A stretch of 39,376 nucleotides of DNA from Kofleriaceae bacterium (GTDB lineage: Bacteria; Myxococcota_A; Polyangia; Haliangiales; Haliangiaceae): the NCBI GenBank assembly GCA_018058095.1, contig JAGPCO010000073.1:1-39376 (forward strand), read 5' to 3'. A program made the translations under genes and the position numbers. This document shows positions 1-39,376 of the stretch, in pieces (the stretch's first letter is position 1; every line of letters begins with the position of its first letter). The notes under the pieces are model-generated. The model was given only the letters and a program-made list of their open reading frames with translations, did not search any database and was not told where the DNA came from.

Positions 1-34
1 CCGACCTGGTCCGGCGCTTGAAGAGCCTCGTGCC

Positions 35-439
35 ATGCCCCGCCCAACCGCTCGCACCCTCCTGCTGTCGCTCCTGCTCGCGTCGTCGGCCACCCTCGCC
101 GCCCCTGGCTGCATGGTCGAGGACGACGGCGCGGTCGACGAACCGGCCACCGAGGCGCCGCGCGAGGGTGAAGAGCCCGCCGACGCCGACGCGATCGATG
201 GCACCGGCCCCGATGACGAGCCGGGCGCGACCGAGCTCGATCTCGAGGCGACGCTGGCCGCACGCCGCGCCGACGCGCCGAACCCGACCACCGGCCCGCT
301 CGGGCGCGGCCGCTCGCCGTACTCGCCCGACGTGGTCGCGCCCGACGATCCGCAACCGGGCGACGACGACGACGACGGCGACGACACCCAGCCCGGGCCC
401 GGCCTGAGCTCACCGCCGGCCGTGTCGCCCCCGCGCTGA
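35..439 (+). CDS. small acidic lipoprotein, unknown function
   Basis: A 134-residue protein that I do not recognise. It opens with two arginines, a hydrophobic stretch and an APGC lipobox (Cys about residue 26), so it should be exported and lipid-anchored. The mature part is low-complexity and strongly acidic: Asp/Glu/Pro/Ala-rich, with an Asp-Gly run near residues 110-120 and a Pro-rich end. That suggests a disordered linker or surface tail, not an enzyme. The ATG at 35 gives a complete signal peptide. GAGCCT lies at 23-28, six bases before the ATG, and weakly fits the -10 pattern seen in front of other genes here. The coding assignment rests on the signal peptide, since no conserved domain is visible. 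Confidence 0.6.
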   Translation: MPRPTARTLLLSLLLASSATLAAPGCMVEDDGAVDEPATEAPREGEEPADADAIDGTGPDDEPGATELDLEATLAARRADAPNPTTGPLGRGRSPYSPDVVAPDDPQPGDDDDDGDDTQPGPGLSSPPAVSPPR

Positions 440-456
440 CCCTTCGTGCGAGGCCG

Positions 457-479
457 GCAACGCTGCCTGACGGCGTTGC
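457..479 (+). terminator. possible terminator hairpin after the first lipoprotein gene
   Basis: GCAACGC (457-463) and GCGTTGC (473-479) form a perfect 7-bp stem around a 9-base loop, 17 bases past the stop codon. Only a TT follows, so it is at best a weak intrinsic terminator. Confidence 0.35.
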
Positions 480-490
480 TTACAGGGCCA

Positions 491-514
491 CGCGCCAGCG
501 CTGGCGGCCCGGGC
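491..514 (+). repeat. interspersed palindromic element, copy 1
   Basis: This 24-base element has the perfect 14-bp palindrome CGCCAGCGCTGGCG at its core (493-506). A second copy, matching at 22 of 24 positions, lies on the minus strand at 19167-19190 downstream of kup. Both copies sit just beyond a hairpin that follows a stop codon. Confidence 0.5.
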
Positions 515-577
515 ACAAGCGACGCCGCGGGTCCGGCCGGTAGACCGATCGGCGCGGCTCGCGCGTCGGGGTGGAGC

Positions 578-2050
578 ATGCTGACACCGACCCGCCTCGC
601 CTTCTTGGCTGCCGCCGTCCTGGCCGCGGCCTGTCACCCGCCTCGCACCGACCGCAAGGTCGCGGACCAGACCACCCCGCCACCCCTGCGCGCGCCACAG
701 CGCTCGCTGGTCGAGCTGTCGGCACACGGCACGTCGACGCTGGTCTCGGTCAAGGGCGACAAGGGGTACGCGGTGCGGCTGCGCGTGACCGCGCCGCCGC
801 TGGCCGCGACCGATCGCCCACCGCTGCACCTGGCGCTGGTGCTCGACACCTCGGGCTCGATGGAGGGCGCGGCCATCGACGCCGCCCGGGGTGCCGCCCA
901 CACGCTGATCGACAAGATGGGCCCGCGCGATCAGGTCGCCCTGGTCGCGTTCCATTCGCGCAGCGAGGTGGTGGTGCCGATGGGCGGCCTCGACCCGGCC
1001 GGCCGGGCCCGCGTCCACGCCGCGATCGACGGCCTGCGCGCGCACGGCACGACCGACCTCAGCGCGGGCCTGGCGGCCGGGCTGACCGAGGTCGGGCGCG
1101 GCCACACCGCCGACAGCCTCGATCGCGTCGTGCTCCTGTCCGACGGCGTCCCCAACGACGGCCAGGCCCTGCCGCAGCTGGTGGCCCACGCCGCGCAGCA
1201 GCGCATCCCGATCGCCGCGCTCGGCGTGGGCATCGAGTTCGACGAGGCGCTGCTCGGGCGGATCGCACACGACACCGGGGGCATCTACCGCTACGCGCCG
1301 GAGCCCGCGCAGCTGGCCGCGGTGTTCGACGAGGAGATCATGCGGATGCAGCGGATGGTCGCCAGCAACCTGCAGCTGACCCTGCGGCCCGGGCCCGGGG
1401 TGACCTTCGGCGACGCCCCGTGGCTGCAGGCCAACGGGTCCGGCCGCCTCGCCGTGCTGGGAGATCTCGCCGCCGGTGAGACCCGCGACGTGTTCGTGCC
1501 GGTGACCCTGGGCGCCCACAGCGCCGGCGCCAGCATCGAGGTGCTCGACGCCGACCTGACGTTCCTCGACGTCGCCACCGGCGCGGCCGAGCAGCGCCAG
1601 GCCTTCGTCGGCGTCAAGGCCTCCGACGACGCGCAGGCGGTCGCGGCCTCGGTGGTGATCGACCTGGCGGCCGGGCGGGCCCGGGCCGAGGCCGCGGGCG
1701 TCATCCTCCAGGCCATCGGCCTGGCCCGGCAGGGCCAGCTCGAGCAGGCCGACAAGCTGCTGACCGAGGGCGAGCGGGTGGCCCGCGCCACCGCCGACAA
1801 GACCCAGGATGACGAGCTGCGCACGCTGGCGTCGCGGATGGCCGATGTGCGGCGCAACCTGGTCCACCTGCGCACCGCCGGGGTGGTCGAGGTGGTGCCG
1901 CCGCAGCTGCTGGGGCGCGACCAGCCTCGCCCCGCACCGGCCAGCGCCTATCCGCTGGCTCGCCGCCCGACCGCCCCGGCGCCGGCCGAGGCCGAGGCCG
2001 CCATCAAGGCCGCGTACGACGCCTCGGCCGAGACGTTGCGCGGGAACTAG
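578..2050 (+). CDS. von Willebrand factor A domain lipoprotein
   Basis: A 490-residue exported protein. The ATG at 578 was chosen because it begins a signal peptide ending in an LAAAC lipobox (Cys19) and has GGAG just upstream; the reading frame stays open to 446 but that part looks non-coding. A vWA domain starts near residue 84 and has the metal-ion-dependent adhesion motif DTSGS (90-94), with LLSDGVPNDG further on as the second metal-site region. After it come a beta-rich segment (about 270-370) and an alanine-rich helical region with a TPR-like look (about 385-445). In this family the vWA fold binds protein ligands through a bound metal ion. An envelope adhesion or scaffolding role is inferred; the ligand is unknown. 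It is convergent with the M48 gene. Confidence 0.88.
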   Translation: MLTPTRLAFLAAAVLAAACHPPRTDRKVADQTTPPPLRAPQRSLVELSAHGTSTLVSVKGDKGYAVRLRVTAPPLAATDRPPLHLALVLDTSGSMEGAAIDAARGAAHTLIDKMGPRDQVALVAFHSRSEVVVPMGGLDPAGRARVHAAIDGLRAHGTTDLSAGLAAGLTEVGRGHTADSLDRVVLLSDGVPNDGQALPQLVAHAAQQRIPIAALGVGIEFDEALLGRIAHDTGGIYRYAPEPAQLAAVFDEEIMRMQRMVASNLQLTLRPGPGVTFGDAPWLQANGSGRLAVLGDLAAGETRDVFVPVTLGAHSAGASIEVLDADLTFLDVATGAAEQRQAFVGVKASDDAQAVAASVVIDLAAGRARAEAAGVILQAIGLARQGQLEQADKLLTEGERVARATADKTQDDELRTLASRMADVRRNLVHLRTAGVVEVVPPQLLGRDQPRPAPASAYPLARRPTAPAPAEAEAAIKAAYDASAETLRGN

Positions 2051-2059
2051 CAGATCCCA

Positions 2060-2097
2060 CGGGGCTGCGCCCCGCCCCGTCGGCAAAGCCGTCGGGG
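2060..2097. terminator. bidirectional terminator-like hairpins between convergent genes
   Basis: Two adjacent GC-rich hairpins fill most of the 64-base gap between the vWA gene and the M48 gene. CGGGGC/GCCCCG (2060-2065 and 2069-2074) has a TGC loop. A second hairpin pairs CCCCG (2075-2079) with CGGGG (2093-2097), continues through CGGC/GCCG, and has an AAA loop. It would work on either strand, but neither side has a clear U-run. Confidence 0.5.
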
Positions 2098-2114
2098 TCC
2101 CCACCCCGCAGGCG

Positions 2115-4646
2115 TCACGGACCGTCGAGCGTGTCGGCCGCCGCCGTCGCCGCCTTGGCCCACGGGCCCTGCGGGAAGGCCTTGGCGTAGCTCAGGTAGG
2201 CCGCCTTGGCCTCCGCCTTCTTGCCCGCGAGCTGCAGCACACGCGCCCGGTTGTAGGACGCGGCCTGCTTGCTGACCGCCTCGCCGGCCGCCCTGGTGAA
2301 GGCCGCCAGCGCGGCGTCGTGCTGGCCGCGCTCGCCGGCGATGATGCCGCGCACGAGCTCGACCTCACCGGTCTTGACGCCGGTGGCGCCCGCGGCCTTG
2401 GCCAGGGTGTCGTCGGCGTCGTCGAGGTTGCCGGCGGCGAGGTAGGTCCCGGCCAGGCCGAGCCGGGCCTTGCCGTAGTTCTCGTCGAGGGCGAGCGCCT
2501 CCTTGAACAGGCCGATGGCCTCCCGCAGCTGCCAGTTGAGGCGACCCTTCTTGTCACCGCTGCCGCGGGTCTTGACCGCGTTGTCGCCGTCGTCGACCAG
2601 CCCGGCGTAGCGGGCGGCGCTGTCGCGCTCGAGCGACCACCGGGTCTGCCAGCGCCCGAGCGGCAGGTCCTTGGCGTTCATCGCCAGCACGCCGAGCTTG
2701 GCGTGGGCGACGCCGAGGTTGTGCAGCACCTCCTTCTGCGCCGGCAGGGTGGCGCGGAACCGGCCGAGGTGCTCGATGCCCTCCTTGTAGGCGGCGACCG
2801 CCTTGCCGAGGTCGTTGCCCTCGAACTTGGCCGCGCGGTCGAGCGCGCCGACGCCGAGCTTGAAGCTGACGAAGGCGTAGCGGACGTCGTTGGTCCAGTA
2901 CTCGGTCAGGTGCTGGACCCGCTCGTCGAAGGTCGGGTGGTCGAGGTGGCGCGGGATCTCGTTCTCCTTGCCGAGCAGCTCCATCAGCTGGATGCCGCCG
3001 CGCGGGTGGTAGCCGGCCAGGAAGGCCATGACGATGCCCTCGCGGTCGGCCTCGATCTCGTGCAGGCGGGTGACGTGGGTCAGGATGGCCGGCTCGATGC
3101 CCGCGTTGGCGTCCTTCATCGCCTCCTGATAGATGTGGCTCTGCACGGTGTGGCGGCGGATGACGTGGGTCAGCTCGTGCGCCATGACGTGGGCCAGCAC
3201 GTCGTGCTTGGCGTCGATCGGCTTGTTCGGCCAGTTCTTCTTGAGGAAGTCGAACATGCCGCGGGTGACGTACATGCTGCCGTCGGGCATGGCGAAGGCG
3301 TTGATCATGCGGGTGCCGAGCACCGCGACCTTGAAGCCGAAGCGCGAGCCCACGCCCGACGCCGCCTGCAGCCGCCCGACGATGTCGCGCAGGGCCGGCA
3401 GCTCGGGTGCGTCGGTCTCGACCCCACCCATCTGCTGCTCGACCAGGCTGACGGCCGCCTTGAACTTGTCGGACGAGAAGACGTCGCCCTCGATGTTGCC
3501 GAACATGACGCCCTGCGTGACCAGGGGGTGATCGGGCGCCAGCTGGGTCAGCTCACCGAGCGCGCGCTCGGCCGCGGCGCTGAAGCGGTCCTTCTCGATG
3601 GCGGCGACGAAGTGGCCGATGGCGGCGGGTTGCTTGCCGTCGAGCTTGTCGAGGATGCCGAGCTCGACGTGCGCCACCGCGTGGCCGGGGTGCCCGCGCA
3701 GCGCCTTCTCGAGGGCCGCCCGCGCCTCGCCGTTCTTGTCGCGCGCGCGCTGCAGGCGGGCGGTCTCGATCAGCGCCTGCGGCAGGTCGGGCGCCAGCGC
3801 CAGCTCGGCCAGGGCGCGAGCGGGGTCGTACGACTCCCCGGCCTTGACCGAGCCCAGCACCATGCCGAGGTGGAAGTGGCACTCCTGGTTGGCCGGCTGC
3901 GTGGCGATACACGACTCGAAGCCCTCGCGCGCCGCCCGCATCCGCTCGGGGATGGCGAAGCCACTCTCGAACGCCGCGTCGTACGCGGTCTTGGCGTCGT
4001 ACACCACCAGCGCGACCGGGTCGGCGGTGAGCTTGACCATGGTCCGCTCGGCCTCGCGGTAGGCCGCGCTGCCCGGACGCAGCGCCGCCAGCGCCAGCGG
4101 CCCGACCTCGAGCGCCTCGGCCTTGGCGGCGGCGTCGCCGGCCAGGGCCCGGTCGCGCACCCGCTCGTAGCGGATGAGCACGACCTCGCGGTGGCGCGGC
4201 GCCAGGGCCACCGCCTTGCCGAGCGCCTCGGTCGCGGTCTTGTCGTCCTTGGCCGCGGTCGCCACGCCGATGAGCGCGACCCACACCTCGACCGCCTTGC
4301 CGTTCTTCTTGGCCAGCGCGCGCAGCGCGTCGACCGCCTGCTTGGGCTTGTCGGCCCGCAGGTACAGCTGGGCCAGCGCCATGCCGGCCGACAGGTTGGT
4401 CTTGTCGAGGCGGAGGATGGCCTCGTACTCGCGAGCCGCGGCCACCGGGTCGCCCGCCCGGACCAGGTGAAACTGCGCCATCCACTCGTGGCGCTGGATC
4501 TGCAGCGCCTTCTTCGACGGCTTGCTAACCTTGCCGCCACGTCTGGGTGCGGCCGTCACCGGGCTGACCGCCGCCGCGATCGCCAGCGCGCCGGCCAACA
4601 CCATCAGGCTGCGTCGCGCCGATGCCCCTTGTGCCTTGCTTCGCAT
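2115..4646 (-). CDS. exported TPR-containing M48-family metalloprotease
   Basis: An 843-residue protein with an N-terminal signal peptide (arginines, then a Leu/Ala-rich core ending near residue 33). TPR-like repeats run from about 55 to 375. The M48 zincin domain follows, with the zinc-binding helix HELTH (about 490-494) and the downstream EIEAD segment that supplies the third ligand, preceded by the typical MYVTRGMFDFL strand. More TPRs lie at about 600-840. This resembles BepA/YfgC-type periplasmic proteases that combine M48 and TPR parts in envelope quality control, but here TPRs flank the protease on both sides. The ATG at 4646 is preferred over 4655 because an AGGG Shine-Dalgarno lies 9 bases upstream. 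The gene follows the CHAT gene by about 57 bases and is probably co-transcribed with it. Confidence 0.9.
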   Translation of the reverse strand: MRSKAQGASARRSLMVLAGALAIAAAVSPVTAAPRRGGKVSKPSKKALQIQRHEWMAQFHLVRAGDPVAAAREYEAILRLDKTNLSAGMALAQLYLRADKPKQAVDALRALAKKNGKAVEVWVALIGVATAAKDDKTATEALGKAVALAPRHREVVLIRYERVRDRALAGDAAAKAEALEVGPLALAALRPGSAAYREAERTMVKLTADPVALVVYDAKTAYDAAFESGFAIPERMRAAREGFESCIATQPANQECHFHLGMVLGSVKAGESYDPARALAELALAPDLPQALIETARLQRARDKNGEARAALEKALRGHPGHAVAHVELGILDKLDGKQPAAIGHFVAAIEKDRFSAAAERALGELTQLAPDHPLVTQGVMFGNIEGDVFSSDKFKAAVSLVEQQMGGVETDAPELPALRDIVGRLQAASGVGSRFGFKVAVLGTRMINAFAMPDGSMYVTRGMFDFLKKNWPNKPIDAKHDVLAHVMAHELTHVIRRHTVQSHIYQEAMKDANAGIEPAILTHVTRLHEIEADREGIVMAFLAGYHPRGGIQLMELLGKENEIPRHLDHPTFDERVQHLTEYWTNDVRYAFVSFKLGVGALDRAAKFEGNDLGKAVAAYKEGIEHLGRFRATLPAQKEVLHNLGVAHAKLGVLAMNAKDLPLGRWQTRWSLERDSAARYAGLVDDGDNAVKTRGSGDKKGRLNWQLREAIGLFKEALALDENYGKARLGLAGTYLAAGNLDDADDTLAKAAGATGVKTGEVELVRGIIAGERGQHDAALAAFTRAAGEAVSKQAASYNRARVLQLAGKKAEAKAAYLSYAKAFPQGPWAKAATAAADTLDGP

Positions 4647-4703
4647 CACATCCATCCCTTCGCAGTTGGTCGTGTCTCGCCCGAGCGCCGGCCGCGCGCG
4701 GGG

Positions 4704-7700
4704 TCAGTCCTTGATCGGCGTGCTCTCTCCAGCCGGCAGGAACGCCGCCCAGAAGAACGGGTGCTGGTACTGCCGGGTCGCCAGCAGCTCGAGCTGGGCC
4801 GACCGCAGCGCCTGGCTGCGACCCTCCCGCTTGCCGAGGCGGCGGTACAAGCCGGTCATGAGATCGCGGGTGGCGGCGTCGTCGACCTGCCACAGGCTCA
4901 TGACCATGGTCTCGGCGCCGGCCACGACCAGCGCCCGGCGCAGGCCGTGCACGCCGTCACCGGTGGTGACCTTGCCGACCGCGGTCTCGCACGCCGACAG
5001 CACGACCAGCTTGGTGCCCCACAGGTCGAGGCTGGTCGCCTCGAGCGCGGTCAAGATGCCGTCGTCCTCACCCGAGGCCAGCTTGTTGGCGCCGGCCAGC
5101 GCCAGCCCCGAGCGCAGCAGCGGGTTCTCGACGCCGGCGCCGGCCGGCGCCACCGCCCCGGCCAGGCTGGCGCCCATCGGGCCGAGCTGACGGGTCGCGC
5201 CGCCGGCGGCGGTCGGCGGTCCGGCCAGCGCCGCCGCCACCTCGTCGTCGGGCAGGAAGAACCCGTGCGTCGCCATGTGCAGGATCCGAGGCGCCTTGAT
5301 CCGCTTGACCGCGGTCTCGGTGGCGGCGCCGCCGCGCAGGATGGAGACCTTGGGCAGCACCTTGGACACCGCGTCGGCCTCCTCGCCGGTGCCGGGCAGG
5401 GCCTCCCAGCTGGTGATGCCGAGATCCCGCGAGCGCAGGCCGCGGGTGGTGCCAGCCGCGGCGGAGGCCGCGCTCGGGCTGGCCGTCGCCGGCTTGGTGC
5501 CGACCGCGCCGTCGAACGCCGGGTCGGCGATGATGAGCGCGCCGCTCTTGGCCTTGGCCCGGACCCCGCCGCGCAGGAGGTCGCGCCCCGAGGTCAGGTA
5601 CGTCATCGTGTGCCGCTGCACCAGGAACTGGCCCTTGCCGTCGACCAGCGCGGCGAAGGCGACCAGGTTGAGCTGACCGTCGGGGGCCAGCAGCAGGTTG
5701 GTGGCGCCGCCCAGGGCCGGCTCGATCTTGGCCATGGTCAGGTCGTACAGCGCGCGCCCACGCTCGCGGGCGCGATCGTTGTCGGGGTCGGCCACCGCGG
5801 TCCGGAACTTCTCGATCGCCTCGTCGATGGGCCCGACCTCGCCCAGCTCGATCCGGACCGGATCACCCTTGCTGGCGATCACGTACGCCAGGTAGCGCTT
5901 GGCCGGGATCTTCTTCGGGTTCCACGGCAGCTCGAACGGCTGCCACTGCAGGAACTCGACCAGCCGCGCCCCGGCCGGGATGGCCTTCTGCACCGCGGCG
6001 AGCTCGACCCGCTGCGTCGCGACCCGGTACGACGCGCTCTTGCTGCGGGCCTGCTCCTCGAGGCGACGCACCTTGTCCTCGAGCGCGGCCACCTCCTTGC
6101 CGTAGGCCTCCTCCTGCCCGGCCTCGGGCCCGGCCACGGTCAGCTTGGACAGCCGCGCCCGCGCCTCCGCCAGCTGGTCGAGCAGGGTCGCGTCGCTGGC
6201 CGACAGCCGGGCCCGCAGCGCGGCCAGGCTGGCGGCGGCCGCGTCGAGGATGCGGCCCTTCCTGCGCAGCAGGGTCGTCACCGCCAGGCGGGCCGCGCGC
6301 GTGCTGCTCGGCGCGAACTTGGCGTGCAGGTTGATGGCCGTGTCGAGCACGTACGCGTTGCGCGTGAAGTACACGGCGTGGTCGCTCTCGTTGCCGGTCG
6401 ACAGCGTCAGCGCCAGATCCGACTCGGCGATGTCCAGGCTCTCGTCGAGGATGACCTCGGCCTTGCCGGCCTGGCCGGCCTGCAGGTACTGGGTCGCCAG
6501 CATGTACAGCATCGAGCCGACCGTGGGGTGGCGCTTGCCCATGGTCTTGCGCAGGTTGTCGATGTAGGCATCGAGCAGCGGGATGGCCTTGGCGTGCTCA
6601 CCCAGGTCACCCAGCACCATCGCCTTCATCGTGTTGTAGGTCGAGCGGTAGCGCTCGCCGGCGCTCCGCACCAGCCACGCCTCGGCCTTGTCGAGCAGGG
6701 CCAGCGCCTCCCGCGGCTTGTTCTGACCGCGCTTGATGTCCGACAGCGTGGCGTACCAGGACGACCCACCGTGGTTGTAAGGCAGCGCCTCGTCGGCGGC
6801 GATGGCCCGGGTCACCGCCGCCTCGGCCCGGTCCCACTGCTCGAGGTTCTTGAGCATCATGCCGAGGAGGCCGAGCGTGCTCGGGATCATCGGGTCCTTG
6901 GGGTTGGCCTTGGCCATCCGCGCCGCCTCGGCCTCGTACACGGCGATGCCCTTGTCGAACAGCGGGCGCGCCAGGTCGGGCCGGCCGCCGTAGTGGTACA
7001 TGCTCGCGACCCCGAAGATGGTGCCGGCCTTGCCGGTCGCCGGCGTGGTGGTGTCCTTCTCGACCCGGGCCAGCAGGCGGTCGTACACCTTGATGGCCTT
7101 GGCCTGCTGGCCGGCCTGCCACAGCATCGAGGCGTACGACTGCATCGCCCCGGGCAGTGACCCGGTCGACAAGGACGAGGTGCCGGCCTCGAGCAAGGCG
7201 ATGGTCTCCTCGTACGCCCGCAGCGACGCGCTGTACGCGCCGCGCTGGGACAGGAAGGCGGCGTACGACATCAGGGCGAGCGCGTACACGTCGCTCTTGG
7301 GCCCGTGCAGCTGGCGCTGCAGCTCGAGCGCGCGCACCTGCAGGGTGTCGGCCTCGGCCAGCCGGCCCATCATCCAGTACATGCTGCCGAGGGTCGACGC
7401 GTACGACGCCACGTCCTGCAGCTGCTTGGCCTTGTCGGCCGCCTCGTACAGCTCGCGGTACAGCGCGGCCGCCGTCGCGTACTGCCCCTCGAGCTGGTAC
7501 TGGCTGGCCAGGAACACCGCGGTGCCCTTGGTGCGGCCATCGCCCAGGCCATACGCCTTCTTCTGGTGCGCCAGCAGGACCCGGCCGATGGCGATGGCCT
7601 TGTCGGTCTCGCGCTTGCCGGACAGCGCGTACATCTCCTGCTGCAGCTTGGTCTCGTCGAGCTTGGCCCCGGCGCCGGCCTTGCCGCGGCCCGGTGCGGC

Positions 7701-7805
7701 CCAGGCCACGCCGCCGGTCCATCCATGCCAGCCAGCCAGGCTGGCGACGACGAACATCAGGACGAGCGCCAGCGCCCGCCCGTTCCCCCGGGATCCCTTG
7801 CGCAT
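4704..7805 (-). CDS. exported TPR-CHAT domain protein (caspase-like peptidase fold)
   Basis: A 1033-residue protein with a cleavable signal peptide (hydrophobic core at about 11-30, then AWA before APG), TPRs from about 50 to 500, a coiled-coil-like helical segment near 540-610, and a C-terminal CHAT domain (about 680-1025). The CHAT catalytic dyad looks intact: His847 in HMATHG and Cys939 in LSACETA, followed by the typical GLRRALVVAGAETMVMSLW block. CHAT proteins are caspase/separase-clan peptidases, often regulated through TPR domains. An exported one must act in the periplasm or outside the cell. It leads an operon with the M48 gene. TAGCCT lies seven bases before the ATG, so the mRNA may be leaderless. 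The substrate is unknown. Confidence 0.9.
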   Translation of the reverse strand: MRKGSRGNGRALALVLMFVVASLAGWHGWTGGVAWAAPGRGKAGAGAKLDETKLQQEMYALSGKRETDKAIAIGRVLLAHQKKAYGLGDGRTKGTAVFLASQYQLEGQYATAAALYRELYEAADKAKQLQDVASYASTLGSMYWMMGRLAEADTLQVRALELQRQLHGPKSDVYALALMSYAAFLSQRGAYSASLRAYEETIALLEAGTSSLSTGSLPGAMQSYASMLWQAGQQAKAIKVYDRLLARVEKDTTTPATGKAGTIFGVASMYHYGGRPDLARPLFDKGIAVYEAEAARMAKANPKDPMIPSTLGLLGMMLKNLEQWDRAEAAVTRAIAADEALPYNHGGSSWYATLSDIKRGQNKPREALALLDKAEAWLVRSAGERYRSTYNTMKAMVLGDLGEHAKAIPLLDAYIDNLRKTMGKRHPTVGSMLYMLATQYLQAGQAGKAEVILDESLDIAESDLALTLSTGNESDHAVYFTRNAYVLDTAINLHAKFAPSSTRAARLAVTTLLRRKGRILDAAAASLAALRARLSASDATLLDQLAEARARLSKLTVAGPEAGQEEAYGKEVAALEDKVRRLEEQARSKSASYRVATQRVELAAVQKAIPAGARLVEFLQWQPFELPWNPKKIPAKRYLAYVIASKGDPVRIELGEVGPIDEAIEKFRTAVADPDNDRARERGRALYDLTMAKIEPALGGATNLLLAPDGQLNLVAFAALVDGKGQFLVQRHTMTYLTSGRDLLRGGVRAKAKSGALIIADPAFDGAVGTKPATASPSAASAAAGTTRGLRSRDLGITSWEALPGTGEEADAVSKVLPKVSILRGGAATETAVKRIKAPRILHMATHGFFLPDDEVAAALAGPPTAAGGATRQLGPMGASLAGAVAPAGAGVENPLLRSGLALAGANKLASGEDDGILTALEATSLDLWGTKLVVLSACETAVGKVTTGDGVHGLRRALVVAGAETMVMSLWQVDDAATRDLMTGLYRRLGKREGRSQALRSAQLELLATRQYQHPFFWAAFLPAGESTPIKD

Positions 7806-7812
7806 CGCCGCA

Positions 7813-7818
7813 AGGCTA
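7813..7818 (-). promoter_or_regulatory. -10 hexamer TAGCCT, TPR-CHAT gene
   Basis: TAGCCT on the minus strand is followed by seven bases and then the ATG at 7805. Transcription would begin at or within a base of the start codon. No Shine-Dalgarno is present. Confidence 0.5.
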
Positions 7819-7850
7819 ACACGCGGGCTCGGCGCCGGCCGGTCGATGCA

Positions 7851-8114
7851 CTACGCCCGCGGCATCAGGCCGCGCTGGCGCAGGCCATCGAGCTGCTGGG
7901 TCAGGCGGGCATCGGCCAGCAGCTCGCGCATGCCGGGGCGGGCGTCGACCGAGGCGTTGCCGGCGGCGGCCATGAACACGTCGTGGGGCACGCCGAGGCG
8001 GGCGAACGCGGCCGCGGCCTGTGCGAGCAGGTGCATGGCCTCGGCCGGCACCGTCACGTCGACGGCGGCCTCGGGAGCCTCGGGGGCGCGAGCGAGCGGG
8101 CTGGGCGACTTCAT
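7851..8114 (-). CDS. small hypothetical protein, 87 residues
   Basis: I do not recognise this protein. It has an Ala/Pro-rich N-terminus and then helical segments; the C-terminal part (about 45-87) contains ARPGMRELLADARLTQQLDGLRQ-type sequence and looks like a small helical domain. No signal peptide is seen from the ATG at 8114. A TTG at 8150 would add a short hydrophobic lead (AVLLLAV), so the start is uncertain. It lies alone between the CHAT operon and a lipoprotein gene with the same orientation. No RBS or -10 motif supports either start. Confidence 0.5.
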   Translation of the reverse strand: MKSPSPLARAPEAPEAAVDVTVPAEAMHLLAQAAAAFARLGVPHDVFMAAAGNASVDARPGMRELLADARLTQQLDGLRQRGLMPRA

Positions 8115-8176
8115 GACGGCCAAGAGAAGCACGGCCGGGTGACAGCGCAAGCTGCCCTGTTGACCAGGTCGCCCGC

Positions 8177-8650
8177 TCAGCTGCCCGGGCAGGACAACGT
8201 CGCGAGATCGACCACCTTGCCGTCGCGGTTCATGCGGAACCGGAGCTCGCGCTGCCAGTTCGTCGTGCCCGAGATGTCACCGACGTAGGTCGAGATGCGG
8301 CAGAACCAGAAGCCCGAGTCGGCCGGCGGGTCGTCTGGCAGGGTGGCGGTCGTGAACCCGCCGCAGCCGCCCTCGACGCGGTGGACGTCGCCGGGTGCGC
8401 GGCCTTGCTCGCCGGCCTTGAACAGCTCCTGCACGTACGCCCCCAGCGACTGGTCGGCCGGGCAGCCGCGCTTCTGCGCTGCGGCGTCGAAGGTGTGGTC
8501 CTTGTTGGCCACCAGCATCTGCCGCATCTCCGGCAGCTCGGGCGGAGGCCCGTTGAACTGACCACCACCGCCGGTCGGCTCCTCGCTCCCCGGCGCGACC
8601 GGGCCGCAACCAGCCACCAGCACCAACATGAGCATTCGGGCCGCGTGCAC
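8177..8650 (-). CDS. lipoprotein, unknown function
   Basis: A 157-residue protein not assigned to a family. The GTG start at 8650 gives a short signal peptide with a VAGC lipobox (Cys about 15), and TATTCT sits exactly six bases upstream of that GTG. The frame is open upstream but that part is not signal-peptide-like. The mature domain has four cysteines (in KRGCPAD, GGCGGF, FWFCRI and the C-terminal LSCPGS) that could form two disulfides, as expected of an exported domain. A compact periplasmic or surface-anchored domain is inferred. Confidence 0.72.
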   Translation of the reverse strand: MHAARMLMLVLVAGCGPVAPGSEEPTGGGGQFNGPPPELPEMRQMLVANKDHTFDAAAQKRGCPADQSLGAYVQELFKAGEQGRAPGDVHRVEGGCGGFTTATLPDDPPADSGFWFCRISTYVGDISGTTNWQRELRFRMNRDGKVVDLATLSCPGS

Positions 8651-8656
8651 GCCAGA

Positions 8657-8662
8657 AGAATA
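8657..8662 (-). promoter_or_regulatory. -10 hexamer TATTCT six bases before a GTG start
   Basis: TATTCT on the minus strand, then TCTGGC, then the GTG at 8650. It is a near-consensus -10 in GC-rich surroundings and supports a leaderless transcript for the lipoprotein gene. Confidence 0.6.
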
Positions 8663-8736
8663 CGGATCTGCGACGGGGATACCAGGGCTGCGACCGGGGA
8701 GTTTCGATCTCACGGCCGCACGCGGGGCCGCCTGGC

Positions 8737-9597
8737 CTAGTCCTCTCGGACCGCCACCTTGTGGCGTGGGTACAGCACGATCTCGATGCGTCGGTTCCGG
8801 GCCCGGTTGCGACTGGCCGGCCGGTACTCGCCGAACGCCACCGCCGCCAGGCGCCGGGGGTCGACCTTGACCTCGTCCTGGAGGTAGTGAACCACCGTCA
8901 ATGCCCGCGCCGATGACAGCTCCCAGTTCGAGGCGAAGCGGGCCACCGCCACCGGGGCAGGCGCTGGCTTGGCCTTGCCCTTGCCCTTGCCAGGCTCTCT
9001 GGGCGGTGCCTTGGGCGCGGCGATCGGCTGGTCGTCGGTGTGACCCTGGACCCAGATCTGCTTGTCCTCGAGATCGTTGAGCGCCTTGCCGACCCGGCCG
9101 AGCACGTCGCGCCCGCTCGCGGTCAGCTCGGCCTCGCCGGTGCGGAACAAGATCTTGTCGACCAGCTCGAGGTGGATCGCCCCGTCGGCCGACGACACCT
9201 CGCCCTGCTTGCCGACGACGAGGGCCAGCTGCTCCTCGAGCTTCTTGGCCTCGGCCGCCTTCTTGGCCAGCTCGTCCTGCTCGGCCCGCAGCGTCGCCGC
9301 CGCGCGCTCGGCCGCGTCCTGACCGGTGCGGGCCTCGGCCAGCTGGGCCTCGAGCGCTGAGATGGCCTCCGGCGCCGCCGACAGCCCGGCGCTGGGCTGG
9401 GGCGCCGCCGCCGGCTTCGGGTACACCAGCCAGGTTACGAGCGCGCCCGCCAGCGCGGCGCCGAGGCCGATGCCGAGCAGGCGCCCGCGCCCGCCGGCGT
9501 GGCCTGGCTCGTCGCGCTCCGACCGCTGCCGCGGCGCCGGCGGATAGCTGCCGGGCTTGACCAGTACACCGCTCGGATCACCGTCGCCGCGGGCCAT
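8737..9597 (-). CDS. MotB/OmpA-like peptidoglycan-binding membrane protein
   Basis: A 286-residue protein with a cytoplasmic Pro/Arg-rich N-terminus, one membrane segment (about 40-60), an Ala/Glu/Lys-rich coiled coil (about 75-130) and a C-terminal OmpA/MotB domain. The domain shows ILFRTGEAELTASGRDVL, GHTDDQPI, NWELSSARA and the arginine-rich NRARNRRIEI end, all typical of the MotB type that anchors to peptidoglycan. An unusual insertion of about 30 residues, rich in Lys, Pro, Gly and Ala, separates GHTDDQPI from NWELS. No motA or flagellar gene is nearby, so a general cell-wall anchor is as likely as a motor role. The ATG at 9597 was chosen; TACCGT lies five bases upstream. Confidence 0.85.
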   Translation of the reverse strand: MARGDGDPSGVLVKPGSYPPAPRQRSERDEPGHAGGRGRLLGIGLGAALAGALVTWLVYPKPAAAPQPSAGLSAAPEAISALEAQLAEARTGQDAAERAAATLRAEQDELAKKAAEAKKLEEQLALVVGKQGEVSSADGAIHLELVDKILFRTGEAELTASGRDVLGRVGKALNDLEDKQIWVQGHTDDQPIAAPKAPPREPGKGKGKAKPAPAPVAVARFASNWELSSARALTVVHYLQDEVKVDPRRLAAVAFGEYRPASRNRARNRRIEIVLYPRHKVAVRED

Positions 9598-9602
9598 GCG
9601 GC

Positions 9603-9608
9603 ACGGTA
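9603..9608 (-). promoter_or_regulatory. -10-like TACCGT, MotB/OmpA-like gene
   Basis: TACCGT on the minus strand lies five bases before the ATG at 9597. It fits the leaderless pattern of the window, with slightly shorter spacing. Confidence 0.4.
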
Positions 9609-9633
9609 ACACGGCGGACCGCGCCGCCGGCGC

Positions 9634-10848
9634 TCAGGCTCGAGCGCGGGTCCAGCGCGCCGGCCAGAAGCCGACGACCGCGGCGGGGATCAGCGGCCAG
9701 GCGACGATGGGCCAGAGCGGCTGGTGCAGCACGTCGACCAGGAGCAGCAGCGCGACCAGGCCGATCATCCCGACGCGCCCGCGCGCGTACAGCAGGCGCC
9801 AGCGCGGCGGCCCGACCGCGAGCATCACGTCGAGCGGCAGCAGCAGCAGGCAGGTCTCGTTCCAGCGCACGTACGGCAGCGGGCTGATGAGCGCGAGCAC
9901 CCAGAACGCCAGGCCGAGCACCAGCTGCGGCACCAGCGCGACCCACAGCCCGGTGCGGCCGAAGCGCCCGAGCCAGCGCGAGATCCAGGCCGGCGCCGTC
10001 AGCAGCAGCACGACCAGCGCCAGCAGCACGCGCCCGCTCGGGCCGTCGTCCTGCGGCGGTGGGCCGCGCCGCTGGTACACCACGATCGGCTCGATGCCCC
10101 ACAGGCGGGTCGCCGCCTCGCGCATGTAGTCGGGCAGGAACATACGCTCGTAGTAGGTCGGCACGCGGTCGGTCGCGCGGCCCATCGCCAGGTCGGTGAT
10201 GAGCAGCGGCAGGCGCATGCCATAGAAGCCCTTGCGCGCCAGGTCGCGGTAGGTCAGGCCGTCGGCCGGCGCGGTCAGCGCGCGCAGCTTGCCGCCGGTC
10301 GCCTCGTCGAGGACGTCGCGCACCCGGGTCGTGCAGTTGTCCCAGAAGTGATCGTAGGCGTAGTACTTGTTGGCCTCCTGCACGTCGTGGTCGAGGCGCG
10401 CCAGCACGCGCTGCTTCTCCTCGGGCGACAGCGGCAGCGGCTGGACCCAGATGGTGCGGTCGGCGCCCTCGTAGATCGAGAACATCTGCCGCGGCGTCTG
10501 CTCGCCAGCCCAGAAGCTGTTGGTGCCGCGGAAGAAGCCCCAGCCCATGCCGACCGGGTCGGCGAAGTTGCCGATGCCGTAGTTGTAACAAACGCTGCCC
10601 GACGGGTTGGCCTGGCGCACGCACAGGGCGATGTGGCCGTGCCGCTCCCAGATGAGCGCGCCCACGCCCATCGTCACCAGCTCGACCACCGGGTAGTCCT
10701 GGTACAGCCGCGCCACCTCAGGCGGCACGTTGCGCGGCTGGGCCTGGGCCGAGCGTGTCGCTCCGCCGGTGAGCGCGGTCAGCACCACCGCCAGCACCAG
10801 CACGTGCCGCGGCCAACAGCACGAACGGAGACCGCGACCAGCTGCCAT
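9634..10848 (-). CDS. DUF4105 (Lnb N-terminal-like) membrane protein
   Basis: A 404-residue protein with a signal sequence (to about residue 37). The DUF4105 domain follows, recognised by WERHGHIALCV, CYNYGIGNFADP, FFRGTNSFW and YAYDHFWDNCTTRVRD; the last segment carries the conserved His/Asn/Cys cluster. The C-terminal third has several membrane helices (about 265-400). DUF4105 is related to the N-terminal periplasmic domain of Lnb, a lipoprotein N-acyltransferase found in some Gram-positives, and the conserved His and Cys suggest a thiol-based catalytic site. Whether this one acts on lipids or lipoproteins is not shown by the sequence. It diverges from the beta-lactamase-like gene. GACACT sits six bases before the ATG at 10848. 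Confidence 0.85.
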   Translation of the reverse strand: MAAGRGLRSCCWPRHVLVLAVVLTALTGGATRSAQAQPRNVPPEVARLYQDYPVVELVTMGVGALIWERHGHIALCVRQANPSGSVCYNYGIGNFADPVGMGWGFFRGTNSFWAGEQTPRQMFSIYEGADRTIWVQPLPLSPEEKQRVLARLDHDVQEANKYYAYDHFWDNCTTRVRDVLDEATGGKLRALTAPADGLTYRDLARKGFYGMRLPLLITDLAMGRATDRVPTYYERMFLPDYMREAATRLWGIEPIVVYQRRGPPPQDDGPSGRVLLALVVLLLTAPAWISRWLGRFGRTGLWVALVPQLVLGLAFWVLALISPLPYVRWNETCLLLLPLDVMLAVGPPRWRLLYARGRVGMIGLVALLLLVDVLHQPLWPIVAWPLIPAAVVGFWPARWTRARA

Positions 10849-10854
10849 GGTCGC

Positions 10855-10860
10855 AGTGTC
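10855..10860 (-). promoter_or_regulatory. -10-like GACACT, DUF4105 gene
   Basis: GACACT on the minus strand is followed by six bases and the ATG at 10848. The conserved A2 and T6 positions are present. Confidence 0.4.
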
Positions 10861-10901
10861 CAAGGTGTCGGCGGTGCGCGCAAGCGACCGACGCCACGTG
10901 C

Positions 10902-10907
10902 TACCAC
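10902..10907 (+). promoter_or_regulatory. -10-like TACCAC before a GTG start
   Basis: TACCAC lies six bases before the GTG at 10914, back to back with the divergent GACACT element. The gap between the two starts is 65 bases. Confidence 0.4.
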
Positions 10908-10913
10908 CGGCGG

Positions 10914-12350
10914 GTGAACCTCATCACCCGTGCCTCCGGCCCGCGCAGCGTGGCCGCCCTGCTCGTCCTGATCGCCGCCTGCGGTGGCGGCCAGGCCGGC
11001 CCGACCACCACCCCCACCCCGCCGGTCGCCGGTGGCGCCGGCGACGGTGCCGGCAGCGCCGACGCCACGCCCGGCCCGGCCCGCCCCGCGCCGGGGCCGA
11101 CCGCCGAGGAGTCCCTGGCCTGGGTGCTCGGCGTCGTCGACGGCGCCGGGGTGACCGAGGCCGACCTGACCGCCCGCTTCACCAAGGAGTTCCTGGCCCA
11201 GGTCCCGCCGGCGCAGTTCCTGGCCATCGCCGCCGAGCTGCACCAGCAGCTGCCGCCGGTCAAGGTCCTCAAGAAGGACGGCAAGGCCCCGCTCGAGCTC
11301 GAGGCGATCCTCGACACCAAGGCTGGCGGCATCCGCGTCAAGCTGGCCATGACCGCGGCCGAGCCGCGCAAGATCCACACCCTCCTGTTCCAGCCGGCCT
11401 CGACCGAGGCGCCGCCGAAGAGCTACGGCGAGGTGGTGGCGCAGCTGCAGCAGGCCGGCGCCACCCCGAGCTTCTTCATCGCCGAGGTCAACCAGAAGAA
11501 GGGGCAGTGCACGTCGCGCCAGGCGTTCGATGCCGGCAAGCGGCTCGCCATCGGCTCGACCACCAAGCTGTGGGTGCTGCTGGCGACCGAGGCCAAGCTC
11601 GCCGCCAGCCGGGGCAAGCTGACCTGGGACAGCAAGCTGGCCATCCGCGACGAGGCCAAGAGCCTGCCGTCGGGGGTGCTGCAGGACCAGCCCGCCGGCA
11701 CCGAGCTGACCGTGCGGGAGTTCGCGCACAAGATGATCGGCATCAGCGACAACACCGCGACCGATCACCTCCTCGCCTTCGCCGGCCGCGAAGCGGTCGA
11801 GCGGGCCATGAAGGCGGCCGGCCACGGCGCGCCGGCGCTCAACACGCCGTTCCTGTCGACCCGCGAGCTGTTCGCGGTCAAGCTGCTGGCCACCCCGGAG
11901 GAGCTGGACGGGCTTCGCCGCACCAAGGGCACCGCCCGCCGCAAGATGCTCGAGGCGCTCGGCAAGCGGCCGATGACGCTCGAGTCCGTCAAGGACAAGA
12001 TCTGGACCGAGCCCAAGCTGCTCGAGTTCGAGTGGTTCGCCAACGGTGGCGACCTGTGCAGCGCGATGGCCAGCCTCGGCGTGGCCGGCAAGTTCGATCC
12101 CAAGAGCGAGGTCCTGACCGCGCTGGCGCAGAACCCCGGCATGCCGATCGATCGCGCGGTGTTCCCGTACGTCGGCTTCAAGGGTGGGTCCGAGCCCGGC
12201 GTGATGAACCTGACGTACCTGCTGCAGCGCGCCGACGGCCGCTGGTTCGTGGTGGTCGCCACCGTCAACGACCCGGCCAAGGCGGTGGTCGAGGGCACGG
12301 TGGTCGGCGCGGTCGGCGGCGCCATCAGCCTGCTCGGCGCCGAGAAGTAA
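10914..12350 (+). CDS. beta-lactamase-fold serine hydrolase lipoprotein
   Basis: A 478-residue exported protein. The signal peptide ends in LIAAC (Cys23) and is followed by a Gly/Pro/Thr linker. A helical N-terminal domain (about 64-165) resembles the Cpe/LpqF-type domain fused to some beta-lactamase-like enzymes. The serine-hydrolase domain shows SxxK as STTK (Ser215, Lys218), then SDN (278-280) and a KGG triad (423-425) at the place of the class A KTG. This is the class A beta-lactamase/penicillin-recognising fold; the KGG variant and the N-terminal domain argue for a non-beta-lactamase esterase or peptidase role. The GTG start is supported by the lipobox and the -10-like element. Confidence 0.85.
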   Translation: MNLITRASGPRSVAALLVLIAACGGGQAGPTTTPTPPVAGGAGDGAGSADATPGPARPAPGPTAEESLAWVLGVVDGAGVTEADLTARFTKEFLAQVPPAQFLAIAAELHQQLPPVKVLKKDGKAPLELEAILDTKAGGIRVKLAMTAAEPRKIHTLLFQPASTEAPPKSYGEVVAQLQQAGATPSFFIAEVNQKKGQCTSRQAFDAGKRLAIGSTTKLWVLLATEAKLAASRGKLTWDSKLAIRDEAKSLPSGVLQDQPAGTELTVREFAHKMIGISDNTATDHLLAFAGREAVERAMKAAGHGAPALNTPFLSTRELFAVKLLATPEELDGLRRTKGTARRKMLEALGKRPMTLESVKDKIWTEPKLLEFEWFANGGDLCSAMASLGVAGKFDPKSEVLTALAQNPGMPIDRAVFPYVGFKGGSEPGVMNLTYLLQRADGRWFVVVATVNDPAKAVVEGTVVGAVGGAISLLGAEK

Positions 12351-12381
12351 CGGCTCCCACGGCCGGCGGCGCGATCGGTGT

Positions 12382-12387
12382 TAAGGT
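12382..12387 (+). promoter_or_regulatory. -10-like TAAGGT before a GTG start
   Basis: TAAGGT lies seven bases before the GTG at 12395, in the 44-base gap after the beta-lactamase-like gene. A separate promoter for the PF10136 gene is possible. Confidence 0.4.
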
Positions 12388-12394
12388 CGTCGCC

Positions 12395-14443
12395 GTGAGC
12401 GACGACGCCGACGAGGAGGCGCCGGCGGCGGGTACGCCGTTTCCGGGCCGCGCCGAGTTCGCCCAGAGCCTGGGTGTGCCCGACGGCAAGGCGGTCGGCC
12501 TGCTGCGCGTGCTGCTCGCCCGCATCCGGCCCGACGCCACCCTGCCCGAGCTCGGCACCCTGTTCGAGCACCTCGGCCGCTTCGTGGTGGCCGGACCGTC
12601 GCCCGGTCAGCTGCCCGCCAGCTTCGTCGGCTCGGCCTCGCGCGCGCGCTTCGAGCTGCTGGTCAGCGCGCTCGAGCGGGTCCCGGCGGCGCGGGCCCGG
12701 GTCGCCGGCTGTCTCGGCGCCATCCTGCGCCAGACCTCGGCCGTGCGCCTGCTGGCGGTGGTGGGTCAGCCCAACGACCGCGGCCTTTGGGCCGAGGCGA
12801 CCGATCGCCTGGCCGCGCGCTTCCTGCCGGCGCCGCCCGACCACCGTGACCTGGCGGCGCTGACCGCACGCGTCGTGCGCGGCCATCACGACTACGACTG
12901 GCTCGGCGCCGAGTGTGAACCGCTGCTCGATCGGTTCGAGGCGGTGATGGGCGACGCCTGGGCGCCGATGCGCGAGGCCGCGATCGACGCCATCGGCCTC
13001 ATCACCACCCGCATCGGCGCGCTCGGGCTGGGCGAGAACCTGCGGCCATGGCAGGACCACGCCTCGCTGCGCAGCTCACCGTTCTACCAGCTGGCGCGGG
13101 CCCCGCTCGACGAGCTGCCGCCGCTGGTGGCGGCGTGCCGGGTCGAGCTGGCCCGCATCCGCGGCCACCTCGAGGACCAGGGCGTCAGCGTCGACGTGGT
13201 GTATTCGATCGACGCCATCGATCGCGGCCTGACCCGCATCCAGCGCCTGTTGCCGATGGCCGGCGGCGACAGCACGGCCGAGACCACGCGCGGCCTCCTC
13301 GTCGTGCTCGGGCGCGGCCTGGTCGGTGAGCGCAGCTTCCGCCAGCTGGTGGCCGACAACATGCGCCTGCTCGCGCGCAAGGTCATCGAGCGGGCCGGTC
13401 GCACCGGCGAGCACTACGTCACCACCAGCCGACGCGAGTACTGGCACATGCTGAGCACGGCCGCCGGCGGCGGCGTGGTCACCGCCGGCACCGCGATCGG
13501 CAAGTTCCTGGTCAAGTGGGGCCACTTCCCGCTGTTCATCGACGGCGTGTTCTCGTCGCTGCTGTACGCCGGCAGCTTCCTCCTCATCCAGTTCCTCGGC
13601 TTCACGCTGGCGACCAAGCAGCCGTCGATGACCGCGGCCGCGCTGGCCGGGACCATCCGCGATCGGGCCGGGCCTGACCGCCTGGCCGACCTGGTCGCCC
13701 TCATCGCCCGCATCAGCCGGTCGCAGTTCGCGGCCGCGGTCGGCAACGTCGCCACCGTCATCCTGGTCATGGCCCTGTTCGACCAGCTGTGGAAGCTGTC
13801 GACCGGCGGCCCGTTCCTCGACACCGCCACCGCGACCGCGGTGGTCAAGTCGTTCGACCCGCTGCGCTCCGGCACCGTGCTGTTCGCCGCCTACACCGGC
13901 GTGCTGCTGTGGATGTCGAGCCTGGTCGCCGGCTGGTTCGAGAACTGGGTGGTGTACCGGCGCATCCCCGAGGGGCTCGAGCACCACCGGCTCGGCAAGC
14001 GCCTGGGCCCGGCGCGTATGGCCCGCCTGGCCCGCGGCGTCGAGCGGCAGGCCGCCGGCGTCGGCGGCAGCGTCGCGCTCGGCTTCTTCCTCGGCATGAC
14101 CACCCCGCTGGCCAAGTTCTTCGGCCTTCCGCTCGACGTCCGCCACGTCACCCTGTCGGCCGGCTCGCTGGCGCTGGCGCTGTCGTCGCTCAGCGTCGAC
14201 GACATCGGCTGGGCCGCCATCGGCCGGGCCTGGGCCGGCATCGCCGTGATCGGCCTGTGTAACTTCGGCGTCAGCTTCGCGCTCGCCCTCGTCGTCGCCA
14301 TGCGCGCGCGCGACGTACCGACCGGCGAGCGCCGCACCCTGCCGTGGGCGGTGCTGCGCCGCTTCTTCCGCCGGCCGCACGAGTTCTTCTGGCCGCCCAA
14401 GGACCCGGTCGGCGCGCCGCCGCGGGCCCCGACCGCGCACTGA
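12395..14443 (+). CDS. PF10136 'site-specific recombinase'-family membrane protein
   Basis: A 682-residue protein matching the PF10136 (SpecificRecomb/Gcr) family. It has a soluble helical N-terminal half and then a conserved core including ARKVIERAGRTGEHY and SRREYWHML. Several membrane helices follow (around residues 355-370, 380-405, 445-465, 492-515, 550-570 and 610-635). The family name implies DNA recombination, but no recombinase catalytic motif (tyrosine or serine type) is apparent and the protein is clearly multi-pass. An integral membrane function is the safer reading. The GTG at 12395 begins the protein at VSDDADEE; the frame is open far upstream through the preceding gene, but that is antisense-type shadow sequence. 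Confidence 0.85.
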   Translation: MSDDADEEAPAAGTPFPGRAEFAQSLGVPDGKAVGLLRVLLARIRPDATLPELGTLFEHLGRFVVAGPSPGQLPASFVGSASRARFELLVSALERVPAARARVAGCLGAILRQTSAVRLLAVVGQPNDRGLWAEATDRLAARFLPAPPDHRDLAALTARVVRGHHDYDWLGAECEPLLDRFEAVMGDAWAPMREAAIDAIGLITTRIGALGLGENLRPWQDHASLRSSPFYQLARAPLDELPPLVAACRVELARIRGHLEDQGVSVDVVYSIDAIDRGLTRIQRLLPMAGGDSTAETTRGLLVVLGRGLVGERSFRQLVADNMRLLARKVIERAGRTGEHYVTTSRREYWHMLSTAAGGGVVTAGTAIGKFLVKWGHFPLFIDGVFSSLLYAGSFLLIQFLGFTLATKQPSMTAAALAGTIRDRAGPDRLADLVALIARISRSQFAAAVGNVATVILVMALFDQLWKLSTGGPFLDTATATAVVKSFDPLRSGTVLFAAYTGVLLWMSSLVAGWFENWVVYRRIPEGLEHHRLGKRLGPARMARLARGVERQAAGVGGSVALGFFLGMTTPLAKFFGLPLDVRHVTLSAGSLALALSSLSVDDIGWAAIGRAWAGIAVIGLCNFGVSFALALVVAMRARDVPTGERRTLPWAVLRRFFRRPHEFFWPPKDPVGAPPRAPTAH

Positions 14444-14477
14444 GCTCGCCCCGCATCATTTATTGGTGGCGGCCCTC

Positions 14478-14520
14478 ACGTCGACGTCATCGGGCGAACG
14501 CGTCCGATGTCCCGGACGCG
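14478..14520. promoter_or_regulatory. palindrome and hairpin downstream of the PF10136 gene
   Basis: The perfect 10-bp palindrome ACGTCGACGT (14478-14487) is followed by a perfect 8-bp stem, CGCGTCCG (14499-14506) and CGGACGCG (14513-14520), with a six-base loop. No U-run follows. It could be a terminator for the upstream gene or an operator for the lipoprotein gene at 14629. The rest of this 185-base gap shows nothing definite. Confidence 0.35.
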
Positions 14521-14628
14521 CCATCAGTGTGCGACGCGCGCCACAATCGGTCGGCCCACGCCGATCTTCTCTCGCACGACGTGCGGCACGCCGCTATGGG
14601 TAGGCGCCTCAACAACCAGGAGCCACTC

Positions 14629-15294
14629 ATGCGCCTCTCCACCTCGTTCGTCGCGACCCTCGCCTCCCTCGCTGCCGTCACCGCGTGCAGCGACGACCCC
14701 TCCTCCGGGGGTGTCGACGCGCACATCGACCAGCCGGTCGCCGATGCCCCGGTCGCGCCGACGCCGGTCGAGTTCGGCAACGTCGCCCGCACCTGCACCC
14801 CCGACAACGCGGTCTCGCCGGTGCTGCCGGGCGAGGCCGGCCACTACGCCGCCACCAGCCTGACCCCACCGAGCTACCCGTTCACCGTCGACAAGGTCAG
14901 CTACTCGCTGCAGATGAACGGCTCGAACTGCCACGGTGGCCTGGCCCACCGCGTGCTCGTGTTCACCGCCAGCGGCGAGCCCGCGGCGGCGCCCAGCGCG
15001 GGCGCCATGGCCAGCATCGACGTGCCGGCCGGCGCGGATGCCGACCGCTGGGTCGACCTGACCCTGCCCAACCCCATCACGCTCACCAGCGGGCAGACGC
15101 TGGTGGTCGCCGTGCAGATGGCGTCCGACGGCGCGGACCGTTCGGTCTGCCTGAGCGCGTGCCCGGGCTCGGCCGCCGGCCACGACTGGTGGAGCAACGC
15201 GGCGGCCGAGCCGTACGCGTGGGCCGACATGTTCGCCGACTTCGGCTTCACCTCCGCCTACGTCATCGTGGCCGAGGGCACGCCCGGTGCGTGA
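14629..15294 (+). CDS. lipoprotein, unknown function
   Basis: A 221-residue protein of no recognised family. The ATG at 14629 has AGGAG seven to eight bases upstream and starts a signal peptide ending VTAC (Cys21). A short Asp/Pro linker precedes a domain rich in beta-strand-forming segments (about 45-218): FTVDKVSYSLQMNG, VLVFTASGEP, ITLTSGQTLVVAVQM, with Cys pairs in NVARTCTP, SNCHG and SVCLSACPG. The look is of an extracellular beta-sandwich. Its stop overlaps the GTG of the trypsin-like protease gene by 8 bases, so translation is probably coupled and the two may act together, for example as protease and surface partner. That functional link is inference. Confidence 0.75.
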   Translation: MRLSTSFVATLASLAAVTACSDDPSSGGVDAHIDQPVADAPVAPTPVEFGNVARTCTPDNAVSPVLPGEAGHYAATSLTPPSYPFTVDKVSYSLQMNGSNCHGGLAHRVLVFTASGEPAAAPSAGAMASIDVPAGADADRWVDLTLPNPITLTSGQTLVVAVQMASDGADRSVCLSACPGSAAGHDWWSNAAAEPYAWADMFADFGFTSAYVIVAEGTPGA

Positions 15295-16525
15295 CGCGGC
15301 CCGTCGTGGCGTGGTCGGCCCGGCGCTGATCGTCCTGGTGCTGTCCGGCACGGCGCCGGCCAGCGCGGCGATCTACGGCGTCGACGACCGCCTCGAGCCG
15401 TACCAGGCCGAAGCGCCGTGGCTGGCGCTGGCCGAGGACGCCGTCGTGCTCATGCTCGACCCGACCTCGTTCGACCTGTGTAGCGGCGTGGTCGCGCTCA
15501 CGGCCGACGTCCCGACGGTCGGGGTCGAGCAGATGTTGTGCCCGGGCCAGCCCTTCGCCGATCAGCCGTCGCTGGCCCGCTGCTCGGCCACGCTGGTCGA
15601 GCCCGACGTGGTGGCGACCGCGGCCCACTGCGTCGAAGACGACTCGCTGTGCCCGACCACGTTGTTCGCGCGAGCGCCGCGGTTCACCGCGCCGGGCGCG
15701 TTGTGGCTGCCCGGTCCGATGCAGGTCGCGTCGTGCCGCCGTGTCCTGGCGCGGGGCCAGGGGGTCGACGTCGTGCTGATCCAGCTCGATCACCCGATCG
15801 GACCGGCCGGTGCGCCGCTGGCGCCGGGCCTGCCCGGCATCGGCGAGACGATCGGCGCCATCGGCTTTCCGTCCGGCATGCCGGCCAAGGTCAGCACCTG
15901 CACCGTGCAGGCGCGGGTCGGCGATCTGACCCGACACGGGTGCGATCTCTTCCGTGGCAGCAGCGGATCCGGAACGTTCGACAGCGCCGGCCGCCTGTTC
16001 GGCGTGCACAGCCAGGGCCCGGGTGACTACCGGCCCGAGGGCGCCTGCCGGGTCCCGACGGTGTACGCCGAGGACGGCACCCTGCCCGGCGTGACCGACG
16101 TGCCGCAGTTTGGCGCCGCCGCGCCGATCGGCCCGGTCGTCGACGCGCTGTGCGCGACCGGCTGGCCCGGCGCCGTGTGTGGACGGCGCACGACCTGCGG
16201 CGATGGCACGTGTGCGGGTGGCGAGACCGAGTTCTCCTGCGCCGACGACTGCCCGGCCGCGAGTTGCGGCGACGGCGTCTGCCAGTGGGAGACCGAGGCG
16301 ACGACCTGCGCCACGGACTGCACCTTCATCGGCTGCATCGCGCCGCCACCGGCCGACGGCGCGCCAAACCCCGACGCCAGCCCGGGCCCGGGCGCGGACG
16401 ACCCGGGCGATGGCGGATGCGCCAGCGGCCGGGGCACCGGCGCGGGCAGCGTGCTGCTGCTGCTTGGGTGGGTCGCGGCTAGAACGCGCCGGCCAGGCCG
16501 ATGCCGCGTCCACCACCGTCGGTGA
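15287..16525 (+). CDS. trypsin-like serine protease with CGDGxC repeats and MYXO-CTERM-like tail
   Basis: A 412-residue exported protein with a signal peptide to about residue 28 and a chymotrypsin-fold domain (about 45-290). The triad is visible: His114 in TAAHC, Asp161 or Asp168 in GVDVVLIQLD, and Ser226 in GSSGSG. Two Cys-rich CGDGxC modules follow (about 304-350), then a Pro/Asp-rich linker and a C-terminal GGC, hydrophobic segment and Arg cluster (about 375-404). That end resembles the MYXO-CTERM sorting tail by which myxobacterial proteins are processed and displayed at the surface. The GTG start overlaps the upstream lipoprotein gene, and the 3' end overlaps the convergent gene by 47 bases. 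A secreted or surface protease is likely; its target is unknown. Confidence 0.88.
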   Translation: MRDAARRGVVGPALIVLVLSGTAPASAAIYGVDDRLEPYQAEAPWLALAEDAVVLMLDPTSFDLCSGVVALTADVPTVGVEQMLCPGQPFADQPSLARCSATLVEPDVVATAAHCVEDDSLCPTTLFARAPRFTAPGALWLPGPMQVASCRRVLARGQGVDVVLIQLDHPIGPAGAPLAPGLPGIGETIGAIGFPSGMPAKVSTCTVQARVGDLTRHGCDLFRGSSGSGTFDSAGRLFGVHSQGPGDYRPEGACRVPTVYAEDGTLPGVTDVPQFGAAAPIGPVVDALCATGWPGAVCGRRTTCGDGTCAGGETEFSCADDCPAASCGDGVCQWETEATTCATDCTFIGCIAPPPADGAPNPDASPGPGADDPGDGGCASGRGTGAGSVLLLLGWVAARTRRPGRCRVHHRR

Positions 16526-17735
16526 CGATCGGCACCACCGAGGCGCTGATCGGCGCCGTCCGGTAGCGGGCGTCGGTCGCCATGTCGCGGGTCAGGTGCG
16601 CGGCCAGGGCGAAGCCGCCCCAGGCCCCGGCCAGCACGATCGCCGCCGGCGTGCGCTCGTCGGTGTCGGCGTCGGCCACCACCACCGCCAGGGCACCAGC
16701 GGTGAGGCCGCCGAGGAACTCGCCCAGGCTGACGTAGGTCAGGCGCGAGCTCGACCACGTGAGCGAACGTCCGGTGTACATGCCGACGCCGACGCCGAGG
16801 TCGAGGCCGGCGGCGAGCAGGCCGACCACGGTGTCGGACTCGAGCTCGGGCTGCAGCACGAGCAGGCCCAGGCCCATGGTCATGAAGCCGTTGAAGCCCA
16901 TGACCCCGGCGAAGCGGGCCTGGGCCGGGGTCGGGTCGTACAGGTGCGCCAGGTACGTCCCGGCCGCGCCGCCCAGGGCCATCGTCGCCAGGCCGAAGCC
17001 CAGGTAGTTCTGGTTGACCTCGCCGTCGTCACACGTCTCGAAGCCCTGGCTGTCGATCCGGCACCCCCCGTCGATCTCGATGCCGAGCACCGGCGCGAGC
17101 AGCAGGCCGTTGGCCAGGCCGACCGTGATGCCGCTGCCGTAGGCCGACGCCATGCTGCTGGTGATGGTGCGGCCGCGCGTGCCGTACAGCGCGGCGGCGA
17201 ACCCGCCCAGCGTGGTGCCGGTGATGAGCAGCGTGCTGGTCTTGCCGTCCTCGATCCCGAGCAGGTCGTCGAACACGAAGCCGACCCAGATCGACGCCAG
17301 CGTCGAGGTCGACACGAAGCCGGCCCGGCCCGACTGCTTCTTGGGCCCGTCGACGCTGCGGCTGTCGTACTCGCGCGCCAGGCGGGCCAGCTCGGCCGCG
17401 GCGCCGCGCCGCTCGGCCTCGACCGACTGGCTGGCCACCGCCGCGAAGGCCGCCGCCGCCTGGTCCCACTGCTCCGTCAGCAGCAGCGCGAACGCGCGAT
17501 CGTAGGCGGCGCGCAGCTCGGGTGGATCGACCGGCGTCGGCGCCGCGGCCGGATCGAGCGCCGGCCCCGCCGGCACCACCTCGCCCGGCCCGGGTGGGGT
17601 GGCGGGGATCGGCGTCGGCGCCGGCGCTGGTGCTGGCACCGACGGCGGACTGGCGCCCGGTTGCGCCGCGGCGACCGAGGTGAGGATGGTCAGCACGACG
17701 ACGGCGATGCAGCTCCCCAGCGACGACGGCGACAT
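16479..17735 (-). CDS. exported membrane-associated protein, unknown function
   Basis: A 418-residue protein I do not recognise. The ATG at 17735 begins a Sec-type signal peptide (to about residue 24) followed by a Pro/Ala-rich linker. A short helical part (about 75-125) has TPR-like sequence (FALLLTEQWDQAAAAFAAVA). The rest is Gly/Ala/Leu-rich with many short hydrophobic stretches separated by polar turns (about 150-415), suggesting either an outer-membrane barrel or several short helices. TATGAT stands exactly six bases before the ATG. It lies 40 bases downstream of a lipoprotein gene in the same orientation; with the two upstream genes it forms an envelope cluster. Its start overlaps no other gene. 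Confidence 0.7.
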   Translation of the reverse strand: MSPSSLGSCIAVVVLTILTSVAAAQPGASPPSVPAPAPAPTPIPATPPGPGEVVPAGPALDPAAAPTPVDPPELRAAYDRAFALLLTEQWDQAAAAFAAVASQSVEAERRGAAAELARLAREYDSRSVDGPKKQSGRAGFVSTSTLASIWVGFVFDDLLGIEDGKTSTLLITGTTLGGFAAALYGTRGRTITSSMASAYGSGITVGLANGLLLAPVLGIEIDGGCRIDSQGFETCDDGEVNQNYLGFGLATMALGGAAGTYLAHLYDPTPAQARFAGVMGFNGFMTMGLGLLVLQPELESDTVVGLLAAGLDLGVGVGMYTGRSLTWSSSRLTYVSLGEFLGGLTAGALAVVVADADTDERTPAAIVLAGAWGGFALAAHLTRDMATDARYRTAPISASVVPIVTDGGGRGIGLAGAF

Positions 17736-17741
17736 GTGGCG

Positions 17742-17747
17742 ATCATA
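17742..17747 (-). promoter_or_regulatory. -10 hexamer TATGAT, leaderless candidate
   Basis: TATGAT on the minus strand, then CGCCAC, then the ATG at 17735. It is one mismatch from TATAAT and one of the clearest leaderless-type promoters in the window. Confidence 0.6.
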
Positions 17748-17775
17748 CCCGGATCGACCGCGCCGGCTGGCGCCG

Positions 17776-18324
17776 CTACTTGCTGACGCCGGCAAACCCT
17801 GGCAGCTCGACAGCAACCCCGGCCGCGCCGAAGACCTCGCCACCCCCCCCGTCGAGCCGGCGCCCGCCCAGGTCGAGGTACGCGCCGAGCGCGGCCGCGC
17901 CCAGCATGCCGAGCGCACCGCTGCCGTCGCCGGTCCCGGCCTGCACGCCGCCGAGGTGGCGACGCAGGCCGAGCCGGGCCAGGCCGCCCTGGGCCGGCTG
18001 TCCATCGGACGTGGCCCAGTACACCTCGGCACGCGCCCCGAGCCAGATCGAGGTGTGCGTCCACCGCGCCACTCGCCCGGCCAGCGCCAGGTAGGTGCCG
18101 TGGCTACGGCCGCGGCCGTCGACCGCTTCACCGACGTAGCCGGCCCCGAGGTCGATCGGCTCGGCCCCGCGTGGATCGAGCGCCGCGCTGCTCGCGCCGA
18201 TGGTGCCGCGCGTGCCGACGCCCGCCCCGGTCGCGACCGGACCGATGCCCGCCTGGCTCGGCGGCACCACACACGCCATCGCGGTCAACGCGAGCAGCGG
18301 CGCGGCGGCGGCGCGGTGGCTCAC
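17776..18324 (-). CDS. lipoprotein, probable envelope beta-barrel-like protein
   Basis: A 182-residue protein of unknown family. The GTG at 18324 overlaps the TGA of the upstream gene (GTGA, 4 bases), so the two are translationally coupled. It gives a signal peptide with a TAMAC lipobox (Cys about 18). The mature part has alternating Gly-rich and aromatic strands (GTYLALAGRVARWTHTSIWLGARAEVYW, GALGMLGAAALGAYLDLGG), resembling outer-membrane-type beta strands. The frame is open far upstream, but that extension lies antisense to nothing real and has no signal peptide. Its partner gene upstream has a similar overall look. Confidence 0.65.
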   Translation of the reverse strand: MSHRAAAAPLLALTAMACVVPPSQAGIGPVATGAGVGTRGTIGASSAALDPRGAEPIDLGAGYVGEAVDGRGRSHGTYLALAGRVARWTHTSIWLGARAEVYWATSDGQPAQGGLARLGLRRHLGGVQAGTGDGSGALGMLGAAALGAYLDLGGRRLDGGGGEVFGAAGVAVELPGFAGVSK

Positions 18325-19001
18325 TGCAGCACCGGCGAGGCGACCCGCAGCTTGAGGCCACCACCGACGAAGGTCTGCTCGGAGTCGACGCCGTCGCCGC
18401 CGAGCTCGTCGTGGTGCCGGTACAGCTCGAGCGCGAGGGCCAGCCGGGTCCGGCCATAGCGACGCGCCAGCTCGCCCCCGGCGCGGAGCTGACTGCCGCT
18501 GGTGCGCTGGTTCCCCTCCGACACGATCTCGTAGTACTGACCGTAGGCGCCGCCGTACACCGACCACCGATCGGTGCCGTAGCCGACCTGGAGGTCGGCG
18601 ATGCCGCCGAACAACCCGCCGCCGCCGCCGCCGAAGCCGAGCCCGGCCAGGGCCACCGCGATCGAGACCGGGCCGACGTTGATCCGGGGCCGAAGGTACG
18701 GGAACGCGCCGAAGGCATTGAGCACGCCGCCGTCGACCTCTTGCTGGACCTGGGTCACGGCGATGCCGAGATCGAGCGAGAACACCCGGCGGAGCAGCAG
18801 CGAGCCCGAGCCGTCGAACTGCGCGGTCTGGCGGCCGCGCCCGGCGGCCAGCCCGGCCGCCCCGTGCAGCTGGACGCCCTGAGACCGGACCGGCTCGTCG
18901 GGCCCGTAGGGATGGAGCGCGCCGGTGCCAAGGCCCATCACCGGGGCCGCGCAGCTGGCCGCGGCCAGGCAAGACAGGACGACGAAGCGAGGGCCGAGCA
19001 C
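18321..19001 (-). CDS. lipoprotein with outer-membrane-like beta strands
   Basis: A 226-residue protein of no recognised family. The GTG at 19001 is preferred because it gives a compact lipoprotein signal peptide (AAASC, Cys about 17) and has TATCCT seven bases upstream; a GTG at 19040 is also possible. The mature part alternates strands such as SLLLRRVFSLDLGIAVTQ, VGPVSIAVALAGLGF, WSVYGGAYGQYYEIVSE and RTRLALALELYRHHDEL, a pattern like an outer-membrane beta-barrel or a porin-like fold. It is first in a three-gene minus-strand cluster with 18324 (4-base overlap) and 17735. A structural envelope role is inferred. Confidence 0.65.
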   Translation of the reverse strand: MLGPRFVVLSCLAAASCAAPVMGLGTGALHPYGPDEPVRSQGVQLHGAAGLAAGRGRQTAQFDGSGSLLLRRVFSLDLGIAVTQVQQEVDGGVLNAFGAFPYLRPRINVGPVSIAVALAGLGFGGGGGGLFGGIADLQVGYGTDRWSVYGGAYGQYYEIVSEGNQRTSGSQLRAGGELARRYGRTRLALALELYRHHDELGGDGVDSEQTFVGGGLKLRVASPVLQ

Positions 19002-19008
19002 GGGCGCC

Positions 19009-19014
19009 AGGATA
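19009..19014 (-). promoter_or_regulatory. -10 hexamer TATCCT before the envelope cluster
   Basis: TATCCT on the minus strand lies seven bases before the GTG at 19001. It is the likely promoter of the three-gene cluster and supports that start over the one at 19040. Confidence 0.5.
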
Positions 19015-19166
19015 GCAACCACCGTGCCGCGCCTTGCCACCCGCAGGCGACCGGACCCTGGTCACGTCCACGCCGGCGCGGGCCGTGGTTGTCGCCGCCG
19101 CACCACACCCACATGGCGGCCATGTCGCGGGCGGCGGCGCGACCCGGATGTCGTGGTGCACGCTTC

Positions 19167-19190
19167 GCCTGAGCCGCCAGCGCTGGCGCG
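19167..19190 (-). repeat. interspersed palindromic element, copy 2
   Basis: Read on the minus strand, this 24-base element matches the copy at 491-514 at 22 positions. The core is again the perfect palindrome CGCCAGCGCTGGCG (19175-19188). It lies about 60 bases past the kup stop codon. Confidence 0.5.
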
Positions 19191-19202
19191 CCGGTCAGGG
19201 CC

Positions 19203-19240
19203 CGGTCATGAACGAAGAGCGACCGAGTTGTTCATGACCG
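19203..19240. terminator. perfect 11-bp inverted repeat just past kup
   Basis: CGGTCATGAAC (19203-19213) and GTTCATGACCG (19230-19240) flank a 16-base spacer, starting 8 bases after the kup stop. The stem is AT-richer than its surroundings and no U-run follows. It may be a Rho-independent-type terminator, an mRNA-stabilising hairpin or an operator. The rest of the 19002-19247 gap shows only the palindromic element. Confidence 0.4.
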
Positions 19241-19247
19241 CCCTTGC

Positions 19248-21203
19248 TCACAGCTCGATCTGCACGCCCAGCTCGACCACCCGTCCGGGTGGCAGCGCGA
19301 AGAAGTCGGTCGGCGGGCGCGCGTTGCGGGCCAGGAACGAGAACAGCTTCTTGCGCCAGCGCGCCAGCGGCGAGGCACCGGTGGTCAGGAGCGACTGCCG
19401 GCCCAGGTAGTAGGTGGTGGTGGACTCGTCGAGCTGGACCCCGTGCTGGGCGCACCGGGCCAGCAGGCGGGGCACGTCGGGGTTCTGCATGAACCCGACG
19501 CGGGCCACGACCCGGAAGAAGCCCTGGCCGAGCTCGCGCACCGTGAGCGCCGAGTTGCCGGTCACCCACGGCACCGGCTCGGTCGCGATCGAGAGCAGCA
19601 CCACCTGCTTGTGCAGCACCTGGTTGTGCTTGAGGTGGTGCAGCATGACGTTGGGGATGCCAGTCGGCGACGACGCCATGAACACCGCGGTGCCGCGCAC
19701 CCGCACCGTCGGCGTCTCTGCCAGGTCGGCCACGAAGACCTCGTCGGGCAGCGCGCCCTGCTCGAGCGCGGCCGACAGGGCCAGCCGCCCGTACCACCAG
19801 GTGGTCATCACCACCAGCACGCCCAGCCCGATCGCCAGCGGGAACCAGCCGCCATCGGCGATCTTGGCGGTGTTGGCGCCGAGGAAGGCAAGGTCGAACA
19901 GCACGAACAGCGCGACCAGCGGGACCAGCTGCCGGCGCGACCAGCCCCACACGCCGAGCGCGACCTTGGCGAACAGCCAGGTGGTGATCAGCATGGTCCC
20001 GGTGACGGCGATGCCGTAGGCGGCGGCCAGGCCCGAGCTGGACCGGAACTGCAGCACCAGGGCGACGCAGCCGACCATGAGCAGCCAGTTGACCTCGGGC
20101 ACGTAGATCTGCCCCTCGTGCTTGGCGCTGGTGTGGATGACCGAGATCCGCGGCAGGTAGCCCAGCTGCACCGCCTGCCGGGTCAGCGAGAACGCGCCGG
20201 AGATGAGCGCCTGCGACGCGATGATGGCCGCCGCCGTCGCCAGCACCACCTGCGGGTAGATCCACCAGCCGTCGACCAGCTCGAAGAACGGGTTGACCAC
20301 CGAGCCGACCGGGCGCGACAGGAACAGCGCGCCCTGGCCGAAGTAGTTGAGGACCAGGCCGGGCAAGACCACGACGTACCAGGCCAGGCGGATCGGCCCG
20401 CGCCCGAAGTGGCCCATGTCGGCGTACAGCGCCTCGCCGCCGGTCACCACCAGGAACACCGATCCGAGCAACAGGAAGCCGTGCCAGCCGTGGCCGGCCA
20501 TGAACCGCACCGCGTGGTGCGGCGACAGCGCGGCCAGCACCTCGGGCGCCTGGACGATCCACGACACGCCCTCGACCCCGAGCACGCCGAACCACACCAG
20601 CATGATCCACCCGAACACGCCGCCGATGCGATGGGTGCCGAAGCGCTGCACGGCGAACAGCGCGATCAGGATGCCGCAGGCGATGGGGACGATCGCCGGG
20701 GCCAGCCCGTCGGCGGCGACCGCCAGGCCTTCGACCGCGCCGAGCACGGAGATGGCCGGGGTGATCACGCCGTCGCCGTACAGCAGGCCGGCGCCGATCA
20801 TGGCCAGCACCGCGGTGGCGCCGAGCGCGCCCGGGGCCAGCCGCTTGCCGCGCGGGGCCAGGGCCGCCAGGGCCAGGATGCCACCCTCGCCCTTGTTGTC
20901 GGCGCGCAGCACGAACGTGAGGTACTTGACGATCACCACCAGGAACAGCGACCACAGCACCAGCGACAGCACGCCGAGCACGTTGTCGGGCGTCGGCGTC
21001 ACCGCGTGCGGCGAGGCCGGGTAGGCCAGGCACTCCTTGAGCGCGTACAGCGGCGACGTGCCGATGTCGCCGTACACCACGCCGAGCGCGGCCAGGGACA
21101 GGCCGGCCAGCTCGCGCCGGCCGCGCGGGGCGCCGTGGCCGCCATGGGTGGCGGAGCTGGTGGAGGCGCGGGATCGCGGGCCGGTCGACGGAGCGGTGGA
21201 CAT
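19248..21203 (-). CDS. kup: Kup low-affinity potassium uptake transporter
   Basis: A 651-residue protein matching the Kup/HAK/KUP family (E. coli Kup is 622). It imports K+ across the inner membrane, probably with protons. After a hydrophilic N-terminal tail of about 30 residues comes the family signature GVVYGDIGTSPLYALKE, then GEGGILALAAL, GDGVITPAISVLGAVEG, TGGEALYADMGHFGR and LVLNYFGQGAL, with about 12 membrane helices up to about residue 460. A hydrophilic cytoplasmic C-terminal domain follows (about 465-651). It diverges from a small membrane protein gene and a KdpDE-type two-component pair, which may control it. The ATG at 21203 has no obvious Shine-Dalgarno. Confidence 0.96.
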   Translation of the reverse strand: MSTAPSTGPRSRASTSSATHGGHGAPRGRRELAGLSLAALGVVYGDIGTSPLYALKECLAYPASPHAVTPTPDNVLGVLSLVLWSLFLVVIVKYLTFVLRADNKGEGGILALAALAPRGKRLAPGALGATAVLAMIGAGLLYGDGVITPAISVLGAVEGLAVAADGLAPAIVPIACGILIALFAVQRFGTHRIGGVFGWIMLVWFGVLGVEGVSWIVQAPEVLAALSPHHAVRFMAGHGWHGFLLLGSVFLVVTGGEALYADMGHFGRGPIRLAWYVVVLPGLVLNYFGQGALFLSRPVGSVVNPFFELVDGWWIYPQVVLATAAAIIASQALISGAFSLTRQAVQLGYLPRISVIHTSAKHEGQIYVPEVNWLLMVGCVALVLQFRSSSGLAAAYGIAVTGTMLITTWLFAKVALGVWGWSRRQLVPLVALFVLFDLAFLGANTAKIADGGWFPLAIGLGVLVVMTTWWYGRLALSAALEQGALPDEVFVADLAETPTVRVRGTAVFMASSPTGIPNVMLHHLKHNQVLHKQVVLLSIATEPVPWVTGNSALTVRELGQGFFRVVARVGFMQNPDVPRLLARCAQHGVQLDESTTTYYLGRQSLLTTGASPLARWRKKLFSFLARNARPPTDFFALPPGRVVELGVQIEL

Positions 21204-21230
21204 GGCGTCCGCAGATGTAGCGGGCCGGCC

Positions 21231-21269
21231 ATCAAGATGGCGTTAAGGCCGGGTTTTCACCGTCTTGAT
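21231..21269. promoter_or_regulatory. inverted repeat in the kup / kdpDE-side divergent region
   Basis: ATCAAGATGG (21231-21240) and CCGTCTTGAT (21260-21269) match as a dyad at 9 of 10 positions with a 19-base spacer. It fills most of the 90-base gap between the two divergent starts. A dimeric regulator binding here could control both sides; KdpE from this locus is the obvious candidate, by inference only. Confidence 0.4.
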
Positions 21270-21293
21270 CGCGGGTTGCGTATCACCATCGCC

Positions 21294-21575
21294 ATGGGCC
21301 CGTACCGCACCCCGCCGCCGCGCACGCCGCCGCCGCCGCGCCCGCCGCCGCCGTTCGAGGAGGTCTTCCTGGCCTGGGCCACGCTCGCCCTGGGCGGGCT
21401 GCGAGTCGCGCTGGCGCTGGTCGGCCACGAGCCGTTCACCGCCGAACCGACCGTGGCCCTCGGGTTGATGCTGCTCGGCGGGATCGCGCTCGTCCGGACC
21501 GAGCGAAGCCGACGCGGGTCGCCGAAGGCGGCCCCCGACGAAGCCGCGAAGGCAGGAACGGACGAAGTACGGTAG
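21294..21575 (+). CDS. small proline-rich two-helix membrane protein
   Basis: A 93-residue protein I do not recognise. The N-terminus (2-22) is a proline/arginine tract. Two hydrophobic segments follow (FLAWATLALGGLRVALALVG at about 26-45 and VALGLMLLGGIALV at about 54-67), then a charged C-terminal tail. Both ends would be on the same side, likely the cytoplasm. It diverges from kup and precedes the KdpD-like kinase by 97 bases in the same orientation, so it might belong to the potassium response. It does not resemble KdpF by length or sequence. The reading frame is long upstream because it is antisense to kup. The ATG at 21294 was chosen as the first codon outside the divergent region. Confidence 0.6.
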   Translation: MGPYRTPPPRTPPPPRPPPPFEEVFLAWATLALGGLRVALALVGHEPFTAEPTVALGLMLLGGIALVRTERSRRGSPKAAPDEAAKAGTDEVR

Positions 21576-21627
21576 ACGGGGGCGGGACCTGAACGGGGCA
21601 GCCCCCGCGCGAGCGTGGCGCCGTGGT

Positions 21628-21643
21628 CCCGGCCGCGGCCGGG
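21628..21643. promoter_or_regulatory. 16-bp perfect GC palindrome upstream of the KdpD-like gene
   Basis: CCCGGCCGCGGCCGGG is a perfect palindrome ending 17 bases before the TAGAGT element. It could be an operator, but all-GC palindromes arise easily at this base composition. Confidence 0.25.
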
Positions 21644-21660
21644 GCGAGCCCGACCAGGAG

Positions 21661-21666
21661 TAGAGT
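21661..21666 (+). promoter_or_regulatory. -10-like TAGAGT before the KdpD-like GTG start
   Basis: TAGAGT lies six bases before the GTG at 21673. AGGAG ends at 21660, 12 bases from the GTG, which is rather far for a Shine-Dalgarno. Confidence 0.4.
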
Positions 21667-21672
21667 GCCGGG

Positions 21673-22758
21673 GTGACCGCCACCCTGCTCCTGCCCGCGC
21701 TGGCGGTGGCCGCGGTCACCGCCCTCGGCCTGGTCACCTTCCCGACCCTGGCCGAGGTCGACCTCGCGATGCTGTACCTGGTGGCGATCGCGCTGGCGTC
21801 GCTGCGCGGTCGGCTGCCGGCGCTGGTCGCCGCCTCGCTGGCGGTGGCGGCGTTCGACTTCTGCTTCGTGCCGCCGCGCTTCACCTTCGTCATCGCCGAC
21901 CCGCGCCACGGCATCACCTTCGCGGTCATGGTCGCGACCGGCCTGGCCATCGCCACCCTGGCCGAGCGCGCCCGCCGCCACGACGCCGCCGCCCGCGACG
22001 CCCGCGGCCGGGCCGAGCGCGAGGAGCTCCGCAGCGCGATCCTGTCGTCGGTGTCGCACGACCTGCGCACGCCGCTGGCGGTCATCCTCGGCGGCGCGAC
22101 CTCGCTGCGCGACGACGGCGACCGGCTCGGGCCGGAGGCGCGGGCCGAGCTGCTCGACACCGTCATCACCGAGAGCGCCCGCCTCGAGCGGGTGCTCGGC
22201 AACCTGCTGGCCATGACCCGGGTCGAGACCGGCCTGCAGCCCCGGCGCGAGTGGGTCCCGGTCGAGGAGCTGGTCGGCTCCGCGTTGCGCCGCGCCGGCG
22301 TCGACGGTCCCGACGTCGCCACGCTCGAGCTCGAGCCCGAGCTGAGCCTGTCGGTCGACCCGGTCCTGTTCGAGCAGGTCCTGATCAACCTGCTCGACAA
22401 CGCGATCCGGCACGGCCGGCCGCCGATCCGGATCGTCGCCCGCGGCCACGACGGCGGCGCCGAGGTCGTGGTCGAGGACCACGGCCCCGGCGTGCCGGTC
22501 GACGCCCGCGCGCTGGTGTTCGACAAGTTCGCGCGTGCCGGTGCGTCGCGCGGGGTCGGGCTCGGCCTGGCCATCGCCCGCGGCGTGGTCGCCGCCCACG
22601 GCGGCACCATCGAGGTCGAGGCCGCGGCCAGCGGTGGCGCCCGCTTCGTCATCCGCCTGCCGTCGGCGCCGGCGCCGGTGCCGCTGGAGCCGACCCCCTC
22701 GGCCCCGACCGCCCCGACCGCCCCACCCGTGACCGAGCGGAAGCCCGACCATGCCTGA
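21673..22758 (+). CDS. KdpD-type sensor histidine kinase, short form
   Basis: A 361-residue kinase matching only the C-terminal half of KdpD (E. coli KdpD is 894). Membrane segments (about 4-95) include the KdpD-specific FDFCFVPPRFTFVIADPRHG loop of the DUF4118 region. Then come the HisKA H-box VSHDLRTPL (His129), the N-box NLLDNAIRHG (Asn243), EDHGPGVP and the GVGLGLAIARG G-box, and a Pro/Thr tail. The N-terminal KdpD/Usp domains and the GAF-like domain of the long form are absent, so sensing must rely on the membrane part. It phosphorylates the KdpE encoded next; the genes overlap by 8 bases. No kdpFABC genes are in the window; kup is the neighbouring transporter. Confidence 0.92.
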   Translation: MTATLLLPALAVAAVTALGLVTFPTLAEVDLAMLYLVAIALASLRGRLPALVAASLAVAAFDFCFVPPRFTFVIADPRHGITFAVMVATGLAIATLAERARRHDAAARDARGRAEREELRSAILSSVSHDLRTPLAVILGGATSLRDDGDRLGPEARAELLDTVITESARLERVLGNLLAMTRVETGLQPRREWVPVEELVGSALRRAGVDGPDVATLELEPELSLSVDPVLFEQVLINLLDNAIRHGRPPIRIVARGHDGGAEVVVEDHGPGVPVDARALVFDKFARAGASRGVGLGLAIARGVVAAHGGTIEVEAAASGGARFVIRLPSAPAPVPLEPTPSAPTAPTAPPVTERKPDHA

Positions 22759-23461
22759 TCCCGCCGCCAACCCGACCATCCTCGTCGTCGAGGATGAGCT
22801 CGGCATGCGCCGCCTCCTGCGCGCGACGTTGACCAGCAACGGCTTCGGCGTCGTCGAGGCCTCGACCGTGGCCGACGGCGCGCGCGCCGCCGCCGGCGCC
22901 AGCCTGGTCCTGCTCGATCTCGGCCTGCCCGACGGCGACGGCCTGACGCTGGTGCGCGAGCTGCGGGCGTGGACCGCGGTCCCCATCGTCGTCCTGTCCG
23001 CGCGCGGGCGGGAGGCCGACAAGGTCGAGGCCCTCGACGCCGGCGCCGACGACTACCTGACCAAGCCGTTCGGGGTCGGCGAGCTGCTGGCCCGGGTCCG
23101 CGCCGCCCTGCGTCGGGCCCCGCCCGGCACCGACGCGGCCGGCGGGGTGCTCGAGCTCGGCCCCATCCGCATCGACCATCCACGCCACGAGGTCCACGTC
23201 GAGGGCCGGCTGGTCCACCTCACGCCGATCGAGTTCCGCCTGCTGGCGTGCCTGGCCCAGCACGTCGACCGGGTCCTGACCCACCGCGCGCTGCTCAAGC
23301 AGGTGTGGGGCGCCGAGGCGGTCGAGCACACGCACTACCTGCGAGTGCACATGGCAGCGCTGCGCAAGAAGGTCGAGCCGGATCCGGCCCGGCCGCGCTG
23401 GCTGCTGACGGAGCCCGGCGTGGGTTATCGCCTGCACGCCGAGGCCGGCGACCAGCCATGA
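22751..23461 (+). CDS. kdpE: KdpE-type response regulator (OmpR family)
   Basis: A 236-residue response regulator. The receiver domain (about 8-120) has the acidic pair ED (14-15), the phospho-acceptor Asp56 in LLDLGLP, Ser83 and Lys105 in LTKPF. The C-terminal winged helix (about 135-230) carries LTPIEFRLLACL, QVWGAEAVEHTHYLRVHMAALRKKVEPDPARPRWLLTEPGVGYRL, which follows E. coli KdpE closely. It should bind promoter DNA as a phosphorylated dimer. In E. coli the target is kdpFABC; here the divergent kup promoter with its inverted repeat is the nearest candidate. The start overlaps the kinase gene, indicating coupled translation. Confidence 0.94.
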   Translation: MPDPAANPTILVVEDELGMRRLLRATLTSNGFGVVEASTVADGARAAAGASLVLLDLGLPDGDGLTLVRELRAWTAVPIVVLSARGREADKVEALDAGADDYLTKPFGVGELLARVRAALRRAPPGTDAAGGVLELGPIRIDHPRHEVHVEGRLVHLTPIEFRLLACLAQHVDRVLTHRALLKQVWGAEAVEHTHYLRVHMAALRKKVEPDPARPRWLLTEPGVGYRLHAEAGDQP

Positions 23462-23485
23462 CCCCGCCACGCCGGTGAACACCGC

Positions 23486-23502
23486 TGCTCCATCCTGGAG
23501 CA
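23486..23502 (+). promoter_or_regulatory. enhancer-like dyad site 1 (sigma54 UAS candidate)
   Basis: TGCTCCATCCTGGAGCA is a perfect 7-bp dyad around three bases. It lies about 106 bp upstream of the predicted sigma54 start. The second site, 21 bp on, matches at 13 of 17 positions. Because it forms a hairpin 24 bases past kdpE it could instead be a terminator, but there is no U-run. Confidence 0.55.
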
Positions 23503-23506
23503 GGGC

Positions 23507-23523
23507 TGCTGCATGGTCGAGCA
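23507..23523 (+). promoter_or_regulatory. enhancer-like dyad site 2 (sigma54 UAS candidate)
   Basis: TGCTGCATGGTCGAGCA repeats site 1 (pattern TGCTnCATnnTnGAGCA) exactly 21 bp downstream, two helical turns, so both sites face the same side of the DNA. Its centre is about 85 bp upstream of the predicted start. Confidence 0.55.
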
Positions 23524-23573
23524 GGGCCGCGGCTCCTCGACGGTAAGTGGGCGGGACCATGGGGGCCGTGACC

Positions 23574-23589
23574 TGGCATCCGGGCTGCA
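23574..23589 (+). promoter_or_regulatory. sigma54 (-24/-12) promoter
   Basis: TGGCATCCGGGCTGCA has the invariant GG (23575-23576) and GC (23587-23588) separated by exactly 10 bases, with TGGCA and TGCA around them as in the TGGCAC-N5-TTGCW consensus. A start near 23600 would give a leader of about 20 bases with the GGAGG ribosome-binding site before the ATG at 23621. Confidence 0.7.
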
Positions 23590-23620
23590 CAACCTCCCCT
23601 CGTCCCGCGAGGAGGTCTGC

Positions 23621-24472
23621 ATGAGCGAGCGCGACGAGCTGAAGATCAGGTTCCTGGGTGTACGTGGTTCCCTGTCGGCGCCGGGCGCCGCCACCGCCGG
23701 CGTCGGCGGCAACACCTCGTGTGTCGAGGTCTCGGCCGGCGACACCCGCATCGTGTTCGACGCCGGCAGCGGGCTGCGCTCGCTCGGCGAGCAGCTGGTC
23801 GCGCGTGGCCCGACCGAGACGACGATCCTGCTGTCGCACCTGCACTGGGATCACATCCAGGGCCTGCCGTTCTTCACCCCGATCTACATCCCCGGCAACC
23901 GGGTCGAGGTCGTGACCGGCTGGAACGGGGTCATGCCGCTCGAGGCGGCGCTGCGCCGGCAGATGTGCGCGCCGTTCTTCCCGGTCGACTACGAGGAGGT
24001 CTCGAACCAGCTCCGCCCGCGCGAGCTCAAGAACGGCAGCCAGTTCACGATCGGCAACGTGCGCGCGACCATGGCCAAGCTCAACCACCCCGACCCGGTG
24101 TACGGCTACCGCCTCGAGCTGGGCGGCTCGAGCGTGGTGTACGCCACCGACACCGAGCACTACAGCTGCGTCGACCCGACGCTGCGCAAGCTGGCCGCTG
24201 GCGCCGACGTGCTGATCTACGACGCGCAGTACACGCCGGAGGAGTACCCGGGCAAGGTCGGGTGGGGCCACTCGACGTGGATGGCCGGCGTCGAGCTGGC
24301 GCGCGCGGCCGGGGTCAAGCAGCTGGTCCTGTTCCACCACGACCCGCGCCGGTCCGACGCCCAGGTCGCCGACATCGAGGCGCGCGCGTGCGCGCAGTTC
24401 GCCGGCGCCAGCGCGGCCCGGGAGGGCACCACCCTCGTCGTCGGGCGGTCGGCCACCAGCGCGGCGGCGTGA
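23621..24472 (+). CDS. metallo-beta-lactamase-fold hydrolase (phosphodiesterase-like)
   Basis: A 283-residue cytoplasmic protein. The ATG at 23621 has GGAGG seven bases upstream; the frame is open to 23513 but that region holds the promoter. The fold is shown by [13 protein letters not shown] at the start, [22 protein letters not shown], the metal-binding motif HLHWDH (73-78, with His73, His75, Asp77, His78), [17 protein letters not shown] and LFHHDP. The N-terminal signature resembles PhnP/class II cAMP phosphodiesterase-like hydrolases. The substrate cannot be read from the sequence; a cyclic nucleotide or phosphodiester is plausible. It is transcribed from a sigma54 promoter and is followed by the activator gene. 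Confidence 0.9.
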
Positions 24473-24543
24473 CGATGGTCGCCACCCCCTTTGCGGCCGG
24501 CGCTGCGGGTATCCTCGGACCTCCCGCCGGGCGCGGGCCGACC

Positions 24544-26085
<1,542 letters not shown>

Positions 26086-26110
26086 ACACCCACATCGGCC
26101 GACACCGGGC

Positions 26111-26132
26111 CGGCGAGCCGAGCCGCTCGCCG
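26111..26132 (+). terminator. possible terminator hairpin after the activator gene
   Basis: CGGCGAG (26111-26117) and CTCGCCG (26126-26132) form a 7-bp stem with an 8-base loop, 25 bases past the stop codon. There is no U-run. Confidence 0.35.
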
Positions 26133-26175
26133 TCGGGGACGTGCGGGCCGGGCTCCAGCCGGCCGGCAGGCGGGG

Positions 26176-26181
26176 CATAAT
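26176..26181 (+). promoter_or_regulatory. -10 hexamer CATAAT six bases before a GTG start
   Basis: CATAAT, then GGCTAC... up to the GTG at 26188, spaced six bases. It is one mismatch from TATAAT. No Shine-Dalgarno is present, so a leaderless message is likely. Confidence 0.6.
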
Positions 26182-26187
26182 GGCTAC

Positions 26188-27021
26188 GTGTCGACCCGCC
26201 TGCGGTCACGATGGCTCGCCGCCGGCCTCGGCCTCGGCCTCGGGGTCACGGCGTGTAGCTTCACGCCGGCGCCGGCCGGAGGCGCAGGTGCGGACGCCGC
26301 GGACGGGCTCGACGCAGGGTCCGTCGACGCCGTTGCCGGTGCGGACGCCGACGATCGCGTCCGGCCCGACGCGCCGCCGGTCGACGCCTGTGGCGCCGAC
26401 CCCACGCTGCACGCCTGCCTCTCGTTCGACGGCTATCCGCTCGGCCCGGCGCCGACGGTCATGGTCGACGCCAGCTCGCACCTGCGCTCGGTCACCACCA
26501 CCAGCGCCACGCTCGAGGCCGGCGCCGACGGGAGCCCGGCCCTGCGGATCGGCACCTCGACCGAGGTGCGCCTCGACGCCGGACCTTCGACGCTGCTGGC
26601 CGACGCCACCATCGAGCTGTGGGCGCGGATCGACGGCGACGTCGGCCTCGACCAGCGCTACGGCCTGATCGATAGCCAGGGCGCGTTCGGGCTGTTCTAC
26701 CTCGACAACGGCGGTAACCGACGCTGGAGGTGCGCCATCGGCGCTGGCCTGGCGACCCCCGCCACCGCGGGTCGGTGGACCCACGTCGCCTGCGTGTGCA
26801 GCGGCGGAGTGCTCCGCATGTACGTCGACGGCGCCGCGACCGGGACCAGCACCTGCACCGGCGTCGACCTCGGCGGCACCATGGTCATCGGCGGCGACGA
26901 GACCGGCGGCGGCGCGGTGGCCGAGCGGCTCGACGGGGTCCTCGACCTCATCCAGCTGTGGAGCCGGGCCCGCACCGACCAGGAGCTGTGCGCCGCGGCC
27001 CACGTCGGGACCTGCCCATGA
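26188..27021 (+). CDS. LamG/concanavalin-like lipoprotein, first of a tandem pair
   Basis: A 277-residue exported protein. The GTG start gives a signal peptide ending VTAC (Cys about 23), then an Asp/Ala-rich linker. The domain (about 70-277) has the LamG/concanavalin jelly-roll look: HACLSFDGYPLGPAP at the start, ATIELWARIDGDVG, a GLIDSQGAFGLFYLDNGG strand pair, WTHVACVCSGGVLRMYVDGAATGTSTC and GVLDLIQLWSRARTDQEL. Such domains bind carbohydrate or matrix ligands at the surface. Four cysteines probably form disulfides. It overlaps the next, similar gene by 4 bases (ATGA), and the two products share the same strand order, so they arose by duplication. Confidence 0.85.
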   Translation: MSTRLRSRWLAAGLGLGLGVTACSFTPAPAGGAGADAADGLDAGSVDAVAGADADDRVRPDAPPVDACGADPTLHACLSFDGYPLGPAPTVMVDASSHLRSVTTTSATLEAGADGSPALRIGTSTEVRLDAGPSTLLADATIELWARIDGDVGLDQRYGLIDSQGAFGLFYLDNGGNRRWRCAIGAGLATPATAGRWTHVACVCSGGVLRMYVDGAATGTSTCTGVDLGGTMVIGGDETGGGAVAERLDGVLDLIQLWSRARTDQELCAAAHVGTCP

Positions 27022-27869
27022 CCAGGCGGCCCGCTGGCCTCACCGTCCTGCTGGCAACCGCAGCCGGCGCGTGTTCGTTCCAGCCGGGCGGCGGCGCGGG
27101 GCTCGACGGCCCGACCCCGCCCCGCGCCGACGCCGGCGCGGACGCCCCGACCAGCACCGACGACGCGGGGCCAGGACCGGACGCCACCTCCAGCAGCGCG
27201 GATGCCCGCCCCCCGACCTGCCCTCCCGCGAGCGGCCTGCAGCTGTGCCTGACCTTCGAGGGCCTCGCGGTGGGCGCCGCGCCCCTGACCATCGCCGACG
27301 AGTCGAGCGCCGCGCGCAGCCTGACGGTCAGCAGCGCCAGCATCGTCGATGACAGCACCCGGAGCGGCAAGGCCCTGGCCCTCACCGGCATGTCGCGCGC
27401 GGTGACCACCGACATCGTGGCGCTCGGCGACACCGCGACCATCGAGGCCTGGGTCCGGGTCGACCAGGATCCCCTGCCGGGTCAACGCAGCGGCGTGCTC
27501 GACGACTCCTCGGCCTACTCGCTGTTCTACTACCTCGACCCCAGCGCCACCCTCGGCCGACGCTGGCGCTGCGCCCTCGGCCCGCCGTTCTTCGGGCCGG
27601 CCAACGGCGCCCAGCTCGGGGTCTGGACCCACCTGGCCTGCGTGTGCGCCCAAGGCGTGGCGCGGCTGTACGTCGACGGGACCGAGGTCGCGTCCGGCTC
27701 GTGCGATCCCGTCACCGTCAGCCGGCCGGTCGCCCTCGGCGCCGACCGCGCCGACGACGGCACGACCACCGACTACCTGACCGGCCGCCTCGACGACATC
27801 CGGCTGTGGAGCCGGGCACTGACCCCGGCCGAGGTGTGCACCACCGCCGGGCGCGCCAGCTGTCCGTGA
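27018..27869 (+). CDS. LamG/concanavalin-like lipoprotein, second of a tandem pair
   Basis: A 283-residue paralogue of the preceding protein. It starts at the ATG overlapping the upstream stop, and its signal peptide ends AGAC (Cys about 19). The Asp/Ala/Thr-rich linker is longer. The domain repeats the same blocks: LQLCLTFEGLAVGAAP, ATIEAWVRVDQDP, GVLDDSSAYSLFYYLDP, RRWRCALG, WTHLACVCAQGVARLYVDGTEVASGSC and GRLDDIRLWSRALTPAEVC. Conserved WTH-ACVC and LWSRA motifs mark the pair. Co-translation suggests a two-subunit or graded surface complex, by inference. It is convergent with the GVSVTR lipoprotein gene, with a 21-base gap. Confidence 0.85.
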   Translation: MTRRPAGLTVLLATAAGACSFQPGGGAGLDGPTPPRADAGADAPTSTDDAGPGPDATSSSADARPPTCPPASGLQLCLTFEGLAVGAAPLTIADESSAARSLTVSSASIVDDSTRSGKALALTGMSRAVTTDIVALGDTATIEAWVRVDQDPLPGQRSGVLDDSSAYSLFYYLDPSATLGRRWRCALGPPFFGPANGAQLGVWTHLACVCAQGVARLYVDGTEVASGSCDPVTVSRPVALGADRADDGTTTDYLTGRLDDIRLWSRALTPAEVCTTAGRASCP

Positions 27870-27890
27870 GCCTGGCCCCGGGTGCGGGCG

Positions 27891-28676
27891 CTACATGTCG
27901 GTGTAAATGAAGGTGTCGTCCCCGCCGGTGACCGCGACCACCAGCAGCGTGTCGTCGCGGGTCTGGGCGTCGAGCCCGGCCCACGCCTGCATGGCGACCT
28001 CGGCGTGCTGATCGTCGTAGGCCAGCACCGCCAGCATCTGCTTGCTCCAGCGATCACCGGCCGAGACCTGGGTGGTGGCGAGCTGCAGATCGTCGAGCTT
28101 GCGCTCGAACAGGGTGGTGGCCGCCGCCGGCTGGTACGGCTGCCCGAGCGGGAACGTCATGGCCCGGGTCACGCTGACGCCGACCTTGCGGCCGTCGAGC
28201 TCGACCAGGATGTCGATCTTCTTCGCCATCGGATCGTCGTACACGACCTCGTTCTCGCTCTTGACCAGGCTGGCCAGCTCGCACCGGGCCAGCCACTCCA
28301 TCGCGAAGACCTCGGAGTACACCGAGCTCCCGCCGGCGTTGCCGTCGGTGAGCACCTCGAGGCCGGCCGGGGTGAGGAGCGGCCGCTCGGCCGGGTCGTC
28401 GTAGCGGTCACCGCCGAAGTCGAGCTGGCCCTGGAACCACAGCGGCGTGCTGCCGTCGAGCTCGGCCGCGCCGATGACCCCACACTGGCCGGTGATGGTG
28501 CCGAAGCCGGGCAGCGGCACCTGGGTCGGATCGGCGTCGGCCGCGCCCTGGGCGGCGTCGGCCGCGTCGACGCCGAGCCGAGCGTCGACGCGCCCGCTGG
28601 CGTCGACGCCCTCGCCGGCGTCATCACCACCACAGGCGGCGATCAGGAAGGAGGCCAGCACGGCAACCAGGCGCAT
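27891..28676 (-). CDS. lipoprotein with a GVSVTR-motif domain
   Basis: A 261-residue exported protein: signal peptide with IAAC lipobox (Cys15), an Asp/Ala linker to about 50, then a single domain. Its core (about 118-232) has Glu122 in SEVFAMEWL, VVYDDPMAKKIDILVELDGRKVGVSVTRAM and a long helix AATTLFERKLDDLQLAT. From memory this resembles a domain of poorly characterised eukaryotic proteins (the AAC4-like group of slime moulds and fungi). The spacing of Glu122, Asp155 and the following strand also recalls the PD-(D/E)xK nuclease fold. Both comparisons are tentative. The ATG at 28676 is favoured by TACGAT six bases upstream; a GTG directly before it is possible. Confidence 0.7.
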   Translation of the reverse strand: MRLVAVLASFLIAACGGDDAGEGVDASGRVDARLGVDAADAAQGAADADPTQVPLPGFGTITGQCGVIGAAELDGSTPLWFQGQLDFGGDRYDDPAERPLLTPAGLEVLTDGNAGGSSVYSEVFAMEWLARCELASLVKSENEVVYDDPMAKKIDILVELDGRKVGVSVTRAMTFPLGQPYQPAAATTLFERKLDDLQLATTQVSAGDRWSKQMLAVLAYDDQHAEVAMQAWAGLDAQTRDDTLLVVAVTGGDDTFIYTDM

Positions 28677-28682
28677 CACCGC

Positions 28683-28688
28683 ATCGTA
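28683..28688 (-). promoter_or_regulatory. -10-like TACGAT, GVSVTR lipoprotein gene
   Basis: TACGAT on the minus strand is followed by six bases and the ATG at 28676. It supports that codon as the start over the adjacent GTG. Confidence 0.5.
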
Positions 28689-28735
28689 CCGGACCGCGGC
28701 CCGCCCCGGCCAGCCCCGTGGCGAGGCCGCGGCCG

Positions 28736-29419
28736 CTACGGCGCCCGCAGGCGGCCGCGGCGCAGGCCGCGCGCCGTGGTGACGATGGTGGCCAGCTCGG
28801 CCTCGGTGAACCGGAGCTCGAGCATGGCCGGGCGGCCGGGCCCCGGCGTCTTGTTCATGAGGCTGACCAGCTCGGTGCTGTGCGGCAGGCCGAAGAAGTG
28901 GCCCAGCTCGTGCGCCAGCGTGACCGGCCGCGCCGTCGCCGCCACGATGATCCAGCGCCGCTCGCGCTGGTCGCGCTGGCGCCAGTGCACCCCGTTCAGG
29001 ACCTGGCCGGCCACGTCCACGTCGTCCAGGCGGTCGACCACGAACACGTCGACGGTGCCGGCCACCAGGCGACGCCGGCCGAGCCGGTCGCGGTCGCGCC
29101 GGGTGGAGACCACCGCCGCGGTCTCGGGCACCACCCGGGTCCCGGTGACGATGAACCCGAGCCCGGCGGGCGCGAACAGGCGGGTGGCGTGGCCGACCTG
29201 GTCACGCACCCACGCCGCGTCGACCACCGGCGCGCCGGCCCGCACCACCACGTGTACGGTCAGGCCGACGCAGGCCTCCACCGGCGGGCAGGCGGCGCGG
29301 TCGACGACGAGCTCGGGCAGCGGGGTGTCGGCGGCGGGCTGGGCTCGAGCGGCTGCCGGCGCGCCGACCGCGACCAGCACCAGCACCAGCACCCGCAGGC
29401 GCGACCGCGGCCAGCTCAC
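28736..29419 (-). CDS. exported metzincin-type zinc metalloprotease
   Basis: A 227-residue protein with a signal peptide (to about residue 26, ARA before QPA). The catalytic motif HELGHFFGLPH (170-180) is a complete metzincin HExxHxxGxxH, with three His ligands and the catalytic Glu171, and Met188 in SLMNKT is in the right place for the Met-turn. The upstream part (40-165) forms the active-site cleft, with a Cys pair at 44 and 50. It should be a secreted or periplasmic endopeptidase. The GTG at 29419 overlaps the TGA of the aldolase-like gene by 4 bases, so the two are translationally coupled even though their functions seem unrelated. Confidence 0.85.
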   Translation of the reverse strand: MSWPRSRLRVLVLVLVAVGAPAAARAQPAADTPLPELVVDRAACPPVEACVGLTVHVVVRAGAPVVDAAWVRDQVGHATRLFAPAGLGFIVTGTRVVPETAAVVSTRRDRDRLGRRRLVAGTVDVFVVDRLDDVDVAGQVLNGVHWRQRDQRERRWIIVAATARPVTLAHELGHFFGLPHSTELVSLMNKTPGPGRPAMLELRFTEAELATIVTTARGLRRGRLRAP

Positions 29420-30762
29420 CCGGCGGCAGCCCGGCGCGCGGCCATGATCTTGACGAACGACTTGCTGCGGATCTCCTCGACCGAGAGCCCGGTCGCGGTG
29501 GCCTCGTCCTCGTGGACGGCGCCGCAGGCGATGCCGCGCAGGAAGTAATTGAGCAGGCCCTGCCCGGTGGCGGCGTCGTCGAACACGTCGCCGACCAGGG
29601 TGGCCTGGGCCGCCTTGCCGACGAAGTTCTTGAGCCGCTCCGACGCCGCGGCCAGGCCGCCGAGGAAGAAGTCGTACACCGCGCCGTAGCGGGTCGGCAG
29701 CTGGGCCGGGTGCAGGTCCCAGCCCTGGTAGAAGCCGGCCACCAGCGAGTGGCGCACGTCGTCGGCGTGCAGCCGCCACGCCGCGTGCACCGCGTTCCGG
29801 TTGTCGCGCTTCTGCAGGTCGGTCAGCTCGCCGCGGTGCGGGGCGACCGGCATGATGTTGGTGGCGCCGTCGGACAGCATCACGCCGGTGCCGGCGAACG
29901 CCATCTTCATCATGTGCTTGGCGAAGTCACACGCCGGGTGGCGCATGCGCTGGTGCGCCGCCGTGATGTCGGAGTTGGCGGTGTAGTCGTAGGTGCCGAA
30001 GTGGGCCCCGCGCAGGCGGCCGCCGGCCAGGCGGTGCAGGCGCGGCAGCGCGGCCCGGCCCTTGGGGTCGAAGATCGACTGCGTGGTCTCGACCATGAAC
30101 TCGAGCGCGACCGCGCCATGCTCGAGCCCGAGCTTGTCCTCGAGCTGCTCGAGCGCCCACACCGTGGCCTCGACGTCGACCTCGGCCATGATCTTGGGCA
30201 GGGTGACGACGAAGCCGGGCGGCAGGGCGCCGCCGGTGGTCTCGACCAGCGTGGTGAGGAAGATGTCGAGGGTCCGGAGCGAGCGCCCGGCCAGCTCGCG
30301 GGTGAGGGGCTTGATGCGGACGCCGAGGAACGGCGGCAGGCTGCCGGCGGCCAGCCCCTTGGCGACCTCGGTCGCGGCGCTGGCGGCGTGGCCGTCCTCC
30401 TCGGCGTCGGCCCGGTTGCCGTAGCCGTCCTCGAAGTCGATGCGGAAGTCCTCGACCGCCTCACGCCGCAGCTTCTCGCTGACGCGCTGGTACACGGTGT
30501 CGGCCAGCGCCGGCGCGCCCCCGGTGGCCTCGGCGAAGCTGCGCGGGTCGGGCGCGTAGGTCTCGAGCGAGCGCACCGCCAGCTCACCCAGCTTGCGCGC
30601 GGTGTCGGCGGTGAAGAGGTGGGCGCCGCCGTACACGGTGTGGACCGGCTGGCGCGCGCCGGAGTCACCGGGGTACAGCGCGAGCACCTCGCCCTGGGCC
30701 GCGTCGACGCGGGCCAGGACCTTGGACAGCTTCTTCTCCGACAGGGTGGTGCGGACCGACAT
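29416..30762 (-). CDS. HpcH/HpaI aldolase or citrate-lyase-like enzyme (DUF6986 type)
   Basis: A 448-residue cytoplasmic protein that looks like a TIM-barrel C-C lyase of the CitE/HpcH superfamily. It has DFRIDFEDGYG (acidic metal-site region), VRIKPLT, FVVTLPKIM, LEFMVETTQSIFDPKG and HFGTYDYTANSDI, the last two corresponding to the glutamate and aspartate segments of that superfamily. The sequence fits proteins annotated as DUF6986 or 'phosphoenolpyruvate kinase', whose reaction is not established to my knowledge. Acyl-CoA or oxo-acid substrates are possible. It is the first gene of a two-gene unit with the metzincin. The ATG at 30762 diverges from a lipoprotein gene. Confidence 0.8.
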   Translation of the reverse strand: MSVRTTLSEKKLSKVLARVDAAQGEVLALYPGDSGARQPVHTVYGGAHLFTADTARKLGELAVRSLETYAPDPRSFAEATGGAPALADTVYQRVSEKLRREAVEDFRIDFEDGYGNRADAEEDGHAASAATEVAKGLAAGSLPPFLGVRIKPLTRELAGRSLRTLDIFLTTLVETTGGALPPGFVVTLPKIMAEVDVEATVWALEQLEDKLGLEHGAVALEFMVETTQSIFDPKGRAALPRLHRLAGGRLRGAHFGTYDYTANSDITAAHQRMRHPACDFAKHMMKMAFAGTGVMLSDGATNIMPVAPHRGELTDLQKRDNRNAVHAAWRLHADDVRHSLVAGFYQGWDLHPAQLPTRYGAVYDFFLGGLAAASERLKNFVGKAAQATLVGDVFDDAATGQGLLNYFLRGIACGAVHEDEATATGLSVEEIRSKSFVKIMAARRAAAG

Positions 30763-30805
30763 GCCGGCGGGTATCGCATGGTTTGGCGGGACCGGCCAGC
30801 CGTGC

Positions 30806-30811
30806 GATGCT
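30806..30811 (+). promoter_or_regulatory. -10-like GATGCT before a GTG start
   Basis: GATGCT lies seven bases before the GTG at 30819. It is a weaker match to the TAnnnT pattern. Confidence 0.3.
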
Positions 30812-30818
30812 GGCCACG

Positions 30819-32375
30819 GTGTCGTCGGCCTGGTCCAGGTTTCCCCGCGGAGTGCGCGCCCCAGGCGTGGCCGGCCTGCTGATCGGCCTGGCTGGCTGTC
30901 AGCTGGTGTTCGGCGTCGACCCCAACCGCGACGGCGGTGGCGGTGGTGACCTGGTCGACGCCCGACCGTCGAGCTGCCCGACCGGGATGGCCGAGGTCAC
31001 CGTCACCATCGATCCGGTGCGCATGCAGAACACCGTGGCCGGGGTGACCGAGCTGGTGCCCGACTCGATCGCGCCAGCCGACCAGACGCACGATCTGTCG
31101 ATCGCCGGGGGCGAGTTTACCCGGGTGGATCTCGACGCCGACGGTGCGCTCCGGTTCTGCCGAGCGGACGAGGACACACCCTACCGGCTGCGCAGCCAGC
31201 TCGGCGTGGGCGCACCGATCACCGAGCTGATCGGCACCTGGCCAGCGCCGCGGATCGGCCGGCTCACCTTCGGCCGCGCAGGGCCGACGCTGACGGACGG
31301 CGGGGCCCAACTCCAAGTCGGGGTCGGCAACCGCCCGACCGGGCGAATCGTGCTGATGACCACCGGCGTGTTCGCCACTGCGACCGAGGTGCCAGTCGGC
31401 CCAGGAGTCACCACCGTATCGCGCCGGTGGGATGGGTTCGCCCACCTGCGCGGCGAGCTCCTGACCGCCCGCAGCGACGCCGGTGATCGATTCCTCGTCC
31501 TCGAGTACGTCGACACCTCGACCGCACCCGCCACCCGGCTGCTCCGGGCCGCGGGCTCCTCGACCATGGACTTCGAGACCACTCCAGCCAGCGTCTCCGT
31601 GATCGACGTCGCGTTGACACCGACCAGCACCAGAGACCTGGACGTGCCGTTCGGCACGACCGACGTGGCGTCCCTTCGTGCCCGGCTCCCGACGCGCAGC
31701 ACCCGTACGGCCGACCCGGGTCCCCCCGTCGCGGTCCGGGCCTGGCCGGAGGGCACCCGCGCCGTGCAACCGTCGGTCCTGCTCGGTGCCAGCCAGGCGG
31801 ACGACCCTTCCACGACTTTCGTCATGTACGCCGCGCCAGCCATCCTCGGTGCCGAGTGGGAGCCCTACCTCCAGCTCCGGGTCTCGAACTCCAACGTCTA
31901 CACCCATGACGAGCGCACCACGCTGCTGTCGGACTTGATCGACTACTTCGGCGCCGTGGGCAGCTTCGATGGCATCGCCATACCCCCGGTCGTGCTCGCC
32001 AAGCTCGACGGCACGATCGGCGCGGCCGATGATGAGCCGGTCCTCGGCTTCGACCCAGGCCAGGCGCAGACCATCACCATGAGCTGGCGCTCGCCTCCGA
32101 CCACGGACACCCGCGTGGCGGTGCAGCTGCTCGAGGTGGTCGACAGCGTGACGACCGGCGCCCTCGCGCTCCGGCCGGTCTACGTCTTCCTGACCGGTGG
32201 CACGGCCGTCACCGCGCTCGACGTTCCCGTGGGGGTGATCCAGCCCGGCCACCGCTACGTGCTCCTGGCCGCGACCCGCGTCGGCACCCAGGTGTTCACC
32301 GACGGCGACTGGGTCCGGATCGACTACCCGTTCACCCAGGCGACCACGATGTCGCCGGTGTTCGTCGTGCCGTAG
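30819..32375 (+). CDS. large lipoprotein, unknown function
   Basis: A 518-residue protein of no recognised family. The GTG at 30819 gives a signal peptide ending LAGC (Cys about 24) followed by QLVFGVD, a lipoprotein start I associate with myxobacteria; an ATG at 30807 would add four residues. After a Gly/Asp linker the protein is made of many predicted beta strands without visible catalytic motifs (for example MAEVTVTIDPVRMQ, RIVLMTTGVFATAT, TFVMYAAPAILG). Probably extracellular beta-sandwich domains. Codon use between about 31500 and 32100 is slightly less GC-biased than its neighbours. It is convergent with the acyl-CoA dehydrogenase gene, 7 bases apart. Confidence 0.78.
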   Translation: MSSAWSRFPRGVRAPGVAGLLIGLAGCQLVFGVDPNRDGGGGGDLVDARPSSCPTGMAEVTVTIDPVRMQNTVAGVTELVPDSIAPADQTHDLSIAGGEFTRVDLDADGALRFCRADEDTPYRLRSQLGVGAPITELIGTWPAPRIGRLTFGRAGPTLTDGGAQLQVGVGNRPTGRIVLMTTGVFATATEVPVGPGVTTVSRRWDGFAHLRGELLTARSDAGDRFLVLEYVDTSTAPATRLLRAAGSSTMDFETTPASVSVIDVALTPTSTRDLDVPFGTTDVASLRARLPTRSTRTADPGPPVAVRAWPEGTRAVQPSVLLGASQADDPSTTFVMYAAPAILGAEWEPYLQLRVSNSNVYTHDERTTLLSDLIDYFGAVGSFDGIAIPPVVLAKLDGTIGAADDEPVLGFDPGQAQTITMSWRSPPTTDTRVAVQLLEVVDSVTTGALALRPVYVFLTGGTAVTALDVPVGVIQPGHRYVLLAATRVGTQVFTDGDWVRIDYPFTQATTMSPVFVVP

Positions 32376-32382
32376 CTCGCGA

Positions 32383-33528
<1,146 letters not shown>

Positions 33529-33561
33529 GGCCCCGGGGTGTACCACGCGCCCTCCACGTCG

Positions 33562-34455
33562 ATGCGTCGCTTCACCGCCGCCACCGCCGGCCAGACCGTG
33601 GCCGCCCTGCTCAAGGCCGAGCTGGCCGAGCCGTGGTCGACCGTCAAGCGCCACGTCGAGACCGGCAAGGTGTTCGTCGACGGCGAGCGCACCACCGCGG
33701 TCGACCACCGCCTGACCCCGGGTCAGGTGGTCGAGCTGCGCCTGGCCGCGCCGCGCCCGTTCGACCCGGCGCGCGAGGCGGTGCTGGCCTTCGACGACGC
33801 CCACGTCGTGGTCATCGACAAGCCGAGCGGCGTCAACAGCGTGCCGTACGACGACCGCGAGCAGGGCACCGCGCTCGACCTCATCCGCGCCACCTGGCGC
33901 CGCCACGGCCGGGCCGCCACCGCGGTGCCGCTGCACGTGGTGCACCGCATCGACAAGGCGACCTCCGGGCTGCTCATGTTCGCCAAGAGCAAGCGGTCCG
34001 AGGTCGGGCTGGCCGCCCAGCTGCGCGACCACAGCTGCGAGCGCAGCTACCTGTGCGTGGCCCACGGCGAGGTCGCGCCCGGCCGGATCGAGTCGAACCT
34101 GGTGGCCGACCGCGGCGATGGCCTGCGCGGCTCGACGCGGTTCCCCGGCCAGGGCAAGCGCAGCGTCACCCACGTCGACGTGGTCGAGCGCCTGCGCGGC
34201 GCGACGTTGTGCCGGGTCACGCTCGAGACCGGGCGGACCCACCAGATCCGCATCCACCTGGCCGAGCGTGGCCACCCGCTGGTCGGCGAGGAGGTGTACA
34301 TCCGCGACTACCGCGGCAAGCCGCTGCCGGCGGCCCGCCTGCTCCTGCACGCCGAGACCCTCGGCTTCCTCCACCCGATCACCGGCGAGCGGGTCCGCCT
34401 GCGCGCCGAGCCGCCGCCGGACTTCGTCGACGGCCTGGCCCGGTTGCGGCGGTGA
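33562..34455 (+). CDS. RluA-family pseudouridine synthase
   Basis: A 297-residue RNA-modifying enzyme converting uridine to pseudouridine in rRNA or tRNA. An S4-like RNA-binding domain (about 14-62) precedes the catalytic domain with the RluA motif HRIDKATSGLLMF (catalytic Asp131 in HRID), VVVIDKPSGV and the late block LETGRTHQIRIHLAERGHPLVGEEVY. Members modify different sites, so RluC/RluD/TruC-like specificity cannot be assigned. The ATG at 33562 was chosen; a GTG at 33538 is in frame. Its stop is 3 bases from the convergent lipoprotein stop. Confidence 0.92.
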   Translation: MRRFTAATAGQTVAALLKAELAEPWSTVKRHVETGKVFVDGERTTAVDHRLTPGQVVELRLAAPRPFDPAREAVLAFDDAHVVVIDKPSGVNSVPYDDREQGTALDLIRATWRRHGRAATAVPLHVVHRIDKATSGLLMFAKSKRSEVGLAAQLRDHSCERSYLCVAHGEVAPGRIESNLVADRGDGLRGSTRFPGQGKRSVTHVDVVERLRGATLCRVTLETGRTHQIRIHLAERGHPLVGEEVYIRDYRGKPLPAARLLLHAETLGFLHPITGERVRLRAEPPPDFVDGLARLRR

Positions 34456-34458
34456 TCG

Positions 34459-34944
34459 TCACTCGACCACGCAGGTGTGGCTGACCTGGTCGCAGCGCGC
34501 GGTCGCCCCGGCGCACGGCGCGCGGTCACACGTCTTGTCGCAGCTCGAGCCGCCGAAGCTGACCGACCGCAGCAAGGGTTGGCAGCGGCAACCGCACTGC
34601 GCGAACAGCGTGCACTGGGTGTCGCGCTGGCACGGCCCGATGTAGTCGGCCGGCCAGTCGGGATCGACCCGCCGGCGCCGACGCGAGCTCAGCGCGGCGT
34701 CCGCTGCCGCGCCCGCCGCGTCGGCCGTCGCCACCGCGCCGTCGACACCCGCCGCGCCGTCGACGCCCGCCGCGCCGTCGACACCCGGCGCGCCGTCGGC
34801 TGCGCCGGCTGGCCCAGCCGACGCACCGAGGCCGCCTCGGTCCTGACCGATGGACCTTGGCGGGGTGCGATCGGCGCAGGCGATCAGCGTGGTCAGCGTC
34901 ATGAGGGCGGCGAGCAGGACCCCGACACCTCCCGAGCGGAGCAT
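34459..34944 (-). CDS. lipoprotein with GVDGAA repeats and a Cys-rich domain
   Basis: A 161-residue protein of no recognised family. The ATG at 34944 gives a signal peptide ending LIAC (Cys about 23) and is backed by TACGCT six bases upstream; an ATG at 34959 is also in frame. The linker has three near-identical six-residue GVDGAA repeats, then Ala/Asp and an Arg cluster. The C-terminal third holds about ten cysteines (CQRDTQC, CGCRC, CDKTC, CAGATARC) that should form several disulfides, as in small secreted Cys-rich modules. Function unknown. Confidence 0.72.
   Translation of the reverse strand: MLRSGGVGVLLAALMTLTTLIACADRTPPRSIGQDRGGLGASAGPAGAADGAPGVDGAAGVDGAAGVDGAVATADAAGAAADAALSSRRRRRVDPDWPADYIGPCQRDTQCTLFAQCGCRCQPLLRSVSFGGSSCDKTCDRAPCAGATARCDQVSHTCVVE
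34736..34800. repeat. 18-bp tandem repeat, three full copies and a part
   Basis: Units of the type GCGCCGTCGACACCCGCC at 34736-34753, 34754-34771 and 34772-34789, with a partial unit to about 34800. They differ by one or two bases and encode the GVDGAA linker repeats of the lipoprotein on the minus strand. Confidence 0.7.
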
Positions 34945-34950
34945 CCTCTC

Positions 34951-34956
34951 AGCGTA
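34951..34956 (-). promoter_or_regulatory. -10-like TACGCT, Cys-rich lipoprotein gene
   Basis: TACGCT on the minus strand, then GAGAGG, then the ATG at 34944. It lies 29 bases from the divergent TACCAT element. Confidence 0.5.
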
Positions 34957-34985
34957 CATCGGCCCGGGGCGACCGCGGGTGGTGC

Positions 34986-34991
34986 TACCAT
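34986..34991 (+). promoter_or_regulatory. -10-like TACCAT before a GTG start
   Basis: TACCAT is followed by six bases and the GTG at 34998. It forms a divergent pair with TACGCT on the other strand. Confidence 0.5.
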
Positions 34992-34997
34992 CACGAT

Positions 34998-36041
34998 GTG
35001 AAGAGGGAGCGCGGCGGCGTCGGCACCTTCGCCCTGGCCTGCCTGGTTGGTTCGATCGCGCCGGGCTGCGGGCGCTACCAGTTCGCGGATGGGGCCGGCG
35101 ACGGCGGTGGCGGCTCGTCCACCTTCGATCCCCTGGCCTGGCCTGACTTCACCAACACCTCGCTGCCGGTCCCGCTCACGGGCGCCACCGGCCCGGTCGA
35201 GCTCACCTTGATCGCGACCCCGGCCACCGGCACCGTGGTCGCCGAGTTTCGCCTCGACGACGGCGCCTGGACTGGCCTGTCGACCACCCCGATCGTCGTT
35301 GCACTCGGCCCGGCCGTGGCGCTGCAGTTTCAGGTTCGCGGTGTCATCGGCGAGTCGGCGTTCCTGACCGTGACGGACCATGCGCGCGGCGAGGCTCTGG
35401 TCGACACCATCCTCGGCACGGTCGGCAGCCTGGTCACTGGTGCCGGCTCACCGGCCGATCCGTTCACCGCCCCCGGCACGGCACCGGCCACGTGTGCCGC
35501 CTTCCTGGCCGCGTACCCGGAGCAGGCCGGCCAGGACGGCGCCTACACCCTCGCCACCGTCGGCGGTGACCTGGTGGCCTGGTGCGACATGAGCAGTGAC
35601 GGCGGCGGCTGGACCCTGGTGGCGCGGGTGACCGCGACCAGCACCACCCACGATCAGGCAGCGGCGGTCGGGGCGCTGGTCGAGCCGTCACAGGACCAGC
35701 CGGCCAAGCTGGCCGACGACTTCATCAACCAGCTCGGGTTCAGCCAGGCGCGGGTCAGCATCGATACCGTCGGCACCGTGTACGTGATGACGGACGCGCT
35801 CGACCTGAGCGGCACCGTGGTGGTCAACCTGCCAAACGCCGCCGCGACCAGCCTGGCTGGTCCGTACAACACGCCATTCCTCACGCTGCCCTCCTGCAGC
35901 AGCGACTGCGGCGTGGCCTTCGCCAACGTCAGCTTCGGCGCCCGCTGTGGCTACCGGTACTACGCCACCACCAGCGTGAAACGGCCGGGGATGGGCTGCG
36001 CCGGCAACTTCGGCAAGCCTGGCGCGGTCTGGGTGCGGTAG
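34998..36041 (+). CDS. lipoprotein with fibrinogen C-terminal-like domain
   Basis: A 347-residue exported protein. The GTG start gives a signal peptide with an APGC lipobox (Cys24). A beta-rich region (about 50-130) is followed by a fibrinogen-related domain from about 160 to the end: TAPATCAAFLAAYPEQAGQDGAYTL, then the hallmark WCDMSSDGGGWTLV (195-208) and a C-terminal Cys-rich segment (SCSSDCG, GARCGYRYY, MGCAGNFGKPGAVWVR). In animals these domains recognise acetylated sugars or matrix proteins; a surface recognition role here is inferred. Start choice is supported by the -10 spacing and lipobox. Confidence 0.82.
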   Translation: MKRERGGVGTFALACLVGSIAPGCGRYQFADGAGDGGGGSSTFDPLAWPDFTNTSLPVPLTGATGPVELTLIATPATGTVVAEFRLDDGAWTGLSTTPIVVALGPAVALQFQVRGVIGESAFLTVTDHARGEALVDTILGTVGSLVTGAGSPADPFTAPGTAPATCAAFLAAYPEQAGQDGAYTLATVGGDLVAWCDMSSDGGGWTLVARVTATSTTHDQAAAVGALVEPSQDQPAKLADDFINQLGFSQARVSIDTVGTVYVMTDALDLSGTVVVNLPNAAATSLAGPYNTPFLTLPSCSSDCGVAFANVSFGARCGYRYYATTSVKRPGMGCAGNFGKPGAVWVR

Positions 36042-36081
36042 CGAGCGAGCCACCCCTGCTGCACCACATGGCCCCTTGCCG

Positions 36082-36087
36082 TAGGCT
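36082..36087 (+). promoter_or_regulatory. -10-like TAGGCT, GNAT gene
   Basis: TAGGCT lies six bases before the ATG at 36094, with no Shine-Dalgarno. Confidence 0.5.
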
Positions 36088-36093
36088 GCCCCC

Positions 36094-36585
36094 ATGCCGC
36101 TGCGCCCCGCCACCGTGGCCGACGTGCCCGAGATCCTCGCGCTCATCCGTGAACTGGCCGAGTTCGAGCGCCTGACCGACGAGGTCGTCGCCGACGAGGC
36201 CGCCCTGCGCACCACCCTGTTCGGGCCCCGCCCCGCCGCCGAGGTGGTGATGGCCGAGGACGACGCCGGCGCGGTCATCGGCTTCGCCCTGTTCTTCCCG
36301 ACCTACTCGACGTTCCTGGCCCGGCCCGGCCTGTACCTCGAGGACCTGTACGTCCGCCCGCACGCGCGCGGCGCCGGCGTCGGCGAGGCGCTGCTGCGTC
36401 ACCTGGCCGGCCTCGCGGTCGCGCGCGGCTACGGCCGCTTCGAGTGGTCGGTGCTCGACTGGAACGAGCACGCCCTGCGCTTCTACCGCCGCCTCGGCGC
36501 GGTGGCGATGGACGGCTGGACCGTGCAGCGCGTGACCGGCCCGGCGCTGCACGCGCTGGCCGGTGACCGGCTCAGCCCGCCTTAG
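36094..36585 (+). CDS. GNAT-family N-acetyltransferase, diamine acetyltransferase-like
   Basis: A 163-residue cytoplasmic enzyme transferring an acetyl group from acetyl-CoA to an amine. It starts [27 protein letters not shown], typical of spermidine/spermine-type (SSAT-like) members. The acetyl-CoA pyrophosphate loop is RGAGVG within [17 protein letters not shown], and the late motif [21 protein letters not shown] closes the fold. A polyamine or small-amine substrate is plausible. Its 3' end overlaps the convergent persulfide dioxygenase-like gene by 14 bases. Confidence 0.92.
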
Positions 36586-37483
36586 GCTTCGACGCCGGCA
36601 CCCCGACCTCGTCGGCCGGACGCAGCACGTTGAGGGGCATCATCAGGTAGCGGTGGCCGTTGCCGTGCGGCGCCGGCAGCCGGCCCGCGTCGATGTTGAT
36701 CTGCACGCTCGGCAGCAGCAGGCGCGGCGCGGCCAGCGTCGCGTCCCGGGCCTGGCGTGCCGCCACGAACTCGGGCCGCCCGGTCTTCGCCGACAGCTGC
36801 GGGTTCTTGGCCTTCGAGGCGCCGATCGTCGTCTCCCACCGCACCTCGCGCCCGCCCGGCTGGTAGTCGTGACCGACGAACACCCGGGTCGCGTCAGGCA
36901 GCGCGTACAGCTTCTGGATCGAGGTGAACAGGTCGTCGGCGCTGCCGCGCGGGAAGTCGCACCGGCCGGTGCCGTAGTCCTCGGTGAACAGCGCGTCGCC
37001 GGTGAAGACCGCGTCGCCGATCTTGAAGGTCACGCAGGCCGGGGTGTGGCCCGGGGTGGCGATGATCTCGACCGGCAGCGTGCCGGCCGCCAGCGTCTCG
37101 CCGTCGGTCAGCAGGCGGTCGAACTGGCTGCCATCGACGGCGAAGCTGGCGGGCAGGTCGAAGATGGGCTTGAACGTGGCCTGGACCTCGCGGATCCGCT
37201 CGCCGATGGCGACCCGGGCGTCGAACCGCCGCCGCAGCAGCTGCGACGCCGACAGGTGGTCGGCGTGGGCGTGGGTCTCGAGCACGTAGTGCACACGCAG
37301 CGTGTGCTCGGCGCAGTAGGTGATGACCTTGTCGGCCGACTCGGTGGAGGTCGTGCCGTTGGCGGGCTCGAAGTCGAGCACCGGGTCGATGATGACCGCG
37401 TCCCGGGTCGCCGGGTCGTGGACCACGAAGGTCAGCGTGTACGTGTGCGGATCGAAGAAGGGCTCGACGTGGAAGGTGCTCAT
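36572..37483 (-). CDS. persulfide dioxygenase-like metallo-beta-lactamase-fold protein
   Basis: A 303-residue protein of the ETHE1/Blh group. The ATG at 37483 starts [16 protein letters not shown], normal for the family. The metal motif is THAHADH (70-76), with [33 protein letters not shown] and [10 protein letters not shown] carrying the later ligands. These enzymes use one Fe(II) to oxidise glutathione persulfide to sulfite. It lies 136 bases downstream of SQR on the same strand, which fits sulfide to persulfide to sulfite. A glyoxalase II-like role is less likely given the neighbour. Regulation may involve the palindromes in the gap upstream. Confidence 0.88.
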
Positions 37484-37496
37484 GGGTGGAGGTGTT

Positions 37497-37582
37497 GCAT
37501 CGACGATGCCAGCCCGCACCGAGCCCCAACATGCTGGAATCACCTGGACTCGCGGCCCATGAAACGACGCTTGAAACGTCGT
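37497..37582. promoter_or_regulatory. palindromes upstream of the persulfide dioxygenase-like gene
   Basis: In the 136-base gap are the 13-bp palindrome GCATCGACGATGC (37497-37509) and a dyad ACGACG/CGTCGT (37564-37569 and 37577-37582) with a seven-base loop. TGAAACG is also repeated at 37560 and 37572. They may be operators for the gene at 37483 or, for the second, a terminator of SQR. No clear -10 element is seen. Confidence 0.35.
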
Positions 37583-37619
37583 GCAACGGGCGGCGCGGGG
37601 CGGGGTGTTTCCCGGCCGA

Positions 37620-38825
37620 CTACATCCGCCCGCGCAGCATGCCGTTCCAGTACATCTCGGGCAGGCCGTAGGTCTTGAGCGCCCACATGCTGTAGCGCTC
37701 CTGCGACTGGTCGAACGGGAACGACTCGGCCGGGCGCCCGTCGTAGTCGAACTCGGCCAGGATGAGCTTGCCGTAGCCGGTCACCAGCGGGCACGACGCG
37801 TAGCCGTCGTAGCGGGCGATCGGCTCGCGCCCGGCCCGGACCGCGAGCAGGTTGTCGACCAGCACCGGGGCCTGCTTGCGAATGGCGGCGCCGGTGCGCG
37901 AGGTCGGCAGGCTGGAGCAGTCACCGAGCGACCACACGTCGGGGTAGCGGACGTGGCGCAGGCTGTACTTGTCGACGTCGACCCAGCCGGCGGCGTCGGC
38001 CACCGCCAGCGGGCTGCGCTTGATGACGTCGGGCGCGCTCTGCGGTGGCACGACGTGGAGCAGCCCGTAGCGCAGGCTGGTCTCGGTGCCGTCGTCGAGG
38101 TTGCGCAGCACCGCCTCGCGCGAGGCCGGGCGGACCGCGACCAGTTCGTTGCGGAAGCGGGTCTCGATCTGCTTGCGCTCGATCACCTTGCGCAGGCTGC
38201 GGGCGTAGCGCTCGACCCCGAAGATGGCCTTGCCGGCCGAGGCGAAGATGACCGGCACCTTGGCGCGTACGCCGCGCCGGCGCAGGTGCTCGTCGGCCAG
38301 GTACATGATCTTCTGCGGCGCCCCGGCGCACTTGACCGGGGTCGATGGGAAGGTGAAGACGGCGTTGCCCTCGTCGAGCGTGCGCAGGGCGCGCCAGGTC
38401 GAGTCGACCAGGTCGTAGCGGTAGTTCGACACCACGCCGCCCTGGCCGAGCGCCTCGGTCACGCCGTCGATCTTGTGCCAGTCGAGCTGGATGCCGAGCG
38501 CGACGACCAGGTGCTGGTAGCCGATGCGCTCCCCGCCGGCCAGCACCACCTGGTGCGTATCGGGCGAGAACTCGGCGACCTTGTCGCGGATCCACACCAC
38601 GCCGTCGGGCACGTAGTCGGCCTCGTCGCGCTCGGTCGTCTCCTTGCTGACGACGCCGGCGCCGACCAGCGTCCACAGCGGCTGGTAGTAGTGCTTGTCC
38701 GAGGGCTCGACCAGCGCGATGGCGCCGGGTGGCAGCACCGCGGCCAGGCGCGCGGCGACGGACAGACCGCCGGTGCCGCCACCGACGATGACGACCTCGA
38801 ACGATCGGGTGGCGGGGCTGGTCAT
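37620..38825 (-). CDS. sqr: sulfide:quinone oxidoreductase, type II
   Basis: A 401-residue membrane-associated flavoprotein oxidising sulfide and passing electrons to quinone. FAD is bound by [11 protein letters not shown] (13-22) and by [17 protein letters not shown]. Two redox cysteines are visible: Cys166 in [14 protein letters not shown] and the one in [24 protein letters not shown], matching the pair of mitochondrial-type (type II) SQR. The C-terminus [31 protein letters not shown] is the membrane-binding end. The ATG at 38825 overlaps the TGA of the DUF1641 gene (ATGA). With the gene at 37483 it forms a sulfide-detoxification unit. Confidence 0.95.
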
Positions 38826-39376
38826 GGCGCCTCCAGTTGCTTGATGGCCGCGGCCTGGCCGATGCGCTCGCGGCAGGCGTCGACGCCGCCGGATCCGAGC
38901 TGCTGGCCGAAGGTCCGGGCGATGGCGAGGACGAAGCCGAGCGCACGCTGCACGTCGGGGTCGCGCAGGGCGCGCAGGGCGCCCCACGCGCCGACCGGCT
39001 TGGCCTCTCCCGGGTCGGCCAGCGCGGTGGCCAGCTGGCTCACCACCGCCAGCGCGCTCGGCTCGAGCAGGCGCGACTCGACCAGCGAGGCCAGGCCGTG
39101 CACCGCGCGTGGGGCGGTCGCCACCTCGACCGCGCGCAGCACCATGCGCATGCGCTCGTCGAGGTCGACGCCGGCGTCACCGAGCCGGGCGGCGATGGCG
39201 TCGAACGTGTCGGTCGCCATCGCGACCGCGCCGGGCAACGTGCTGGTCAGCCCGGTCAGCGGCAGCAGCGTCGAGGTGACCGCCTCCACCGCGGCCAGCC
39301 GCTGCTCGATGCGCTCGAGCGCGGCCAGCACCGGATCGGCGGGGGCATCCCGGCGAGGAGGAGGAGGAGTTGGGGC
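38822..39376 (-). CDS. DUF1641 family protein, 5' end outside the window
   Basis: Helical protein of the DUF1641 family, which commonly accompanies SQR-type or formate-dehydrogenase genes. A heptad-like start [17 protein letters not shown] is followed by repeated helices and the conserved [31 protein letters not shown] segment. About 184 codons are visible and the frame runs open to the window edge through a Pro-rich stretch, so the true start is probably just outside; a GTG at 39331 is an alternative that would give 169 residues. It is coupled to SQR by a 4-base overlap. The molecular role of DUF1641 is not established; an accessory or anchoring function for SQR is inferred. Confidence 0.82.

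Follow-up and report, generated by a model that had tools for sequence, protein, structure and literature searches.

The locus and its two proteins

The window, a stretch of 39,376 nucleotides from a Kofleriaceae bacterium, carries on its minus strand a gene for a CHAT peptidase-like protein (4704-7805, 1033 aa) that is followed, after 48 nt, by a gene for an M48 metallopeptidase-like protein (2115-4655, 846 aa). A preliminary description of this DNA had placed both frames at 2115-7805 and assigned TPRs to each product, with which the open reading frames and Pfam domains agree; it had also called the arrangement an operon, and the shared strand and the 48-nt spacing bear this out, making a single transcript for the two genes very likely. 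Since the proteins are conserved, with 43-55% identity in full-length relatives, neither gene is a chance frame. A scan for sigma-70 promoters and terminators returned 0 promoters and one terminator-like site, below the counts obtained in shuffles. The annotated neighbors of the pair are VWA, OmpA and Lnb_N proteins. Specifically, the upstream region at 7851-10803 holds, likewise on the minus strand, an 87-aa open frame that matches no family, a small lipoprotein-like gene and two genes of the OmpA-domain and Lnb_N types, and as these same-direction genes are spaced by 36-101 nt, the transcript may exceed two genes.

The CHAT protein starts with a leader, after which come a long TPR array, then a helical linker and finally the CHAT peptidase domain; it is by its sequence a predicted exported cysteine peptidase of clan CD with a complete predicted His-Cys active site. 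The putative signal peptide (about residues 1-37, 7695-7805) scores 3.1 under a crude leader rule and is followed by no later transmembrane segment; the N-terminal TPR array (about residues 55-464, 6414-7643) is supported by TPR_12 repeats, by kinesin-light-chain-like matches reaching residue 464 and by helical pairs in the structure model. The peptidase domain (residues 681-1026, 4728-5765) matches PF12770 with 260 bits against a curated cut-off of 24 (E 3.9e-77). Intact catalytic residues had been proposed before, and indeed both His847 (codon 5265-5267, within HMATHGFF) and Cys939 (codon 4989-4991, within LSACET) are the same in all 12 aligned rows, a count that omits L032, L047 and L051, which are fragmentary, as well as L089, L091, L094 and L105. 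Two of these omitted rows, L089 and L091, likewise carry the dyad. The structure model, built from 5 sequences, is weak (pLDDT 60, with low values across much of the CHAT domain); its strand and helix order is plausible, and its Foldseek list is headed by TPR proteins, with separase at rank 48.

The M48 protein carries its peptidase domain (residues 422-585, 2901-3392; PF01435, 54.2 bits against a curated cut-off of 20.3, E 2.2e-14) between TPRs of several families on both sides. Its translation more likely starts at Met4 (4646), which lies 9 nt past a GAAGGG motif, judging from the sequence. The intact HELTH motif reported previously is found at residues 493-497 (3165-3179) and supplies H493, E494 and H497 of the zinc site, with E533 of an ExxAD motif as the third ligand, and an HPx4R motif (residues 573-579, 2919-2939) matches the active-site plug of BepA (PMC7950410); all four of these zinc-site residues together with H573, P574 and R579 show no variation among the 4 aligned rows. 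The description of this protein as a BepA-like TPR metalloprotease thereby stands for the zinc site and the plug motif; it does not stand for the domain order, which is TPR-M48-TPR as opposed to the M48-then-TPR order of BepA. The protein contains exactly two cysteines, Cys249 and Cys259, which are retained in the three close orthologs (window, G015 and G045). In the structure model, which is weak as well (4 sequences, pLDDT 72), they lie in adjacent helices (235-252 and 257-268) near the turn, so that a disulfide between them is plausible.

Both proteins are very probably exported, as had been suggested, and two independent lines of evidence, leaders and cysteine content, argue for this. First, each N-terminus looks like a classical Sec leader: that of the CHAT protein has a basic start, ALALVLMFVVASLAGW and then AWAA, and that of the M48 protein (about residues 1-36, 4548-4655) has RSKAQGASARRS, LMVLAGALAIAAAV and then VTAA. 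These calls combine a reading of the N-termini with a home-made crude rule (a hydrophobic 11-mer, small residues after it and no later transmembrane segment), which both proteins satisfy. Second, Cys939 is the sole cysteine among the 1033 residues of the CHAT protein, where about 11 would be expected from the mean of 10.75 per 1000 aa in the called genes of the window (P about 2e-4). In five CHAT relatives without M48, too, the only cysteine of the mature chain is the catalytic one; the L087 protein has a second cysteine upstream of its likely start, and the G015 copy has two cysteines. For the M48 protein, the retained Cys249 and Cys259 likewise count in favor of export.

Distribution of the pair

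In a search of 317 genomes of the class, M48 relatives with E values up to 1e-15 were found in 10 genomes and those with E 0 in three, namely the window's own genome, G015 (same genus, 55% identity) and G045 (another family, 52%). In all three genomes that hold it, the close M48 gene lies directly after CHAT on the same strand, with about 16 nt between the genes in G015 and a 4-nt overlap in G045. In the G015 CHAT gene the reading frame is interrupted after the leader, ahead of the body. In G045 the M48 gene is intact and CHAT is present as a C-terminal fragment only, of about 180 residues and without the His and the TPRs. Specifically, the CHAT gene is severed there within the His-Cys loop (L032, 9224-9977) and abuts a truncated-looking open frame on the opposite strand, which we take to resemble an AHSA1-type gene lacking its start; this configuration points to a deletion or a misassembly.

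Within the family, a CHAT ortholog is present in 7 of 30 genomes, all 7 of them among the 16 genomes of the window's own genus, and five of these seven (59-96% complete) have no M48 gene beside CHAT nor in the class search. Across the phylum, M48 relatives occur in 13 of 377 genomes, including the window's genome and G045. Ten of the remaining eleven also have CHAT matches, with none in G232, and among the matches listed no CHAT lies on the contig of the M48 gene in these eleven genomes, several of the contigs being short and the M48 gene of G237 being split over two. The more distant M48 relatives are not adjacent to CHAT, with gene calls absent or partial around L077, L079 and L081. Separately, in family f28 the M48 relative is accompanied in three genomes (L081, L083 and L084) by a downstream permease-like gene of one shared cluster. 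From the CHAT side, an M48-domain profile found no match, even at E 0.1, among 301 genes called in 40 CHAT loci; this profile is sensitive beyond its own alignment and recovered M48 genes such as L078 and L083. A contig scan with two short peptide patterns missed M48 relatives that the whole-genome search recovered, and the rarity of the M48 gene is therefore certain only for genomes searched whole. The class, family and phylum searches thus rule out a widely conserved CHAT-M48 pair. Conservation of the pairing, which the preliminary description had put up for checking, holds from the side of the close M48 gene (3 of 3, one with a CHAT fragment) but fails in five of the seven CHAT holders of the family.

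In the gene trees, the M48 copies of G015 and G045 are grouped and the window's copy stands apart (94/95); in the CHAT tree the window's copy falls outside the others and G015 lies among unpaired copies, with the forks among G015, G045 and G001 unresolved. The G015 genome (12.2 Mb in 780 contigs) might contain foreign contigs. Together, these tree shapes make the pairing compatible with an ancestral unit that would have lost M48 repeatedly, or with a unit that moved together.

Export itself appears widespread among Myxococcota CHAT proteins. PF12770 is present in 49 of 112 genomes of the phylum (E up to 1e-20), and 40 CHAT loci were chosen, non-randomly, from the better-scoring matches. The CHAT gene was called in 35 of these loci, and 25 of the 35 pass the crude leader rule, as compared with 70 of 234 other genes in the same loci (Fisher P 5e-6); of the ten that fail, several look by eye like leaders or lipoprotein signals. 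Exported CHAT proteins thus appear to be common in the phylum, and the earlier view that export sets this CHAT protein apart, as an oddity of the locus, is overturned by this sample. Literature searches, judged by titles and abstract starts, returned nothing on exported or myxobacterial CHAT proteins; none of the papers in the collection searched mentions both the CHAT domain and M48, and the portions available of PMC10907252 and PMC7159879 contain nothing bearing on exported CHAT proteins. Export across the phylum and the near-absence of non-catalytic cysteines in this subfamily suggest that envelope cysteine proteases of this kind form a large class that has been little studied; the paired M48 protein is one concrete partner for finding what exported CHAT proteins cut.

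The window's own genome also holds a second CHAT gene (L037, G000:C136, 1659-5335), in which a zinc finger of the anti-sigma type (zf-HC2) precedes, in one fused protein, a partial CHAT match at the C-terminus. It lies directly after a gene for an ECF-type sigma factor, and its product may be an anti-sigma factor linked to CHAT.

Possible roles in the envelope

The reading that we favor, tentatively and with a probability of about 0.42, is an operon for a pair of exported endopeptidases guided by TPRs, with CHAT as the core and M48 as the accessory enzyme, that probably serves envelope protein processing or turnover. The two proteins would be co-transcribed and active in the periplasm or the outer envelope. 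By analogy with partner binding in Csx29, the TPR superhelix of the CHAT protein may bind a ligand or client and thereby gate the cysteine protease, which would make limited cuts in TPR-recruited envelope proteins. The M48 protein, for its part, may by analogy with BepA be an accessory zinc protease that is plugged by itself and opened by clients held by its two TPR arms, and it would clear the products or misfolded clients. That CHAT is the core is suggested by the occurrence patterns, in which CHAT without M48 is common and a close M48 gene without at least part of CHAT was not seen. As CHAT persists alone in most of the family's holders, it does not need M48; the intact M48 gene beside the CHAT fragment of G045 indicates that M48 may not need CHAT either, unless that contig is misassembled. 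The odds that the two proteins act in a shared pathway appear evenly balanced, and shared clients in envelope turnover are somewhat less probable, though of the conceivable links between the two proteins this is the likeliest. The frame break in the G015 CHAT gene, the distant M48 relatives away from CHAT and the weak structure models count against this explanation.

It is possible, if doubtful, that the two are instead unrelated exported proteases sharing a transcript, with CHAT doing its usual job and M48 being a quality-control protease of its own that happens to lie in the operon. CHAT is alone in five of its seven holders in the family and M48-like proteins stand alone elsewhere, and the upstream same-strand Lnb_N and OmpA genes are not kept beside CHAT in G015. 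However, gene order and strand are identical in three genomes although the M48 proteins are only 52-55% identical and one comes from another family; all 3 close M48 genes lie beside CHAT and none elsewhere; and in both trees the window's copy falls outside those of G015 and G045, the CHAT branching being partly unresolved.

Direct cleavage of one protein by the other is improbable, and so is an activation cascade built upon it, in which M48 would cut the long disordered loop that separates His847 from Cys939 or CHAT would remove an inhibitory segment of M48. This Ala/Pro/Gly-rich, variable loop (residues 852-892, 5130-5252) is predicted to be disordered (pLDDT <50) and measures 41 residues in the window's CHAT protein as against 17-40 in six relatives. 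The His-Cys spacing is 92 residues here and 91 in the other pair with this region intact, both beside an intact M48 gene; five unpaired relatives have spacings of 68-85 residues, and 31 other CHAT proteins have spacings of 41-88. Being long and disordered, the loop is a candidate processing site, and the M48 protein carries the HPx4R plug that is inhibitory in BepA (PMC7950410). Yet two paired sequences with an intact loop cannot carry the claim, a long loop is a trait of the wider subfamily (up to 88 elsewhere), and CHAT proteins without an M48 neighbor retain the dyad. Slightly less probable still is a mutual version, an extracytoplasmic relay in which a TPR-sensed CHAT protein and a self-plugged TPR-M48 protein would activate each other by cutting the CHAT loop or the M48 plug region; if true, it would amount to a caspase-like cascade in the bacterial envelope. 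That CHAT serves here as a non-proteolytic scaffold or receptor built of TPRs, leaving M48 the sole working enzyme, is quite unlikely as well: the weakness of its structure model leaves some room for this, but the invariant dyad (12 of 12 rows), the near-complete absence of other cysteines in its own subfamily and the solo CHAT proteins that keep the dyad with no M48 neighbor speak against it.

Comparison with known systems

Several identities were considered and rejected. Membership in the catalogued anti-phage defenses is not borne out, as the sole PADLOC match of the CHAT protein is to a generic TPR model (E 0.0078) and the M48 protein has none. A viral or mobile origin was likewise set aside, with no relative in viral contigs for the queries A1 and A3; a broader query, A4, returned three distant CHAT proteins there (30-38%). 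Two of these three, on IMG/VR contigs L125 (2057-4693) and L126 (1970-4648), are CHAT-like proteins with hydrophobic N-terminal stretches. TPR proteins dominated the fold searches, in Foldseek for both structure models and in VIA for that of the M48 protein, and the VIA list, on which BepA and other M48 chains are not among the matches listed, is uninformative for this reason. Because full-length profiles, too, mostly returned TPR proteins, the CHAT domain was searched alone in the PDB.

The best-studied bacterial CHAT protease acts inside the cell, on CRISPR signals. Csx29, the TPR-CHAT protein of type III-E CRISPR (Craspase), shares with the window's CHAT protein the order of TPRs followed by a CHAT peptidase, and the cysteine of its LGACET motif, C627 by position in 7x8a numbering, aligns with Cys939, the profile match being weak (E 0.33). 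The His-Cys spacing is 42 residues in Csx29 as opposed to 92 here, and Csx29 acts with Cas7-11, whereas the window's protein carries a signal peptide and lacks an annotated Cas neighbor. The signal peptide and the VWA, OmpA and Lnb_N neighbors speak against membership in type III-E CRISPR. In Csx29, target binding shifts a linker region and brings the His-Cys distance from about 7 to about 3 angstroms (PMC9729208).

The M48 protein is similar in kind to E. coli periplasmic BepA (YfgC), with which it shares export, an M48 domain with HExxH and a Glu ligand, the HPx4R plug and TPRs; it is not a BepA equivalog, reaching 31.3 bits on the NCBIfam BepA model, where the cut-off is 570. In BepA, the plug His takes the fourth zinc site and its movement is required for activity (PMC7950410). 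The Geobacter M48 peptidase 3c37 aligns with residues 397-583 (E 4.3e-6) and is a 253-residue chain without the long TPR arms of the window's protein. The other exported TPR-CHAT proteins of Myxococcota are alike in leader and His-Cys dyad, and differ in having no such M48 gene nearby. Taken together, the locus is a new combination of known kinds, an exported CHAT protein encoded next to an exported M48 protein.
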